The notes beneath the pieces were generated by a model. It ran no database searches and was not told where the DNA came from. It saw only the letters and a list, made by a program, of their open reading frames with translations. Below, piece by piece: positions 1 through 64,000 of a DNA stretch of 64,000 bases (positions are counted from its first letter, which is position 1; every line of letters starts with the position of its first letter). Source of the DNA: Aestuariispira insulae (GTDB lineage Bacteria; Pseudomonadota; Alphaproteobacteria; UBA8366; Aestuariispiraceae); assembly GCF_003385955.1 (NCBI RefSeq), contig NZ_QRDW01000007.1:1-64000 (forward strand), read 5' to 3'. The translations under genes were made by a program, and so were the position numbers.

Positions 1-69
1 GATCGGTAAAGTTTCGGCGTTTCGCCATTCTTGTCGTCCTTCTTATCGAGAAGGATACACCTTAGCAGA

Positions 70-90
70 TGGTCCGATTTTCTAGGACCA
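70..90. repeat. Short hairpin just past the left-edge gene
   Basis: Six-base arms TGGTCC (70-75) and GGACCA (85-90) form a perfect inverted repeat. It lies 3 bp beyond the stop codon of the small membrane-protein gene on the minus strand. It could be a weak terminator, but there is no T-run on either side, so this is uncertain. Confidence 0.35.
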
Positions 91-92
91 CT

Positions 93-380
93 TCAATATT
101 CGCCAGAGACACAATAATAAAAACCATCCGCAAAAGAAACAAAACTTAAATAATCATCATACATACCATTGTGAAATACAAAAAATATTACAGTAAACAA
201 AACAAAGAAAATCATTAGGACTGAATAAAACCTATCATTCCACCCACCAAACCGACCAACAATAATCAGATCCCTCACGCCAAAAAGAACAAACATAAAA
301 AATATCAAGTGACTAAAAAAGTAGGCAACAGAGCCAAAATACCAAGAGATAAATGCCAGTATGAATGGAATATTGATCAC
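93..380 (-). CDS. Small AT-rich membrane protein, function unknown
   Basis: A 95-residue protein that I do not recognise. It is strongly hydrophobic and aromatic, with about three likely membrane segments near residues 3-20, 22-36 and 52-70, and a short acidic, Tyr-rich tail. The start is GTG at 380, preceded by AGGGG about 7 bases upstream, a good Shine-Dalgarno spacing. Its codons are clearly richer in A and T than those of the rest of the window, which suggests recent acquisition. Small AT-rich membrane proteins of this kind are sometimes immunity proteins of toxin systems or phage products, but no toxin gene can be recognised beside it. It could still be a chance ORF; the ribosome site and the clean hydrophobic pattern argue that it is real. 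Confidence 0.5.
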   Translation of the reverse strand: MINIPFILAFISWYFGSVAYFFSHLIFFMFVLFGVRDLIIVGRFGGWNDRFYSVLMIFFVLFTVIFFVFHNGMYDDYLSFVSFADGFYYCVSGEY

Positions 381-611
381 TCACAGCCCCTAAAAAATAT
401 AGAAATTACACACGGTCCAACGCTATTGAATCAAGGGCTCTCGGGAACACCTTGATGATCTTACCTACAGCATCCCGCCCTTGTCCGGAAGGGGTCATGA
501 GGGGCCCCAAGGATCGCTTGCCTGTTACCCCCCCAAAAAAACTCGGAATATTTCCTACAGGAAGGCACTCGCCTGACCTCCCTGCATATCCGGGATACTC
601 CCTCTTGTTTC

Positions 612-737
612 TCAAGCAACCGTACACAGCAACCTGCCAGCCTGTTTCTGTTCCCAGTCCTCTATCAGCGCGCTGGATTCTAAAACCCAAGGATAGTTTT
701 CGATATAGTCGTTGGTATTCAATACATGCCTTTCCAT
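612..737 (-). CDS. Possible 41-residue small protein
   Basis: A minus-strand ATG at 737 opens a 41-codon frame ending with TGA at 612. The product is acidic and contains the stretch NTNDYIENYPWVLESS, which reads more like protein than random frame. No strong Shine-Dalgarno sequence is visible, and frames on the other strand overlap it. It may be the remnant of a longer gene. No function can be proposed. Confidence 0.2.
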   Translation of the reverse strand: MERHVLNTNDYIENYPWVLESSALIEDWEQKQAGRLLCTVA

Positions 738-943
738 ACGACTTCAGGGGTTCGACACCTCACGCCGAACAATCGGCTCTCAGACGATCCAGTACGGTAA
801 GCGACATCCGACAGGGAATATTTTTACAGATACCTGAGGCTTCAAACGAGCCGACATAGAAGTTTTTGAAAAATGGGGCAGGATAACTCTTTATCGGTCT
901 TTTGGGGCGGTTGATGGCAGTTTACATGCCTCTCCTCCAACAG

Positions 944-975
944 ATAGCCGACGGCCCTTTTGGACCGTCGGCTAT
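944..975. terminator. Perfect 11-bp hairpin downstream of the acyl-CoA ligase
   Basis: The arms at 944-954 and 965-975 are exact inverse complements (ATAGCCGACGG and its partner) around a 10-base loop. It lies about 50 bp past the minus-strand operon that ends at 1025, where a transcript end is expected. There is no T-run, so it may be a weak or Rho-assisted terminator, or an RNA 3' stabiliser. Confidence 0.45.
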
Positions 976-1024
976 ACTATTCCGCTGAAGATTGTTACGC
1001 CCCTTGGGCTATCTGAGCGCCAAC

Positions 1025-2668
1025 TCAGCCTCCGCCATCACCAGACAGAATTCTTGCCTGTTCCCGGAGGTGAAATTTCTGAATCTTGCCGGTGGAGGTC
1101 CGGGGTATTTCCGCAAAGACGAACCGGCCCGGCACCTTATAGGACGCCAGGTTTTCCTTGCACCAGTCACGCATTCCGGCCGCATCCACCTCATGCCCCG
1201 CTGCCTTTTCGATAAAGGCGCAGGGGGTTTCACCCCATTTGGGATGCGGCATGGCCACAACAGCCGCCACGGCAACGGATGGATGCCGGTACAATACCTC
1301 CTCCACCTCCATCGAGGAGATATTCTCCCCGCCTGAGATGATCACATCCTTGGACCGGTCTTTCAGCTGGATATAACCGTCGGGGTGAATGACGCCCAGA
1401 TCCCCGGAATGGAACCAGCCGCCTTGAAAGCTCTCCCGGGTGGCTTCGGGGTTTTTGAAATAGCCCTTCATCACCACATTGCCGCGGAACATTACCTCGC
1501 CCATGGTTTTGCCGTCCCGCGGCACCGGGGTCATGGTTTCCGGGTCCAGCACATCCAGACCTTCCAGGGGCAGGTATCGGACCCCCTGGCGCGCCTTCAA
1601 CGCCGCCTGCTGCTCCGGCGGCAGATCCGACCATCCCTGGTGCCAGTCATTCACCACGGCCGGGCCATAGGTTTCGGTGAGGCCGTAGAGATGGGTGACC
1701 TCAAACCCGGCCTGCTGCATATCCGCCAACAGCTTTTCCGGGGGCGGTGCGGCAGCGGTGAAGAACTGGACCTTGTGACCGAGGCTGCGCTTTTCATGAT
1801 CCGGCGCGCCGATCATCAAGGACATGACCACCGGGGCGCCGCACATATGGGTCACGGCATGCTCGGCAAGCGCCGACCAGATCGGTTCGGCCCGCACCTG
1901 GCGCAGACAGACATGGGTGCCCGCGATTGCCGACAGCGTCCAGGGAAAACACCAGCCATTGCAGTGAAACATCGGCAGGGTCCAGAGATAGACCGCATGT
2001 TTTGCCATAGAGGTTGTCAGCGCATTGCCCTGCGCCAACAGATAGGCCCCCCGATGATGAGAAACGACCCCCTTCGGATTACCGGTGGTGCCGGAGGTAT
2101 AGTTGATCGAAATGGCATCCCATTCATCTTCCGGCATCAACCAATCGAAATCCGGGTCTCCGTGAGCCAGGAAGTCTTCATAATCGAGGGCTTCATGATC
2201 CCGCTGCCCGCCATGAAATTCAGGATCATCATATTGCACGACAAATGGCTTCACCCGGGTTAGGCCCAGGGCTTCATGAAGCAGCGGCATGAACTCAGAA
2301 TCGACGATGATCAGCCTTGCCGCCGCATGATCCAGCTGAAAGGCAACCGTCTCCGCATCCAACCGTGTATTGATCGAATGCAGGACAGCGCCGCACATCG
2401 GCACGCCATAGTGACTTTCCAGCATGGCGGGCGTGTTGGCCAGCAGCGCGGACACCGTATCGCCACGGCCAATGCCGCGCCCGGCCAAAGCAGAGGCCAG
2501 GCGCCTTGAACGGGCATAGAACTCCCGATAACTGCGCCGCAAGGCCCCATGGATGATTGCTGTATAATCAGGATAGACACTGGCCGCGCGTTCCAGGAAT
2601 GTCAGCGGTGTCAAAGGCTGGTAATTCGCGGGGTTGCGGTCCAGGTCCGTGTTGTAGGGATTAACCAT
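1025..2668 (-). CDS. Acyl-CoA synthetase (AMP-forming, AMP-binding family)
   Basis: It activates a carboxylic acid to its CoA thioester through an acyl-adenylate. The product has 547 residues, normal for the family. The P-loop-like motif TSGTTGNPKGV lies near residue 190, YGLTETYGP in the middle, a GWFHSGDLG-type A7 motif further on, and the catalytic-lysine motif TSTGKIQK near residue 527. The start at 2668 (MVNPYNTD) was chosen because GAGGTGG precedes it; an upstream in-frame ATG at 2737 would overlap the crotonase gene. It is the last gene of the demethylase-OsmC-crotonase-ligase run, 7 bp after the crotonase stop. The N-terminus resembles the medium-chain/AAE-type ligases rather than DmdB of DMSP degraders, so the substrate is left open. 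Confidence 0.88.
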   Translation of the reverse strand: MVNPYNTDLDRNPANYQPLTPLTFLERAASVYPDYTAIIHGALRRSYREFYARSRRLASALAGRGIGRGDTVSALLANTPAMLESHYGVPMCGAVLHSINTRLDAETVAFQLDHAAARLIIVDSEFMPLLHEALGLTRVKPFVVQYDDPEFHGGQRDHEALDYEDFLAHGDPDFDWLMPEDEWDAISINYTSGTTGNPKGVVSHHRGAYLLAQGNALTTSMAKHAVYLWTLPMFHCNGWCFPWTLSAIAGTHVCLRQVRAEPIWSALAEHAVTHMCGAPVVMSLMIGAPDHEKRSLGHKVQFFTAAAPPPEKLLADMQQAGFEVTHLYGLTETYGPAVVNDWHQGWSDLPPEQQAALKARQGVRYLPLEGLDVLDPETMTPVPRDGKTMGEVMFRGNVVMKGYFKNPEATRESFQGGWFHSGDLGVIHPDGYIQLKDRSKDVIISGGENISSMEVEEVLYRHPSVAVAAVVAMPHPKWGETPCAFIEKAAGHEVDAAGMRDWCKENLASYKVPGRFVFAEIPRTSTGKIQKFHLREQARILSGDGGG

Positions 2669-2675
2669 TGCCACC

Positions 2676-3482
2676 TCACTGATCCCGCCATTGGGGAGCA
2701 CGCTTTTCGATGAAGGCTGCAATGCCCTCCTCGGCATCTTGCGCCAACAGGTTTTCCACCATCACGTTTGACGCATGGTCATAAGCCTGCCTAAGGCCCA
2801 TTTCCCGCTGCTCATAAAAGGCACGTTTTCCAATAGCCAGGGTCAGGCTGGATTTGGCGGCAATCTTGTTGGCAAGCGCCATGACCGCCCCCGCAACATC
2901 GTCCGGCGGCACCACCTGGTTCACCAACCCCATTTCGGCCGCGCGGGCCGCTGAAACCATGTCACCGGTCAACAGCATTTCCATGGCATGTTTATTCGAA
3001 AGATTACGGGACAGGGCCACCATTGGGGTGGAACAGAAGAGACCGATGTGAACACCGGGTGTCGAGAACTGCGCCCGGTCTGATGCAACGGCAAGATCAC
3101 AGCTGGCCACCAGCTGGCAGCCGGCTGCGGTTGCCACCCCGTCCACTTCCGCGATAACCGGTTTCGGGCAAGAGACAATTGACTGCATCACGCCCGAGCA
3201 GAGCGCCATCACCTTCTGGAAGTAGGCCCGGCCGCCATCCGACCCCTTGCGACCCGCCGTCATTTCCTTCAGGTCATGGCCGGCACAAAATGCCGGTCCA
3301 TTCCCGGCCAAAACCACCGCCCGCACGGACCGGTCTTCGGCGGCACCGGCAAAGGCATCTCCCAGCCGCACCAGCATCGCCTCAGAGAGCGCATTGCGCC
3401 GCCCGGCATCATTCATGGTAAGGCGCAAAACACCATTGGCATCCATCTCACGCAGCAGGATATCCACACCGGTCTCAACCAT
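2676..3482 (-). CDS. Enoyl-CoA hydratase/isomerase family protein lacking both catalytic glutamates
   Basis: A 268-residue crotonase-fold protein. The two oxyanion-hole segments are present (FCAGHDL near residue 65 and the Gly-rich loop before residue 122). In classical enoyl-CoA hydratase two glutamates, in GCEL and PE motifs, activate water. Here the corresponding positions are Gln123 (GCQL) and Gly143 (TPG), so ordinary hydratase chemistry is unlikely. The sequence is closest in style to the ECHDC2/ECHDC3 branch, whose reactions are poorly defined. It sits between the OsmC gene (20-bp gap) and the acyl-CoA ligase (7-bp gap), so it probably acts on the CoA ester that the ligase makes, or edits it. 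DmdD-type methylthioacryloyl-CoA hydratase was considered but does not fit the missing glutamates. Confidence 0.85.
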   Translation of the reverse strand: MVETGVDILLREMDANGVLRLTMNDAGRRNALSEAMLVRLGDAFAGAAEDRSVRAVVLAGNGPAFCAGHDLKEMTAGRKGSDGGRAYFQKVMALCSGVMQSIVSCPKPVIAEVDGVATAAGCQLVASCDLAVASDRAQFSTPGVHIGLFCSTPMVALSRNLSNKHAMEMLLTGDMVSAARAAEMGLVNQVVPPDDVAGAVMALANKIAAKSSLTLAIGKRAFYEQREMGLRQAYDHASNVMVENLLAQDAEEGIAAFIEKRAPQWRDQ

Positions 3483-3502
3483 TTCCTGTCCCTTTCCTGC
3501 TC

Positions 3503-3952
3503 TCAGAGGATATTGACTTCGACTTCATCGGCCAGGGCATTGGCGATGAAGCAATAGCGATGGGCGCGATCCTGCATGACTTCCAGCTCGGAAGCCGCAA
3601 CAGTGAACCCTTTGTCAAACCGGACGACCGGATGCAGATCGATCCGAGTCACCGTCGTCTGCCCCTTCGGGTTCTTGCCCAGATGGGCAATCGCATGATC
3701 CCGGTAGCTGGCCACCGGCCATCCCGCCTTTGCGGCCAGCGCCAGAAACGTCATCATATGGCAGCTGGACAGCGCCGCCCCCAATGACTGTTCCGGGTTG
3801 GCATTCATGGCATCCCCGCCCCAGTCCGGAGCGGCATCCCCCTCCAGCATGAGATCATCGGTGAAACGCAGAATATGGGCATTTGAATAGGTGCCGGGGC
3901 TCAGTTCCGGTTCCGAACGTTCCCATTCAAGTTCGACCATCAATTCAGACAT
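3503..3952 (-). CDS. OsmC/Ohr-family peroxide-reducing protein
   Basis: A 149-residue protein with the two-cysteine signature of the OsmC/Ohr family: Cys64 in SSCHMMTFL and Cys134 in HRYCFIANAL. In family members these cysteines reduce organic hydroperoxides in the cytoplasm. An acidic N-terminal strand and a Trp-Gly-Gly loop precede the first cysteine. It lies 29 bp after the DmdA/GcvT-like gene and 20 bp before the crotonase, all on the same strand, so it is probably co-transcribed. Protection against a reactive product of the neighbouring oxidation or demethylation steps is possible but unproven. Confidence 0.88.
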   Translation of the reverse strand: MSELMVELEWERSEPELSPGTYSNAHILRFTDDLMLEGDAAPDWGGDAMNANPEQSLGAALSSCHMMTFLALAAKAGWPVASYRDHAIAHLGKNPKGQTTVTRIDLHPVVRFDKGFTVAASELEVMQDRAHRYCFIANALADEVEVNIL

Positions 3953-3981
3953 CGTAGTATCCTTGACGATTGAGTGACAAT

Positions 3982-5127
3982 TTACGCAGAAATAGCGATT
4001 GCCTTCTTCGGATCGAAGAACGGCTTTTCAACAATCACTGCGAAGGCCGTTCCGTTCGACGTCTCAATTTCAAACTCAGAACCAAGCACCGCATGATCCG
4101 CCTCAACCATGGCCAGGGCGATATTTTCCCCCAGGCGGGGGGAATAGACGGCCGACGTCACCTTGCCGACCGTTTTCCCTGCAACCTTCAACGGCCAGTA
4201 TGAGTTATTCGGCCCCTTGAGCGGGCTGCCGCCAATATGCAACCCAACCTGCTTGCGGCTGGCACCTTCCGCTTTAATGCGTTTCAGCGCGTCCTTACCA
4301 ATAAAGTCGGCATCCATGTCGAGCGCTACAAGGCGGTCCAATCCCAACTCAAAGGGGTTGGTATGGATATCCGCATCGGCATGATAGGAAAGCATGCCCC
4401 CTTCGATCCGCCGGATCGAAGAAGTGTGACCGGGTTTCAAGCCAAGAGGCGCACCAACGGCCATGATTTTTTCCCAGAGCTCATCACCACGGGAGCTGTC
4501 TTGCAGATAAAGCTCATAGCCCAGCTCACTGGACCAGCCGGTCCGGGAAATGATCAGCGGAATGCCGTCCAGCTCGACTTCGCGCAGCCAGTAATAGCGC
4601 AGGTCCATGACATCCTCACCGAACAGCGCCCTCATGACCCAGCCGGATTTCGGGCCCTGCAATTGCAGCGGGGAAACATCAGGCTCGCCGATCGTCACGT
4701 CCATGCCCGCATGCACGGCAACGCCCTGTGCCCAAAGCAGAATGTCGCTGTCCGCCAGAGAGAGCCAGAAACGGTCTTCGGCCAGGCGCAGCAGGATCGG
4801 ATCATTCAGGATGCCGCCGTCCGCATTGGTGACCAGGATGTATTTGCACTGCCCGACAGCCATCTGGGACAGATCCCTGGGGGTGAGCATCTGTACAAAT
4901 CTGGCAGCATCCGGCCCGGTGATTTCCACCTGCCGCTCCGCCGCGACATCACACAGGATTGCGTCATTCACAAGATTCCAGAAATTCTGTTCCGGATCTC
5001 CGAAATCGCGCGGAATATACATGTGGTTGTAGACCGAAAATGCCGTCGCGCCCCAGCGGACCGTCGCATCAAAGAAGGGTGACTTCCTGATCTGTGTGCC
5101 GAAGCCAAAATCTTCTTTTTGTACCAT
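3982..5127 (-). CDS. GcvT-fold folate-dependent demethylase, DmdA-like
   Basis: A 381-residue aminomethyltransferase-fold protein. Family members move a one-carbon unit from a methylated substrate to tetrahydrofolate in the cytoplasm. Several stretches resemble DMSP demethylase DmdA as I remember it: VYNHM near residue 33, ERQVEITGPDA, RDLSQMAVGQCKY, LADSDILLWAQG, EPDVSPLQLQGPK, and a C-terminal YSPRLGENIALAMVE. However, the segment SSELGYELYL is closer to general GcvT proteins than to the DmdA form. DMSP is therefore a candidate substrate, with dimethylglycine or another methylated compound as alternatives. It is the first gene of a four-gene run with osmC, a crotonase and an acyl-CoA ligase, and has an Lrp-family regulator immediately upstream on the same strand. 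ATG at 5127 is the family-like start. Confidence 0.8.
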   Translation of the reverse strand: MVQKEDFGFGTQIRKSPFFDATVRWGATAFSVYNHMYIPRDFGDPEQNFWNLVNDAILCDVAAERQVEITGPDAARFVQMLTPRDLSQMAVGQCKYILVTNADGGILNDPILLRLAEDRFWLSLADSDILLWAQGVAVHAGMDVTIGEPDVSPLQLQGPKSGWVMRALFGEDVMDLRYYWLREVELDGIPLIISRTGWSSELGYELYLQDSSRGDELWEKIMAVGAPLGLKPGHTSSIRRIEGGMLSYHADADIHTNPFELGLDRLVALDMDADFIGKDALKRIKAEGASRKQVGLHIGGSPLKGPNNSYWPLKVAGKTVGKVTSAVYSPRLGENIALAMVEADHAVLGSEFEIETSNGTAFAVIVEKPFFDPKKAIAISA

Positions 5128-5305
5128 TCTGATCGCCTTTCAAAACGATGCCCATCAAGGGCTGCCGAACAATTCATTGAACGGCCAGAACATAGTTGAA
5201 AGAAACGATATAAAGTGGTCCTTCTTTTTCAGATTTTCAGTCTGAATGGACTAAAAATTTACCGGAATTGAGAACAATCAGTCTTCGCCGGGCAAATTCC
5301 GCCCT
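5128..5305 (-). promoter_or_regulatory. Promoter region of the DmdA/GcvT-like operon with an inverted repeat
   Basis: This 178-bp gap separates the Lrp-type regulator from the operon it precedes. It contains the inverted repeat TTCAGA (5228-5233) and TCTGAA (5241-5246) with a 7-base spacer, inside an AT-rich patch about 100 bp before the demethylase start. The repeat is a plausible regulator site. Assignment to the neighbouring Lrp protein is inference. Confidence 0.4.
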
Positions 5306-5794
5306 TCAGTCCTTCGGGGCGGCCAATCCGGCAATATCCGGAACCGCCGACTTCACCTCTCTGGTGGCAATATAGGTCATATAGCGATCAATTCCGTCAT
5401 CCTCTTCAAAGAGGCCGTCCATCACCTGCTGGAATGAGGAAAGACTGGAGGTGACAATTTTCAAGACATAGTCCATCCCGCCGCCGGTCGCGAGACATTC
5501 AGTGATCGCGGGTTCCTGCCTGACCCGTCTCTCAAAACTATCAAAATCGGCTTTTCGATGATGCTTGAGTGAGACCGTGACAACGACCGTCATGGCATTG
5601 CCAATCCGGCCAAAATCGATATCCGCCCGATATCCACGAACAAGCCCCGCCTTCTTCAGGCGGTTGAAGCGCGCCCAGCAGGGTGTTGGCGAGAGATTGA
5701 CCAGCTCTGAAAGCCGGCCCTTGCTCAATTGTCCATGCTGTTGCAAGGCGCAAAGAATGCGGATGTCCGCAGCATCGAGTGCAAACTTCGCCAT
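5306..5794 (-). CDS. Lrp/AsnC-family transcriptional regulator
   Basis: A 162-residue protein of standard Lrp size. The N-terminal winged helix-turn-helix spans roughly residues 5-60, with LDAADIRILCALQQHGQ and the recognition part LVNLSPTPCWARFNRL. The C-terminal RAM/AsnC ligand domain includes ECLATGGGMDYVLKI, the usual Gly-rich effector site. Such regulators sense amino acids or small organic acids as octamers. It reads in the same direction as the DmdA/GcvT-like operon, 178 bp upstream, and is likely its local regulator. Confidence 0.92.
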   Translation of the reverse strand: MAKFALDAADIRILCALQQHGQLSKGRLSELVNLSPTPCWARFNRLKKAGLVRGYRADIDFGRIGNAMTVVVTVSLKHHRKADFDSFERRVRQEPAITECLATGGGMDYVLKIVTSSLSSFQQVMDGLFEEDDGIDRYMTYIATREVKSAVPDIAGLAAPKD

Positions 5795-6156
5795 TTAATC
5801 CAACCTCACCTATAGAATGATCAAACGATATTTTTATTCTGATTGATACGATGCCGGTAACGACATGGTTAGGCGGATCAGGACTCGCACACACCAAAGC
5901 CGCCCTCATGAATCGAAAAACCGCAACATGGTCTCCCGGGAGATTTTACAGCCTGGAGGCTGGGTCTGATTTCCTATTCGCGGCATCACTGTGTCTTTTG
6001 GCGAAAATCTTATGCGCCATGCCCGATAAACGATTGCGACCAAATAACGATCACGACCATGAAGAAGCCTCGCCAGCAGGTATCCCTTGTGTATTCTGAG
6101 ATCTCCCACTAATTCTTTCGTTGATCCCTTCCGCCTAAAGCAGATTTTAGCGCCAA
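5795..6156. other. 362-bp divergent intergenic region
   Basis: It lies between the minus-strand Lrp gene and the plus-strand flippase-like gene, so it should carry both promoters. The part next to the Lrp gene (about 5815-5850) is AT-rich and could hold its promoter. No gene, repeat array or RNA is recognisable. The frames open here on both strands (82 and 89 codons) have no visible ribosome site or family resemblance. Confidence 0.4.
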
Positions 6157-7110
6157 ATGCCCTTAGTGAAATCATCCCTTAAGTCTGTGGCCATATTCAT
6201 CGCCAAGCTGGCCGTGACGGTGGCTCTCTTTTACCTGATTGCACACAATATCGATCCGGCACAGATTGAGGCGCAGATCATCAGCTTGGATCCAGTCCAT
6301 ATCCTTTTGGCTGCATTATTGCTCTATCTCCAGATACTGCTGGTCAGTGGAAGATGGGTCTGGATGCTGCGCTTTTATAAGACTGCCTTTTCCCTGAGAA
6401 CTGCCATACGGCTTTCCATCGAGGGGTCTTTTTTCAATCAGGCCTTGCCTTCCGGGATCGGCGGTGACGCGATCCGAATCCTGCGATGCCGGCAATATGG
6501 CATCGGGACTGGGATCGCGGTCAGTTCAATCCTGATGGACCGGATCGTCGGCCTGGCGGCCCTGCTTATGATGGCACTGGCAGCCATGCCGGCCATATGG
6601 GCGGCGGACCCAATGGGGCTTACGGCCAATGGCGCTTTCATGGCGATCCTGATCGGCTTTGCCGGGCTTGCATTTTTGCTGGCATTCCCTTTCATGCCGG
6701 AAAAGCTCCGCCGACCGCGGGCAATGGATGCACTGGGTGCACTGGGGGAGCGCGCTGCACTATTCCTGATAAAGCCGAAGGCTGCCCTACCAACCCTTTG
6801 CCTCTCGCTGCTCAGTCATGCCTGCACCATCCTGGCCATGTATCAGATCGGTCAGGCATTAGGAACGGATATCCCACCTCACGCCCTCTTCATGGTGGCC
6901 CCCGTTGCCCTGCTGATCATCGTCTTACCGGTTTCGGTCGGTGGCTGGGGGTTGCGCGAAGGTACTATGATTCAGGGATTGGCGATCTTTAATGTCGCCA
7001 ATGAGTCAGCGCTGACTCTCTCCATCCTTTTCGGGCTGCTCAATATCGTCATCAATATTCCAGGCGGCCTTCTCTGGCTGGCTGCAAGGAAAGAGGAAAC
7101 CGCATCATGA
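6157..7110 (+). CDS. Flippase-like integral membrane protein (LPG synthase transmembrane domain, UPF0104)
   Basis: A 317-residue inner-membrane protein with about eight hydrophobic segments over its whole length. The family signature SGIGGDAIR lies near residue 100, and VGGWGLREG near residue 270. This domain is the membrane half of lysyl-phosphatidylglycerol synthase MprF and also occurs alone, where it is thought to flip lipids or glycolipids; the aminoacyl-transferase half is absent here. The stop codon overlaps the next gene by 4 bp, implying translational coupling to the methyltransferase-like protein. Confidence 0.85.
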   Translation: MPLVKSSLKSVAIFIAKLAVTVALFYLIAHNIDPAQIEAQIISLDPVHILLAALLLYLQILLVSGRWVWMLRFYKTAFSLRTAIRLSIEGSFFNQALPSGIGGDAIRILRCRQYGIGTGIAVSSILMDRIVGLAALLMMALAAMPAIWAADPMGLTANGAFMAILIGFAGLAFLLAFPFMPEKLRRPRAMDALGALGERAALFLIKPKAALPTLCLSLLSHACTILAMYQIGQALGTDIPPHALFMVAPVALLIIVLPVSVGGWGLREGTMIQGLAIFNVANESALTLSILFGLLNIVINIPGGLLWLAARKEETAS

Positions 7111-7817
7111 ATGAAGCCAACGGGACCGCGCGTGGCCGCACCGCCTACAGCCAGCATCTGGCCCAGAAACTGCTCTCAGGACTGACCTCAACGGATGGCG
7201 GCGAGATCATTCAGATTCTGCAAGCAGAGGATCTGGATCACGATCCCGCGCCGGGCAGCGCCCCGTGGCCGGCGGACCGCCTGAATGAGACTATCCGGGA
7301 ATTTGGCAAAAACAGCCTGGATGGGATCCTGGCCATTGACCTGCTGGGCCGATTGCCGGAACCGGCGACTCTTTTTGAGCAGGCGCAATCCAGTTTAAAA
7401 CCTGGGGGGCGGCTGGTGATGATTGAGCCTGGCGTGAGCTTGCTATCCTGGCCTTTTTACTATTTTTTCGGCGATCGACGCGTGGATTTTTCTCATAGTC
7501 CGCTCGACAACCATGCCGCCCGCCATGGCCAGCATGGCAATCTGGCAACAGCCAGCCATCTGTTTAATTTCCTGGAACACAGAATTGAACTGATGGAGCG
7601 CTTTCCAACACTTCATTGTATTCACCAGGAATGGATGAGCATCCTGACCGGCCCGCTGGCACGCGGTATCGGCAATGCCAGCCTGCTACCGGAACCGGCA
7701 TTACATCCTTTGCTGGCGCTGGAAAACAAGCTGATGCCATTCATCGGCCGGTGGAGCGCCTCCAAGCTTTTTATCGTGCTTGAAAAGCGCGCAACCACAT
7801 CCAGGCAACCGAATTAA
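7107..7817 (+). CDS. Methyltransferase-like protein with degenerate cofactor motif
   Basis: A 236-residue protein. The later part of a class I SAM-dependent methyltransferase fold is visible: DGILAIDLLGRLPEP as motif II/III-like and LKPGGRLVMIEPG as the typical post-motif strand near residue 100. The Gly-rich SAM-binding motif I is not obvious; GLTSTDGGEIIQILQ stands in its place. Activity is therefore uncertain, and the substrate is unknown. It overlaps the flippase-like gene by 4 bp, so a role in lipid-linked or envelope chemistry is plausible. The 3' end overlaps the convergent hexapeptide-repeat gene by 4 bp. Confidence 0.6.
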   Translation: MNEANGTARGRTAYSQHLAQKLLSGLTSTDGGEIIQILQAEDLDHDPAPGSAPWPADRLNETIREFGKNSLDGILAIDLLGRLPEPATLFEQAQSSLKPGGRLVMIEPGVSLLSWPFYYFFGDRRVDFSHSPLDNHAARHGQHGNLATASHLFNFLEHRIELMERFPTLHCIHQEWMSILTGPLARGIGNASLLPEPALHPLLALENKLMPFIGRWSASKLFIVLEKRATTSRQPN

Positions 7818-8374
7818 AATTCGTTATTGAGACGCTTATAGCCTTTCACCAACTCGGTATTGGCCTGAACCACACTTTCCGAGAAAGTCGCCTGCACAGG
7901 CGTTACCTGCTCAATCGATTTCAAATCCGCATTGGAGTGGATCGTGGTTGTGGAGGGAATATGATAATTTTCCGGCACTTCACAGCCTTCGATCACAGAA
8001 TTGTGGCGGATGACCGACCCGTTGCCGACCGTGCAATTGAACAGGACTGAATTAAAACCGACAAAAACATCATCCCCGATCACACAGGGGCCGTGGACGA
8101 TGGAACGATGCGCGATGGAACTGCGCTCGCCAATCTTAACCAATGCCCCGGCCTTGGAATGAATGACAACACCATCTTGAATGTTGGAATTGGCCCCGAT
8201 GATAATCGGATCCATATCGCCATCCTCATTCACCTCATCCGCGCGGATAACTGCATAAGGACCGACAAACACATCGCCCTCGATGAAAACCTTGCCACAG
8301 ATAATGGCGGTTTTGTCCACGTAGGCCGACGGGGAAATCACCGGGATATCACCGTTAGGGTTCTTTCTGATCAT
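7814..8374 (-). CDS. Gamma-carbonic-anhydrase-like left-handed beta-helix protein
   Basis: A 186-residue protein built of hexapeptide repeats such as VFIEGDVFVGPYAVIRAD and VVIHSKAGALVKIGE, which fold into a left-handed parallel beta helix. His residues in VVIHS and AHRSIVHG match the zinc ligands of gamma-class carbonic anhydrases (CamH/CaiE-like branch). The C-terminal helix (about residues 150-186) is typical of the trimer. Either CO2 hydration or a transferase-like role is possible; the family is often annotated without proven activity. It is transcribed alone and converges with the preceding gene. Confidence 0.8.
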   Translation of the reverse strand: MIRKNPNGDIPVISPSAYVDKTAIICGKVFIEGDVFVGPYAVIRADEVNEDGDMDPIIIGANSNIQDGVVIHSKAGALVKIGERSSIAHRSIVHGPCVIGDDVFVGFNSVLFNCTVGNGSVIRHNSVIEGCEVPENYHIPSTTTIHSNADLKSIEQVTPVQATFSESVVQANTELVKGYKRLNNEF

Positions 8375-8439
8375 GCTTCAGTCCTTGCTCAAAATCTGTC
8401 TTTTTGCTTTTTCTTACTGCCTTCCGCGTAACACCCCCC

Positions 8440-8472
8440 CTGTCCGGGTTCAAGGGCAATCACGCCGGACAG
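8440..8472. repeat. 8-bp inverted repeat upstream of the beta-helix gene
   Basis: CTGTCCGG (8440-8447) and CCGGACAG (8465-8472) are exact inverse complements with a 17-base loop, followed on the plus strand by T-rich sequence. It lies in the divergent region between the beta-helix gene and pdxJ. It could be a regulator site or a terminator of an unseen transcript. Confidence 0.35.
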
Positions 8473-8597
8473 CGTGTTTTGCGGCTTTTTAAGGCCATTT
8501 TTCAAAACACATTCCCTACCAAATGGACCTGTCATTTACCTGTCGAAACCGATACGATTAGAGCCAATTTGGAACTCTAAGCAAGATATGGCTGGCC

Positions 8598-9383
8598 ATG
8601 ACTACGAAATTGAGCGTGAATTTGAACAAAGTTGCCCTGCTGCGGAACCAGCGGCATGTCGGCTATCCTGATCCCGTTGCCGCCGGGCGCACTATTCTGG
8701 AGGCAGGTGCTCATGGCCTGACCGTGCATCCGCGCCCTGACGAACGCCACATTCGCCGCCAGGATGTTTATGATCTTGCCACCATGCTGGATAAAGACGG
8801 TCATAAGGCGCGCGGGATCGAATATAATCTGGAAGGCAATCCATTCGACGATTTCCTAACCCTTTGCCGCGAAACCCGCCCGGATCAGGCCACATTGGTG
8901 CCCGATGCCCCGGACGCAGCCACCTCCGACAATGGCTGGGACGTCATGGATGACGCAGTGCGTGAGCGGCTGCGCCCCTTGATTTCAGAACTGAAGTCCT
9001 TTGGCTGCAGGGTCTCCCTCTTCATGAACCCGGACGCCGCCGCCATGGCTCGGGTTGCGGAACTGGGCGCCGACCGGATCGAGCTTTATACCGGTCCCTA
9101 CGCCGATGCTTTTGAAGCCGGGAACGCCGATGGCCAGCTCGCGCTGTACGCTGCTGCTGCCAGTGCCGCTGTCGAGGCCGGGCTCGGCATCAATGCCGGC
9201 CATGATCTGACCACGGACAATCTGCCTTCCTTTAAGGCAGCCGTGCCGGATCTCGCTGAGGTTTCCATCGGCCATGCCTTTATTGCTGATGCGCTTTGGA
9301 TGGGCTTTGGCCGGACTGTGGAGGCCTATCTGGAAGCGTTGGATGTCCGACGCGATGGCTTCCTGTACAGTGCAAACGGCTAA
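8598..9383 (+). CDS. pdxJ: Pyridoxine 5'-phosphate synthase
   Basis: It condenses 1-deoxyxylulose 5-phosphate with 3-amino-2-oxopropyl phosphate to form pyridoxine 5'-phosphate, the last ring-forming step of the DXP-dependent vitamin B6 pathway, in the cytoplasm. The 261-residue TIM-barrel protein has the family landmarks LSVNLNKVALLRNQRH at the N-terminus, LTVHPRPDERHIR near residue 40, the TLVPD strand, and NAGHDL with VSIGHAFIADAL near the C-terminus. ATG at 8598 matches the usual start. Members from gammaproteobacteria are of similar length. The gene stands alone between a divergent beta-helix gene and a convergent histidine kinase. Confidence 0.95.
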   Translation: MTTKLSVNLNKVALLRNQRHVGYPDPVAAGRTILEAGAHGLTVHPRPDERHIRRQDVYDLATMLDKDGHKARGIEYNLEGNPFDDFLTLCRETRPDQATLVPDAPDAATSDNGWDVMDDAVRERLRPLISELKSFGCRVSLFMNPDAAAMARVAELGADRIELYTGPYADAFEAGNADGQLALYAAAASAAVEAGLGINAGHDLTTDNLPSFKAAVPDLAEVSIGHAFIADALWMGFGRTVEAYLEALDVRRDGFLYSANG

Positions 9384-9406
9384 GAGCGCGCTGTCGCTCT
9401 TTTCGC

Positions 9407-11098
9407 CTAACGATCCGGGGCAGGGGCCACGCCACAGGGATGGTTGCCCCGGTCGGGCACGATCTTCGGCAACTCCACGATAAAGACGGCCCCTTCCCCT
9501 TCCCGGCTCTGACAGGTGATATCGCCACAAAGCTTGGCCTGGACGATATTATAGACCACGCTGAGGCCAAGCCCGGTTCCCGCTCCGCCCATGGATTTGC
9601 GGAAGAACGGGTCAAAAACACGGGCCACATTCTCCTCCGCAATGCCGCAGCCATCATCGCAATGTTCAACCCGGACCATACCGTCCTTCTCTTCGATCAA
9701 GAGGCGTATCGTTCCACTTTCGCCTGGCTTATAGGCATGTTCCAGACTGTTGATCATCAGGTTTGAAACCACCTGGGCAAAAGCGCCAGGAAATGAATCC
9801 ATTTCGATCGCCTCATCACAGACCAGTTCGATCTTGATGTTGCTTTCCTTAAATTGCGGCAACAGGCTGTGAAACACATTGCGCGTATATTCCGCAACAT
9901 TGAACTCCCGCCGTTCCTCACTGGTTTGATCCACCGCGATTTTCTTGAAACTAGAAATCAGGTCCGCGGCTCTTTCCAGGTTGCCCCGAATTAATTCAAA
10001 GGCCTCATCCGCTTTTTCGCAAAACGCGGTCAGGTCTGACTTCTTAATTTGCCCGCTTTCCAGACTGCCCTTCAACCCATCCAGCCGGTCGGTCATGTGG
10101 GTGACAACCGTCAGCCCCACGCCGACCGGGGTATTTATTTCATGCGCTATCCCGGCGACCAGATGCCCCAGGGCCGCGATCTTTTCGGCCTGGATCAATG
10201 TCTCCTGCGTTTCCCGCAGTTCGGTCAGGGCTTTTTCCGCATCCTCCTTCGCCGCCAGCGCCTCTTCCTGGGCACGCACGGTTTCAGTGACATCGGCATA
10301 AGTGGTGACAAAACCGCCGGTGATGACCGGCATGGGATTGCCTTCGATTTCTATCACGGTGCCGTCATTCAGCACCCGCCGGAAACTGTGCGGCTGTGGG
10401 TCTCGGGCTTTTTCCAGGCGCTCTTCGACCAATTCATTGATGTCGCCGTCACCATATTCCCCGCGCTCGGCATTGAAGGTGAAAAAGCGGGATAGCTCCG
10501 TTCCCACTTCAGAAAAACCGTCCGGCAGGTTCAACAGCTTCATGAACCGGTCATTACACAAAGCCAGCCTAAGGTCCTTGTCAAAAACCGAAATTCCCTG
10601 GGATATATGCTCGACAGTCGCTTCGAGCAGCGCCGATTGATAGGCAAGTTCCCGGGTGCGCTCTTTCACCTTTTCTTCAAGGCTGGCATTTGCCTCCCGC
10701 AGCTTTTCGGCAAACTGCCGACGCTCCGTGACATCCTTATAGATACTGATGAAGCCGCCATCCTCCAGCGGCGCTCCTTTGATTTCAAGAACGGTCCCAT
10801 CGGGGCGCCTGCGCTCAAAACAATGGGCCTGACGCAGTTTCAGAAGGGCGACCCGCTCGGAAACCATGGCATCCACATCCCCCGGACCATAGTCACCGCG
10901 TTCCGCATTAAACCGGAAGACATCCTCCAGAGGAGTACCCGGCCGCATCAGGGAAACCGGCAAATCCAGCAGGGTAATCGCGCTGAGATTGGTATAAACC
11001 AGACGAAACTCGGAATCATGCATGGTGATCCCGTCATCCAGCTTATCCAAAGCGGAAAACAGCCGCCCTTGGTCACGATTTCCCTGCTGGCCCGCCAT
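9407..11098 (-). CDS. Cytoplasmic PAS-domain sensor histidine kinase
   Basis: A 563-residue kinase without membrane segments. Two PAS_7 domains are recognisable by paired motifs: DGITMHD with FNAERGDYG near residues 22-70, and QGISVFD with FNAERGEYG near residues 167-215. A coiled coil (residues 255-310) leads to the H-box GHLVAGIAHEINTP with the phosphorylated His near 319. The ATPase domain has NSLEHA (N-box), DDGCGI (G1) and GTGLGLS (G2). It lacks a receiver domain. It begins 7 bases after the chemoreceptor stop, on the same strand, so the two are translated from one message and probably sense or signal together. No response regulator is adjacent. Confidence 0.9.
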   Translation of the reverse strand: MAGQQGNRDQGRLFSALDKLDDGITMHDSEFRLVYTNLSAITLLDLPVSLMRPGTPLEDVFRFNAERGDYGPGDVDAMVSERVALLKLRQAHCFERRRPDGTVLEIKGAPLEDGGFISIYKDVTERRQFAEKLREANASLEEKVKERTRELAYQSALLEATVEHISQGISVFDKDLRLALCNDRFMKLLNLPDGFSEVGTELSRFFTFNAERGEYGDGDINELVEERLEKARDPQPHSFRRVLNDGTVIEIEGNPMPVITGGFVTTYADVTETVRAQEEALAAKEDAEKALTELRETQETLIQAEKIAALGHLVAGIAHEINTPVGVGLTVVTHMTDRLDGLKGSLESGQIKKSDLTAFCEKADEAFELIRGNLERAADLISSFKKIAVDQTSEERREFNVAEYTRNVFHSLLPQFKESNIKIELVCDEAIEMDSFPGAFAQVVSNLMINSLEHAYKPGESGTIRLLIEEKDGMVRVEHCDDGCGIAEENVARVFDPFFRKSMGGAGTGLGLSVVYNIVQAKLCGDITCQSREGEGAVFIVELPKIVPDRGNHPCGVAPAPDR

Positions 11099-11104
11099 GC
11101 CCTG

Positions 11105-12790
11105 TTAAACCGCCCGGACTTTGGACAAAAAGGTGTCCACCGCCTCACGCAAGACCGTTGCCTGTTCCTCCAACTCCCCGGCGGAGGTCAGCACGTTTTT
11201 CGAAACCTGACCGGTTTCATCCACGGCCTTTGACACACCGGAAATATTGGTGGAAACCTCTTTGGTCCCCTTGGCCGCCTGATCGACATTGCGGGCGATC
11301 TCTGTCGTAGCCGCGCCCTGCTGTTCGACCGCGGCGGCAATTGTCGTCGCTGCCTGATCCAACTGCTGGATGGTTTTGGCAATACTCTCAATGGCGGTCA
11401 CCGCCTGATTGGTCGACTGCTGAATATCCCCGATCTGGCTGGAGATTTCATCAGTTGCCTTGGCTGTTTGATTGGCCAATGACTTCACTTCATTGGCCAC
11501 CACCGCAAATCCTTTGCCGGCATCACCGGCCCTGGCCGCCTCGATGGTTGCGTTCAAAGCCAGCAGGTTGGTTTGTTCCGCAATGTCCGTGATCAGGGAA
11601 ACAACTTCACCGATTTTATTGGCCGACTGGGCAAGATTCTCAATTTTTTTGTGCGTTTCATCCGATGCCGCCACCGCCTGACGGGCGATTTCAGCGGATT
11701 GCCCCACCTGGCGGCTGATTTCACTGATCGACGAAGATAGCTGGTCCGCCGCCGAGGCAACGGTTTCCACATTCATTGAGGTTTCTTCCGATGCCGTGGC
11801 CACGACCGAGGATTGCTGTCCCGCCTGATCGGCTGTTTCGGTCATTCGGCTGGCAGATTGGCGCATCTCGCCAGTTGCGCTGCTGACAAAACGGACAACC
11901 CCGCCAACGCTTTCCTCAAAATGGTCGGCCATCTGCAGCATGGCGGCCTTTTTCTCAGACTCCGAGCGTTTCTCCTGCTCGACCTGATGTTGGCGCATCT
12001 GTTCCATTTCAATGCTTTTTTCCAGAAACACATCCATGGAACGCGATAGATCACCGATCTCGCTGCGTTCGTCGGAAAAGCGGATATTGATATTGTGATC
12101 GCCTTCAGAGAGCCGGATCATGTTCCGGGCAATCGAATTGATCGGCCGGGAAATAGAGCGTCCAATGACAAGAGAAAGAGCAATCATCACCGCAACAATC
12201 ACTAGCGCGACGATGGCCAGCAACAGCACGTTTTTCATGAAAATCGCATTCACATCATCAATATATATGCCCGACCCCATGATCCATTTCCAGGGGCCGT
12301 AACCTTTCACGTAAGACACTTTTGGAACCGGTTCTTCAAAGCCGGGTTTTGGCCAATGGTAGTTTACAAAACCGCCTCCGGACTGCTTAACCACCTTCAC
12401 GAATTCGCGGAAGATATAAACACCATTCACATCCTTCAGATCACTGAGGTCTTTGCCGTTCAGTTTCGGACTGATGGGATGCATCAGCACAACGGAATCA
12501 TAGTTATTGATCCAAAAATATTCCTGGCCGCCGTCATAGCGGACATTGTGGATCGCTTCCATGGCGGCTTTTTGTGCCTCTTCAACGCTCATATTGCCGG
12601 CACTGGCTTCTTTCCCAAAGTAATCAACAATGCTGTGAATGGATTCAACGATATGCTGGGTTTTAATCTGACGGCTTTCCACCAGCATTCGATGCTGTTC
12701 CACCAACACATACCCGCTCAAGACCGCAACACCGATCACACCGACCAGCGTCACCAACAAAATACGCCACCGCAACTTGAGTTTCTTCAT
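11105..12790 (-). CDS. Methyl-accepting chemotaxis protein with periplasmic sCache domain
   Basis: A 561-residue inner-membrane chemoreceptor. An N-terminal membrane segment (about residues 9-28) is followed by a periplasmic single-Cache (sCache_2) domain, marked by [12 protein letters not shown] and a [15 protein letters not shown] end. Then come a second membrane helix near residue 190, a HAMP domain and the long signalling coiled coil. The conserved hairpin tip [13 protein letters not shown] and methylation helices rich in Ala, Glu and Gln are present. sCache_2 domains of this type often bind small carboxylates. It is the first gene of a two-gene unit with the PAS histidine kinase. Confidence 0.94.
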
Positions 12791-12914
12791 CTTTCCCTCC
12801 CTGATCGAGGCTCATTGCCATTTTCTGGCAACTCTATGAATAAATAGTTTATTACTATTTCTAGTTTCTTTCTTTGATCTATCTCTATCTGGATATCTTC
12901 TATAAAGGCGGGCG

Positions 12915-13388
12915 CTACCGGTCTTTCCGAGTAAAGAAAGAACAGCCCAGCAGGCGGCTGACGGTCTCTCCGCCTTCCGAAAGCGGCAACAGCAGCCGGT
13001 CATAGGAAATGAAATCCTTATTCATCCATTCCGCGTCCAACTGGGCATAAAAAGGCTGATGGCTATCAACCACATGATCATATTGCCGGCGCAGTATTTT
13101 GGCGCTTTCTCCATGATACATCTCATAAAACCGGCTGCCGGTGAAATCCCGGCCAAGAACCGATACGAGAGCTGTTCCCAACAGGGTTGGTTCATAATCC
13201 CGCTCTGGTTCTTCATATACTTTGAAAATAAACAGGTTCGGCAGTAAAGCCGTGAGATCCACCGGATCAATAGCCTGGCGTGGCGGCGCAATCCGCCCCG
13301 CACATTTCGCGTGCCAATAATCAAAGAGATCCTGATGTCTCGGATCCGGCAGCCCCGCCCCCGGTTCCAGTCCCATAATATCCTGCAT
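12915..13388 (-). CDS. PAS_5-domain protein
   Basis: A 157-residue soluble protein consisting of a single PAS-like domain of the PAS_5 type common in alphaproteobacteria. Typical features are the WHAKCAGRIAPPRQAIDP opening, LLPNLFIFKV, LLGTALVSVLGRDFTGSRF and a closing LLLPLSEGG strand. No output domain is attached, so it may be a stand-alone sensor or partner. It lies 124 bp upstream of the chemoreceptor gene on the same strand and could belong to the same signalling unit. A second ATG four codons in has a better AGGA ribosome site. Confidence 0.75.
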   Translation of the reverse strand: MQDIMGLEPGAGLPDPRHQDLFDYWHAKCAGRIAPPRQAIDPVDLTALLPNLFIFKVYEEPERDYEPTLLGTALVSVLGRDFTGSRFYEMYHGESAKILRRQYDHVVDSHQPFYAQLDAEWMNKDFISYDRLLLPLSEGGETVSRLLGCSFFTRKDR

Positions 13389-13527
13389 ATATTCTATTTA
13401 TTCAGCCGTCATCCCCGCTTGCAAGACAAATTGAGATGAATCAAGGCCGGGATCTTTGCTTATGACATAATGCAAGCAGGGTGAGGGGCTATCCTCTCCA
13501 GACACCATTAACGGAAAGGTGAGAGAG

Positions 13528-14355
13528 ATGCGTATCAAGTCAATTCTAGTGCATTTGGAAGCAAGCGAGCGGGGCAGACTTTGCCTTGAAACCGCCATCA
13601 ACCTGGCAGGCCGGTTTGATGCCCACCTGACAGGCCTTGCTGTCAAGTCCCCTTTCTATATCCCAAGCTTCGCCGCCGCCCAGGTCCCGCCCGACATCTA
13701 TACCGCGATGAATGAGGAGCAGGACCTCCGGATTGCCAAAGCCAAGGAGGTCTTTGATGACGTGGTACGCGCCAACAACCGCCAGGACCGCAGCCAATGG
13801 GTACAGGCCGAGGGGGATATCGCCACGGCCATTACCGATCACAGCCGCTTCAGTGACCTGGTCATCCTTGGGCAGGAAGATGAAGACAAGGATATGGAAA
13901 CCTATCAAAGCGTGCCGGACAATGTCATTTTGTCCGCTGGGCGCCCCGTTCTGGTCGTGCCCTATATTGGGACACAGGCACAAATCGGCCAATCGGTGAT
14001 GATTGCCTGGGACGGCAGCCGGGAAGCCGCACGTGCCGTGTATGATGCAAGGCCGATCCTGGAACAGGCATCCTCCATCACCATATTGAGCGCCAATCCG
14101 AAACGGGGCGAGGATGCACCGGGGGCGGACCTGGCCCGTTATCTCTCGGAACATGACATCGGATCAACGATCCAGAAAACCGTCTCTGACGGTGTTTCCG
14201 TCGGAGACCTGCTGCTTAACGAAATATCGGAAGGCGGCTATGACCTGGCCATCATGGGCGGGTATGGCCATTTACGTCTGCGGGAAATGATCCTGGGTGG
14301 CGTGACCCGGCATATGCTGGAACATATGACCATTCCGGTAATCTTCTCTCACTAA
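13528..14355 (+). CDS. Universal stress protein, tandem UspA domains
   Basis: A 275-residue protein with two UspA-like folds. The first (residues 1-145) starts MRIKSILVHLEA and the second has VMIAWDGSREAARAV near residue 160, closing with the family signature MGGYGHLRLREMILGGVTR. The Gly-x2-Gly-x9-Gly-Ser/Thr ATP-binding pattern is partly kept in the second domain. It is cytoplasmic, and such proteins are induced by starvation or stress. The ATG at 13528 follows GGAAAGGTGAG; an in-frame GTG at 13519 is possible. It is monocistronic, with a terminator directly after it. Confidence 0.9.
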   Translation: MRIKSILVHLEASERGRLCLETAINLAGRFDAHLTGLAVKSPFYIPSFAAAQVPPDIYTAMNEEQDLRIAKAKEVFDDVVRANNRQDRSQWVQAEGDIATAITDHSRFSDLVILGQEDEDKDMETYQSVPDNVILSAGRPVLVVPYIGTQAQIGQSVMIAWDGSREAARAVYDARPILEQASSITILSANPKRGEDAPGADLARYLSEHDIGSTIQKTVSDGVSVGDLLLNEISEGGYDLAIMGGYGHLRLREMILGGVTRHMLEHMTIPVIFSH

Positions 14356-14378
14356 CTTAAAACGAATTCAAAATTGCG

Positions 14379-14406
14379 GGGCCGCTCGAATATCGGGCGG
14401 CCCTTT
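14379..14406. terminator. Intrinsic terminator between the usp and msrA genes
   Basis: A 7-bp GC stem, GGGCCGC (14379-14385) and GCGGCCC (14397-14403), is followed on the plus strand by TTT and then GCATTTTTGTTTCT. It lies 24 bp after the universal stress protein stop and before the convergent msrA stop, so it fits as the plus-strand terminator and may serve both genes. Confidence 0.7.
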
Positions 14407-14431
14407 GCATTTTTGTTTCTTTGACCTCGGC

Positions 14432-14908
14432 TCAGATCGAACAGGTCGCCAGGCCGCGCTTTTCCAGATATTGCTGATGATAATCTTCAGCGACCCAAAA
14501 ATCGCCCGCTGGTGCAATTTCCGTCACAATAGGTCGGCTGTGACGGCCTGAGGCTTGCTCTTCCGCCATGGAGGCCTTGGCCGTTTGTTCTTGCGCTTCA
14601 TCATAAAAGTAAATCGCCGAACGATATTGGCTGCCTGTATCCGGCCCCTGCCGATTCAATTGCGTCGGGTCATGCTTTTGCCAAAAAACCGACAGTAGAT
14701 CCTGATAAGACACCCTTTCCGGGTCGAAGGTCACCAGCACAACCTCCGCATGACCGGTACTGTCACTGCAGACCTCTTTGTAGCTCGGATCGGTTTTTGA
14801 TCCCCCGCTATATCCGACCGCCGTTTCCATGACACCGGGCACCGACCGGAAGGCCGCTTCCACGCCCCAGAAACAACCTGCGCCAAACATCGCTTTTTCC
14901 ACCGGCAT
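14432..14908 (-). CDS. msrA: Peptide-methionine (S)-S-oxide reductase
   Basis: It repairs oxidised methionine by reducing the S-sulfoxide, using thioredoxin. The 158-residue cytoplasmic form has the catalytic motif GAGCFWG with Cys12, the GYSGG segment, HAEVV and GSQYRSAIY typical of MsrA, and a resolving Cys near the end (TCSI). The start at 14908 (MPVEKAMF) gives a normal-length enzyme; an in-frame ATG at 14971 would add an unmatched Arg- and Ala-rich leader. A GGGAG block lies close to this ATG. It stands alone, convergent with the usp gene, and its promoter would lie in or near the stretch before the sigma-54 element at 15068-15250. Confidence 0.93.
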   Translation of the reverse strand: MPVEKAMFGAGCFWGVEAAFRSVPGVMETAVGYSGGSKTDPSYKEVCSDSTGHAEVVLVTFDPERVSYQDLLSVFWQKHDPTQLNRQGPDTGSQYRSAIYFYDEAQEQTAKASMAEEQASGRHSRPIVTEIAPAGDFWVAEDYHQQYLEKRGLATCSI

Positions 14909-15067
14909 TCTCCCTATCGCAAAAAATCTATTGATGGCAGCCTTCGAAAACCGGCTCCATGCCCCTGCCATTGCAAGGCCCTCCCAATATGGTCAATCCC
15001 GGGGCTCACTTCCAGTAAGCTCCTGTCACAATTTCTTGTGGCACCCACACATGTAGGGAGCGCCATT

Positions 15068-15152
15068 TTCGCATATTGCAAATAACTATTCGCATATTGC
15101 GAATTTATTCATTTGCATTTTGCGATTTTTCTGGATATTTGCAATTTGCGAA
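15068..15152. promoter_or_regulatory. Four tandem 15-bp inverted-repeat operators, probable enhancer sites
   Basis: Four near-palindromes of the form TTYGCA-N3-TGCRAA occur in a row: 15068-15082 (TTCGCATATTGCAAA), 15089-15103 (TTCGCATATTGCGAA), 15112-15126 (TTTGCATTTTGCGAT, last base off) and 15138-15152 (TTTGCAATTTGCGAA). Their starts are 21, 23 and 26 bp apart, about two helical turns, so a protein could bind them along one face. They lie 107-191 bp upstream of the predicted start driven by the sigma-54 promoter at 15232-15249, the usual distance for enhancer-binding proteins. The core resembles the Vibrio LuxO site TTGCA-N3-TGCAA as I remember it. Confidence 0.75.
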
Positions 15153-15231
15153 TAAGGGAGTTTTTTTAGATTTCGTTTTTTATATTGTTTATTTTCAACA
15201 GCTTAATTTTTTTTCAAACCCTCAGAGAAAA

Positions 15232-15249
15232 CTGGCACACCCTTTGCTA
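15232..15249 (+). promoter_or_regulatory. Sigma-54 promoter (-24/-12)
   Basis: The sequence CTGGCACACCCTTTGCTA fits the sigma-54 consensus YTGGCACGRNNNTTGCW: the GG (15234-15235) and GC (15246-15247) are exactly 10 bases apart, TGGCAC is complete and TTGCT is complete. Only the two bases after TGGCAC differ. Transcription would start near 15259, just before the first hairpin of the predicted RNA. Confidence 0.75.
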
Positions 15250-15258
15250 CTATCTTGT

Positions 15259-15375
15259 TACATCGGGCACTTGCAGCCAATCCACTTTCTTGCCCGATGT
15301 GCAAAGGCAAAGCCTTTGATAAGGACTGTGGCCCTAACCGCCCCTTCCCCCCAGGTTAGGGCCACACGTCTTTCT
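15259..15375 (+). ncRNA. Predicted sigma-54-dependent small RNA with three hairpins
   Basis: From the predicted start near 15259 the transcript folds into three perfect hairpins in a row. Hairpin 1 has a 10-bp stem, 15260-15269 with 15291-15300, and a 21-base loop. Hairpin 2 has 7 bp, 15302-15308 with 15312-15318, and an AAA loop. Hairpin 3 has 12 bp, 15328-15339 with 15354-15365, and a C-rich loop, GCCCCTTCCCCCCA. Hairpin 3 is followed by ACGTCTTTCT, a weak terminator tail. No credible protein is encoded; the 110-codon frame overlapping it starts inside the operator repeats. The C-rich loop could pair with Shine-Dalgarno regions, as in several alphaproteobacterial small RNAs. The layout (enhancer sites, sigma-54 promoter, roughly 115-nt hairpin RNA) recalls the Qrr RNAs of Vibrio, but I see no sequence similarity that proves kinship. 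Confidence 0.6.
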
Positions 15376-15467
15376 AAACCATTAAAATCCTCAAATTCAC
15401 TCATATGAGCCGGCCCGCATTCGAGCCGGTTGAAGCTCTGCGCTTTCGCACATTCCGGAGGCGTCCC

Positions 15468-16388
15468 TCAAATCCCCAAGACATCATACTCCATCCGGGC
15501 CTCAATGGCCTGATCGGCCAACCAGGCCCGAAAAGCTTTGATTTTCGGACGATCTTCCTGATGTTTGGGGCAGACGATGTAATAGGCGGACGCACTCTCG
15601 TAATCCACATCAAATAACTTCACCAACCGCCCCAACTTTAAATCCTCGCCTACATGGGCGCTGCGCACCAGCGCCACCCCCTGGTCACTGTAGGCCGCCT
15701 GAAGCGCCATGTTGGTATCCGGAAAGCGTGGGCCGTCGCCAAGCAACGGGTTCATCAGCCCCGCACGCCGGAACCATTCCTGCCAGGTCGATGTGCGCTC
15801 TTCATTATTGCGCAAAAGCAAGGGCATCTGCAGAAGATCCGACGGTGTTTCAGGCATGCCATATTGTTCAATCAGGCCCGGGCTGCAGGCGGGAAAGACC
15901 TTCTCCGTCAGCATCAGCTCACAAAACAGCCCCGGATAATTGCCTCCGCCCAGCCGGATCGCCATATCGGCTTCGCCATCAGCAAAGTCGATGCAATTAT
16001 CATTGGTGGAAATCCAGACATCAATGTCCGGATGCCGGGCCTGAAAATCCGGCAGGCGCGGCACCAGCCATTTCACTGCAAAGGATTGCAAAAGGCTCAC
16101 TTTCAAAGCCCCTCGCACCTCTTCCTCCGCCAGTTGGGTCAGGGAAACTTCCATCCGTTCCAGGAAATCCCGAATCACAGGAACCAATACCTTTGCCTGC
16201 TCGGAGAGCACCAGCCCTCGCTTTTGCCGGATGAACAGCTTGAAACCCCAAAATTCCTCCATATGGCGGATCTGGTGACTGATCGCGCTTTGGGTGACAT
16301 TTAGCTCTTCCGAAGCACGGGTAAAGCTCAGATGGCGGGCGGCTGCTTCAAGCGCACGCAAGGCAGCAATAGGCGGCAGGGGACGCAT
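15468..16388 (-). CDS. LysR-family transcriptional regulator, GcvA-like
   Basis: A 306-residue LysR protein. The N-terminal winged helix (residues 5-65) has the GcvA-branch pattern LPPIAALRALEAAARHLSF, with VTQSAISHQIRHMEE as recognition helix. The rest is the two-lobed effector domain, including ADMAIRLGGGNYPG. The effector is unknown. It reads away from tadA in the same direction, and the small-RNA element lies beyond its 3' end, so there is no divergent target gene to suggest a regulon. A GC hairpin (CCGGC arms around 15409-15428) follows its stop and may end its transcript. Confidence 0.92.
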   Translation of the reverse strand: MRPLPPIAALRALEAAARHLSFTRASEELNVTQSAISHQIRHMEEFWGFKLFIRQKRGLVLSEQAKVLVPVIRDFLERMEVSLTQLAEEEVRGALKVSLLQSFAVKWLVPRLPDFQARHPDIDVWISTNDNCIDFADGEADMAIRLGGGNYPGLFCELMLTEKVFPACSPGLIEQYGMPETPSDLLQMPLLLRNNEERTSTWQEWFRRAGLMNPLLGDGPRFPDTNMALQAAYSDQGVALVRSAHVGEDLKLGRLVKLFDVDYESASAYYIVCPKHQEDRPKIKAFRAWLADQAIEARMEYDVLGI

Positions 16389-16460
16389 GGCTCAGCACCT
16401 CAAATCGTCAGAATCATCCATGAATATATATTCATGTTTCCGCCGGGATAAAAGCGCCCC

Positions 16461-16919
16461 TTACCGCCGATCCCGGAAAAAGGATTTCAGCAAATCAGCG
16501 CATTCACTTTCCGACAGGCCGCCGACAATCTCCGGTCGGTGATGGCAGGTGGATTGCTCATAGATGCGCGGCCCATGATCCACCCCGCCGCCCTTGGGAT
16601 CATAGGCCCCGAAAAAGAGCCGCCGGACCCGGGCAAAGGAAATGACGGTCGCACACATCGGACAGGGTTCCAGCGTCACATATAGATCACAGCCTGGTAG
16701 CCGCGGTTCGCCCAGCAATTGACCCGCAGCCCGGATCGCCAGCAATTCCGCATGGGCGGAGGGATCATTCAATTCCTCCACCCGGTTTCCCGCCGCCGCC
16801 AAGACCCTTCCGGTTGCCGATTCGACAACGACCGCCCCCACCGGCACTTCACCTCGGGCTGCCGCGGCCTCTGCCGCCTTTATTGCCTGTTGCATATATT
16901 CGTTCGGTTCGACCGTCAT
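16461..16919 (-). CDS. tadA: tRNA-specific adenosine deaminase
   Basis: It deaminates wobble adenosine 34 of tRNA-Arg(ACG) to inosine. The 152-residue cytidine-deaminase-fold protein has the zinc motif HAE (in DPSAHAELLAIR) and PCPMC (in TLEPCPMCATVI), with the catalytic Glu in HAE. GEVPVGAVVV is the usual opening strand. The start at 16919 was chosen because AGGAAAG precedes it and it gives normal length; an in-frame ATG at 16997 would add 26 atypical residues. In many alphaproteobacteria tadA lies directly divergent from the rRNA pseudouridine synthase gene; here two extra genes lie between them. Confidence 0.93.
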   Translation of the reverse strand: MTVEPNEYMQQAIKAAEAAAARGEVPVGAVVVESATGRVLAAAGNRVEELNDPSAHAELLAIRAAGQLLGEPRLPGCDLYVTLEPCPMCATVISFARVRRLFFGAYDPKGGGVDHGPRIYEQSTCHHRPEIVGGLSESECADLLKSFFRDRR

Positions 16920-17036
16920 CACTTTCCTGCCTGTCTCCGGCTCAGAATACCTCACGCTTAACGGTCTGCCGCCTTTCAGCGAAACGGGCCGTGCCAAGTA
17001 TCTGGCAGGATACCTAACACAGCCCTTTCTCTGCTA

Positions 17037-17327
17037 TCAAATCTCTTCTTTTCGATAATAATGGATCACCGGCTGCGCTTCAAAAAAGCCAGCCAGTCGC
17101 GCCAGGACGCCATTTTCCGTGATCGCCTGGAGGTAGGCCTGATGATGCTCTTCCGACAGCCACTCTTCATGGATCAGAAAGTCATTCGTTTGGCTATTAA
17201 ACAGGATCGAAACATTCAAAGCCCCGGGAAAGGACCGCACATTCGGCAGGTTTTCGCGCAAAAAGGGCTCGAGCGCGCGATAGCCCCCCTGATTGACTTT
17301 GGCTTGAATGGTTACGGTTACTCGCAT
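17037..17327 (-). CDS. Antibiotic biosynthesis monooxygenase (ABM) domain protein
   Basis: A 96-residue single-domain dimeric alpha-beta barrel protein. The family pattern is clear: VTIQAKVNQGGYRALEPFL at the start, FPGALNVSILFNS in the middle and FLIHEEWLSEEHHQAYL. Such proteins include quinol monooxygenases (YgiN) and heme-degrading or uncharacterised enzymes; the His pair in EEHHQAYL is common in the family. It lies 86 bp downstream of an AraC regulator on the same strand, which may control it. Confidence 0.85.
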   Translation of the reverse strand: MRVTVTIQAKVNQGGYRALEPFLRENLPNVRSFPGALNVSILFNSQTNDFLIHEEWLSEEHHQAYLQAITENGVLARLAGFFEAQPVIHYYRKEEI

Positions 17328-17413
17328 GACTTAACTCCTTCGTTGATGTCGGAGATGTCATAACGGAACCTAGCCTGGCGAAATATTCGGACCTTCCCAA
17401 AAATACGGTTCTT

Positions 17414-18316
17414 CTACCAGTTATTTTCCAGCCGCAGTTTTTTCGGAGAAACGCCAAATTTTTTCTTAAAGACCGTAATGAAGTGGGAGATATTTTCATA
17501 CCCGACTTCAAGCGCGATCTCACTCACTGAAAGTGAACTGGCGCGCAGCAAATCATGGGCGCGTTCCAGTCGGGCAGCTATAAGCCATTTCTGTGGCGTG
17601 GTCCCGAACTGCCGGCGGAAATCCCGGTTAAAGCTGGTTGCCGGACGTCCCGATAAACGCGCCAGATCGGCAATGCTGAGTTTCCAATGAATGGGGTCAG
17701 CCAGCAGCCTTTTAATGTTACGCTTCGGATTATCCGACCCAACCGCGCTCAAAAACCCGCATAGGTTTCCTCCGTTGTCGGTCAGTTCCAGAATATTCAA
17801 CAGCTCCAACAGCTTGACTCGGACAATTTCGGGACTGGTCCTGAAATCGCGATAGACCGCGTACAAGGCGGCCATATAGGCTTCCACAACCGGGTCAGCA
17901 TTCATTTCATATGGGGCAACCGGTTCCACAGCTCCCCCGCCTGCCAGCGGCCTGCTTTTCAAAAATTCCTTGATTGTCCCATCGTCAAAGAAAAACAGGA
18001 AGGCCTCCAGCGGGCCGTCCGTCCGGACAAAATCAGATATCATATAAGAGTTTTTCGGCATGAACAGCATCTGCCCCTTGCGCAGGACAATCTCATCCCG
18101 CTCATAAGAAGCAAATGTTTCTTCCCCGGATAAAACGAAGGCCAGACAGGGCGCATTGGTGAAAAACTCCACATCAGTCATGTTCTGCGGGATATTTTTG
18201 TAGAATATCGACGCCTCGCCATGGCCCATCACACAATGCGCATCCACCATGTCATGGAGACACTCCGGGATCAGAAGGGTTTTCTCTCGACTATAAACGG
18301 GGATTTGGTCTGGCAT
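17414..18316 (-). CDS. AraC-family transcriptional regulator
   Basis: A 300-residue regulator. An N-terminal cupin-like sensing part (residues 1-130, with VLSGEETFASYERDEIVLRKGQMLFMPK) is followed by a linker and two helix-turn-helix motifs (residues 205-295), the second containing SVSEIALEVGYENISHFITVFKKKFG. The effector is unknown. The gene lies between tadA and the divergent rluB gene, and upstream of the ABM monooxygenase gene, its most likely target. Confidence 0.92.
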   Translation of the reverse strand: MPDQIPVYSREKTLLIPECLHDMVDAHCVMGHGEASIFYKNIPQNMTDVEFFTNAPCLAFVLSGEETFASYERDEIVLRKGQMLFMPKNSYMISDFVRTDGPLEAFLFFFDDGTIKEFLKSRPLAGGGAVEPVAPYEMNADPVVEAYMAALYAVYRDFRTSPEIVRVKLLELLNILELTDNGGNLCGFLSAVGSDNPKRNIKRLLADPIHWKLSIADLARLSGRPATSFNRDFRRQFGTTPQKWLIAARLERAHDLLRASSLSVSEIALEVGYENISHFITVFKKKFGVSPKKLRLENNW

Positions 18317-18485
18317 GAAGAATCGTCCATACTGGCTATCCGGTCTCCCAAGGGCTGGCCGGAACCGGTGACCCCGCCTGTTTAACCTTGAAAAAGACGG
18401 TGGCCTTTAATGCTATAAAATCGTAACAAGTCGGCGGGGCACCAATCGCCTCCCCTATTCACAAACGGACTATACGAAGTAGATC

Positions 18486-19430
18486 ATGGCCGAACAACGC
18501 CCGAACGACAGCGATGCCCCCGCGACCGAGACCGCCAATGCCGAAACCGGCCAGCGCATTGCCAAAGTGATGGCACGGGCGGGCCTGTGCTCCCGGCGGG
18601 AAGCCGAACGCTGGATCGAAGAGGGCCGTGTCACGGTCAATGGCAACAAGATCACCTCGCCTGCCCTGGCCGTTACGGATGCAGACCAGATCGTGGTCGA
18701 TGGCAAACCCCTGCCAGTGAAACAACCGACCCGCATGTGGATGTATCACAAACCGGCCGGCCTTGTGACAACGGCGCGGGATGAGAAGGGCCGCCCCACG
18801 GTATTTGACAATCTGCCAAAAGACATGCCGCGGGTGATTTCCATCGGTCGGTTGGATCTTAATTCCGAGGGCCTGTTGCTGTTGACCAATGACGGTGAGC
18901 TGGCCCGCAAACTGGAACTGCCGGCCACCGGCTGGCGACGGATATACCGTGTGCGCGTGCGCGGCCGGGTCGATGAAGCCAAGCTTCAATCCCTGGCCAA
19001 TGGCGTGACCGTAGACGGCGTCCGTTATGGCGCGATCGAAGCCGTTTTGGAAAACCAGCAGGGATCCAATGCCTGGGTCAAGATCACTTTGCAGGAAGGC
19101 AAAAACCGGGAGATCCGCCGGGTGATGGAACATCTGGGCTATGCGGTGAACCGCTTGATCCGGGTTTCCTACGGCAAGTTTGATCTGGGCCGCCTGGAAA
19201 AAGGGGACGTAGAGGAAATCCCACCCGGTGCCATCCGCATAGCGGAGGGCCGTCAACATAAAGGCGCCAAAGCCAAGCCCAAAAAGGGGCTGCGTAAATC
19301 CGGTAAAAAAACCTATGGCAAGAAACCGGCGGTCAAGCGCCCGGATGGCCGCAAGGCCGCCTCGAAACGCCCCGGTGCCAAGCGGCCTGACGCCCGGAAG
19401 CCGGATGGCCGCGGCCGGGACGGAAACTGA
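18486..19430 (+). CDS. rluB: 23S rRNA pseudouridine synthase, RluB/RsuA family
   Basis: It isomerises a uridine in 23S rRNA to pseudouridine. The 314-residue protein has an S4 RNA-binding domain (residues 23-70, with RIAKVMARAGLCSRREAERW) and a catalytic domain with the active-site Asp in GRLDLNSEGLLLLTNDG near residue 120, followed by the GKNREIRRVMEHLG motif of the RsuA/RluB branch. After residue 255 there is a lysine- and arginine-rich tail with near-repeats of KRPDGRK and KRPGAK, probably an unstructured RNA-contacting extension. It leads a tightly packed run: rsmD starts 3 bp later, and bluB follows 3 bp after rsmD. Confidence 0.92.
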   Translation: MAEQRPNDSDAPATETANAETGQRIAKVMARAGLCSRREAERWIEEGRVTVNGNKITSPALAVTDADQIVVDGKPLPVKQPTRMWMYHKPAGLVTTARDEKGRPTVFDNLPKDMPRVISIGRLDLNSEGLLLLTNDGELARKLELPATGWRRIYRVRVRGRVDEAKLQSLANGVTVDGVRYGAIEAVLENQQGSNAWVKITLQEGKNREIRRVMEHLGYAVNRLIRVSYGKFDLGRLEKGDVEEIPPGAIRIAEGRQHKGAKAKPKKGLRKSGKKTYGKKPAVKRPDGRKAASKRPGAKRPDARKPDGRGRDGN

Positions 19431-19433
19431 TCC

Positions 19434-19994
19434 ATGCGCATCATCACCGGCCGCTTCCGCGGCACCAAACTGATGACGCCTGATGGCAATACCACCCGAC
19501 CAACCGCCGACCGCACCCGTGAAGCCTTGTTCAGCATGCTCGGCCATGGCGATTACCGTGCCCTGGTGAAGGATGGCCATGTGGCCGATATCTGCGCGGG
19601 CAGCGGTTCCGTCGGCCTGGAGGCGCTCAGCCGCGGTGCCGCCCATGCTACCTTCTTTGAGATGGACCGCCATGCGTTGGCCGCGTTGAAGGCCAATATC
19701 ACCAAATGCCGGGCAGAAAAAGAAACAACCGTATTACCGATCGATGCCCGGAAGGCCGGTAAGCCAAAACAGCCCTGCGACCTGATCTTCATCGACCCGC
19801 CCTATCACAAAGGCCTGGCCGAGCAATGCCTGGAATCGGTGCTGAACAGCGGCTGGATGGCCAGGGACGGGCTGGTGATCGTGCAGACCCATCCGGAAGA
19901 ACCGTTTGAATGCCCGGCCAGTCTTGAGGTCGTGGATGAGCGCAAATATGGCGCGGCCCGTCTTTATTTCCTCCGCGAACCGGCGGATAAATAG
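19434..19994 (+). CDS. rsmD: 16S rRNA (guanine-966-N2)-methyltransferase
   Basis: It methylates G966 of 16S rRNA using SAM. The 186-residue Rossmann-fold enzyme starts with the typical MRIITGRFRGTKL and has the RPTADRTREALFSML segment, the SAM-binding ADICAGSGSVGLEALSRGA and the catalytic motif IFIDPPY. It sits 3 bp after rluB, an arrangement shared by many alphaproteobacteria, and 3 bp before bluB. Confidence 0.95.
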   Translation: MRIITGRFRGTKLMTPDGNTTRPTADRTREALFSMLGHGDYRALVKDGHVADICAGSGSVGLEALSRGAAHATFFEMDRHALAALKANITKCRAEKETTVLPIDARKAGKPKQPCDLIFIDPPYHKGLAEQCLESVLNSGWMARDGLVIVQTHPEEPFECPASLEVVDERKYGAARLYFLREPADK

Positions 19995-19997
19995 ATC

Positions 19998-20642
19998 ATG
20001 AACGACCAACAGCCGACCGAGAATTTCAGCTCCGATTTCCAGGAAGACTTCCTGCATCTGCTGCAATGGCGCCGCGATATCCGGCATTTCCGAACAGATC
20101 CCCTGCCCGATGGCGCGGTTGAGGACCTCTTGTCTGTCGCCAACCTGGCTCCCAGTGTGGGCCTGAGCCAGCCCTGGCGCTTTGTCCGGGTCTCGGACCC
20201 AAAGCGCCGACAGGAGATTATCCGCAATTTTGAGGAAGAGAACAGCGCGGCCCTGGGCGATTATAAAGGCGAACAGGCCAAGCTATATGCCAGCCTGAAA
20301 CTGTCCGGCCTGCGTGACGCGCCGGAACATCTGGCGGTTTTCTGCGACCCGGACCCGGAACAGGGCGGCGGCCTTGGCCGCAAGACCATGCCCGAAACAT
20401 TGGCCTACAGCTGTACCATGGCGATCCACACGCTCTGGCTTTATGCCCGGGCCAAAGGCTATGGCCTGGGCTGGGTCTCGATCCTGAAACCCGATTTCAT
20501 CACAACCGCCCTGGATGTGCCGAAAGACTGGCAGTTTATTGGCTATCTCTGCCTCGGCTATCCGGAATATTGGGACAGTGTGCCGGAGTTGGAACGGCGC
20601 GGCTGGGAACATCGCCAGGCACCACAGATCCTGGAACGGTAA
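19998..20642 (+). CDS. bluB: 5,6-dimethylbenzimidazole synthase
   Basis: It converts reduced FMN plus oxygen into 5,6-dimethylbenzimidazole, the lower ligand of cobalamin. The 214-residue protein belongs to the nitroreductase fold and matches BluB at RRDIRHFRTDPLPDGA, the FMN-contacting NLAPSVGLSQPWRF, and the C-terminal LCLGYPEYWDSVPELERRGW. It is translated directly after rsmD (3-bp gap), although its pathway is unrelated. Its presence implies that this organism makes or remodels vitamin B12. Convergent with the next LysR gene, 8 bp apart. Confidence 0.94.
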   Translation: MNDQQPTENFSSDFQEDFLHLLQWRRDIRHFRTDPLPDGAVEDLLSVANLAPSVGLSQPWRFVRVSDPKRRQEIIRNFEEENSAALGDYKGEQAKLYASLKLSGLRDAPEHLAVFCDPDPEQGGGLGRKTMPETLAYSCTMAIHTLWLYARAKGYGLGWVSILKPDFITTALDVPKDWQFIGYLCLGYPEYWDSVPELERRGWEHRQAPQILER

Positions 20643-20650
20643 TCTCCAGA

Positions 20651-21535
20651 TCAAACCTCTCCCCGAACGGCCCGCATCCAATCAAAAAAACCCTGCACCT
20701 TGGGCAGGTCGCGATGGCGGTTTCGGCAGCTCAAATAATAACGCGGGCTGGAGGGCAGGCCGGCCCGGTCGATCTCGAACGGCACCACCAGTTTCCCGCT
20801 TTCGATGAAATGCGCCGCATTTTGGCGGTTACCCAAGGCAATCCCCTGGCCGAACATGGCGGCATTGAAAGCCTGGAATGAATAGCGAACGCTAATGGTA
20901 GGACAGGCGCGATACCAATCCGCCCCGCCCGCCAACGCCGCCCATGAGGTCAGCCGCTGTTCCGTCACGATCAATGTCTGACCCGCCAGATCCGAGAGAC
21001 CCACCAGCCGGTTGCCGGACAGCAGGTCCGGACTGGCCAGCGGCACCAGCTCATCAGCAAACAGGATTTCCGAAAACCGGTCTTTGGGCGGGGCCAGCCG
21101 GTATTCCACCCCGCAATCCACCTGATCCTCGCAAGCATCCATGGTCAGATGATCATGAAACTGCAAATCCAGATCCGGCAGCGCCGCCCGGAGCCCCGAC
21201 AGCCGGGGCATCATCCAAAGGGCGGTGAAGCTGGGCGGCAGGGCGATTTTCAAACTGTCTCGGCTGCGATCCTCAATCACATCGGCGGTCGCCTCCTCCA
21301 ACCGGTCAAAAGCCTGTTCCACCTGGGCCAGGTAATTGCGCCCCGCCTCGGTCAGGACCAAACGCCGGTGCTGTCGCAAGAACAGCTTCACCCCCAAGCG
21401 TTCTTCCAGATGGGCGATTTGATGGGAAACGGCCGAGGCGGTCACGCAAAGCTGGTCCGCGGCGGCCCGCACAGTACCAAGCTGAGCGGTCGCCTCAAAG
21501 GCGGTCAGAGCGTTCAGGGGAGGCAGTCGACGCAT
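20651..21535 (-). CDS. LysR-family transcriptional regulator, GcvA-like
   Basis: A 294-residue LysR regulator with an N-terminal winged helix (LPPLNALTAFEATAQLGTV, recognition part VTASAVSHQIAHLEERL) and an effector-binding domain. It is divergent from the CoA-transferase/hydratase pair, with 137 bp between its start and the transferase start, the classical layout of a LysR regulator and its target. It is therefore the probable regulator of that pair; the inducer would be the acid or CoA ester they handle. Confidence 0.92.
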   Translation of the reverse strand: MRRLPPLNALTAFEATAQLGTVRAAADQLCVTASAVSHQIAHLEERLGVKLFLRQHRRLVLTEAGRNYLAQVEQAFDRLEEATADVIEDRSRDSLKIALPPSFTALWMMPRLSGLRAALPDLDLQFHDHLTMDACEDQVDCGVEYRLAPPKDRFSEILFADELVPLASPDLLSGNRLVGLSDLAGQTLIVTEQRLTSWAALAGGADWYRACPTISVRYSFQAFNAAMFGQGIALGNRQNAAHFIESGKLVVPFEIDRAGLPSSPRYYLSCRNRHRDLPKVQGFFDWMRAVRGEV

Positions 21536-21672
21536 TTTATGTATTTTTTCTCATTCGTTTGCACTGTTTATATCATTTTACTTGATTATTTCCATCCGGC
21601 AATCTGACGGCGGTTTTTTGGCGGCGTGGGCTTTTGCCTTACCCTGCCTCCTTTGGTTTAAAGGCTGCATCT
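21536..21672. promoter_or_regulatory. Divergent promoter region between the LysR gene and the CoA-transferase gene
   Basis: A 137-bp AT-rich gap with both transcription starts expected inside. The stretch 21538-21597 is especially AT-rich and suits promoters and a LysR site. No perfect palindrome stands out. Its role is inferred from gene layout. Confidence 0.4.
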
Positions 21673-22794
21673 ATGAGTGAAGAGACTAAACCTCTCGACG
21701 ACATCCTGGTCGTCTCCCTGGAACAGGCGGTCGCCGCCCCGGTCTGCACCGCCAGGCTGGCAGCGGCGGGCGCGCGTGTGATCAAGGTTGAGCGCAAGGG
21801 CGGTGATTTTGCCCGCTATTATGATTCCCATGTGAAAGGGGAATGCACCTATTTCGTCTGGGCCAACCGGGGCAAAGAATCCATCTGTTTGGATTTAAAG
21901 GAAGACGATGACCGGGCCGTGATGTTGGCCATGCTGGCCCGGGCCGATGTTTTTGTTGAGAACCTGGCCCAGGGGGCCGCAGAACGGCTGGGGCTGGGAC
22001 CGGAAAGTCTGCAGGCAATCAACCCGCGCCTGATCACGGTTTCCATCTCCGGCTATGGCGACCACGGGGATTATGCGGAAATGCGCGCCTATGACATGCT
22101 GGTCCAGGCCGAGAGCGGCCTCTCATCCATCAGCGGCGGCGGGCGGATCGGCGTATCCATTGCCGATATCCTGACCGGCATCAATGCCAATGGCGCGATA
22201 TTGGAAGCCTTGCATCAGCGGGCAAAAACCGAAAGGGGCAGTCATATTGCAGTCTCGCTGTTCGATTCCATGGCGGATCTGATGGCGATCCCCCTGCTGC
22301 AAACGGAATATTCCGGCCTGGCACCGCAATATGGCGGCATGCGCCATCCCTCCATCGTTCCCTATGGCAGCTATCCGACCCGATCCGGCCCGGATGTGGT
22401 GATCGCGATCCAGAATGAGCGGGAATGGCAGCGCCTTTGCGAAGAAATCCTGGAGCGGTCCGACCTGGTGACCGATCCCAGAAGCCGGGATAATAAATCC
22501 CGCACCACCAACCGGGAATTCATCGAAGGCGTCATTACCGAGTTCACCACCGGCATTGACTATGGCCCGCTCACCCAACGCCTGAAGGAGGCCAAAATCG
22601 CCTATGGCGCGGTCAACCCGGTGGAAGCCGTGCTTGACCATCCGGCCCTGCGACGGGCACAGGTCACCCTGCCCGGCAATAAAACAGCCGACCTGCCGGC
22701 ACCGCCCGCGCACACCGACTGGCATGGCGAGGATCTGGGCACTGTGCCGCGCCTGGATCAACAGGGCAGTGCCATCCGAAAAGAATTTTCCTGA
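21673..22794 (+). CDS. Family III (CaiB/BaiF) CoA transferase, mesaconyl-CoA C1-C4 transferase-like
   Basis: A 373-residue class III CoA transferase. Family marks are LDDILVVSLEQAVAAPVCTARLAAAGARVIKVE at the N-terminus and FVWANRGKESICLDLK. The catalytic Asp is probably the one in MRAYDMLVQAESGL. The start at 21673 (MSEETKPL) matches the family; the in-frame ATG at 21634 adds 13 unmatched residues. Together with the next gene, which resembles mesaconyl-C4-CoA hydratase, it suggests a route that moves CoA within mesaconyl-CoA and hydrates it to citramalyl-CoA. Itaconate degradation is an alternative. The lyase that would finish either route is not in this window. Confidence 0.85.
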   Translation: MSEETKPLDDILVVSLEQAVAAPVCTARLAAAGARVIKVERKGGDFARYYDSHVKGECTYFVWANRGKESICLDLKEDDDRAVMLAMLARADVFVENLAQGAAERLGLGPESLQAINPRLITVSISGYGDHGDYAEMRAYDMLVQAESGLSSISGGGRIGVSIADILTGINANGAILEALHQRAKTERGSHIAVSLFDSMADLMAIPLLQTEYSGLAPQYGGMRHPSIVPYGSYPTRSGPDVVIAIQNEREWQRLCEEILERSDLVTDPRSRDNKSRTTNREFIEGVITEFTTGIDYGPLTQRLKEAKIAYGAVNPVEAVLDHPALRRAQVTLPGNKTADLPAPPAHTDWHGEDLGTVPRLDQQGSAIRKEFS

Positions 22795-22817
22795 ATGAAC
22801 AGGCGAGGCAAAAATTT

Positions 22818-23633
22818 ATGGAACAATCACAGCAAGATCACATCCGGATTGAACCTGCAAAAGGCCTGGCGGCGACACTGGATCTCGACCACCGTGACCT
22901 GAAACCTGGATCGGATCTGCCGCCCTGCTGGCATTGGCTTTATTTTTTGGACCAAACGCCCGCCCGTGCCTTGAGCGTCGATGGCCATGAAAAGCTGGGT
23001 GGCTTCATCCCGGAAACCGACCTGCCCCGGCGTATGTGGGCCGGCAGCCGGATGCGCTTTCACCAACCGCTCCGCTTCGGCGAACAGGCCGCCCGGAAAA
23101 CCGTGGTCAAGGATGTCCGGCATAAGCAAGGACGCAGCGGTCGAATGGCCTTCATCACACTGGCCCATGAGATCACCGGCGACCAAGGTGGTCATATCAC
23201 CGATGAGCATGACATTGTCTATCGCGAAGCCCCCCGACAGGGCGAACCGACCCCGGCCCCAATCGCCCTGCCGGATGGTGCCGAATGGTCAGAGGAAATC
23301 ACACCGGATCCGGTGATGCTGTTCCGCTATTCCGCGCTCACCTTCAACGGGCACCGGATCCATTACGACCGGGATTTCTGCCGGGATGAGGAAGGTTATT
23401 CCGGTCTGGTCTTCCACGGGCCGCTGACGGCGACCTGCCTGCTGGAGGCATTGCACAAAGCCCACCCGGACCGGAACGTCGAGGCATTCACCTTCCGGGC
23501 GACCGCACCGCTTTTCGATAACGCCCCTTTTCAGGTTGCAGGCAAATTGGATGGGGATCAGGCGCAGTTATGGGCGATCACACCCGAAGGCGGACTGGCC
23601 ATGGAAGCAACAGCAACGCTCCGATCAGGCTGA
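22818..23633 (+). CDS. MaoC-like FAS1-type dehydratase, mesaconyl-C4-CoA hydratase-like
   Basis: A 271-residue double-hotdog protein. The N-terminal half carries WHWLYFLDQTPARALSVDGHEKLGGFIP, close to the HTD2/Meh pattern, and the second half has SALTFNGHRIHYDRDFCRDEEGYSGLVFHGP, whose Asn-Gly-His and following His fit the hydratase active site. Proteins of this type hydrate mesaconyl-C4-CoA or itaconyl-CoA to citramalyl-CoA. It lies 23 bp after the CoA-transferase gene, and the pair is divergent from a LysR regulator. Its 3' end overlaps the convergent MFS gene by 9 bp. Confidence 0.82.
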   Translation: MEQSQQDHIRIEPAKGLAATLDLDHRDLKPGSDLPPCWHWLYFLDQTPARALSVDGHEKLGGFIPETDLPRRMWAGSRMRFHQPLRFGEQAARKTVVKDVRHKQGRSGRMAFITLAHEITGDQGGHITDEHDIVYREAPRQGEPTPAPIALPDGAEWSEEITPDPVMLFRYSALTFNGHRIHYDRDFCRDEEGYSGLVFHGPLTATCLLEALHKAHPDRNVEAFTFRATAPLFDNAPFQVAGKLDGDQAQLWAITPEGGLAMEATATLRSG

Positions 23634-24815
23634 GACTTCCCCCTCGGCCGCCTTCAGGCTTTCCGCATGGCCCTGGGCGCGTCTTGTGGCAAAAACACCA
23701 AAAAGGATGATCGGCACCAGAAGCACGGCCCCGATCAGAAACGGCCAGTCGGCGCCCATCTCCCGGAAGGCAAAGCCGGCCCAGGCCGGACCGCCAACAC
23801 GCGCCAGCGAGGCACCGCTTTGCGCGATCCCCATGACACCGCCCTGTCGGCCTTCCGGCGCACAACGGGATAAAAGCCCCTGCATGGCCGGGTTGAACAG
23901 GCCCATGGCCAGCGCAAACAGGCCCATGGGTATATAAATGCCATTAGGCCCGCTGATGAAAGGCACCGAAACAAAAGCTGCCAACAGGATCGCCACCGCC
24001 AGGATCGAAACCTTGCTCTCGCCCCTTTTGCGCACAATCCGGCCAATCCCGCCCTGAACCAGCACCATGATCACCCCGGAATAAACCAGGAAGACACCCA
24101 CATCCTGCGGCCCGAGATTAAACTTCGCCATGGCCCAGATGGCAAAGACCCCTTCCACCGCGGTGAACATCAGGGAAATCAGGAAGTAAAAACCGACCAT
24201 GCGCGCCAAGACCGGATCGCGCAGCAATTCCAGGCGTTTGCGCCCGCTGACCTGGCGATGGCGTTCCGGTTCCGGCACGAAGGCAATGGTGACAATCAGG
24301 GAGGCGGCGGCAAAGCCGGCAGCAATGAAATAGGGCAGCGAATAATCCACCCCGTCAAAACCGATCATCACCGCAATCAACGGCCCGACCAGGAAGCCGA
24401 TGCCGAAGCTGGCCCCCAGCAGCCCCATGCCCTTAGCCCGGTTTTCCGGGCCCGTGATATCAGCGATATAGGCCTGGCTGGTCGCCATCCATCCGGCGGT
24501 GAAACCAGCCATGGCACGGCTCGCATAAAGCTCCCAAAGCGCATCCGCATTGGCCAGCCATAGATAGGACAGGATGGAAAAGAACATGGAAACCATCATG
24601 ATCGGTTTCCGCCCGAACCGGTCCGACAGCGCGCCCCAAATCGGCGTGGAGATGAAGGCCGCCAGCGAGAAGGTGGAAAAGATCACCGGCGCCCAGAAAT
24701 CATCCGCACCGTAATCCTTGGCATTAAACGGCAGGAAAGGAATGATCACGCCCAGGCCGATCATCGCAACACAGGTCGCTCCGGCCAGCGGCAGCAGACG
24801 TTTGACTTCACTCAT
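23625..24815 (-). CDS. Major facilitator superfamily transporter, TetA/DHA1-like
   Basis: A 396-residue inner-membrane protein with 12 predicted helices. The MFS motif A appears as GALSDRFGRKPIMMVS between helices 2 and 3, and a shorter counterpart, GIGRIVRKRGESKV, in the second half. The N-terminus (GATCVAMIGLGVIIPFLPF) and RAMAGFTAGWMATSQAYIAD resemble proton-driven multidrug or tetracycline exporters. The substrate is unknown. It converges on the hydratase gene with a 9-bp overlap of coding ends. Confidence 0.88.
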   Translation of the reverse strand: MSEVKRLLPLAGATCVAMIGLGVIIPFLPFNAKDYGADDFWAPVIFSTFSLAAFISTPIWGALSDRFGRKPIMMVSMFFSILSYLWLANADALWELYASRAMAGFTAGWMATSQAYIADITGPENRAKGMGLLGASFGIGFLVGPLIAVMIGFDGVDYSLPYFIAAGFAAASLIVTIAFVPEPERHRQVSGRKRLELLRDPVLARMVGFYFLISLMFTAVEGVFAIWAMAKFNLGPQDVGVFLVYSGVIMVLVQGGIGRIVRKRGESKVSILAVAILLAAFVSVPFISGPNGIYIPMGLFALAMGLFNPAMQGLLSRCAPEGRQGGVMGIAQSGASLARVGGPAWAGFAFREMGADWPFLIGAVLLVPIILFGVFATRRAQGHAESLKAAEGEVSA

Positions 24816-24975
24816 ATCACTTCCAGCCCGGTCTCAATCATTCGGCACAATCCGAACCGTATAAAGGCCCAGCATGGGAATGTCCAATGGTCATGGGGTC
24901 GCAGGGTGCCGATCACCCCTCAATTCTTCGTAACCACATCTTGTAGCCGGCACGACGGCAGTCAACGGAATGATA

Positions 24976-26880
24976 TCAACGCCGCCCGAACAGCCGCTCG
25001 ATATCGGCAAGCTTCAGCTCCACATAGGTAGGGCGGCCATGGTTGCATTGGCCGGAATGGGGCGTTTCCTCCATCTGGCGCAAAAGGGCATTCATCTCGT
25101 CCAGACGCAATCGGCGTCCGGAACGGACAGAGCCGTGGCAGGCCATGGTGCCGCAGACATCTTCCAGTTTTTCCTTCAGGCTGAAAGTGTCGCCCAGCTC
25201 CATCATTTCGTCGCCCAGATCCTTGACCAGAGCCTGGACATCCACCTCGCCCAGAAGCGCGGGTGTCTCGCGCACCGCCACGGCACCGGGGCCGAAGGCC
25301 TCAATCACCAGGCCCAGCTTTTCGAGATCCTCCCCCCGTTTGGTCAGCGCCTCAACGATATCCTCGTCCAGCTCGACCACTTCGGGGATCAACAATCCCT
25401 GGCGGGCCAGCCCTTCTTCGGCAATCGCCTGCTTCATGCGTTCATAGACCAGGCGTTCGTGGGCCGCATGCTGGTCAACGATGACAATGCCGTCCCTGGT
25501 CTGGGCCACCACATAGGTTTCATGCAGTTGCGCGCGCGCCGCCCCCAGCGGGAAGCCGTCACTTTCCTCGGGAACCGGCTGCGGCTGCCCCTCAACAAGG
25601 GCCTCAGCATAATTTTCCGGCGCATAATCCAGCTCCGCCCCGCTGCCACTGGCAGAGGCCGCTGGCGCGAAGGCCGGCGCTTCCATGGTCGGGCTTTGAT
25701 AGGCGGCGGCTTGCTCCGCCAGTTCCGGGCTCGGATGGTTTGGCTGATAACTGTAATTTTGCGGGCGGTAAGCAGAACCGCCGCCATAGCTGGGGTTCCG
25801 GGTGAAACCGCCCAGCGGCAGGGTCGATGGTTTGACCGCGCCCAGTGCCGACTGGCTGACCGTGGTCGAGGCCCGATGCCCGGCTTCGGCCAGCGCATGT
25901 TTCAAGGCCCCGACGATGAGGCCGCGCACAGTCGCCGGATCGCGGAAACGGACCTCGGTCTTGGCGGGATGCACATTCACATCCACCGCGCGCGGTTCCA
26001 CATCCAGAAATAAAGCCAGCATGGGATGGCGGTCCCTGGCCAGGAAATCCTGATAGGCAGCACGGACCGCCCCGGTCAGCTGCTTGTCCTTGACCGGGCG
26101 GCCATTCACAAACAGGAACTGCATCATGGCATTGCCGCGGTTCAAGGTCGGCAGGCCCGCATAGCCGGTCAGGCGCACCCCATCACGCTCCGCCTCAATC
26201 GCCAGCGCGTTTTCAGCAAATTCCCGGCCCATGATTTCACCCAGGCGCTTCAACCGCTGGTCCAACAGCTCACCCTGGGCGCCAATCACCCGGACCCGGT
26301 CACGATTGCCATCATTAAGCGTGAAGGAGATGCCCGGATGGGCCATGGAAAGGCGCTGGATCACATCCACGATGGCGCTGGTCTCCGCCCGGTCGGAGCG
26401 CATGAATTTTAGCCTGGCCGGGGTGGCATAGAACAGATCCTTCACTTCCACCGTGGTGCCGGGGGCTGCCGCTGCCGGTTCCGGCGGCGCGATTCTGCCA
26501 CCTTCGATGAAAGTCATCCAGGCACTGTCAGCGCCGGGAACCCGGCTGGTGATGCGCATGCGGCTGACCGATCCGATAGAGGGCAGTGCTTCGCCCCGGA
26601 AGCCCAGGGTCGAGATGAAAAACAGATCATCGTCGGGCAGCTTGGAGGTCGCATGCCGCTCCACCGCGATGGTCAGATCCTCCGGCGACATGCCACAGCC
26701 ATTATCCGTAATCCGGATCAGGGATTTACCACCGTCGCGCACAGAGATATCGATCCGGTCGGACCCGGCATCAATGGCATTTTCCACCAATTCTTTGACC
26801 GCGGATGCGGGGCGTTCGACCACTTCACCCGCCGCAATGCGGTTGATGACCTGATCGGGAAGCCTGCGGATCACACTCAT
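24976..26880 (-). CDS. mutL: DNA mismatch repair protein MutL
   Basis: It couples mismatch recognition by MutS to downstream repair. The 634-residue protein has a GHKL ATPase domain with [18 protein letters not shown] and [15 protein letters not shown] in the first 110 residues, a proline- and serine-rich linker (about residues 335-430) and a C-terminal dimerisation domain. The C-terminal part keeps the metal-binding endonuclease motif [12 protein letters not shown] near residue 470 together with [12 protein letters not shown], so this MutL probably nicks DNA itself, as in bacteria lacking MutH. It is the last gene of the housekeeping block, 25 bp after pgi. Confidence 0.97.
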
Positions 26881-26905
26881 GACCGACCTTTCATGCCAGG
26901 CGGCC

Positions 26906-28222
26906 TCAGCCCATCTCGCGCATATATTGCCGGATCAGGACTTTGCCCTGTTCCACCGCCGGCTGATCAAACGGATCCACATTCAAGAGATTCGCCGCCA
27001 AGATGGTTTCCAGCATGAAATGCATCATCAAGGCCCCCATGCTCACTTCGGAAATTTCATCCAGGGTGATCAGACGGACCGGACGTCCGTTCTTGGCCAG
27101 GGTTTCAGCGGTCGCGCGCCTTGAGGCATCCATCAGGTCCCCCATGGTCCGCCCAACCATGAAATCAAGCTTGGGATCGCTGGCCAGATCCACGTCGATC
27201 GGGTCAGAGCCTTTGGCCACCGGCCCGCCCAGAACGGTAAAGATCTTATCTTTCGGCCCATCGAGCCAGAGCTGCAGCTGACTGTGCTGATCAACCGGCC
27301 CCATCGCATAAACCGGGGTGGTGCCATGGCCCTCTTTGCCCAGGCTTTCCGCCCAAAGCTGGCGATACCAGCGGGCGAGCGAGCCCAAACGGTCCGAATA
27401 GGCCAGCATTACTGAGGCCGAAACATCGTTATGCCGATTCAAACCCACATTGACCGCAGCTCCCAGTGCCGGCGCGCTGTCTTCCGGATTGACCGCGGAC
27501 AAGGTCCGGCGCAGCACGGCTTCCGCCCCTTCACGCACGCCTTCCGGATTAAGCCCCGCAATCATAGTGGGCAGCATGCCAACCAGGCTGAGCACGGAAT
27601 ACCGCCCGCCCACTTTTGGATCATGATCCAGAACCGGCAAGCCAAACCGCGCGCCCAAGCGGCGCAGCGGATTATCTGTCGGTTCCGTGATCAGGGTGAA
27701 ATGTTTGGCCAATGCCGCCTCGCCCAAGGCCTCGCGGAAATGCGGCAGGATGGCGATGAACTGCATCATGGTTTCGGTGGTGCTGCCGGATTTCGAGATC
27801 ACCACCACACCGGTATTCTTGCAATCCAGGCGATGGATCAGGGCATCAAAACTGAATGGATCCACATTGGTTACAATATGCAGGTTCGGCCCTTTTCGGT
27901 TGGCACCGCCTTTGGGACGCGCCATGTCATGCAGCGCTTTGGACCCAAGGCTGGACCCGCCGGTCCCTAGAATCAGGACATCGGTGAAATTTTCCCGGTA
28001 ATGCTCGGCAACAGGCTCCAGAAGCTTAAGGTCCTGACGCCGCTCCGGCAGCTGCAACATGGGAAGACTGCCAGCCTCATAGGCTTCGGCAATCCCTTCC
28101 AAACCAAGCCGCAGACCTGCCAAAAGGCCCGCCAGCGCATTCTCGTCCAGCCCGCCATCGCCAATGGTCCCTTTAAGGCAGTTGTCGATCGACTGGTGAT
28201 AATAAGTATCCTGATTTTTCAT
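26906..28222 (-). CDS. pgi: Glucose-6-phosphate isomerase
   Basis: It interconverts glucose 6-phosphate and fructose 6-phosphate in the cytoplasm. The 438-residue protein is shorter than the E. coli enzyme (about 550) and resembles the compact form of Bacillus and some alphaproteobacteria. Features include [15 protein letters not shown] (substrate phosphate loop), [13 protein letters not shown] (SIS motif), the catalytic Glu region [16 protein letters not shown] and [13 protein letters not shown]. It is on the same strand as mutL and 25 bp before it, a small step that suggests co-transcription. Confidence 0.95.
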
Positions 28223-28313
28223 GGCGGCGATATTAACGACTTAGCCCCTGCCGAAGCAAGGTCTAGCGACGGTTGAAGCAATCATTTTAACCTCTTTGAA
28301 ACGATAGGGGGGC

Positions 28314-28333
28314 TGGGCCGATAAAAACGGCCC
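28314..28333. repeat. GC hairpin upstream of pgi and after the M16 genes
   Basis: GGGCCG (28315-28320) and CGGCCC (28328-28333) flank an A-rich loop just 10 bp after the lipoprotein M16 stop on the minus strand. It may end or stabilise the M16 transcript, but the run of Ts is on the plus-strand side, so terminator strength is doubtful. Confidence 0.4.
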
Positions 28334-28343
28334 GGTTTTGGGA

Positions 28344-29699
28344 TCATTCTGCGGCAAGTCCCTTGGGTTTGCCAACCACAACAATGGCCAGTTGCTCAGG
28401 ATCAAGAATGCGGGCAGCCAACCGGTTCACATTTTCAAGTGTGACCGCATGGATCAGATCATTTCGACGGGCAATATAGTCCATGCCCAATCCTTCACGC
28501 TGGACCCCCACCAGGATACCGGCAACGCGCAAGCTGCTGGTGAAACGAAGGGGATAAGCACCGGTCAGGTAAGTGATCGCATCGCGCAATTCCTGCTCCG
28601 TTACTCCTTTTTCAGCAATGCGCCGCCATTCGTGGCGCAAAATCTCGATCGTTTCGGAAACCCGGCTATTTTGCGTGGCCGCCGCACCGCCCCAAAGCCC
28701 GGCGCGGTCCATGGGGTAAAGATAACTGTAAACGGAATAAGCCAGTCCGCGATTTTCACGGATCTCATCCGTCAGGCGGGAAGAAAAACTGCCCCCGCCA
28801 AGAATATGGTTCAACACAGTCGCTGAATAGAAATCAGGATCATCCCGTTTCAATCCCGGTTGCATAAACACGATCGCGCTTTGCGGCACATCCATCTCAA
28901 TCACATCCAGGCCACCGGCCGAATGTGGCGTCACGTCCTGCACCTCCGGTACCGGGCCTCTTTCCGGCAAACCGCCGAAGGCCGTTTCCAACAGATCCGA
29001 CAATTCATCAGCGGTGATATCACCGACCACCCCGACCGTCAGACGGTCACGCGTCAACTCCTTGGAGACAAAGCCAGACAAATCCTCGGTCCGGATCGTG
29101 GATATACTCTGTTCCGTGCCGCCCACCGGACGGCTGTAGCGATGATCCGGAAAAAGATCCTGCATCAGGCGACGACCGGCAATCGTACGGGGGTTTTGCG
29201 CTTCTGCCCGCAGGCCCGTGATGATCTGGCTGCGGATCCTCTCGACTGGTTCCGCATCAAAGCGCGGTTCGTTAAGCGCCAGGCGCAACATCTCCACCGC
29301 CTCGCCCCGATAGCGGTTCAGACTATAAAAAGTGCCGCCAAAGCCTTCCCGGCCCGCCGAAAAACGCAGGGTGATGGACAGATCGTTCAGACGCCCCTGG
29401 AATGCCCGGCTGTCGAGCGAACCCGCCCCTTCATCAATCAGGCTTGATGCCATATCCGCCAGCCCTTCCAGCCCATCGGGATCGGAGATGGCACCGGCAT
29501 CCCTGAATTGGAATTGCATGGCCGTGATCGGCAGGCTTTTATCCCGGACAAGCCAGGCCCTAATGCCGGAAGGGCTTACGACTTCTTCTATCTCCAGCCC
29601 AATCGCGGGTTCACTGATTGGTGCTTGGAATTTCGGTGTTGCCACGCAGGCCGAGAGGCCTGCGAAAGAGGCCATCACCAGGATCAATCGCTGTATCAT
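28344..29699 (-). CDS. M16-family zinc-peptidase-like lipoprotein, probably the non-catalytic partner
   Basis: A 451-residue M16-fold protein. A lipoprotein signal is visible (MIQRLILVMASFAGLSAC, lipobox LSAC), so it should be anchored to a membrane facing the periplasm. The zinc motif HxxEH is absent from the expected N-terminal position; GLEGLADMASSLID stands there instead. The C-terminal M16 half is intact, including the Arg-Tyr-type region RENRGLAYSVYSYLYP. It overlaps the preceding catalytic M16 gene by 4 bp, so the two probably form an inactive/active heterodimer, as described for many bacterial M16 pairs. Confidence 0.85.
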   Translation of the reverse strand: MIQRLILVMASFAGLSACVATPKFQAPISEPAIGLEIEEVVSPSGIRAWLVRDKSLPITAMQFQFRDAGAISDPDGLEGLADMASSLIDEGAGSLDSRAFQGRLNDLSITLRFSAGREGFGGTFYSLNRYRGEAVEMLRLALNEPRFDAEPVERIRSQIITGLRAEAQNPRTIAGRRLMQDLFPDHRYSRPVGGTEQSISTIRTEDLSGFVSKELTRDRLTVGVVGDITADELSDLLETAFGGLPERGPVPEVQDVTPHSAGGLDVIEMDVPQSAIVFMQPGLKRDDPDFYSATVLNHILGGGSFSSRLTDEIRENRGLAYSVYSYLYPMDRAGLWGGAAATQNSRVSETIEILRHEWRRIAEKGVTEQELRDAITYLTGAYPLRFTSSLRVAGILVGVQREGLGMDYIARRNDLIHAVTLENVNRLAARILDPEQLAIVVVGKPKGLAAE

Positions 29700-31024
29700 T
29701 CCGCATCCTCCTCGGGCAGCAAACGCAGTTCCACCCCACCGGGACCCGCCAGAACCCGACGGGCGGCGAGGGTCACCTCATCCGCGGTGACCTTCGCAAT
29801 CCGGTCAGGCCATTCCTCCACATCGGAAATATCCATACCAATGACCAGGGCCGCCCCCAGCACCCGCGCCGGCCGTGACGAAGAATCAAGCGCCAGGATG
29901 GATGAATCCTGCACCCGTCGAATAGCCCGCTCCACTTCATCTTGCGTGACACCTTCATCCAGCAGCTTTGCGATCTCTGCATCCACTGCGGTTCTTACAT
30001 CCTCAAGACTATGGCCTTCCCGCGGAGCGCCGTAGACTGCAAAATGTGCCGGCCCCCGACTATCCGGATCAAACCAGGCTCCCGCGGAAGTCGCAATTCC
30101 CTGATCGATCACCAGCGCGCGATAGAGTCGACCAGTTGCGCCGCCACCAAGAATATCGGCCAGGACCTCCAGCGCGTAAATCTCCGAGGCGTCCTGGCTA
30201 TTGCGACTTGGGGCGACCTTTCGGCGCGACCAGCTTGGCTGGGTTACACGCCCATCGCGCAGCATCACGGTATATTCCGCTTCGACCGGTGGCTCCTGCC
30301 ATGCCACAGGCTCCGGTATTTTACGCGGTTCTAGATCACCGTAATATTTCTCCGCCATCGCAAAAACCGCCTCGGCCTTCACATCGCCGGAAACCACGAC
30401 AATGGCATTATTGGGCGCATAATAACTTTGGTAAAATTGGGTCAGATCCTCAATGTTCAACGCGCGGATCTCATGCTCCCATCCAATGATCGGGATCCGA
30501 TAAGGATGATTGGCAAAGAGGGCGGCACTGGCAGCTTCCTCCAGCCTTGCCCCGGGATTATTATCAACCCTGCTGCGGCGCTCTTCGAGAATGACTTCAC
30601 GCTCCGGCTCAACATCTTCCGGAAGCAGTTGAAGATTGACCATCCGTTCCGCCTCCAACTCCATCATCAGCGGCAGTCGGCTGGCGGCCACAGTCTGAAA
30701 ATAGCCGGTATAGTCCTGGGCGGTGAAGGCATTTTCCCGTCCGCCATTGCGCGCCACGATATCGGAGAATTCACCTGCCGCCAGATTCTTGGTCTTCTTG
30801 AACATCAGATGTTCCAGGAAATGGGCCAGGCCCGATTTACCCGGCGGTTCATCCATCGCCCCCACCTTATACCAGACCATATGGGTAACCACTGGCGCGC
30901 GATTGTTTTCCACCACGACAATCTGCAGGCCATTGTCCAGCACATGTGTTTTGGGATTAAACAGATCCGCCAGCGCAAGGCCGGGCGCCAACAAAACCAT
31001 CATTGTGAAAAGCAGAAATCTCAA
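29696..31024 (-). CDS. M16-family zinc peptidase (catalytic), periplasmic
   Basis: It carries the inverted zinc motif HFLEH (in SGLAHFLEHLMFK), with the third ligand Glu expected about 75 residues later (EREVILEERRSR), so it should be an active metallopeptidase. The start chosen is TTG at 31024, with GGAG nearby. This gives a clean signal peptide, RFLLFTMMVLLAPGLALA, followed by DLFNPKTHVLDNG. A longer frame opening at ATG 31117 would run through a perfect terminator hairpin at 31058-31089, which argues against it. About 440 residues. The gene overlaps the second M16 gene by 4 bp; the substrate is probably a peptide or a misfolded envelope protein. Confidence 0.88.
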   Translation of the reverse strand: MRFLLFTMMVLLAPGLALADLFNPKTHVLDNGLQIVVVENNRAPVVTHMVWYKVGAMDEPPGKSGLAHFLEHLMFKKTKNLAAGEFSDIVARNGGRENAFTAQDYTGYFQTVAASRLPLMMELEAERMVNLQLLPEDVEPEREVILEERRSRVDNNPGARLEEAASAALFANHPYRIPIIGWEHEIRALNIEDLTQFYQSYYAPNNAIVVVSGDVKAEAVFAMAEKYYGDLEPRKIPEPVAWQEPPVEAEYTVMLRDGRVTQPSWSRRKVAPSRNSQDASEIYALEVLADILGGGATGRLYRALVIDQGIATSAGAWFDPDSRGPAHFAVYGAPREGHSLEDVRTAVDAEIAKLLDEGVTQDEVERAIRRVQDSSILALDSSSRPARVLGAALVIGMDISDVEEWPDRIAKVTADEVTLAARRVLAGPGGVELRLLPEEDAE

Positions 31025-31057
31025 CAGGCCAAACTCCGTTTCCGATGTTTTGGAGAG

Positions 31058-31089
31058 AAAAAAATGCCGGCGAAGCATCTCCGCCGACA
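31058..31089 (-). terminator. Intrinsic terminator after the DUF3035 lipoprotein gene
   Basis: On the minus strand an 8-bp stem (31082-31089 with 31065-31072, one G-U pair) is followed by seven Ts (31064-31058), a classical Rho-independent terminator. It lies 77 bp after the DUF3035 stop and 34 bp before the TTG start of the M16 peptidase. It decides that start, and it may work as partial read-through or attenuation between the two. Confidence 0.75.
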
Positions 31090-31165
31090 TTCTTCTCTTA
31101 ATCCATATATGTGGCAATTATCCGGCAACAACCTGCTGTTGTTAGATTTTGCCAACAAAAACCCG

Positions 31166-31750
31166 TTAAAACGGCCATTCAAAGCCGTTAAAAATCGTGT
31201 CATCCCGCTCGCGCCGGATCATCGGGGTATCGCCTTCGGTTACCGGCTTACCCAACCCCGAATTTTCCTGAATGCGCTGGGATTCTGCACTGGCATCAAT
31301 GATCGTGCCCGGCTCGCCCTTGTCTTTCCAGAACAGCAGATCGTTGACGAAAGTATCACTTTCAATCGCCAACCGGGTATTTTCGTCATCCACAATCCGA
31401 CGAATGGCACCATCCGCCGCCAGAGCATCCGCCCGGGTCAGCAACGCCAACTCACCACCGCCGAACTCTTTACGGGCTTGCTCCTCGCGCCGCTTGATCT
31501 GTTTTTGGTCGATCAACAGGGCACGCGCCTCTTCCCGCACCGATGTCTCATTGGCGCGTTTGGCATTCGGGTCAGGCGGCCGGAGGCCAAAATCAGGCGG
31601 CAGCGACAGCGGCGCGCGGCTGACCACAGTGAATTCATCAGGCGCCTTTTTCTCAAGGCCAAGGATCGAGCCGGCATCACCGCCACAAGCGGACAATAGC
31701 CCTGCCGCGGCAAGGAGGCTCAAAATGATGCGTTTGCGCATAACTGCCAT
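31166..31750 (-). CDS. DUF3035 lipoprotein, BamF-like
   Basis: A 194-residue secreted lipoprotein: signal MRKRIILSLLAAAGLLSAC, lipobox LSAC. The mature part has the DUF3035 signature APDEFTVVSRAPLSLPPDFGLRPP near residues 35-60. This alphaproteobacterial family has been linked to BamF, an extra lipoprotein of the outer-membrane protein assembly complex, whose Pro-rich segment resembles the N-terminus of BamC. The remainder is charged and likely extended or helical. In related genomes it directly follows lspA and precedes M16 peptidases; here a large plus-strand gene separates it from lspA. Confidence 0.82.
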   Translation of the reverse strand: MAVMRKRIILSLLAAAGLLSACGGDAGSILGLEKKAPDEFTVVSRAPLSLPPDFGLRPPDPNAKRANETSVREEARALLIDQKQIKRREEQARKEFGGGELALLTRADALAADGAIRRIVDDENTRLAIESDTFVNDLLFWKDKGEPGTIIDASAESQRIQENSGLGKPVTEGDTPMIRRERDDTIFNGFEWPF

Positions 31751-31964
31751 GTCACTTTCTATTCAATTCCGCGCGCAGTTTATCCGTTCTTATCCGGCCA
31801 TGCAAACACCTGCTGCACCGGCAAACAGAATTCTCACCCGCAACAAAACACCCGAAAACGGGATAAATTTACATATTAAATTACTTTTGGTTGTTGCGTT
31901 GCCTCTATAGGGTGTATTCTTTTCTCAATTTCTACCAATGATCATAATGGGGAAGGATTGGATC

Positions 31965-34900
31965 ATGGCCCAACAGGACAACAGCATCCGTTTTTATCTG
32001 AACATGAAGGAAGTCACCATCAAGGATCCCTCACCGGATCTGATGCTGATTGATTATCTCAGACAGCCGGATGTCAACCTGACGGGACCAAAGAAACCCT
32101 GCGGCCAGGGCGGGTGCGGTTCCTGCACCGTGATCCTGTCCCATTGGGATGAGGATCTCGCCAAACCCCGGCATGAGGCCATCAATGCCTGCCTGCGGCC
32201 GGTTTGCGCCCTCAACGGGCTCAGCATTACCACCATCGAAGGCACCGGGTCTGTAGGGGGCGTTATGAACCCGGTCGCCTATCGCCTGGCTGTGAATAAC
32301 GGCACCCAATGCGGCTATTGCACCAATGGCTGGGTGATGAATATGACGGCTTTCCTGGCCAGTCATCCGGAAAGCGGCACAAAGAAGGAAATTGAAGGAT
32401 TGTTCGACGGCAATCTCTGCCGCTGTACCGGCTACCGGGCCATTCTGACCGGGATGAAAAGCTTCGCCACCGATTGGAGCGAAGAAGATGAAAAAGCTGC
32501 AATGAAATGCAAGATTGATCAGGCGTTTGACCCGAAATCCGTTGGAAAGACCGTATCTATCCCTTTCCCCGAGGAGGCCAAGTCGCCGGTAGAACCGGCC
32601 CGGGTGGACAAAGGATCAAAACAATGGATCAGCGTAACCAGCATCGATGATCTGCAAGCCCTGTATCTTGAAAATCCCGGCGCCGTTATCCGCCTTGTCC
32701 ATGGCAACACTTCTTTCGGGATCTACAAGCAGGAGATGCTCGCAGCCGATATCCTGGCCGACATCCGCCCATTGCAGGAACTGCACGGCATTGACCATGG
32801 CCCGGATGGTCTGTCCTTTGGCGCGGCCACGCTCTATTCCGATCTGATCCCCACGCTCACCGAATTGGCCGGGGAAAACGGTACCAGCATCCAGCCCGGC
32901 AACAGTATCTGGGCCGGACTATCCTATATGGCCAAACGGACCGCCGGACATCTGGTACGTAACGCCGCAACCATTGCCGGGAACAGCATGCTGGTCCTGA
33001 AACATATCCACGAAGGCGAGCCCTTTCCTTCCGATATGGCAACCGCCCTTTGTGGCGCCGGCGCCGACATAGAAATTCTCCAGCTTGAGACCGGAGAAAG
33101 GGAGCGCCTCCCCCTGTCCGATCTGATGATCAATTGCCGGGAAAATCCGGATCTGGCCGGGAAGATCCTCCTGATCCGGTATCATGTCCCCACCCCCGGC
33201 GACCGGGAATTGGGCATGGCGCATAAAGTGGCGCTCCGCGAAGTGAATTCACATTCCATCGTCAACGCCATGACCTCGTTTCCCCTGACGGAAGCCGGAA
33301 CACCCGCCATAACCGATTGCCGATTGGTCCTGGGCGGTATTGCACCTTATGCCTGGCGGGCAAATCGCACCGAAGACTGGCTCAACGGCCAGCCCCTGAG
33401 CATGGATATCATTGGCGAGGCCTGCAGGATCCTCGACGGCGAAGTGCGAGAATGCCTGGATCATTGGGCCGACCGGATGCAGGGCCTGCCCGATGAGGGA
33501 TTTTCCAACAGCTATCGAACCCGGCTCGCATGCAGTTATCTCTATAAATCCCTGGTAAATGCCCTGCTGATCACCGACCCGGACCAAGTGCCGGCCGATA
33601 TCGCGTCCAGTGGGATTAATCTCTGGGGGCGCTGGCCGGTCAGCGATGGTCGACAGAGCTATCAAACCGACCTTTATCCGGCCCCCTTGTCGGAACCCTA
33701 TATCAAGCTGATGGCGATGTACCAGGCACAGGGGGAAGTGAAATACACCCATGAAATGGCCCTGCCGCCAACGGCCCTGTTTGGCGCGCTGGTCCAGAGC
33801 GCCCGGGCGCTTTCCAGCTTTGAATACACCCTGCCAAACGGCACCCCCTGCCCAAACCTGCACGATTTGGAACAGGAGCTCGCCCGCCGGTTTGAAGGGT
33901 TCAACGCGCTGATCACGGCAACCGATATTCCGCCAGGCGGCGCCAATATGCAGGGTTCCGGTGCGGATGAAGCCCTGTTTGCAACGGAGCACGTAACCTT
34001 TGAAGGCCAGCCGCTTGCTATGGTTCTGGCCACAGAGGAAATCCAGGCACAGGCGATTGCCGCCTTTATCGAGGAATGCTGCCTACGCTACGAGGAAGAG
34101 CAGCTTCCCATCCTGACAATTGAGGAGGCCATCAGCCGTGAATCCATCTTCCCGGATTGCCCGCAATCCGCCCCCTTCCTGGCTCATATCTGGAAAGTAA
34201 CCCGACCCAACAGTGATTTTTCCTGGGTCCGGGAGAAATCCCCGCTGGATAAGGAGATCGAAGTCCGGGAGGCCTCGCTGGACGGTGCCGACTGCCTCGT
34301 GGTTGAAGGCACACAGAAAACCGGGGCACAGTTGCACTTTTATATGGAAACCCAGAGCGCAATCGCCCGCCCGCGTGATGACGGCACCATCGAAATCACC
34401 TCCTCAACACAAAGCCCAACCACGGTCCATGACACCGTCTGCAGCGCCATCGATTACAGCCGGAATATGGTCGGCATCAAGGTTCGCCAGCTGGGCGGCG
34501 GCTATGGCGGCAAAACCGATCAATCCCGTTTTGTCCCGGCCCAGGCAGCTGTCGGCGCATTGAAAACCGGGCGGCCGGTCAAACTGGCACTCAGCCGGGA
34601 AAGCGACAGCGCCTTTATCGGGCGACGCCATCCCTATTACGGGCAATATCAATTCGCCCTGGATACCGGGCATAAGGATCCCGCCGACAAAGGGCTGATC
34701 CGGGGAACCCATGCCAAGCTCTGGGGGGACGGCGGGGCCATGTATGACTGCTCCTTCGTGGTATCGGACTGCATCCAGCTGCGTGTCGACAACGCCTATT
34801 ATGTGCCCAATTACGAAACCCAGATTGATGTCTGCCGCACCAACAAGGCGCCCAATACAGCCTATCGCGCTTTTGGCGATATCCAGGGCACGTTGATTTT

Positions 34901-36272
34901 GGAAAACGCCATTGAGGATGCGGCGGTCGCCCTGGAGATGGAGCCGGAGGACATTCGCGAGAAAAACCTCTACCAGATCGGCCAGACCACGCCCGGTGGC
35001 CAGGGCTTGCTCTATTGTTACCAGCGCGAGGTCTGGGACTATGCCAAACAGAAATCCGATTTTGCCGAACGCAAGGCGATCGTGGATGATTTCAATGCGG
35101 AAAATAAATGGCGCAAGCGCGGTATCTGCCTGATGCCATTGAAATACGGTTCCGGCTATAACCTGGTGATGCTGGAACAGACCAGCGCCATGGTGAATGT
35201 CTTTTCCGGCGACGGCACGGTCCTGATCCGTCAGGGCGGGGTGGATATGGGCCAGGGCATGATGACCAAGGTTGTCCAGATTGCGGCTTATGAGCTGAAT
35301 GTGCCGCTTGAGATCATCCGGATCGACAGTTCCGATACCGATGTCATCCCCAATCCGCAAAGCACCGGGGCCTCCACCGGCACACAATATAATGGTGAGG
35401 CCGTGCGCCAGGCCTGCCGCGTTTTGCAGGCGAGGCTGCAGGCCTTTGGTTATCAGATGCTCAAAGAAAACGGCCCGGACTGGTGCAAAGAAAAACAGAT
35501 CAATTTCTGGGACTATGGCATTGAGGGCTGGAAGACCCCTGTGGGCGACGGCAACCGACCGGTGACCATCTGGCAGAAACTGGTCTCCCTTGCCTATCAG
35601 ATGCGGGTCAATCTGCAGGCTCAGGTGAATGCGCAGATGCCGGGCGGTATCGGCCCGGTTCCCAATATTGCCTTCAAGCCGAAACAGGACCAGCCAACCG
35701 GCACAGGGATTACCATTGATCCGAACGGGGCTTTTTCGGAAACGGTCAATCAATATGTCGGCTTCACCTATAATGCCGCCTGTTCGGAGGTTGAGGTGGA
35801 TATCCTGACCGGGGAGACCAAGATATTACGCTCGGACATCTATTATGACATGGGCAAAAGCCTCAATCCCGCCATTGATGTCGGCCAGATTGAAGGGGCC
35901 TTTGTCCAGGGCATCGGCTATGTGCTGACCGAAGATCTGGTCTTCCAGCCGGAGGGCGAGAATGCGGGTAGGCTGAATACGGTCAATACCTGGCGTTACA
36001 AACCGCCCGCCATCACCACCATCCCGCTGGAGATGAATGTGCATCTTTTCCCGCGCGAACTGGCGGCCCATGTGCCGGAAAACCCCAACACGCTGTTTTC
36101 GTCAAAAGAAGTGGGCGAACCGCCACTGGTGCTGGCCAACACGGTTTTCTTTGCGCTGAAAAGGGCGATCCGGACCTCCAGGATCGATCGTGGTCTCTCG
36201 CCCTATTTCGACCTGGATGCGCCGGCAACCGTCCAAGCGGTTCAGACCGCCTGCGAAGTGGATCATCATTAA
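31965..36272 (+). CDS. Fused xanthine-dehydrogenase-family molybdoenzyme (single chain)
   Basis: A 1435-residue enzyme that fuses all parts of a xanthine dehydrogenase/aldehyde oxidase in one chain, as in eukaryotes; bacteria usually split them. In order: a 2Fe-2S ferredoxin domain (KPCGQGGCGSCTV near residue 50), a second 2Fe-2S domain (TQCGYCTNGWVMN and GNLCRCTGYRAI near 110-165), an FAD-binding domain (RLVHGNTSFGIYK and a NAATIAGN-type loop, residues 220-530), and the molybdopterin domains (QLGGGYGGKTDQ, YRAFGDIQG, GGVDMGQGM and SKEVGEPPL with the catalytic Glu near the C-terminus). The substrate is unknown. ATG at 31965 was chosen because AAGGA precedes it by 7 bases. It lies on the opposite strand inside a conserved housekeeping run and has no neighbouring maturation genes. 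Confidence 0.9.
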   Translation: MAQQDNSIRFYLNMKEVTIKDPSPDLMLIDYLRQPDVNLTGPKKPCGQGGCGSCTVILSHWDEDLAKPRHEAINACLRPVCALNGLSITTIEGTGSVGGVMNPVAYRLAVNNGTQCGYCTNGWVMNMTAFLASHPESGTKKEIEGLFDGNLCRCTGYRAILTGMKSFATDWSEEDEKAAMKCKIDQAFDPKSVGKTVSIPFPEEAKSPVEPARVDKGSKQWISVTSIDDLQALYLENPGAVIRLVHGNTSFGIYKQEMLAADILADIRPLQELHGIDHGPDGLSFGAATLYSDLIPTLTELAGENGTSIQPGNSIWAGLSYMAKRTAGHLVRNAATIAGNSMLVLKHIHEGEPFPSDMATALCGAGADIEILQLETGERERLPLSDLMINCRENPDLAGKILLIRYHVPTPGDRELGMAHKVALREVNSHSIVNAMTSFPLTEAGTPAITDCRLVLGGIAPYAWRANRTEDWLNGQPLSMDIIGEACRILDGEVRECLDHWADRMQGLPDEGFSNSYRTRLACSYLYKSLVNALLITDPDQVPADIASSGINLWGRWPVSDGRQSYQTDLYPAPLSEPYIKLMAMYQAQGEVKYTHEMALPPTALFGALVQSARALSSFEYTLPNGTPCPNLHDLEQELARRFEGFNALITATDIPPGGANMQGSGADEALFATEHVTFEGQPLAMVLATEEIQAQAIAAFIEECCLRYEEEQLPILTIEEAISRESIFPDCPQSAPFLAHIWKVTRPNSDFSWVREKSPLDKEIEVREASLDGADCLVVEGTQKTGAQLHFYMETQSAIARPRDDGTIEITSSTQSPTTVHDTVCSAIDYSRNMVGIKVRQLGGGYGGKTDQSRFVPAQAAVGALKTGRPVKLALSRESDSAFIGRRHPYYGQYQFALDTGHKDPADKGLIRGTHAKLWGDGGAMYDCSFVVSDCIQLRVDNAYYVPNYETQIDVCRTNKAPNTAYRAFGDIQGTLILENAIEDAAVALEMEPEDIREKNLYQIGQTTPGGQGLLYCYQREVWDYAKQKSDFAERKAIVDDFNAENKWRKRGICLMPLKYGSGYNLVMLEQTSAMVNVFSGDGTVLIRQGGVDMGQGMMTKVVQIAAYELNVPLEIIRIDSSDTDVIPNPQSTGASTGTQYNGEAVRQACRVLQARLQAFGYQMLKENGPDWCKEKQINFWDYGIEGWKTPVGDGNRPVTIWQKLVSLAYQMRVNLQAQVNAQMPGGIGPVPNIAFKPKQDQPTGTGITIDPNGAFSETVNQYVGFTYNAACSEVEVDILTGETKILRSDIYYDMGKSLNPAIDVGQIEGAFVQGIGYVLTEDLVFQPEGENAGRLNTVNTWRYKPPAITTIPLEMNVHLFPRELAAHVPENPNTLFSSKEVGEPPLVLANTVFFALKRAIRTSRIDRGLSPYFDLDAPATVQAVQTACEVDHH

Positions 36273-36278
36273 CAAAAA

Positions 36279-36306
36279 AAGCCGGAGGTTATGCCTCCGG
36301 CTTTTT
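36279..36306. terminator. Bidirectional terminator shared by the molybdoenzyme gene and lspA
   Basis: The 8-bp GC stem 36281-36288 with 36294-36301 is flanked by A7 on the left (36274-36280) and T5 on the right (36302-36306), so it can terminate transcripts from both sides. The lspA stop codon (36289-36291) sits in the 5-base loop, so one arm of the stem lies in the last lspA codons. Confidence 0.85.
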
Positions 36307-36864
36307 ATCACCTTTTTGGAACAGGCCTTCCAGCAGCCATAATCCCACCCCGATGAATATCAGGCTGTCGGATATGTTGAAGGAGGGCCAATGGCCGTTC
36401 AGGAAACCGATATTGAAAATCCAGCCATGGAAATCCAGGAAATCAAAGACCGCGCCAAAGCGCACCCGGTCCAGAACATTGCCGATCGCGCCGCCGATGA
36501 TCAGGCCGATGGTGATGGCCATATAGGCCCGGTTTTCCCGGGTCAGCATGAAGAGCAGAACCGCAACAATCCCCAACGCCATGGCACACAGGAACAGAAT
36601 GCCCCAAGGGCTGCCATTGGCAAACAGGCCAAAGCTCACCCCCCGGTTCCAGACCGCCACCAGATTGAAGAAGGATGTCACTTCGCGCCCGAAGGCGGCC
36701 GGATAGCTGTCTGCCGGAGTCCAGAAATCGTATCCGAACAGGATCTCCATCACCGCCCATTTGGACGCCTGGTCCAGGATCAGGGCAACAAATGCCACCC
36801 CAATCCCGATCCAGAAGACCCGCCCGAAACGGCCTTGTTGCCCCTCAGCCTTCGTGTCACTCAT
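36289..36864 (-). CDS. lspA: Lipoprotein signal peptidase (prolipoprotein signal peptidase II)
   Basis: It cleaves the signal peptide from lipid-modified prolipoproteins in the inner membrane. The 191-residue protein has four hydrophobic segments and the two catalytic aspartates, in NVLDRVRFGAVFDFLDFH; FNLVAVWNRGVSFGLF is the conserved periplasmic loop. The long loop before it (YDFWTPADSYPAAFG) is somewhat larger than in E. coli. It overlaps ileS by 4 bp, the usual ileS-lspA coupling. The C-terminus is basic and ends inside the terminator. Confidence 0.96.
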   Translation of the reverse strand: MSDTKAEGQQGRFGRVFWIGIGVAFVALILDQASKWAVMEILFGYDFWTPADSYPAAFGREVTSFFNLVAVWNRGVSFGLFANGSPWGILFLCAMALGIVAVLLFMLTRENRAYMAITIGLIIGGAIGNVLDRVRFGAVFDFLDFHGWIFNIGFLNGHWPSFNISDSLIFIGVGLWLLEGLFQKGDKKPEA

Positions 36865-39704
36865 TCAGCGGTCGCCTGGCTTTCGGAAACCGCATCGGCA
36901 CAGCGCACGCAAACACCCGGATAGTCGGCCTTCGCGCCCACATCCGGCAGAACCTTCCAGCAGCGTTCGCATTTTTCACCGCTCGATGCCATCGGCTCAA
37001 CTGCGACACCCGGCACATCTGGCAGGGTGAACGCCCCGTCAACAGGGCTATCGGTGCTCAAGGTGATGGCCGAGGTGATGGAGACTTCCGCCATGTCGAC
37101 ATCTTCGAGCAGGGCCTGGATTTCTTCCGGCACATAGACCTTCGGTGCTGCCTGCAGGGAAGAACCGATGCGTTTTTCCGCACGTTCAACCTCCAGAGCG
37201 CCCGTGACCACACGACGCACATTGCGGATCGAGGCCCATTTCTTCGCCAGACTGTCATTCAACCAGGCCGGATCAATCTCCGGGAACTCGCGCAGATGCA
37301 CGCTGTTATCCAACGCATCACCGGTACGGGTCAGCCAGGCTTCCTCCGCGGTGAAACACAGGATCGGCGCCAGCCACGCGGTCAAGCAGTTGAACAGCTC
37401 ATCCAGGACGGTCAGCGCCGACAGGCGCTTGATGTCGCTGGGCGCGTCGCAATAAAGCGCGTCTTTACGGATATCGAAATAGAAGGCCGACAGGTCCAAC
37501 GCGCAGAAATCATGCAGCTCGCGGAACAGGCGATGGAAATCATAGGCGTCGCAAGCCTCGCGCACCACTTTGTCCAGCTGTGCCAGACGATGCAGCACCC
37601 AGCGGTCCAGTTCCGGCATATCGAAAATCGCCACCCGCTTGGATGCGTCATAAGAGGCTAGATTGCCCAGCAGCCAGCGCAGGGTGTTGCGCAGACGGCG
37701 ATAGCTGTCCACCTGTTTCTTGATGATTTCCGGCCCGATGCGCAGATCTTCCGAATAGTTGGATGCCACCACCCAGATGCGCAGCGCTTCGGCGCCGAAC
37801 TGATCGTTGACTTCCTGCGGCACCACCACATTGCCCAAGGATTTCGACATTTTGCGGCCGTCTTCCGCCATCACGAACCCATGGGTCAAAACACCTTTAT
37901 AAGGGGCACGACCACGGGTACCGCAGCTTTCCAGCAGCGAAGAATGGAACCAGCCGCGATGCTGGTCAGAGCCTTCCAGATAAAGATCCGCCGGCCAGGT
38001 CAGGTCCTCGCGACCTTCCAGCACAAATGTGTGGGTGGAACCGGAATCAAACCAGACATCGACCACGTCTTTGACCTGTTCGAAATCCTCGGCCTTATAG
38101 TCCTTGCCAAGGAATTCCTGCGGGTTACGGGTGAACCAGGCGTCCGCGCCCTCCTGTTCGAAAGCGGCGGCAACGCGGTCGACCACATTCTGGTCGCGCA
38201 GCGGCTCACCGGTTTCCTTATTGACGAAAACCGGGATCGGCACGCCCCAGGCGCGCTGGCGTGAGATACACCAATCCGGGCGGTTTTCGATCATGGAATA
38301 GAGGCGGTTGCGTCCCGCAGCCGGATAGAATTTGGTCTCATCGATCGCATTCAAGGCCACCTTGCGCAGATCATTGGTCTCCATGGATATGAACCACTGC
38401 GCTGTGTTGCGGAAGATGAGCGGGGCTTTCGAGCGCCAGCTATGCGGATAGGAGTGGCGCAGCGAGCCTTTGGCCAGCAACGCACCCGCCTCGATCAGCG
38501 CCTTGATGGAGATACCGTTGGCATTGCCATCCTTGCCTTCGGGCGTCAGCACGCAGGCCTCTTCAAACATCGGCACACCCGGGTAGAAGGTGCCATCCTC
38601 GGCCACTGTGCGCGGCATCTCGAGGCCATATTTCTGGCCGGTCACATAGTCATCCGCCCCATGGCCCGGCGCAGTGTGGACAAAGCCCGTGCCCGCGTCA
38701 TCGGTCACATAATCCGCATGCAACAGCGGCACATCATGATCATAGCCCTGGCCACGCCAGGGATGGGCCAGGATCGAACCCATGATTTTGGAACCGGGGA
38801 AGCTGGCCACAACGGTATGACCGGAAACCTTGGCCGCTTCCAGAACCTCACCAATGAGCGCCTCGGCAATCACCAGCTTTTCACCCACCTTGGCAAGCGA
38901 TCCTTCCGCCAGCTCGGTCACTTCCACCAGGGCATAGTTGAAATCGTCATGACCGCAGACCGCCCGGTTGCCCGGCATAGTCCAGGGCGTGGTGGTCCAG
39001 ATCACAACAGATGCGCCCTCAATCACCGGGTCTTTGGCAGTCACAACTGGGAAGCGGACCCAGATGGTCGGGGATTTCTTTTCCTGATATTCCACCTCGG
39101 CCTCGGCCAGGGCGGTTTTTTCCACCACAGACCAGAGAACCGGTTTCGCGCCCTTGAACAGGCCACCATTCATCAGGAATTTGCCAATCTCGCGCGCGAT
39201 TTGGGCTTCCGCGCCATAATTCATGGTCAGATAAGGGTTTTCCCAGTCGCCCAGGACGCCCAAACGCTTGAATTCCTCGCGCTGGATATCGATCCATTTG
39301 TCGGCAAACTCGCGGCATTCCTTGCGGAATTCATCAATCGGCACCTCGTCCTTATCTTTGCCGGCGGCGCGATATTGTTCCTCAATCTTCCATTCGATCG
39401 GCAGACCGTGGCAATCCCAGCCCGGCACATAAGCCGCATCCTTACCCATCATGGTCTGGGACCGGTTGATGATATCCTTGAGGATTTTATTGAGCGCATG
39501 GCCGATATGCAGATGCCCGTTGGCATAGGGCGGGCCATCATGCAGCATGAAAGTGGGCTTGCCTTTGGCTTGCGCGCGCATGCGGCCATAGAGGTCCTGT
39601 TCATCCCAGCGCGCCAGCAGCTCCGGCTCTTTCTTCGGCAAACCGGCCTTCATCGGGAAGTCGGTCTTGGGCAGCGCGATGGTGTCTTTATAATCGATGG
39701 TCAT
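36861..39704 (-). CDS. ileS: Isoleucyl-tRNA synthetase
   Basis: It charges tRNA-Ile with isoleucine. The 947-residue class I synthetase has the HIGH motif (HLHIGHALN near residue 66), the editing domain (CP1, with TTTPWTMPGNRAV), the KMSKS motif (DGRKMSKSLGNV near residue 620) and a C-terminal zinc finger with the pairs CERC and CVRC (residues 918-940). Length and layout match the bacterial type with zinc finger. It is translated together with lspA through a 4-bp overlap. 278 bp of untranslated sequence precede it, so it likely has its own promoter. Confidence 0.97.
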   Translation of the reverse strand: MTIDYKDTIALPKTDFPMKAGLPKKEPELLARWDEQDLYGRMRAQAKGKPTFMLHDGPPYANGHLHIGHALNKILKDIINRSQTMMGKDAAYVPGWDCHGLPIEWKIEEQYRAAGKDKDEVPIDEFRKECREFADKWIDIQREEFKRLGVLGDWENPYLTMNYGAEAQIAREIGKFLMNGGLFKGAKPVLWSVVEKTALAEAEVEYQEKKSPTIWVRFPVVTAKDPVIEGASVVIWTTTPWTMPGNRAVCGHDDFNYALVEVTELAEGSLAKVGEKLVIAEALIGEVLEAAKVSGHTVVASFPGSKIMGSILAHPWRGQGYDHDVPLLHADYVTDDAGTGFVHTAPGHGADDYVTGQKYGLEMPRTVAEDGTFYPGVPMFEEACVLTPEGKDGNANGISIKALIEAGALLAKGSLRHSYPHSWRSKAPLIFRNTAQWFISMETNDLRKVALNAIDETKFYPAAGRNRLYSMIENRPDWCISRQRAWGVPIPVFVNKETGEPLRDQNVVDRVAAAFEQEGADAWFTRNPQEFLGKDYKAEDFEQVKDVVDVWFDSGSTHTFVLEGREDLTWPADLYLEGSDQHRGWFHSSLLESCGTRGRAPYKGVLTHGFVMAEDGRKMSKSLGNVVVPQEVNDQFGAEALRIWVVASNYSEDLRIGPEIIKKQVDSYRRLRNTLRWLLGNLASYDASKRVAIFDMPELDRWVLHRLAQLDKVVREACDAYDFHRLFRELHDFCALDLSAFYFDIRKDALYCDAPSDIKRLSALTVLDELFNCLTAWLAPILCFTAEEAWLTRTGDALDNSVHLREFPEIDPAWLNDSLAKKWASIRNVRRVVTGALEVERAEKRIGSSLQAAPKVYVPEEIQALLEDVDMAEVSITSAITLSTDSPVDGAFTLPDVPGVAVEPMASSGEKCERCWKVLPDVGAKADYPGVCVRCADAVSESQATAE

Positions 39705-39982
39705 GCCATTAGTCCTTGGGCAGGAAAAATCTTACAAATTGTCTGGTTTGGATCTGACGCGGCGACTGTGTCTGCCGCTGGGGCTTTGATCACATGCAAG
39801 CCCATATCCCGACGCCCACCGCGCAATTAAACGCGTGAGGCCGGGCCGATAATTCGACCGATGAAGGGAATTATGATCAGCATCTTTTGCATAACAGCGC
39901 GAATTTATGCGGGCAGACGCTCAAAAGCAAGGGCTTCTCGCAGGCGCAAAAGCAAATTACAGCCATCCTGTAAACAGGAGAA
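39705..39982. other. Intergenic region upstream of ileS
   Basis: A 278-bp gap between the HEAT-protein gene and ileS on the same strand. The ileS promoter, and possibly a leader, should be here. I looked for a T-box or another recognised riboswitch and see none. Confidence 0.35.
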
Positions 39983-40324
39983 TTAAAATCCGAGTTTCCG
40001 ATGATGCAAGCGGGCTTCCAAGATATAGCCCTTCACTTGTTCGCACTGCTCCCGGAGGGCCAGGTCTTCACTCTCCAGCCACATTCCCACCATCTCTTCT
40101 GCGGCATCAAGATCTAGTTTCTCGTTTTCCCGCACCAAATGGCCCAACCCTTTCATGGCACCGATACGAATTCCGGGATCAGGCCGTTCCAACATGCTCT
40201 GCACCCTGACGAAGACCCATTCCCAATCTTTCATCAAACCGGCAGCCTGCAGGATCGCCTCACAGATGGACGCAACATCATCCCCGGCGAATATTTGATC
40301 AAAATGTAACGCAGCAGCCTTCAT
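39983..40324 (-). CDS. Small HEAT-repeat-like protein
   Basis: A 113-residue all-helical protein with a repeat pattern like HEAT: RPDPGIRIGAMKGLGHLVREN, then LESEDLALREQCEQVKGYI. No enzyme motif is visible; such repeats usually bind other proteins. ATG at 40324 begins 20 bp after the ribF stop; a longer frame from 40387 would overlap ribF. The gene lies between ribF and ileS on the same strand, where related genomes normally have these two genes adjacent. Its role is unknown. Confidence 0.6.
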   Translation of the reverse strand: MKAAALHFDQIFAGDDVASICEAILQAAGLMKDWEWVFVRVQSMLERPDPGIRIGAMKGLGHLVRENEKLDLDAAEEMVGMWLESEDLALREQCEQVKGYILEARLHHRKLGF

Positions 40325-40343
40325 GCTGACGCGATTTGCATCA

Positions 40344-41288
40344 TCAAGCACCGGCGGCACGGGTTTGCAATATCCGTCTGGCCACATGGCAGTCTTCTTC
40401 GATCTGGGCTTTCAAGGCATCCAGGCCTTCAAATTTCATTTCCGGCCGGATGAATTCAATAAGCGCCACCCGGACCACCCGGTCATAGAGATCCTCGTCA
40501 AAATCAAAGATATGAACCTCCAGCAGTTCGCGCAGCCCGTCAACGGTTGGCCGCTTGCCGAAATTAGCGATCGCATCATACCAGCTGACCTTATGGTTCC
40601 ATTCCAGGCCCAGCCGCACCGCATAAACCCCATAAAGCGGGCGCAGATAATCGGACAGTTTCACATTGGCGGTCGGGAAACCGATGGTCCGGCCGACCTG
40701 ATCGCCTTTTTGCACGCTACCTTCAAACTCAAACGGTCGGCCCAGCAGTGCTGCCGCCTGACCCGGCATGCCGTTTCTTAGGTAATCACGGATCCTCGTG
40801 GAGGAAAAAATCTCTTCATCGACACTGGCGACCGGCTCGATCGCGGTGACCGGGAACCCGCCCCATTCGCGCATCATGTCCGGGTTGCCGGTCCGCCCCT
40901 TGCCGAAACAAAAATCATAGCCGACCACGACATGGGCGGCATTCAACTGTTCCACCAAGATCACCTGGACAAAATCCTCTGCCGACATTTCCGCCAATGT
41001 CGGGCCGAAATCCAGCGCCAGCAGGCAATCCACGCCCAGGGCCTCGATATGATGGGCCTTATTTTCAAACGGGGTCAGGCGGAAGGGCGCATCATCGGGG
41101 CGGAAATAGCTACGGGGATGGGGCTCGAAGGTCAAAACCACCAGAGGGACATCCATCTCCCGGGCAAGATCCCAGGCCTGGCCAATCACCGCCTGATGGC
41201 CACGATGCACACCGTCGAAATTCCCGATCACCACAACACCACCGCGCATATGCTCGGGCAATGTTTCATTCGCACGGACGATTTTCAT
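40344..41288 (-). CDS. ribF: Bifunctional riboflavin kinase/FMN adenylyltransferase
   Basis: It makes FMN from riboflavin and then FAD from FMN. The 314-residue cytoplasmic protein has the nucleotidyltransferase half (residues 1-180) with GNFDGVHRGHQAVI, and VVGYDFCFGKGRTG. The kinase half (residues 185-305) has GRPFEFEGSVQKGDQVGRTIGFPTANV and LLEVHIFDFDEDLYD. It leads the ribF-HEAT-ileS-lspA run on the minus strand. FAD from this enzyme is needed by the sarcosine oxidase and the xanthine-dehydrogenase-like protein in this window. Confidence 0.96.
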   Translation of the reverse strand: MKIVRANETLPEHMRGGVVVIGNFDGVHRGHQAVIGQAWDLAREMDVPLVVLTFEPHPRSYFRPDDAPFRLTPFENKAHHIEALGVDCLLALDFGPTLAEMSAEDFVQVILVEQLNAAHVVVGYDFCFGKGRTGNPDMMREWGGFPVTAIEPVASVDEEIFSSTRIRDYLRNGMPGQAAALLGRPFEFEGSVQKGDQVGRTIGFPTANVKLSDYLRPLYGVYAVRLGLEWNHKVSWYDAIANFGKRPTVDGLRELLEVHIFDFDEDLYDRVVRVALIEFIRPEMKFEGLDALKAQIEEDCHVARRILQTRAAGA

Positions 41289-41554
41289 CCGGTCCCCACT
41301 GCTTTTTGTTATCTCCCCCCTGTATAACCAAGCCGATGGGGAATGTCAGCGCTTATTCCGACGCCACCACAGCACCGTGACAGGTGAAAATGTTAAAAAA
41401 TCATTAATATGGCAGATGTGACACTTGGGTTTTTACAGAAAACATACTATCCTGCCAATCGGGTGAGGCAGAATAACTGGGTTCGGGTGTTTTCGCGCAG
41501 TTGTTTTCAGACAAACTGACGGAACTTTTCCGGTGATGTAAGGAGCCTGCGCAG

Positions 41555-41632
41555 ATGAGTCGGGCACCGAAAGAGTGGTTTGCATTTATAGCGGGCCTCC
41601 TGAGCCGTACAGGTAGCCAGATGAATGGGTGA
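41555..41632 (+). CDS. Short leader ORF overlapping the degenerate EAL gene
   Basis: A 25-codon frame starts at ATG 41555 behind a strong Shine-Dalgarno AAGGAG (41540-41545, spacing 9). It ends with TGA at 41630-41632, overlapping the EAL-like start at 41625 by 8 bases in another frame. The EAL-like gene itself has only a weak ribosome site, so the leader may deliver ribosomes to it by translational coupling. The peptide has a hydrophobic middle (FAFIAGLL). It could also be a small functional peptide. Confidence 0.5.
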   Translation: MSRAPKEWFAFIAGLLSRTGSQMNG

Positions 41633-42842
41633 AACAAATCTCAAACTGTTCCTGCGGGACATCGGCCAGCTTTTGAGCGGTTCGGTCAATATGGCCTTTG
41701 TCCGGGTGGATTTGACCAAGCTGCCGCATCATTGCCGTCGGGACCGTTATCTGCGGATGGCGCATTACACCCTTCAGGAATTCAAGAGCGTTCTGAACGC
41801 CAAGGTTTATCCGATCGATCAAAAAACGATCATCCTGATCCACGATACCGAATGCGATAGCTTCGCTTCGATGATCCTCGATAAACTGACCTCATTTTTC
41901 GAACTATCCCCGGATCAGATCAGCAGCACGTTACTCTCATCCTACAGCTTCCGTGACGATCGCCGCGAGATTCTGGCCTACCTGCAGCAATTGACCAGGA
42001 AGCTGGAACGGCGGATCGAGCGGCGGATAGAGGATGAAACCCCATCGAAACGCCCCATTACGGTGAAGGAATGCGCCGCTTTGGTGGAGATGCTCGACAA
42101 ATCCTCTCCCAGCGGGCTGGTGCGCAATCAGTCTGTTTATGCAGCCCTCTCCGGAAACGCGCCAAGACCGGTTTTCACGGAATCATTTGTCTCCGTGCGC
42201 GATCTGGTCACCACGGTCTCGCCAGATGCGGATTTCCTGCAAAGCCGGTATCTCTTCATGCATTTCACCCAGATCCTGGACCAAAAAATGCTGAAGCTCT
42301 ATGGCAGCCTGGAAGAGCAGCAGTTTGATTTCACCCGATCGATCAACCTGAATGTCGCCACCATTCTGACACCGGAATTCCAGCATTTCAGGGATACCCT
42401 GCGTTCCGGCCTGGCCGCGCGCTACCTGATTGAATTGCAGCTGACCGATATCATGGTCAATCTCCAGGCCGCCCAGCAAGCCATCAACCTGTTGGAAGAA
42501 AGCGGCTTTCGCATCGTCATTGATGGCGTATCACCGGAATTCATCCCCATGCTGTTTCATATGCAGCTGCAGGCAAGCTATCTCAAGATCAACTGCACAT
42601 CCACGGCGGATATCGAGCAAAACGCTCCGATCATACAAACGCTGATGGCGCAGATGGATGGCTGCGAATTCATCTTGGCGCGCTGCGAGAAGCAAAATCA
42701 TATCGCGCTTGGCCGGAAACTGGGTTTCGGCCTGTTCCAGGGCTTTTTTGTTGATTCCGTATATCGGAACGCCAAGAAACCCAAACCGCTCAAAATCAAC
42801 AGTGTCCATACCCATCGCGAACTGCGCCGCGCCGCAGGCTGA
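41625..42842 (+). CDS. Degenerate EAL-domain protein (paralogue of the gene at 56570)
   Basis: A 405-residue soluble protein. The C-terminal half (residues 225-390) follows the EAL phosphodiesterase fold: the INLN strand, LIELQLTD, an IVIDGVSP strand, LKIN, and FGLFQGFFVD matching the C-terminal QGY segment. The Glu-Ala-Leu motif itself is missing, so c-di-GMP hydrolysis is unlikely and it may only bind the nucleotide or a partner. The N-terminal 220 residues are not recognised, with a charged helix around residues 120-145 (KLERRIERRIEDE). Its partner in this window is the 402-residue protein at 56570-57778, which shows the same blocks in the same order. Confidence 0.7.
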   Translation: MGETNLKLFLRDIGQLLSGSVNMAFVRVDLTKLPHHCRRDRYLRMAHYTLQEFKSVLNAKVYPIDQKTIILIHDTECDSFASMILDKLTSFFELSPDQISSTLLSSYSFRDDRREILAYLQQLTRKLERRIERRIEDETPSKRPITVKECAALVEMLDKSSPSGLVRNQSVYAALSGNAPRPVFTESFVSVRDLVTTVSPDADFLQSRYLFMHFTQILDQKMLKLYGSLEEQQFDFTRSINLNVATILTPEFQHFRDTLRSGLAARYLIELQLTDIMVNLQAAQQAINLLEESGFRIVIDGVSPEFIPMLFHMQLQASYLKINCTSTADIEQNAPIIQTLMAQMDGCEFILARCEKQNHIALGRKLGFGLFQGFFVDSVYRNAKKPKPLKINSVHTHRELRRAAG

Positions 42843-42856
42843 CCCTCGGTCCGTCG

Positions 42857-43345
42857 TTATTCGGCAGCCATCTGGTCGGCCTTGGAACGCACCATCATCT
42901 TGCCCACGCCGGTCAGAACCATTTTGTCGCCTACATGAACTGTGGTTTCCATGACCACCCGTTTCTTTTCCGGGATGATCTCAACAATGGTCGCGCGGGC
43001 CGTTGCGGTATCGCCAATCCTGACCGGTGCCAGGAATTTCAATTCCTGGCTGACATAAATACAGCCCGGCCCCGGCATCTTCATACCCAAGACGGTGGAT
43101 ATCAGGCTGCCGGTCAGCATACCGTGGGCAATGCGGCCCTTGAACATGGTGCCCCTGGCATATTCCTCATTCACATGGACCGGGTTCATATCCCCGGTGA
43201 CGCCGGAAAAAAGCACGATATCGGATTCCGTGATGGTTTTAGCAAAAACCGCCGACATGCCGACCGTTAATTCTTCCAAATAATAGCCGTTAATGTCTTC
43301 CCGATGATCCAGATGGGCAATGCCCGCGCCGGTCTCTTTGTTCAT
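42857..43345 (-). CDS. MaoC-family (R)-specific enoyl-CoA hydratase
   Basis: A 162-residue single hotdog-fold protein. The hydratase motif is clear: SGVTGDMNPVHVNEEYA, with the catalytic Asp and His about five residues apart, then GRIAHGMLTGSLIS. Family members such as PhaJ hydrate trans-2-enoyl-CoA to (R)-3-hydroxyacyl-CoA, linking fatty-acid oxidation to polyhydroxyalkanoate synthesis. ATG at 43345 was preferred over 43375 because GGGAAAAAG precedes it. It stands alone, convergent with the EAL-like gene. Confidence 0.85.
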   Translation of the reverse strand: MNKETGAGIAHLDHREDINGYYLEELTVGMSAVFAKTITESDIVLFSGVTGDMNPVHVNEEYARGTMFKGRIAHGMLTGSLISTVLGMKMPGPGCIYVSQELKFLAPVRIGDTATARATIVEIIPEKKRVVMETTVHVGDKMVLTGVGKMMVRSKADQMAAE

Positions 43346-43524
43346 GGCTTTTTCCCGGTTAGTGTTTTGAAGCAATGCAGCATAACCACGCTGCGTTGCA
43401 CAATTATGGCAGCCTAGGGTTAATAAATTTCGTACGCAAGCGAATTACAAAATTCCCCGGTGGCACCGGGCGGCCAACTGCGCTAAACCGGCTTGGAAAC
43501 ACCAAGGCCAATTGAGGTATCCCC

Positions 43525-44595
43525 ATGTCTGACACCACCGCGCAAGAAATACCGCCACAATTCCCTGTCACCATCCTGACCGGCTTTTTGGGGGCTGGAA
43601 AAACGACGCTGTTGCGTGGCTTGCTGGACAAGCCCGAAATGGCCAATACCGCCGTGGTGATCAATGAATTTGGCGAAGTCGGCCTGGATCATATGCTGGT
43701 GGAAAGTGCGGATGAGGATATGATTGTCATGGATAGCGGCTGTCTTTGCTGCACCATCCGGGGCGACATGATCGAAACCCTGCGCCGCCTGATCAAGCAA
43801 CGCTACAAGGGCGAGATCCCCGCTTTTGACCGGCTGATGATCGAAACCACCGGCCTCGCCGACCCGGCCCCGATCCTGCATACTCTGATGACCGACCCGG
43901 TCTTGTCCAACCGATACCGGCTGGATGGCGTCCTGGTCTGTGTGGATGCAGTCAACGGAATGGGCCAGTTGGATGGCCAGCCGGAATCGGTCAAGCAGGT
44001 GGCGGTTGCCGACCGGATCCTGCTCACCAAAACCGATCTCGCCGATCAAGCCTCAGTGTCCGCCCTGACCACACGGCTGCGGGAGAATAACCCGGCCGCG
44101 CCGGTCCTGACCGTTCTCAATGGTGAAGCCGATCCGGCGGATCTTTTCGGCCTCGGCCTGTTCGATCCGGAGAAGAAAGTGCCGGATGTGGCCCGCTGGC
44201 TACGTGAAGAGGCATTTGCTGAAGATCATCCCCATGATCACGACCACGCCCATGACCATCACGGCCAACATCATCATGACGTTAACCGCCATGGCGACAA
44301 TATCAAGGCATTCTGCCTAATTCATGAAGGCGAGATTGAATGGGATAAATTCGCCGACTGGATCGAGAGCCTGATCGCCGTTCACGGCAATGATTTACTA
44401 CGGATTAAGGGGATCCTGGATGTGAAAGAAGCCCCCGGCCCGGTCGTAATCCACGGTGTCCAGCATGTCTTTCACCCGCCGACCGCCCTGGAAGCCTGGC
44501 CCGATGATGATCACCGCTCCCGGATCGTGATGATCACCCGGGGCATCAGCCGGGAGCCTGTGCAGGAGATGTTTGAGAAATTCCTGGCGACCTGA
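43525..44595 (+). CDS. CobW/COG0523-family metal-chaperone GTPase
   Basis: A 356-residue P-loop GTPase. Motifs: Walker A GFLGAGKTTLL near residue 20, the metal-binding CLCC (DSGCLCCTIRGD) near residue 73, and the specificity motif in LTKTDLAD. A histidine- and aspartate-rich loop follows near residues 234-252, and the C-terminal CobW_C domain comes last. Such proteins deliver zinc, cobalt or other metals to client enzymes. No cobalamin-synthesis gene is adjacent, so zinc or another metal is as likely as cobalt. It lies 87 bp upstream of a dicarboxylate/amino-acid symporter. Confidence 0.92.
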   Translation: MSDTTAQEIPPQFPVTILTGFLGAGKTTLLRGLLDKPEMANTAVVINEFGEVGLDHMLVESADEDMIVMDSGCLCCTIRGDMIETLRRLIKQRYKGEIPAFDRLMIETTGLADPAPILHTLMTDPVLSNRYRLDGVLVCVDAVNGMGQLDGQPESVKQVAVADRILLTKTDLADQASVSALTTRLRENNPAAPVLTVLNGEADPADLFGLGLFDPEKKVPDVARWLREEAFAEDHPHDHDHAHDHHGQHHHDVNRHGDNIKAFCLIHEGEIEWDKFADWIESLIAVHGNDLLRIKGILDVKEAPGPVVIHGVQHVFHPPTALEAWPDDDHRSRIVMITRGISREPVQEMFEKFLAT

Positions 44596-44681
44596 CAACC
44601 ATCGCCTTTCCCCCCTTGTGATCGGGGAAGCGACAGGATTATGCTGGACCTCCCTCTCAATCAGCCCCGCAGATCCGTTCC

Positions 44682-46040
44682 ATGACAATAGCGCCCGCAA
44701 ACCCGCAATCCCGATCGCTTACCCGGCTCACTCACCATCTGGCGGGGCTGGTCCGGCAGCGCCTCTGGCTCCAGGTTCTGATCGCCCTGTTTGCCGGCGT
44801 CGGTTTCGGGATGCTGATCGGTCCTGCGGGTGGCTGGCTTGATAAGGAGACCGCCTCCCTGCTTGGAAACTGGATCTCCCTTCCCGGGCAGTTATTCCTG
44901 GTCGCAATCCAGTTTGTCGTTGTGCCCCTGGTGGTGGCCTCGGTCATTCGTGGTATCACCGCCGGTGAGGGCAACAAGGACCTTGGCCGCCTCGGCAGCC
45001 GCACGGTGTTGTTTTTCCTGACCACCACCCTACTGGCCGTGGTGATCGGCCTCGCCGCCGCTGCTGTGATCCAACCGGGCCATTACGCGGATGGCCTGGC
45101 TCAGTCACCCGCCTCTGTTGGTTCAACCACAGTCGCTGTCGAAACATTGTCCAAACCCAGCGCTTCCGATATTCCCGGCTTGATCCTGAATATCTTTCCA
45201 AAGGATCCGCTCAGCACTTTTGTCAGTGGCAACATGCTCCAGATCGTTATTGCGGCCGCAATTTTTGGAATTGCGCTGTTGATGACACCGGGCGAACAAC
45301 GCAAACCCCTGGTCGATTTGCTCGGCTCGGTTCAGGCCGCCTGCATGGTCATTGTCGGTTGGGTCATGCGCTTCGCGCCGCTGGCAGTCTTCGGCCTATT
45401 GGCAAACCTGACCGCCCGTTCGGGCCTGAGTGCACTGGTCGGTACCGGGGTATATGCGCTCACCGTCATAGCCGGGCTGTGCCTGTTGTTAATGGCCTAT
45501 CTGTTGTTGGCCAAACTGATCGCGGGCAAGCCAATGGGCCGATTTCTGCGCGAAGGACGTGAGGTGATGCTGCTAGCCTTCTCCACCTCCAGTTCCGCGT
45601 CCGTCATGCCGGTCACCCTGAATACGGTTGAACAGGGATTATTAGTAAGCCCGGCCAACGCCCGCTTCATCATCCCGCTTGGCACCACAATCAATATGGG
45701 CGGCACCGCCCTCTACCAGGGGGTCGCCACTCTCTTCCTCGCCCAGGTTTTCGGAGTTGAACTCGGTTTCGCAAGCTTGTTGTTGGTAGTGGTGATGGCA
45801 ACCGGCGCCTCCATCGGGTCCCCCGGGACACCGGGGGTCGGTATCGTGATCCTGGCAACCATCCTGACCAGCGTCGGCATACCGCCCGCCGGCGTTGCCA
45901 TCATTTTAGGCGTGGACCGCATTCTAGACATGTGCCGGACCATGGTGAATGTCTTTGGCGATATGACCGCCTGCGTTGTCATTGATCATTTGATGGAAAA
46001 GGACCGGCATATAGAAACTGCAGTCGAAGGTCCGACCTAG
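44682..46040 (+). CDS. Dicarboxylate/amino acid:cation symporter (DAACS family)
   Basis: A 452-residue inner-membrane transporter of the GltP/DctA/SdcS type, with about eight helices and two re-entrant loops. Family motifs are STSSSASVMPVTL (hairpin 1), NMGGTALYQGVATLF (helix 7), and SIGSPGTPGVGIVIL followed by ILGVDRILDMCRTMVNVFGD (hairpin 2 and helix 8). It should import glutamate, aspartate or C4-dicarboxylates with Na+ or H+. The NMGGTALYQ variant leans towards the sodium-dependent amino-acid branch. The stop codon overlaps the convergent phosphoesterase gene by 4 bp. Confidence 0.93.
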   Translation: MTIAPANPQSRSLTRLTHHLAGLVRQRLWLQVLIALFAGVGFGMLIGPAGGWLDKETASLLGNWISLPGQLFLVAIQFVVVPLVVASVIRGITAGEGNKDLGRLGSRTVLFFLTTTLLAVVIGLAAAAVIQPGHYADGLAQSPASVGSTTVAVETLSKPSASDIPGLILNIFPKDPLSTFVSGNMLQIVIAAAIFGIALLMTPGEQRKPLVDLLGSVQAACMVIVGWVMRFAPLAVFGLLANLTARSGLSALVGTGVYALTVIAGLCLLLMAYLLLAKLIAGKPMGRFLREGREVMLLAFSTSSSASVMPVTLNTVEQGLLVSPANARFIIPLGTTINMGGTALYQGVATLFLAQVFGVELGFASLLLVVVMATGASIGSPGTPGVGIVILATILTSVGIPPAGVAIILGVDRILDMCRTMVNVFGDMTACVVIDHLMEKDRHIETAVEGPT

Positions 46041-46969
46041 CTTTCCTGGGATGCCACCGACGCTATGATGGCTTCAATCGCCTGATCCGCCTCGCCATCC
46101 GGCAGCTTGACGCCGCCCGCCTGGGCATGGCCACCGCCGCCATGAGTGAGCAACAGCTTGCCGATATCAGTTTTAGCGGTGCGATTGAGGATCGATTTAC
46201 CCATGCCGATGGCGGTAATCCCCTCACGGCGGCTTTTCTGCACCGTCATGGAAATGCTGCTCTCAGGATAGAGAGCATAGATCATGAACCGATTGACCGG
46301 GAAAATATCCAATTCCTTGCGCAGATCCGTCACCACCAGGCTGCCATGTTCAGCCGTGCAGCGTTTGATCTGCATCTCCGCCAGCTCGGCATGATAGGTG
46401 AGAGACTGTACCCGTTCCGCCACATCCGGCAGTTCCAGGATCACATCAATCGGGCTGTGGCGGCAATAGGTCATCATGTCGGTCATGAAGCTGTCATGAT
46501 CCAGGGCAAATTTCCCAAAATCCTCCAGCCCCGTGCGCGGATCCAGGATGAAATTCAACATGGTCCACCCGGCCGGGGCCAATATGTCTTCCATTTCATA
46601 TTGGGCGGAATCCGCCTGATCGACCGCCGCCATCATTTCTTCCGAAATGTCCGGGAAACCTGATTTTCCGCCATAATGGTTATAGATCACCCGCGCGGCC
46701 GAAGGGGCATCCGGGTCGTTGATCAGATTGTCCCGGCTGCCGACCCGCTCCAGCTCACTGCGATGATGGTCAAAACAGAGATGCACTTCTTCCCGGTAAG
46801 GCAGGTTCGCCGTGATATCATCGGAAGTCACCGCGACCAAACCGCGCTGCATGTCATTGGGTTCGGCAAATATCACCTCATCCACCATATCGCGTTCCTG
46901 AAACAAGGTGCCGCAGATTATGCCATCGAAATCCGTACGGGTGATCAACCTGAATTTCTTATCACTCAT
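46037..46969 (-). CDS. DHH-family phosphoesterase
   Basis: A 310-residue protein of the DHH/DHHA1 phosphoesterase superfamily. Metal-binding motifs are TRTDFDGI near residue 12 and the signature CFDHHRSE near residue 66. A DxA-type motif follows (VDQADSAQYE near residue 116), and the C-terminal DHHA1 domain ends with the substrate-binding Gly loop HGGGGHAQAGGVKLP. Relatives include RecJ exonuclease, nano-RNase/pAp phosphatase NrnA and exopolyphosphatases. The size fits a small-substrate phosphatase or oligoribonuclease better than RecJ. The exact substrate is open. It stands alone between convergent genes. Confidence 0.88.
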   Translation of the reverse strand: MSDKKFRLITRTDFDGIICGTLFQERDMVDEVIFAEPNDMQRGLVAVTSDDITANLPYREEVHLCFDHHRSELERVGSRDNLINDPDAPSAARVIYNHYGGKSGFPDISEEMMAAVDQADSAQYEMEDILAPAGWTMLNFILDPRTGLEDFGKFALDHDSFMTDMMTYCRHSPIDVILELPDVAERVQSLTYHAELAEMQIKRCTAEHGSLVVTDLRKELDIFPVNRFMIYALYPESSISMTVQKSRREGITAIGMGKSILNRTAKTDIGKLLLTHGGGGHAQAGGVKLPDGEADQAIEAIIASVASQES

Positions 46970-47076
46970 GAACCGGTCAACTGCCTCCGACTATGCCTCG
47001 GGAAGTCATTAAAACCGTTATACGTCACCAAATCATAAGAAATTACTAAAAGGCTGCCCGAGCCAAGGCGCTGTTT

Positions 47077-47577
47077 CTAAAGCGCTGTCCCCAACCGCAT
47101 CGCCTCCACCGCTATCTTGGCGCAGGCCTCTGCATCAGAGCGCGCATCATGATGCTTGAGTGGAATGCCCAGATGGTCCGCTAAAATATTCAGCTTGTAG
47201 GATGGCAGTTTCCAGGTGCGCCTGGCCGCCTTGACCGTGCAGGCGAAACGCTGTTCCGGCAGCTCAAGGCCGGCCGCCGCGCAACATTTGCTCAAAACGC
47301 CCTTATCAAAGGCCGCGTTATGGGCGACCAGGAATTCCGACCCTTCAATCATCCGGGCCAGGCTCGGCCAGATTTCAGCAAAGGTCGGGCTTTGCGCCAC
47401 ATGATCCCAAGTCAGGCCATGGATATGGGTGAAACGGAAATCCGGCCGGGGCGGCCGGATCAGCTGATCGATGCTGTAGAGGATCTCACCGTCAACCACC
47501 ACCACCAATGCAACGGCACAGGCACTGTCGCGGCCATAATCGGCGGTTTCAAAATCAATGGCGGTAAAACGAGTCAT
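47077..47577 (-). CDS. DEDDh-family 3'-5' exonuclease
   Basis: A 166-residue single-domain DnaQ-like exonuclease. The acidic motifs are intact: FTAIDFETADYG (Exo I), HNAAFDKGVL (Exo II) and HHDARSDAEACAKIAVE (Exo III, with the His of DEDDh). There is no polymerase-binding tail, so it is a free nuclease rather than the epsilon subunit. DNA or RNA trimming is expected. It lies between the phosphoesterase and a lipoprotein on the same strand, with gaps of 107 and 56 bp. Confidence 0.9.
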   Translation of the reverse strand: MTRFTAIDFETADYGRDSACAVALVVVVDGEILYSIDQLIRPPRPDFRFTHIHGLTWDHVAQSPTFAEIWPSLARMIEGSEFLVAHNAAFDKGVLSKCCAAAGLELPEQRFACTVKAARRTWKLPSYKLNILADHLGIPLKHHDARSDAEACAKIAVEAMRLGTAL

Positions 47578-47633
47578 GAGGACAGGGGAACAGGATTCCC
47601 AAATTCAGGCAAGTCCGGTTTAACATCAGAAAA

Positions 47634-48035
47634 TTAATGTTGCGGTGCCCAGAGGGAATAATAGGGCACACCGTCGTTGCCGGTGCCGCTGCCTTCCAGC
47701 GAAGCATCCATCATCATGTAGGGCGCCGCGGCCAATTCGGGCTGGCGCAGCGGGCCATAGGATTTTGCAGAATCCGGTTCGCCCTCTTCCCAGCCTTCAC
47801 AGATTGCCCGCTCCCGGCTGAAGATATTGAGCATATTGCAATCATAGCCGGTCACAGCTGAAAGCGCGTGATCGGTGCTGCTCTTGCCCGTGCCGATGTA
47901 GGAAAGGCCGTCAATTGACAGTTTAACCGCCGTATAGGTTACCGGATCGATGCCCATGCATCCGCTGGTTAGCGAACCGGAAACCAGCGCTATGATTGAA
48001 GCTGCGCGCATTTTGCGCCGCATTGTCGCAGCCAT
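47634..48035 (-). CDS. Putative secreted lipoprotein, function unknown
   Basis: A 133-residue protein with a lipoprotein signal (MRRKMRAASIIALVSGSLTSGC, lipobox LTSGC). The mature part has no recognised domain; it includes SIDGLSYIGTGKSSTDHALSAV and two more cysteines. The start at 48035 follows GGAGGG at good spacing; a frame open to 48104 would give an unusual N-terminus. Its position downstream of soxG on the minus strand, behind a strong terminator, suggests separate control. Confidence 0.6.
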   Translation of the reverse strand: MAATMRRKMRAASIIALVSGSLTSGCMGIDPVTYTAVKLSIDGLSYIGTGKSSTDHALSAVTGYDCNMLNIFSRERAICEGWEEGEPDSAKSYGPLRQPELAAAPYMMMDASLEGSGTGNDGVPYYSLWAPQH

Positions 48036-48184
48036 GTCCAGAACCCTCCGGTGACAACACCAAGTTACCCAATCACCGTTACTACGGCTAAGCAATTGAC
48101 TCAATTCGATTCTGCCCTCGAATTCGTTAATAAGAGGTTACTAAAAAAAGGCAATTTAATTAGCATGCTTATATTAAAAGAGAA

Positions 48185-48220
48185 GGGAGTGCAGCATTTT
48201 TTACTGCACTCCCCTGTTTT
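48185..48220. terminator. Intrinsic terminator after soxG (bidirectional)
   Basis: A perfect 10-bp stem, 48185-48194 with 48204-48213, lies 31 bp beyond the soxG stop. On the minus strand it is followed by TTCTCTTTT, and on the plus strand by CTGTTTTTT, so it can work in both directions. It marks the end of the sarcosine oxidase operon. Confidence 0.85.
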
Positions 48221-48243
48221 TTGAGCCCGATCAGGATGCGGAA

Positions 48244-48816
48244 TTAACCGAATTCCCGGGCCGCTTCGACGAAATAGTTCCACAGATATTCCGCGAAGGA
48301 CCAGCGCACTTGCACATCGTAGCTGGGCTGATCATCCAACTGGCTGATCTGAATAGTGGCATTGGCATATCGGGTACCGGAAACCATGCCCGCCCTGAAG
48401 GCGCGCGGGTGGAAATCCAGCGGTGAGCCCTTGGCCAGAACCTCGCGGGCCGCCGGACCGGAGAGGCGCATCACAACATAATAGTCGGACACATCCACCA
48501 CCTGCGAATGGATGCCTTCCAGAGCCTCGCGAAGCGCCAGCACAAGCGCATGCTCGCCATCTTCCTGGGTATGGATCATCCATTCATCGGGGCCGACCCA
48601 GTGAACGGTGTAAGCACCGCCCGCCACATAGGTCAGCGGGGTAAGCGGCAGATCAACACCAAGGACATCCTTAACCTTGCTCAGGAAATCCTTATTCTCC
48701 GGGTTGCCGCGCAGGGTTACCTTGCCCAGGAAACGGCGTTCCTCCAGGGAAACATTGCTGCCGGCCGGCTTGGCCAGCCCGTCGAGCGGGCTTACTTTGA
48801 CAATATGGTTAGCCAC
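48244..48816 (-). CDS. soxG: Sarcosine oxidase gamma subunit
   Basis: The smallest folate-domain-like subunit of heterotetrameric sarcosine oxidase. 190 residues. It resembles the gamma family at VHWVGPDEWMIHTQ, VVDVSDYYVVMRLSGPAAREVL and the C-terminal VRWSFAEYLWNYF. It stabilises the complex and contacts the alpha subunit. It overlaps soxA by 8 bp and is the last gene of soxBDAG. Confidence 0.94.
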   Translation of the reverse strand: MANHIVKVSPLDGLAKPAGSNVSLEERRFLGKVTLRGNPENKDFLSKVKDVLGVDLPLTPLTYVAGGAYTVHWVGPDEWMIHTQEDGEHALVLALREALEGIHSQVVDVSDYYVVMRLSGPAAREVLAKGSPLDFHPRAFRAGMVSGTRYANATIQISQLDDQPSYDVQVRWSFAEYLWNYFVEAAREFG

Positions 48817-51800
48817 GGGTCCGTTCCCCTTCTTTGTCGAAGAAAATCGGGTCGGTGATGGTCACCTTGTGGACCGAGCCGTCCATCAGCGGAACGGACA
48901 GGGTCTGACCCTTGCGGTTGAAGCCGTCCTTGATCAGGCCCATGGCAATGGACCTGCCCACATTCGGGCTCATGTAACTGGATGAGATATGGCCCAGCAT
49001 ATCCATCGGCGGCCTGTCCTTGACGGTTTCCACAACATGGGCCCCTTCGGGCAGAACCACATTGGGATCTTCCGTCAGGATGCCGACCAGTTGTTTGCGG
49101 CCCGGACGGGACGTGTCGGAACGGGCAAAGGAACGGCGGCCCAGGAAGTCAGGCTTGTTCTTGCCGACGATCCAGGACATGTCCAGATCCATGGGTGTCA
49201 CGGAACCATCCGTATCCTGTCCGGCGATGATGAAGCCTTTCTCCGCACGAAGAACGTGCATGGATTCGGTTCCATACAAGACCAGATCATATTTCTTGCC
49301 GGCCTCAATCAGCGCATCCCAGACATGCTTGCCGTAACGATGGGGCACGTTGATCTCATAGGCAATCTCACCGGTGAAGGAAATACGGTAAACGCGGGCT
49401 GGGACACCAGCCACATGGCCTTCGCGCATTTCCATAAACTTGAAGTTTTCCGGATCCAGATCGATGTCGGTCAGTTCTGCCAGAAGCTCACGGGATTTCG
49501 GCCCGTTGAGCGAGGAAACCGCCCATTGTTCGGTAACGGAGGTGCAATAGACCTTCATTTCCGGCCATTCGGTCTGAAGCCATTCCTCCAGCCAGTTGGC
49601 GACACGCCCCGCACCGCCGGTGGTGGTGGTCATGTGGAAATGGTTTTCACCCAGACGGGTGGTCACGCCATCATCGAACACCATGCCATGCTCGTTACAC
49701 ATCAGGCCATAGCGTGCCTTGCCGACACCCAGTTTCAGCCAGGCGTTGGTATAGATCATATTCAGGAATTCAGCCGCATCCGGCCCCTGAATGTCGATCT
49801 TGCCAAGCGTGGAGGCATCCATCATGCCGACCGTCTCGCGCACCTGCTTGCATTCGCGCTGAACAGCGGCATGCATATCCTCGCCGTCTTTGGGGAAGTA
49901 ACGCGGCCGTTTCCAGTCGCCAACATCCTCATAGACCGCACCCATTTCCTCATGAGTCGGGTGCATCGCGGTTTTACGCTTTTGCAGGAACAATTCACCC
50001 ACCGCATGACCGGCCGCCGCACCAAAGGTCAGCGGGGTGTAGGGCGGGCGGAAGGTGGTGGTGCCGACCATCGGAATCTTCACATCCCGGATCTGGGACA
50101 TGATCGCAATGGCATTGACGTTGGATGTCTTGCCCTGGTCGGTGCCCATGCCCGTGGTGGTGTAGCGTTTCAGATGTTCAACGGAAACAAAGCCTTCCCG
50201 TTCGGCCAGATGAATATCGGCCACGGTGGAATCATTTTGGAACTCGTGGAAATGCTTGCGGCCACGGCCCAATGGACGATCCGACGGGATATACCAAAGG
50301 ATGCGCATGTCGCCCTGGGCATCTTCTGGTGCAGCCGGTGTTGGCGGCACCACACCGTCGCCGAAACCGGCATCCTGCGCCGCCTTCGAACCAGCGGCCA
50401 AGCCCTGAGACAGGCAGCCTTCCAAGGTGAATTCGCCATTGCCGGCACCAACAGAAATGTTAGCCCACTGGCAGTGGTCGGGCACGAAAGATGTCAGCTT
50501 CTCATCATAGCGCAGCTTGCCGCGCCCCTGGGAGAAGAGGCTGATCATCGGGTTCCAGCCGGAAGACATGGCAACAATATCCGCGTCAATCCGCTGGGAC
50601 TGGCCGGTCACCCCTTTGCCATCCGCTGTCAAAGGCATGATGTCCACACCCGTGACCTTGCGATAGCCGGTGGTGCCGATGACCGCCATGTTGGTATGGA
50701 TCTGGATCGAAAGCGCCTTTGCCTTCTCAACCCAGGCACCAGCCGGATTTTCACGGATATCAACGATCGTGACCTTGGCGCCCGCCTTATGGGCGTCAAT
50801 CGCCGTGGCATAGGCACTGTCATTGTTGGTGAAGACCACGACATTCTTGCCCGGCAGCACGCCGAAACGGTTGATGTAGGTGCGCACAGCGCTGGCCAGC
50901 ATCACACCGGGACGGTCATTGTCGCCAAACAGCATCGGGCGCTCAATCGCGCCCTGGGCCAGGACCACCTGTTTAGCACGGATCTGCCAAAAACGCTGGC
51001 GCGGCAGATCACCGCCATTGCCATGGCCGAGATGATCGGTGACACGCTCCAACGCGCTCAGGAAGTTATGGTCGTAATAGGCAGTGACCGTCGTGCGCGG
51101 CAGGATGGTCACTTCTTCCATGGAGCGCAGCTCAGCCAGTGTGGCTTCCACCCATTCCATGGCCGGCTTGCCATCGATGGTCGCATCAGCATCGCTGAGC
51201 AACTGTCCACCAAATTCGGCATGTTCTTCCGCCAGGATAACACGCGCACCGGTGCGACCTGCCGTCAGGGCCGCCGCCAGGCCGGAAACACCGCCGCCCG
51301 CAACCAGCACGTCACAATGGACATGTTTGGTGGCATAAGTATCGGGGTCGTTTTCGCTGGGCGCGTTCCCCATGCCGGCGCTGGCACGGATGACATGCTC
51401 GTACTTTTCCCACATGCCTTTCGGCCACATGAAGGTTTTATAGTAAAAACCAGCCGGGAAGAATCGGGACAGCTTGTTATTGATGCCACCAATGTCGAAA
51501 TTGACCGACGGCCAGCAGTTTTGCGCGGTCGCCTTCAGGCCGTCATACAGCTCGACCATCGGGGTCCGGCAGTTGGGCTCGGTCCGGTTGCCTTCACCCA
51601 GCTGCACAATGGCATTGGGCTCTTCGGAACCGGCGGTCAGAACACCACGCGGTCGATGATATTTGAAGCTGCGGCCGACCAGATGAACGTTATTGGCCAA
51701 CAGCGCAGAGGAAAGGGTATCCCCTTCAAAGCCTTCATAGGTCTTGCCATCGAAGGTGAATTTCACGGTCTTGGCGCGATTGACGCGGCCACCGGAAGAC

Positions 51801-51820
51801 AGACGGTTGGTCTGGGTCAT
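48809..51820 (-). CDS. soxA: Sarcosine oxidase alpha subunit
   Basis: A 1003-residue subunit that binds NAD and carries the tetrahydrofolate site, where formaldehyde from sarcosine is captured as 5,10-methylene-THF. It opens with a small 2Fe-2S-like domain (FTFDGKTYEGFEGDTLSSAL). A nucleotide-binding motif VAGGGVSGLAAAL follows near residue 173, then a long pyridine-nucleotide domain, and a C-terminal GcvT-like folate domain from about residue 590 (RETVGMMDASTLGKIDI, EIAYEINVP). Length is normal. It overlaps soxD by 4 bp and soxG by 8 bp, so the subunits are made in step. Confidence 0.97.
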   Translation of the reverse strand: MTQTNRLSSGGRVNRAKTVKFTFDGKTYEGFEGDTLSSALLANNVHLVGRSFKYHRPRGVLTAGSEEPNAIVQLGEGNRTEPNCRTPMVELYDGLKATAQNCWPSVNFDIGGINNKLSRFFPAGFYYKTFMWPKGMWEKYEHVIRASAGMGNAPSENDPDTYATKHVHCDVLVAGGGVSGLAAALTAGRTGARVILAEEHAEFGGQLLSDADATIDGKPAMEWVEATLAELRSMEEVTILPRTTVTAYYDHNFLSALERVTDHLGHGNGGDLPRQRFWQIRAKQVVLAQGAIERPMLFGDNDRPGVMLASAVRTYINRFGVLPGKNVVVFTNNDSAYATAIDAHKAGAKVTIVDIRENPAGAWVEKAKALSIQIHTNMAVIGTTGYRKVTGVDIMPLTADGKGVTGQSQRIDADIVAMSSGWNPMISLFSQGRGKLRYDEKLTSFVPDHCQWANISVGAGNGEFTLEGCLSQGLAAGSKAAQDAGFGDGVVPPTPAAPEDAQGDMRILWYIPSDRPLGRGRKHFHEFQNDSTVADIHLAEREGFVSVEHLKRYTTTGMGTDQGKTSNVNAIAIMSQIRDVKIPMVGTTTFRPPYTPLTFGAAAGHAVGELFLQKRKTAMHPTHEEMGAVYEDVGDWKRPRYFPKDGEDMHAAVQRECKQVRETVGMMDASTLGKIDIQGPDAAEFLNMIYTNAWLKLGVGKARYGLMCNEHGMVFDDGVTTRLGENHFHMTTTTGGAGRVANWLEEWLQTEWPEMKVYCTSVTEQWAVSSLNGPKSRELLAELTDIDLDPENFKFMEMREGHVAGVPARVYRISFTGEIAYEINVPHRYGKHVWDALIEAGKKYDLVLYGTESMHVLRAEKGFIIAGQDTDGSVTPMDLDMSWIVGKNKPDFLGRRSFARSDTSRPGRKQLVGILTEDPNVVLPEGAHVVETVKDRPPMDMLGHISSSYMSPNVGRSIAMGLIKDGFNRKGQTLSVPLMDGSVHKVTITDPIFFDKEGERTRG

Positions 51821-52122
51821 TTTTTACCCCCTTTCAGCGCCTCTTCGGACACTTCGGGAGCCGGCTCACCCGGCTTGTAACTTCCATAGACGATATCGGT
51901 GTGGGTATGGCGAACCACATTGAACCACCGGCGACAACCATGATCATGAACCCAGCGTTCCTTGTGCAGGCCTTTCGGGTTGGAGCGGAAGAATACATAA
52001 TCCCCCCACTGTTCGTCGGTCAGCTCGTCCGGGTTTTTCGGGCGTACGATATGCGCTTCACCATGACAGGTGAATTCCGTCTGGTCACGCTCGCCGCACC
52101 ATGGGCATTCGATAAGAAGCAT
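51817..52122 (-). CDS. soxD: Sarcosine oxidase delta subunit
   Basis: The 101-residue zinc-binding subunit. The cysteines and histidine of the zinc site are present near the N-terminus (IECPWCGERDQTEFTCHGEAH), followed by the typical FFRSNPKGLHKERWVHDHGCRRWFNV. It lies 21 bp after soxB and overlaps soxA by 4 bp. Confidence 0.96.
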   Translation of the reverse strand: MLLIECPWCGERDQTEFTCHGEAHIVRPKNPDELTDEQWGDYVFFRSNPKGLHKERWVHDHGCRRWFNVVRHTHTDIVYGSYKPGEPAPEVSEEALKGGKK

Positions 52123-52143
52123 CGGTTTGTCTCCCTCTTATCC

Positions 52144-53388
52144 TTAGTGGGCAACGGCCGCAGCCGCGCCCTCGTCAATCAACGCACCGGTGTTGAACCG
52201 GTTCATGGAGAAGGGCTGTGCAATCGGGTGCATCTCGCCATTGGCCAGGCTATGGGCGAACACATGGCCCGAGCCCGGTGTGCATTTGAAGCCGCCTGTG
52301 CCCCAGCCGCAGTTGAAATAGAGATTTTCAACCGGGGTCTTGGAGACGATCGGCGAACGGTCGATGGTCACATCAACAATGCCGCCCCACTGGCGCATCA
52401 TGCGCAGTCGCGAAGTGAAGGGGAACAGTTCCACCATCGGGCTGATGATATGATCGATCATATCGAAGCTGCCGCGCTGGGAATAGCTGACAAAGTTATC
52501 AGAGCCGGCCCCCACCACCAGCTCGCCCTTGTCGGACTGACTGATGTAAACATGGACCGCACCGGACATGATGACCGTGTTGATGCAGGGCTTCAGCGGC
52601 TCGGACACCATCGCCTGCAGCGGGAAGCTTTCGATCGGCAGACGGAAGCCCGCCATTTCAGCCATCACACCGGAGTGACCGGCGGTGACGACACCGACCT
52701 TCTTGCCTTTGATCGAACCACGTGTGGTTTCAACCCCTTTGACAACACCGTTTTCGATGTTGAAGCCGGTGACTTCGCAATTCTGGATGATATCAACACC
52801 CATGGCGTCAGCTGCACGGGCATAACCCCAAGCCACCGCATCATGGCGGGCATTGCCGCCGCGGCGCTGCAAGAGGGCGCCCAGAACCGGGTAACGGCAG
52901 TTGAGATTGATCAGCGGGACCATTTCCTTGACCTGGGCCGGGGTCAGAAACTCGCTATCAATGCCATTGAAATGGATCGCGTTGCCGCGACGGCCGATTT
53001 CCTGCAGATCATGAACGTTATGCGCCAGATGCAGCAGACCGCGCTGCGAGAACATGACGTTATAGTTCAGCTCCTGGGAAAGGCCTTCCCAGAGCTTCAT
53101 CGCATGTTCATAGATCGCCGCCGATTCATCCCACAGATAGTTGGAACGAACGATGGTGGTGTTTCGGCCGGTGTTACCGCCGCCGATCCAGCCTTTTTCG
53201 ATCACGGCCACATTGGTGATGCCGCATTCTTTAGCGAGATAATAGGCCGTTGCCAGGCCATGGCCGCCGCCGCCGACGATAATCACGTCATATTCGGACT
53301 TCGGGTCCGGGCTGCGCCAGTTTTTCTGCCAGTTCTCATGGTAGCTCATGGAGTTACGCAAGAGACTGAAAATCGAGTATTTCTTCAT
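52144..53388 (-). CDS. soxB: Sarcosine oxidase beta subunit
   Basis: The FAD- and FMN-binding subunit that oxidises sarcosine to glycine. Start at 53388 ([20 protein letters not shown]) matches the usual SoxB N-terminus; a frame open to 53412 is possible. 414 residues. A Rossmann FAD motif [20 protein letters not shown] appears near residue 33, and [17 protein letters not shown] near the C-terminus, typical of the DAO-type fold. A His in GHSG is in the expected FMN-attachment region. First gene of soxBDAG, transcribed away from the divergent region that carries the shared 16-bp motif. Confidence 0.96.
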
Positions 53389-53835
53389 GATCATCCCCGT
53401 CCGGCCGTTCAATTATGATATCCGGTCCAAGAAACTCAGATTACGCTTTTGCTTCCCCGTTGGGTCGGCAAAGGCGCCTTGTGGATTTCGGATCAATGGG
53501 CAGTCTTGCATAGAAAGGCACTTTCCAGGCCTCTCTGTCTTACGCTGATCGCTCCCATTTTTCCCTAGCGTCTTGTTTACGGCAAAAGGTGCAAATTGAG
53601 ACTCAAACTAGCGACAGCAAACTGCAAACGCGCGACAAAATGTTAAGAAGATCCCCCGGCCCCAGCCTTGCGCGCCAGTGCAATCCCCCCAACCGATTGA
53701 ATGATAACGCGGATCAACCTTCCAGAAAACCATCCCAAAGACTGGGGATGAATCCTCCGGAGGGATTGCAGCCTTGATCATGGCACGACATGATGGTTGC
53801 CGTTACATCATTTTACGACAGCGTGAGAGAGTCCC
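53389..53835. other. 447-bp region upstream of soxB and the alkaline-phosphatase-like gene
   Basis: A divergent region that should carry the sox promoter. No gene is recognisable. It contains GCGACA twice, at 53611-53616 and 53632-53637, exactly 21 bp apart, and the 16-bp motif shared with the regulator promoter at 53603-53618. A GC-rich inverted-repeat patch (around 53752-53768, CCTCCGGAGG) lies nearer the plus-strand gene. Confidence 0.5.
53603..53637 (-). promoter_or_regulatory. Putative GbdR-like operator upstream of soxB
   Basis: On the minus strand the sequence GCTGTCGCTAGTTTGA (53618-53603) matches the sequence GCTGTCGCTAGACTGA at 55218-55233 in 14 of 16 positions; the latter lies just upstream of the GlxA/AraC regulator gene. 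A second TGTCGC half-site (53637-53632) lies 21 bp away, two helical turns, the usual spacing for AraC-type binding. It is about 215-250 bp from soxB. It was found by eye; binding is inferred. Confidence 0.55.
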
Positions 53836-55158
53836 ATGGTGGCAAGAAGCCTGACCATCGTTGAACTGAACGAATTCAGCGAAACTTTGATCAACCGCGC
53901 CACACAGGACATGACCCTGCCGCATCTGGAATGGCTGACAAAACTCAACCGCTCCACCACATATTCCCCAGATCAGGAAGAGCATCATGGGCTGGATCCC
54001 TGGGTGCAATGGGTGTCCATCCATACCGGGACCACATCTGAGCATCATGGCATTTTGCGTCATGGGGACGTTTCAAACCTGACCTTGCCGCAATATTGGG
54101 AAATCCTGTCCGCACAGGGCATCAGCTCCGGCCTGTGGGGATTGATGAATGCGGCCCGAGGCCAGGCGGATCAGTGTCGGTTTTTTCTTCCTGATCCCTG
54201 GACTTATGAGGAAGAAGGTTATCCGGAAGACCTGTCACGATTTTTGGCGCTGCCGCGGTATTTCGCCAAAAACTATCTTCAGCCCAGCCGGTCTGAGACC
54301 ATCCGATCCGGCCTGACCACACTCGGATATCTCATCCGGCCGTCAAACCTGCCCGCCACCGTCAGAAGCGGCCTGGCAGGCCTGCCCGTCATCCTGAGCG
54401 GCGGGGTGAACGCACATAGCCTCGCGATTATTCATGACATCCTTTCGACCCGGCTGTTTCTCGCCCATAAAAAACGTCACCAACCGCAGTTGGCCGTGAT
54501 CTTCCTTAATCTTCTTGCCCATTGCCAGCATCATTTCTGGCAACGGGACGGCTGGCATCCGATCATGCGCCAGGCCCTTAAGACCACCGACAGGCTGTTG
54601 GGCCAGATCCGGCAGGCACGCCGTCCGGGTGAAGAGATCATGATCCTGAACGCACTGACCCAGCAAAATGTGGATGGCGAGCATTATTGCATCTATCGGC
54701 AGCGGGACCCCGCCGGATTGTTGCGCGCTTTTTCTATCCCTTTTGCCCGTGTCGAGCCCTGCATGACCAACGACTGCCACGTGTTTTTTGATCATGCAGG
54801 GGAAGCAAGATCCGCGGTCGATACGCTTCGCTGCATAACGGTTGATGGCCAGCCTCTGTTCCATGTTGAGCAGCAACCCGACCGGCCTTTGCAAATCTTT
54901 TATCAGATCGAACTGCGTGAGCCAGTTGCCGAAAACTGCCAGATCGAATGCGGGAAGACCCGCCTGCCTTTTGCCAGCCTAATCGAGCTGCTGGCCGAAC
55001 GGACCGGCGCCCATATCCCCGAAGGCGCGCTCTATACCTCTCTGCCCAGGCTGCCCCAACAGATGATCAACCACGATGTTTATTACAGGATTCTCGAGTA
55101 TTTCGGTGTCGCTCATGCCAAGCAGGATTGCGCCGCCAAACGTGCCAAGACAAAGTGA
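53836..55158 (+). CDS. Alkaline-phosphatase-superfamily-like protein
   Basis: A 440-residue protein that looks like a degenerate member of the alkaline phosphatase/nucleotide pyrophosphatase superfamily. The opening LTIVELNEFSETLI with an acidic residue near position 10, the segment WVSIHTGTTSEHHGI (Thr/Ser near a nucleophile position, residues 58-75), LNLLAHCQHHFW near residue 220 and ILNALTQQNV near residue 270 fall where metal ligands are expected, but several expected Asp and His are replaced (Asn for Asp in both late motifs). Activity is uncertain. It has no signal peptide. It lies between the divergent soxB and the GbdR-like regulator; a link to betaine metabolism is not evident. Confidence 0.55.
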   Translation: MVARSLTIVELNEFSETLINRATQDMTLPHLEWLTKLNRSTTYSPDQEEHHGLDPWVQWVSIHTGTTSEHHGILRHGDVSNLTLPQYWEILSAQGISSGLWGLMNAARGQADQCRFFLPDPWTYEEEGYPEDLSRFLALPRYFAKNYLQPSRSETIRSGLTTLGYLIRPSNLPATVRSGLAGLPVILSGGVNAHSLAIIHDILSTRLFLAHKKRHQPQLAVIFLNLLAHCQHHFWQRDGWHPIMRQALKTTDRLLGQIRQARRPGEEIMILNALTQQNVDGEHYCIYRQRDPAGLLRAFSIPFARVEPCMTNDCHVFFDHAGEARSAVDTLRCITVDGQPLFHVEQQPDRPLQIFYQIELREPVAENCQIECGKTRLPFASLIELLAERTGAHIPEGALYTSLPRLPQQMINHDVYYRILEYFGVAHAKQDCAAKRAKTK

Positions 55159-55217
55159 AATCATCAATCCATTTGCAAAATTGCGGCAATAGAAACAATA
55201 ATTGCGTCATAATGATA

Positions 55218-55240
55218 GCTGTCGCTAGACTGAATTGTCG
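55218..55240 (+). promoter_or_regulatory. Putative operator upstream of the GbdR-like gene
   Basis: The motif GCTGTCGCTAGACTGA (55218-55233) is followed by another TGTCG (55236-55240), 16 bp after the first. The same 16-bp motif, with two mismatches, lies upstream of soxB. It is 168-190 bp before the regulator start, so autoregulation and regulation of sox by the same protein are plausible. Confidence 0.5.
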
Positions 55241-55407
55241 TTGATAGACTAATAGCAATTGACAAGCATACCCGGTCAGCCTTAAGGGGCGGTCGGAATA
55301 AAAAGACAGCCACCCCGCATGCGGGATCAATGGCTGTGGAAGGTGGGCATTAAGACCGGTTGAATTGACGCCTCAGGGGAGGCTCAGGGACAAGGATTAA
55401 AATATAA

Positions 55408-56397
55408 ATGGCGGATTTCATGCTTAAGCAGGATGGTGACGAATCGGTTGATATCGTCAATCTGTTCCTGGTTCCGAATTTCTCCATGATCGCCTTTACC
55501 AGCCTGGTGGAACCCATGCGGCTGGCCAATATGATCGCCAACAAAACACTTTATCGATGGCGCATCATCAGCCGGGACGGGCTGCCCGTCCCATCATCCG
55601 CCGGCATCGAGGTCAGCCCGGAACTGTCCGCGCCGGAACTGGAGCGACCATCCAATATCGTGGTCTGCTCTGGCATCGACGCCCATATTTATCAGGATGC
55701 GCTGACCTTTGGCTGGCTGCGCCGTTGGGCCCGTGAGGGCAGCCATGTGGGAGCCATCTGCACCGGCGCGCATATCCTGGCCCATGCCGGGCTGTTGAAT
55801 GGTTACCGTTGCACCATCCACTGGGCCAATCTGGACAGTTTTGTTGAAGAGTTTCCCGATATCGATGTCCGGGCAGAGCTCTATGAAACCGACCGCGACC
55901 GCTTTACCTGCGCCGGGGGCATTGCCGCATTGGACATGATGCTCAGCGAGATGACGAAGAAACACGGCCCCGAGCTGGCCGCCGCGGTTTCCGAACAATT
56001 CATGCATGAGCGCATCCGGGAAGGCCACGACGATCAGCGCCTGCCGCTACAGGCACGCCTCCGGGTTTCCCATCCCAAACTGATCCGCGCCATCGCGGAA
56101 ATGGAAAAACATACGGAAGAAGCGCTCAGCCGTGATGAAATCGCCCAGCGGGTGGGGCTGAGCCGCCGGCAGCTGGAACGTCTGTTCCGACGGTATCTCT
56201 CGACCAGCCCGGCCAGATACTATCTGAAGTTGCGTCTTAACAGAGCACGCACCCTGCTCACCCAGACCACCATGCCGGTAACGGAAGTGGCCTTCGCCAG
56301 TGGCTTCACCTCTGCATCGCATTTTTCCAAATGCTATCGCGATATGTTTGGCCGTACTCCGCGCGCCGAACGGCGCGGTGGCGATGACGAAGAATAG
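55408..56397 (+). CDS. GlxA-type AraC-family regulator, GbdR-like
   Basis: A 329-residue regulator with an N-terminal DJ-1/PfpI-like (class I amidotransferase-like) domain (residues 15-195; the cysteine loop GAICTGAHILA and the fold signature VNLFLVPNFSMIAFTSLVEPMRLAN) and a C-terminal AraC helix-turn-helix (residues 215-318; RVGLSRRQLERLFRRYL and TEVAFASGFTSASHFSKCYRDMFG). Members such as GbdR of Pseudomonas control glycine betaine, dimethylglycine and sarcosine catabolism. Here the gene lies near soxBDAG and shares an upstream motif with it, so control of sarcosine use is the leading hypothesis. CdhR (carnitine) is an alternative within the family. Confidence 0.85.
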   Translation: MADFMLKQDGDESVDIVNLFLVPNFSMIAFTSLVEPMRLANMIANKTLYRWRIISRDGLPVPSSAGIEVSPELSAPELERPSNIVVCSGIDAHIYQDALTFGWLRRWAREGSHVGAICTGAHILAHAGLLNGYRCTIHWANLDSFVEEFPDIDVRAELYETDRDRFTCAGGIAALDMMLSEMTKKHGPELAAAVSEQFMHERIREGHDDQRLPLQARLRVSHPKLIRAIAEMEKHTEEALSRDEIAQRVGLSRRQLERLFRRYLSTSPARYYLKLRLNRARTLLTQTTMPVTEVAFASGFTSASHFSKCYRDMFGRTPRAERRGGDDEE

Positions 56398-56569
56398 GTT
56401 GCATTTCAACGGTACTTTATTACCACACACTTCAGTAAATTCTCCGCTACACTTCCCTCTTTAGTGGTATTTGGGGTATGGGCCCGTTGAATTTTGGGCC
56501 TATTCCGGCGATCCGGCTTCCTTCAGTTAAGCCGGTTGGCCGGGCATCACTTTCGGGGGCAGGCCGAGC

Positions 56570-57778
56570 ATGTATCTTTCAACACAGGAGAGAAATCTCC
56601 TGGATTTTGCGGAGCGCGTGGCGCGCAACGCCTCATCCTATTACGCGGTTCTTTTCGATCTTGGCAAAATGGCGGAAAGCGCCTGCTCGCCCGCTTTGAC
56701 AGGCATCCTGAGATTCACGATCGCCAACTTCGCCCGCTCCCACGGTGCCCAGATCTATACCCTGCAAAATGATCGGATCATGCTGGTAACGGGCTCAGAA
56801 CAGCGGGTTTCGGCCAACAAATTCATCCTGGAACTGGAAAACACCCTCCCGGGCGGCCGGGCCGGACTGATGGACCAGCCAATAGAGCCATACGACATCT
56901 CCACCACGCCAAAGCTCTTCCTGCGATGCTGCGAGGAGTTATATGCCGATGCCAAAGAAGCTGAAGAAGAGCGTTTGGAACTGTCGAGACACAACACCTC
57001 CACCAAGGTTGTCCCGATGACCGGACGGCTGTTGGATCAACTGCTGGTCTCGCTGAATTCCTGCGACATATCACCGATGGTGCGCCGTCAGAATATCTGC
57101 GCGCTCATGGATGGCCAGCAGGCCCGCACCTTGTTCGTCGAGTATTTTGTGTCCATGGCCTCTTTATCGCGCACGATTGCGCCAGGCGTATCCGTAACCT
57201 CCAACCCCGGTCTGTTCAGGGAACTGACCCGGGCGCTGGACAAACGTTTCCTCGCCCTGCTGAAGAAAGAACATGCCCAGTATATCAAAGGGCCGGTCAG
57301 CTTTAATCTCAACATGGCCAGCCTGCAGTCCGATGACTTCCTGCTCTTTCTCGACCAGGTTCTGCCCAACACGGATAAAAGCCTGGTGGTTGAGCTGGAT
57401 TTCATGGATGTGTTGGACCATTTACCGGATTTTCAAACAATCATCCCCTTCCTGCGCCGCCGGGGATTGAAAATCCTGGTGGAAAATCTCCAGCCGGCCT
57501 TGTTGGAGATGCTCGACCTCAGCCTGCTGGAGGCTGATCTCTTTAAGATTCGCTGGCAAAAGCAGTATCTTGCCAACCCGGCGCAAAAAACCCATTTTTT
57601 GAACGCGTTACGGACGCTGCCACCAAATCGGTGCATTCTGACCCATTGCGACAATGCACAGGCCGTCAGGATCGGGCAGTCCGCCGGTCTGCAGGCATTC
57701 CAGGGGTTCCATGTGGACCGGATCGCCGCCGGGCCACCCCAGGCCGGCACAAGAATGCCCGAACAGGTAACCGCCTAA
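56570..57778 (+). CDS. Degenerate EAL-domain protein (paralogue of the gene at 41625)
   Basis: A 402-residue soluble protein with the same block order as the protein at 41625-42842: a poorly defined N-terminal part, then an EAL-type fold from about residue 235. FNLNMASL, LVVELDFMD, LKILVENLQ, FKIRWQ and AFQGFHVDRI correspond to the paralogue's INLNVATI, LIELQLTD, IVIDGVSP, LKIN and LFQGFFVD. The EAL motif is absent and the DDFG-like Asp is replaced, so no phosphodiesterase activity is expected. ATG at 56570 follows AGG-rich sequence. It lies between the GbdR-like regulator and the acr3 gene, apparently alone. Regulatory c-di-GMP binding or protein contact is possible. Confidence 0.7.
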   Translation: MYLSTQERNLLDFAERVARNASSYYAVLFDLGKMAESACSPALTGILRFTIANFARSHGAQIYTLQNDRIMLVTGSEQRVSANKFILELENTLPGGRAGLMDQPIEPYDISTTPKLFLRCCEELYADAKEAEEERLELSRHNTSTKVVPMTGRLLDQLLVSLNSCDISPMVRRQNICALMDGQQARTLFVEYFVSMASLSRTIAPGVSVTSNPGLFRELTRALDKRFLALLKKEHAQYIKGPVSFNLNMASLQSDDFLLFLDQVLPNTDKSLVVELDFMDVLDHLPDFQTIIPFLRRRGLKILVENLQPALLEMLDLSLLEADLFKIRWQKQYLANPAQKTHFLNALRTLPPNRCILTHCDNAQAVRIGQSAGLQAFQGFHVDRIAAGPPQAGTRMPEQVTA

Positions 57779-57796
57779 GGCACCGGATCGGCGTAA

Positions 57797-58837
57797 TCAA
57801 TTCCTGACCTGCAAAGCTGTCCGGCGGTCAAACCAGTCTCTGGTCCGGTTGGCAAACCCAACCAGGGTCAGCATTACCGGCACCTCCACCAGAACCCCGA
57901 CCACCGTAGCCAGGGCCGCGCCCGAATTCAGGCCATAAAGGCTGATCGCGACAGCAACAGCCAATTCAAAGAAGTTGGATGTTCCAATGAGCGCACAGGG
58001 CGCGGCCACCCGGAAGGGAACCCGCAGCCCCCAGGCCGCCGCATAGGCCAGGGCAAAAACCCCATAGGACTGCACCAACAGCGGAAGTGCGATAATCAAG
58101 ATAATCAAAGGATCCGCCAGGATCACCCCACCCTGAAAGCCGAACAACAAAACAACGGTCGCCAGCAATCCAGCCATGGAAACCGGCTTCAGCCGCTCCA
58201 TAAACCTGTCCATGGCTGCCTTTCCGCGGCGCATCAGAAGATGACGAGTCACAATCCCGGCCAAAAGCGGCACCAGCACATAGAGCAGCACCGACAACAC
58301 CAATGTGTCCCAAGGCACCGGGATATCCGTAACCCCCAAGAGCAGGGCAACGATCGGCGCATAGGCAAAAACCATAATGACATCATTCACACTGACCTGG
58401 ACCAGGGTGTAATTGGCGTCCCCTCTTGTCAGCTGCGACCAGACGAAAACCATCGCCGTGCAAGGTGCCGCCCCCAGCAGAACCAAGCCTGCAATATAGC
58501 TTGAGGCATCCTCGGTGCTGATCATGTCGGCAAACAGATATTGAAAAAACAGGATGCCAAGCGCCGCCATGGAGAATGGCTTCACCAGCCAGTTGACCAC
58601 GAGGGTGATCAGCAGCCCCTTCGGTTCATCCCTCACATGGCTGATGCTGGCGAAATCAACCGCGATCATCATCGGATAAACCATCGCCCAGATCAGCACA
58701 GCCACCACCAGATTCACATGGGCAAATTCCAGGCCTGAGAGAAAGGCAAAAACCTCCGGTGCCACCTGCCCCAACAGAATTCCAGCCAGTATGCTCAGCC
58801 CGACCCACAGGGTCAGATACCGTTCAAACAAGGACAT
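57797..58837 (-). CDS. acr3: Arsenite efflux transporter Acr3
   Basis: It exports arsenite across the inner membrane. The 346-residue protein has ten hydrophobic helices and the key cysteine motif of Acr3 ([15 protein letters not shown]). [18 protein letters not shown] is the conserved last third. The start at 58837 ([11 protein letters not shown]) fits the family; the longer frame to 59062 overlaps arsR and does not fit. It follows arsR by 2 bp on the same strand, so the two are one operon. An arsC reductase is not in this window. Confidence 0.93.
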
Positions 58838-58839
58838 GA

Positions 58840-59190
58840 TTAGACTGCACCTTCTGTTTCTTTCGCCATGGCCAAGACATTCAATACCGGTGAACAGAGC
58901 TCGGGCCGGCCATCGCAACAATCTTCCATCAGATAGGTCAGCAACGCCGACATGCCCTCCATATCCGCGGCATAGCGGATCGAACGGCCTTCGCGACTGT
59001 TTGTCACCAATCCGGCCCGATTCATAATCGCCAGATGGGTCGACATTGTATTTTGGCGGCATTCCAAGGCCTGGGCGATCTCTCCGGCCAGCATGCCCTT
59101 ATCCCCAGCCCGCACCAGCAGGCGGAAAACATCCAGCCGGGTCTCCTGAGCAAGGGCCGACAAGGCTTCCAATATCTCATTCTTTTCCAT
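58840..59190 (-). CDS. arsR: ArsR-family arsenic-responsive repressor
   Basis: A 116-residue winged-helix repressor ([16 protein letters not shown]; recognition helix region [20 protein letters not shown]). A Cys lies in ECRQ, and the C-terminal cysteines in [11 protein letters not shown] suggest an As(III) site of the type with C-terminal Cys pairs, rather than the classic CxC motif of E. coli ArsR. It should repress arsR-acr3 and release DNA on arsenite. Start at 59190 is preferred over an in-frame ATG at 59226. The acr3 gene starts 2 bp after its stop. Confidence 0.93.
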
Positions 59191-59308
59191 ACATCTGGAT
59201 TTATCGATATATCTTGGAAAGGACAAGAGTGAAGAAAACCGATAGCTGTGAAATTTTCATGACAACGGCACCCAAATCCAAATATCAGGCCGTATCCACA
59301 CAGCAATA

Positions 59309-59340
59309 GAAAAAGGGCGGTGCCATCTGGCACCGCCCTT
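59309..59340 (-). terminator. Intrinsic terminator of groESL
   Basis: A perfect 13-bp stem, 59313-59325 with 59328-59340, has a 2-base loop and, on the minus strand, TTTTTC after the stem. It lies 38 bp beyond the groEL stop. An ideal Rho-independent terminator. Confidence 0.9.
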
Positions 59341-59378
59341 CTCCTTGAACCATATGGTCCGGCTTTTGGGGCCGATGA

Positions 59379-61049
<1,671 letters not shown>

Positions 61050-61091
61050 TTAGGCAGTTTGAGTTGGCTTTTACTTCAGTGAAGCGATTTC

Positions 61092-61382
61092 TTAGGCTTC
61101 GATCACGCCCAGAATGTCGCTCTCTTTCATGATCAGCAGGTCTTCACCGTCAACTTTGACTTCGGTGCCGGACCATTTACCGAACAGAACGGTGTCGCCA
61201 GCTTTGACGTCGAGTGCGATAAACTCGCCGTTATCAGCGCGTGCACCGGGGCCAGCAGCGACGATTTCGCCCTGCATCGGCTTTTCTTTTGCGGTATCCG
61301 GCAGAATGATGCCACCAGCCGTTTTCTCATTCTCTTCAACGCGACGAACGAGAACGCGGTCGTGCAAAGGCCTGAATTTCAT
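61092..61382 (-). CDS. groES: 10-kDa co-chaperonin GroES
   Basis: The lid of the GroEL chamber. 96 residues with the standard [14 protein letters not shown] start, the mobile loop with [20 protein letters not shown], and a C-terminus ending [22 protein letters not shown] precedes the ATG. It forms an operon with groEL; a heat-shock-type promoter with a CIRCE element lies just upstream. Confidence 0.98.
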
Positions 61383-61421
61383 CAGAGAACCTCCTCAGTT
61401 TAGACAAAGGTCGTTTCATTT

Positions 61422-61448
61422 TTAGCACTCGCACCAGCCGGGTGCTAA
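61422..61448. promoter_or_regulatory. CIRCE element of groESL
   Basis: TTAGCACTC (61422-61430), a 9-base spacer and GGGTGCTAA (61440-61448) match the CIRCE consensus TTAGCACTC-N9-GAGTGCTAA except for one base. It lies 40 bp before the groES start and just downstream of the promoter at 61463-61492, the position where HrcA repressor blocks transcription. An hrcA gene is not in this window. Confidence 0.93.
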
Positions 61449-61462
61449 TGCGAGCCGAGTCC

Positions 61463-61492
61463 GATTTAAGACAGAAGCCCGTAATTTTCAAG
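61463..61492 (-). promoter_or_regulatory. groESL promoter, heat-shock (RpoH)-like
   Basis: On the minus strand a CTTGAA block (61492-61487) is followed by an 18-base gap, counted from CTTG, and CTTAAATCG. This resembles the alphaproteobacterial RpoH promoter CTTG-N17/18-CYTATNTNNG; TTGAAA with TAAATC also fits a sigma-70 promoter. Start is expected near the CIRCE at 61422-61448. Confidence 0.6.
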
Positions 61493-61510
61493 GGGAGTCA
61501 GTGAAAATTG

Positions 61511-61537
61511 TTAGCACTCTGGATTGATGGCTGCTAA
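61511..61537. promoter_or_regulatory. Second, weaker CIRCE-like element
   Basis: TTAGCACTC (61511-61519), 9 bases, then GGCTGCTAA (61529-61537). The left arm is perfect; the right arm matches 7 of 9 consensus bases. It lies 89 bp from the strong CIRCE, upstream of the groESL promoter and 130-156 bp before the divergent usg start, so it could serve either side or be a decayed copy. Confidence 0.5.
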
Positions 61538-61666
61538 TGCCTTGGAAAATATATAAATTTTCTCGCAAATCGTGATATTATGGTTTTGTAAACACGATCC
61601 GCCCCAGTCAATTGCCAGGCGAACAGTATCGATTTTACCGCGTTTTAACAACCATGGAGGTGCCAT

Positions 61667-61945
61667 ATGGACTATAAACAATCCAACCCGCTCGACCTGC
61701 AACTCAAGGGCTACCGGCTTGCCACCGCCGAAATCATCTATCATTTGCCCGACCATCCGAAACTGTTGCAGAGCTTTCTCTGGCAGTTTTACGACGTAAT
61801 CCCTGACTTTCCCGAACTTCATAAATTTCTCGATTTCTGGCGGGACAATCTGGACGGTCCGCTTCATTCGGTCCGGGTATCTTCCCAGGAATTGATCACT
61901 CCGGGTGACTCACGCTTTGTGGATGTGCAATATACTCTTCATTAG
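61667..61945 (+). CDS. usg: Usg-family protein
   Basis: A 92-residue protein of the Usg family, small alphaproteobacterial proteins first named from a gene upstream of tryptophan genes. Conserved features include LKGYRLATAEIIYHLPDHP and LLQSFLWQFYDVIPDFPELHKFLDFW. Biochemical role unknown. It is divergent from groESL with a weak CIRCE-like element between them. Good start: ATG at 61667 follows GGAGG. Confidence 0.85.
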   Translation: MDYKQSNPLDLQLKGYRLATAEIIYHLPDHPKLLQSFLWQFYDVIPDFPELHKFLDFWRDNLDGPLHSVRVSSQELITPGDSRFVDVQYTLH

Positions 61946-62022
61946 GGATTATTGCGGGACAGCGCTAGCCTAAGTGACTACACTTGCCGAAATGACCTTG
62001 TCCCAAACCATTTGAAGCGGCC

Positions 62023-62502
62023 ATGAAAAACGATCTTTTTGACCCGGCGACGGGTGCCTGTATCGGATTGAACCTGCGCCAGGCCTCCCGCCTGATCACC
62101 AGTTTCTATGACCGACATATGGAACCAAGTGGCCTGAAACTGACTCAGTTCGGCCTGTTGTTTTCCGTCGGCGACATGGAAAAACCAACCATCAATGAAT
62201 TGGCCGACCGGTTGGAGCTGGATCGCACCACGCTGAGCCGCAATTTGAAGCCGCTCGAACGGGAAGGCTGGATCAAAGTCACCCCTGGTGAAGACAAACG
62301 GGTTCGGACCCTGACATTGACACCGGACGGCGCGGAAGTGCTGGCACGCGCCCGGCCCTGCTGGGAACAGGCGCAGCATGAGGCCGTCGAAATCTTCGGC
62401 CGCTATAACTGGCTAACCATGAAAGATCGGTTGGATAGCGCCAACCGGGAGATCAAGGAGATTCTGACGCCCTCCGGTGAGACCAGCGAAGCAGCCGAAT
62501 AA
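62023..62502 (+). CDS. MarR-family transcriptional regulator
   Basis: A 159-residue winged-helix regulator. The DNA-binding part is LNELADRLELDRTTLSRNLKPLEREGWIKVTP-like (INELADRLELDRTTL near residues 67-81), and the wing ends in DKRVRTLTLTPDG. Helices at both ends form the dimer. It converges with the FabF-type gene (45 bp apart), so its targets lie elsewhere. Ligand unknown. Confidence 0.9.
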   Translation: MKNDLFDPATGACIGLNLRQASRLITSFYDRHMEPSGLKLTQFGLLFSVGDMEKPTINELADRLELDRTTLSRNLKPLEREGWIKVTPGEDKRVRTLTLTPDGAEVLARARPCWEQAQHEAVEIFGRYNWLTMKDRLDSANREIKEILTPSGETSEAAE

Positions 62503-62547
62503 TCCACGACCGGAACAGGTTTGCTGAGCCAGTCCCCAAGCTAACCT

Positions 62548-63795
62548 CTAAGCCTTCGCCAGCACCAGTGAGGCATTCACCCCGCCAAAACCGAAGGCGT
62601 TGCAAATCACGGCCTCAAGATCCTGACGGCGACCCTGTTTGGCCATCAGATCCAGATCGGCAAATTCATCATCCGGCTGATCCAGGTTGGCGGTCGGCGG
62701 AATGAAGTTATTCATCAAGGCCAAGGTGGAGAAAATGGTTTCCACCGCACCGGCGGCCCCCAGCAGATGCCCGGTCATGGATTTGGTGCCGGAAATGCCG
62801 AGCCTTGTTGCCCAATTGCCGAACACTGTCTTGATCGCGCGCAGCTCCGCCGCATCACCAACGGAGGTGGAGGTGGAATGGGCATTCAAATGGCCCACCT
62901 GCTGCGGTGACATATCCGCCTGGGCAAGCGCATTGGCCATAGCGCGCACCGCCCCTTCGCCATCGGACGGCGGAGAAGTCATATGATGGGCGTCCGCCGT
63001 CTCACCATAGCCCGCCACACGGGCGAGGATTTTGGCACCGCGGGCTTCGGCCACTTCGCGCGCCTCCAGCACCATGATCCCGGCGCCTTCCCCCATGACG
63101 AACCCCGCCCGGTCCTTGTCAAACGGCCGGGATGATTCTTCCGCTGGGCGCTCTTCACCGGTATAAATCGCCTTGGCCGCCGCAAATCCGGACAGCGATA
63201 TGGGATCGATGCAGGCCTCACTGCCACCGGCCACCATGGTGTCGGCCTCACCAGTCGCAATCAGGCGCGCCGCGCCGCCAATGGCCTGGGCCCCCGCGGC
63301 ACAGGCAGTAACGGGCGTATGAAGCGGGCCTTTCAATCCATGACGGATGGATACCTGCCCGGCCGCGAGATTGGCCAGGAAAGATGGGATCAGAAACGGT
63401 GACATACGCCAGTTGCCTTTTTTGACACGCTCGCGCTCGGCTTCCATGATCGCCGGGAACCCGCCGATGCCCGAGGCAATCGCGGTCCCGGCTTTCAAGC
63501 CGGCCATATCATTCTTCACATCCAAGCCTGCCTGGGCGACCGCCTGCTCGGCGGCCACCATGGCAAACTGGATGAAGCGGTCCATCTTGCGCAGATCCTT
63601 TGGCAGGACAATCTCTTCAGGGCGGAAATTCTCATCACGGACCAAGCCGGCCACTTTCACCAGGATCTCTTCCGCCCAATCCTCGGTGATTTTTTTCACT
63701 CCGGAAACCCCGTTGGAAAGCTTATCCCAATTGGCTTCCAAGCCAACACCCAAAGGCGTCACCAGCCCCATACCCGTCACAACAACTTCACGCAT
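62548..63795 (-). CDS. Beta-ketoacyl-ACP synthase, FabF-type
   Basis: It condenses malonyl-ACP with an acyl chain in fatty-acid or related synthesis. 415 residues, normal for FabF. The catalytic Cys165 is in TACAAGAQAIG, the two catalytic His are in LNAHSTSTSVGD and KSMTGHLLGAAG, and the Gly-rich end GFGGVNASLVLAKA is intact. It has no acpP, fabD or fabG neighbours, so it is probably a second, dedicated ketosynthase rather than the main fabF. Three palindromes lie upstream. Start at 63795. Confidence 0.88.
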   Translation of the reverse strand: MREVVVTGMGLVTPLGVGLEANWDKLSNGVSGVKKITEDWAEEILVKVAGLVRDENFRPEEIVLPKDLRKMDRFIQFAMVAAEQAVAQAGLDVKNDMAGLKAGTAIASGIGGFPAIMEAERERVKKGNWRMSPFLIPSFLANLAAGQVSIRHGLKGPLHTPVTACAAGAQAIGGAARLIATGEADTMVAGGSEACIDPISLSGFAAAKAIYTGEERPAEESSRPFDKDRAGFVMGEGAGIMVLEAREVAEARGAKILARVAGYGETADAHHMTSPPSDGEGAVRAMANALAQADMSPQQVGHLNAHSTSTSVGDAAELRAIKTVFGNWATRLGISGTKSMTGHLLGAAGAVETIFSTLALMNNFIPPTANLDQPDDEFADLDLMAKQGRRQDLEAVICNAFGFGGVNASLVLAKA

Positions 63796-63815
63796 GTCTC
63801 ACTCTCCGACATTCA

Positions 63816-63855
63816 TGTGCATATGCACTCAATAATATATGTGTATGTGCATACA
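63816..63855. promoter_or_regulatory. Two palindromes upstream of the FabF-type gene
   Basis: A perfect 12-bp palindrome, GTGCATATGCAC (63816-63827), and a near-perfect 14-bp one, TGTATG-TG-CATACA (63842-63855), lie 21-60 bp before the ketosynthase start; their centres are 27 bp apart. They share the core GTGCATA. They look like operator sites for one dimeric repressor, overlapping the expected promoter. Confidence 0.5.
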
Positions 63856-63915
63856 TCTAATTTTTCAAGGGCATTTATCAGATGCGACCCATCCGGCGGA
63901 AGCTAACAGGCAAGT

Positions 63916-63931
63916 GTAACGGTAGCGTTAC
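63916..63931. promoter_or_regulatory. Inverted repeat at the right edge
   Basis: GTAACG (63916-63921) and CGTTAC (63926-63931) form an exact inverted repeat with a 4-base spacer. A smaller one, ACCG and CGGT with a 6-base spacer, follows at 63957-63970. They may belong to the ketosynthase promoter or to the next gene outside the window. Confidence 0.4.
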
Positions 63932-64000
63932 GGGGATATTTCAATTCAGCAGACAAACCGTATATTCGGTCTAGGGATGGGGACCCAAAAGCTGATCGAG

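Follow-up and report, generated by a model that had tools for sequence, protein, structure and literature searches.

The window analysed here is a 64-kb stretch of the Aestuariispira insulae genome (4.82 Mb, 49 contigs; G000 in a set of 14 family genomes, of which G001 to G013 are the other members). Between a divergent msrA gene and a convergent gene for a LysR-type regulator lie four copies of one 15-bp palindrome, an AT-rich spacer, a predicted σ54 promoter element and a predicted small RNA (Table 1). Three of the four copies match TTYGCA-N3-TGCRAA exactly and site 3 departs from it at the last base only, so that the four near-palindromes described in the first-pass annotation, starting 21, 23 and 26 bp apart, are borne out with a single mismatch in one copy. 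The sites end 81–151 bp before the −24 element at 15233. Given that element and a transcription start that we place near 15259, ∼12 nt past its GC, the array also lies 107–191 bp before the σ54 start, as the annotation had proposed. The element agrees at 11 of 12 positions with the σ54 consensus, its counterparts in G001 and G005 scoring 11/12 and 9/12, respectively. The gene for σ54, rpoN, is encoded in the window's genome.

Table 1. Features of the array, promoter and small RNA locus, in positions of the window.
Feature	Position	Strand	Remarks
LuxO-type site 1 TTCGCATATTGCAAA (predicted)	15068..15082	+	exact; one of three exact matches genome-wide
LuxO-type site 2 TTCGCATATTGCGAA (predicted)	15089..15103	+	exact match
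LuxO-type site 3 TTTGCATTTTGCGAT (predicted)	15112..15126	+	one mismatch to the 15-mer; exact for the 13-mer TYGCAWWWTGCRA
LuxO-type site 4 TTTGCAATTTGCGAA (predicted)	15138..15152	+	exact match
AT-rich spacer, enhancer to promoter	15153..15232	+	read from the sequence; putative role in DNA looping
σ54 promoter element TGGCACACCCTTTGCT (predicted)	15233..15248	+	GG at 15234, GC at 15246; GG-N10-GC, −24/−12
Predicted small RNA, ∼115 nt, three stem-loops	15259..15373	+	presumed start; fold; homologues in G001 and G005
RNA stem-loops 1, 2 and 3	15259–15301, 15302–15318, 15321–15373	+	predicted fold
Loop 1 TTGCAGCCAATCCA, candidate mRNA-pairing seed	15271..15284	+	identical in G000, G001 and G005
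C-rich loop CCGCCCCTTCCCCCCAGG of the terminator-like hairpin	15338..15355	+	identical in G000, G001 and G005
msrA, divergent flanking gene, synteny marker	14432..14971	-	NCBIfam msrA above cut-off; adjoins the sites in G005
lysR-type regulator gene (GcvA-like), convergent flank, synteny marker	15468..16388	-	lysR also adjoins the RNA in G001 and G005
tadA, next after lysR	16461..16997	-	tadA also beside the second RNA in six relatives

The annotation had called the sites phased, which holds only roughly. Their centre spacings of 21, 23 and 26 bp correspond to 2.0, 2.2 and 2.5 helical turns, so that the sites do not all occupy the same face of the helix. A genome scan for the 15-bp pattern, which the annotation had put forward as a check, found exact matches at three places, all inside the array rather than at random positions, and none for the reversed control. 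With one mismatch allowed there were 27 places in the genome against 11 for the control, 4 of the 27 being the array. The LuxO-like 13-mer TYGCAWWWTGCRA, which is the LuxO consensus with T or C as the second base of each arm, fits all four sites and occurs five times genome-wide, four of them in the array; under a strict pattern, the sole remaining copy (C2:518057) has no σ54 element within 500 bp. At up to two mismatches the 64-kb window alone holds 7 matches where 13 are expected, which is not above chance, and the distinctness of the array therefore lies in its exact matches and their clustering, not in two-mismatch counts within the window. We regard the array as confirmed and as nearly unique within its own genome. 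Plasmid carriage of the array and RNA region was rejected, since positions 14990–15420 found no match in a plasmid collection. Elsewhere in the window (9407–12790), ∼2–6 kb from the array, a PAS histidine kinase gene adjoins a methyl-accepting chemotaxis gene.

The predicted small RNA and a counterpart in related genomes

The stretch 15249–15380 folds with a free energy of −56.8 kcal/mol (z −8.2) into a first hairpin with the loop TTGCAGCCAATCCA, a short second hairpin and a long terminator-like third with the loop CCGCCCCTTCCCCCCAGG. Two further genera of the family have homologues, represented by G001 and by G005 (the marine relative Curvivirga aplysinae RKSG073; Aestuariispiraceae, Alphaproteobacteria). 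Across the three sequences the loops are identical and the stems vary; 8 of 31 consensus pairs carry a double change in at least one sequence, and some consensus pairs are broken, mostly in G005. A covariance model of the RNA gave strong matches in these 3 of the 14 family genomes and in the same three among 385 genomes drawn from the class. Weaker model matches in G005 (C160 minus strand, and C172) and G012 (C204), which had neither a site with at most one mismatch nor a strict σ54 element, were dropped, and DNA matches in G065 (E 8.5e-4) and G091 (E 6.6e-5) are short and fall within the AT-rich spacer.

At the gathering score Rfam returned nothing in the window, and within 15040–15400 Qrr was not matched even at E values up to 5, so that membership of the Rfam Qrr family was rejected. 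A weak match to 6C RNA (23.6 bits, gathering score 47, E 0.46) was likewise rejected and attributed to the C-rich loop. The T-run past the terminator-like hairpin is weak in the window, and the hairpin is absent from the output of a terminator scan, its loop exceeding the length that the scan allows.

The sites accompany the RNA. G001 has three exact sites, 22–23 bp apart, before its σ54 element. The RNA contig of G005 (C160) starts just before the promoter, and sites lie at bases 89 and 141 of another contig, C15, with msrA next to them; C15 and C160 share their first 25 bases in reverse-complement orientation. Sites thus precede the RNA in each of the three genomes where it occurs. The lysR gene flanks the RNA in 3/3 genomes, and msrA is the other neighbour in G000 and G005; in G001 msrA was not found, and the universal-stress gene stands there. 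The tadA gene follows lysR in G000 and G001 and was not seen within the 4 kb examined of G005.

Six other relatives, all of one genus (G004, G009, G010, G011, G012 and G013), have a site 132–151 bp before a σ54 element (9–11 of 12 positions), followed by a second predicted RNA. TCACCYGATCGCAARTC stands in its first loop, the second hairpin is short, and the terminator-like loop is C-rich, reading CCGACCCTCCCCACCCTCAGG in all but G010, which has a variant. Double changes affect 21 of its 38 consensus pairs in one or more of the six sequences. In 6/6 genomes its locus is bordered by an M48 protease gene on one side and by tadA-rluB on the other. The covariance model of the first RNA does not match it. 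On the basis of the nearby tadA and the common three-hairpin design, we read the two RNAs as putative diverged orthologues.

LuxO-like activators and the distribution of the palindrome

The annotation had noted that the core of the palindrome resembles a LuxO site. This held up, as the sites fit the published consensus TTGCAW3TGCAA, that is, the 13-bp palindrome TTGCAWWWTGCAA (PMC11443567, PMC10162802), apart from frequent TCGCA arms. None of the four sites in the window is a perfect TTGCAWWWTGCAA, and one perfect copy occurs in G001. A weak LuxO ChIP peak in V. cholerae likewise has one site with CG in one arm (PMC10328515).

A search for a σ54 activator of the LuxO type, also suggested by the annotation, yielded ten clear proteins with a Sigma54_activat domain and three weak matches in the window's genome. 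An NCBIfam scan covered six of the ten, and LuxO was the best model for two: the C6 protein (G000:C6:110724-112250, 649 bits) and the C18 protein (G000:C18:3325-4806, 562 bits). LuxO has receiver, AAA+ and DNA-binding domains, and the model spans the whole of each protein; since both scores are below the curated cut-off of 800, we call the proteins LuxO-like rather than LuxO. The best models for the other four were NtrC, a PEP-CTERM regulator, FlbD and NtrC again, the last below its cut-off. Against Photobacterium LuxO (5ep0) the C6 protein scored 475 bits. In V. cholerae LuxO eleven residues are needed for DNA binding (PMC11407668); by sequence comparison 9 of the 11 are kept in the C6 protein (V420I and L429K differ) and 8 in the C18 protein, compared with ∼4 by eye in the NtrC of the same genome. 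The recognition helix S-x-I-Y-R-K is present in both LuxO-like proteins and absent from the other eight activators of the genome. Among 26 LuxO-like loci it was read in 20; L058 has the variant ATVYRK, and L050, L051, L054, L059 and L066 stand outside the count. The linker between receiver and AAA+ domain of LuxO is inhibitory and has a conserved glycine (PMC10162802). The C6 protein aligns to 5ep0 across this linker and shares YxGFIG with it. LuxO is phosphorylated through LuxU and quorum-sensing kinases; by eye, none of the genes surrounding the C6 gene looked like LuxU. Next to the C18 gene (L022:3325-4806) are polysaccharide genes, judged by eye to be flippase-, ligase- and glycosyltransferase-like, which recalls V. 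fischeri SypG, and a PAS histidine kinase gene is found near the C18 gene (L022:612-1835).

C6-type proteins are encoded in 12 of the 14 family genomes (E below 1e-100). The 14 genomes together contain the 13-mer 49 times and its reversed control 3 times, and the 13-mer is lacking altogether from G002 and G007, which are also the two without a C6-type protein. In 8 of the 12 genomes (G001, G004, G005, G009, G010, G011, G012 and G013) a site begins 59–137 bp ahead of the point where the luxO-like gene itself is estimated to start, and chance would give ∼0.0015 such sites; it is missing in G000, G003, G006 and G008. These upstream sites form the pattern expected of a self-regulating LuxO, suggesting that the gene may be autoregulated. 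With two LuxO-like proteins encoded and the motif upstream of the luxO-like gene in relatives, the annotation's candidate, a LuxO-like response regulator, is supported. Neither of the two outcomes that the annotation named as refuting its reading, a random spread of the pattern and a genome lacking σ54 activators, was observed. The distribution makes the C6 protein most likely the acting regulator of the array.

Of the 49 family sites, 27 can be accounted for: 9 in arrays, 8 in luxO-like promoters, 6 before the second RNA, 3 before lipoprotein genes and 1 before a response-regulator-like gene. The lipoprotein sites, in G003, G006 and G008 (L096:1563-1846, L103:1577-1828 and L098:802-1063), stand together with a σ54 element before a gene for an OmpA-type lipoprotein, which is oriented divergently from an M48 protease gene. 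In G008:C160 (L099:1536-1871) a site and a good σ54 element precede the response-regulator-like gene. Some 21–22 of the 49 sites are not tied to this regulon, and 12 of the 22 first left over lie inside reading frames of at least 150 codons. The palindromes CTTGCATTATGCAAG or CTTGCAAAATGCAAG at HxlR-like genes (type assigned by eye) in G009, G011 and G013 (L105:1532, L113:1582 and 1616, L118:1555) also fit the 13-mer and may be operators of HxlR-like regulators.

We consider it probable, with good confidence, that a LuxO-like response regulator uses the four sites as its enhancer and would thereby drive the σ54 promoter and a pairing RNA of ∼115 nt; the C6 protein is the likeliest such regulator. 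It is unlikely that the array is instead bound mainly by the C18 protein, or by both proteins. The C18 protein does share its best NCBIfam model and recognition helix with the C6 protein and is adjoined by polysaccharide genes, and SypG, the LuxO paralogue of the V. fischeri syp locus, activates qrr1 through sites overlapping those of LuxO (PMC10162802). However, a second LuxO-like copy at E below 1e-100 occurs only in G000 and G008 of the 14 family genomes, G001 and G005 having the array with a C6-type protein alone, and it is C6-type genes that have sites upstream, whereas the C18-type genes of G000 (L070) and G008 (L069) have none.

Less probable again, and very improbable in our estimation, is that the palindromes are operators of an unrelated regulator, such as a repressor of msrA or of the RNA, and resemble LuxO sites by accident. 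Many bacterial regulators use short AT-flanked palindromes, and the similar but distinct palindromes at the HxlR-like genes may be operators of this kind; yet the repeated pairing of the motif with σ54 elements at enhancer distance, within and outside the family, and its presence upstream of the luxO-like gene and absence where that gene is lacking, argue against this reading. Hairpins or terminators rather than regulator sites would be the least credible reading of all. A terminator scan does list the palindrome at 15088–15104 on both strands, but msrA is divergent, so that its start and not its end faces the array, and on this ground the array was rejected as a terminator; moreover, G001 preserves the palindromes and their layout but not the intervening bases, and the exact pattern occurs nowhere else in the window's genome.

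For an enhancer bound by the C6 protein, we infer binding, phosphorylation, transcription and pairing from what was computed, namely the sites, the promoter element, RNA conservation, the activator genes and the association between motif and gene. A signal would change the kinase-driven phosphorylation of the C6 protein, whose phosphorylated dimers would fill the four-site array. Its AAA+ ring would then form, contact σ54 polymerase at 15233–15248 across the AT-rich spacer and open the complex. The small RNA would thereupon be made, and its exposed loops would pair with mRNAs. In several relatives the luxO-like mRNA would be one pairing target, its gene also having a LuxO-type site, which would give a Vibrio-like feedback. 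An orphan RNA thereby gains a named candidate activator, and its signal can be sought through that protein.

Predicted pairing and feedback

In vibrios, Qrr RNAs repress luxO and pair with luxO mRNA (PMC3262071). We paired both loops of the RNA with the luxO-like leader of the same genome in nine genomes, comparing each with 2000 dinucleotide shuffles of the leader. Loop 1 pairing was strong in G001 (−28.2 kcal/mol, P=0.0005), G009 (−34.1 kcal/mol, P=0.0005) and G010 (−28.7 kcal/mol, P=0.0025) and weak in G005 (−15.7 kcal/mol, P=0.04), and was not significant in G000 (P=0.61), G004 (0.60), G013 (0.56), G012 (0.87) and G011 (0.17). Pairing thus exceeded the shuffles in 4/9 genomes; Fisher's method over the nine gave 9.5e-6, a value that is not a clean probability because the genomes are related. 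For the C-rich loop the values were 0.0085 in G004, 0.0495 in G000, 0.07 in G001 and 0.12–0.93 in the other six (Fisher 0.021). When all RNAs were set against all leaders, RNAs of close relatives scored alike, which means that the pairing is not specific to single species. As G000 has neither a site upstream of its luxO-like gene nor loop 1 pairing, feedback is proposed for the relatives and not for A. insulae.

Other possible targets were sought in three genomes with the reverse complement of loop 1, allowing up to two mismatches, which gave 89, 46 and at least 72 matches (the last in G005) against 6, 21 and 10 for the reversed controls; 25 loci were inspected. At G000:C2:511235 (L138:1501-1582), loop 1 could form a 16-bp perfect-plus-wobble duplex of −33 kcal/mol, ∼80 nt ahead of the start of a chemoreceptor-like gene whose product has a HAMP domain, making the leader of this gene a candidate target of the RNA. 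No orthologous match was present among the inspected G001 and G005 loci, so this leader is a lead only.

Comparison with known circuits and the motif beyond the family

Quorum sensing in Vibrio is built around small RNAs driven by LuxO, and such circuits are best known from vibrios. Typical Qrr RNAs depend on Hfq and control a master regulator of the LuxR/AphA type. The locus shares with the LuxO/σ54/Qrr systems of Vibrionaceae a LuxO-class activator, a palindrome of the TTGCAWWWTGCAA type, a σ54 promoter, an RNA of ∼100 nt and one to several sites ∼90–190 bp before the start and, in relatives, a site ahead of the luxO-like gene, with whose mRNA the RNA is predicted to pair. It differs in being alphaproteobacterial, in an RNA with no Rfam Qrr match, in half-sites that are often TCGCA rather than TTGCA, in an array of four sites in the window where vibrios have one or two, in the single RNA found per genome, in a luxO-like gene that lies apart from the RNA gene and in the feedback, which is not seen in the window's genome. 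Small RNAs dependent on σ54 and driven by NtrC-family activators are also known from Gammaproteobacteria, where CrcZ and NrsZ share this general design and differ from the present case in their activators, sites and RNAs. The C18 protein resembles SypG of V. fischeri in being a second activator by polysaccharide genes that could share sites (PMC10162802), and differs in that a second LuxO-like copy is rare in the family.

The most likely reading of these sequences is a LuxO-type, Qrr-like circuit in Alphaproteobacteria. The fuller proposition would be a complete circuit, in which the LuxO-like activator drives the RNA and the luxO-like gene receives feedback from both, from the activator by way of the site before its own gene and from the RNA by loop pairing with the mRNA; the RNA sequence would change quickly, its loops co-evolving with the leader, and the logic and the DNA site, though not the RNA sequence, would be conserved across proteobacterial classes. 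We judge the chances for and against this proposition to be about equal. The available part of an older survey records LuxO homologues in most Proteobacteria and mentions no alphaproteobacterial site or RNA (PMC524169), and that of a paper on Caulobacter RNAs names LuxO and Qrr only for Vibrio (PMC12559287). Among the matches listed in the open-access literature, as far as their available text goes, none describes a LuxO-driven small RNA outside Vibrionaceae, Alphaproteobacteria included. If the proposed circuit is true, the LuxO site and its coupling to small RNAs would predate Vibrio quorum sensing or be more mobile, and this alphaproteobacterial group would offer a second place to study the evolution of such circuits.

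Two-site arrays with a gap of 5–18 were found in 8 of the 385 genomes of the class and in none for the reversed pattern. Six genomes outside the family contain seven arrays between them. Five of these arrays have a TGGCA-type σ54 element downstream in line, against a chance expectation of ∼0.005 for such an element in seven 200-bp stretches (by simple base counting); of the other two arrays, one has a poorer element nearby on the opposite strand and one has none. At L126:1501-1900 (G374:C3) the stretch after a two-site array and a 12/12 σ54 element contains a terminator-like hairpin but lacks any long reading frame; it may encode an unrelated small RNA of the LuxO type, which by eye bears no likeness to the other RNAs. 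At L128:1501-1610 (G148:C65) the array and element stand before a sugar-epimerase-like gene (by eye), hinting that this class of activator controls polysaccharide elsewhere. The remaining downstream features outside the family, again by eye, are a regulator-like protein (L124) and small reading frames. The differing features downstream indicate that neither the motif nor its activator class serves small RNAs only.
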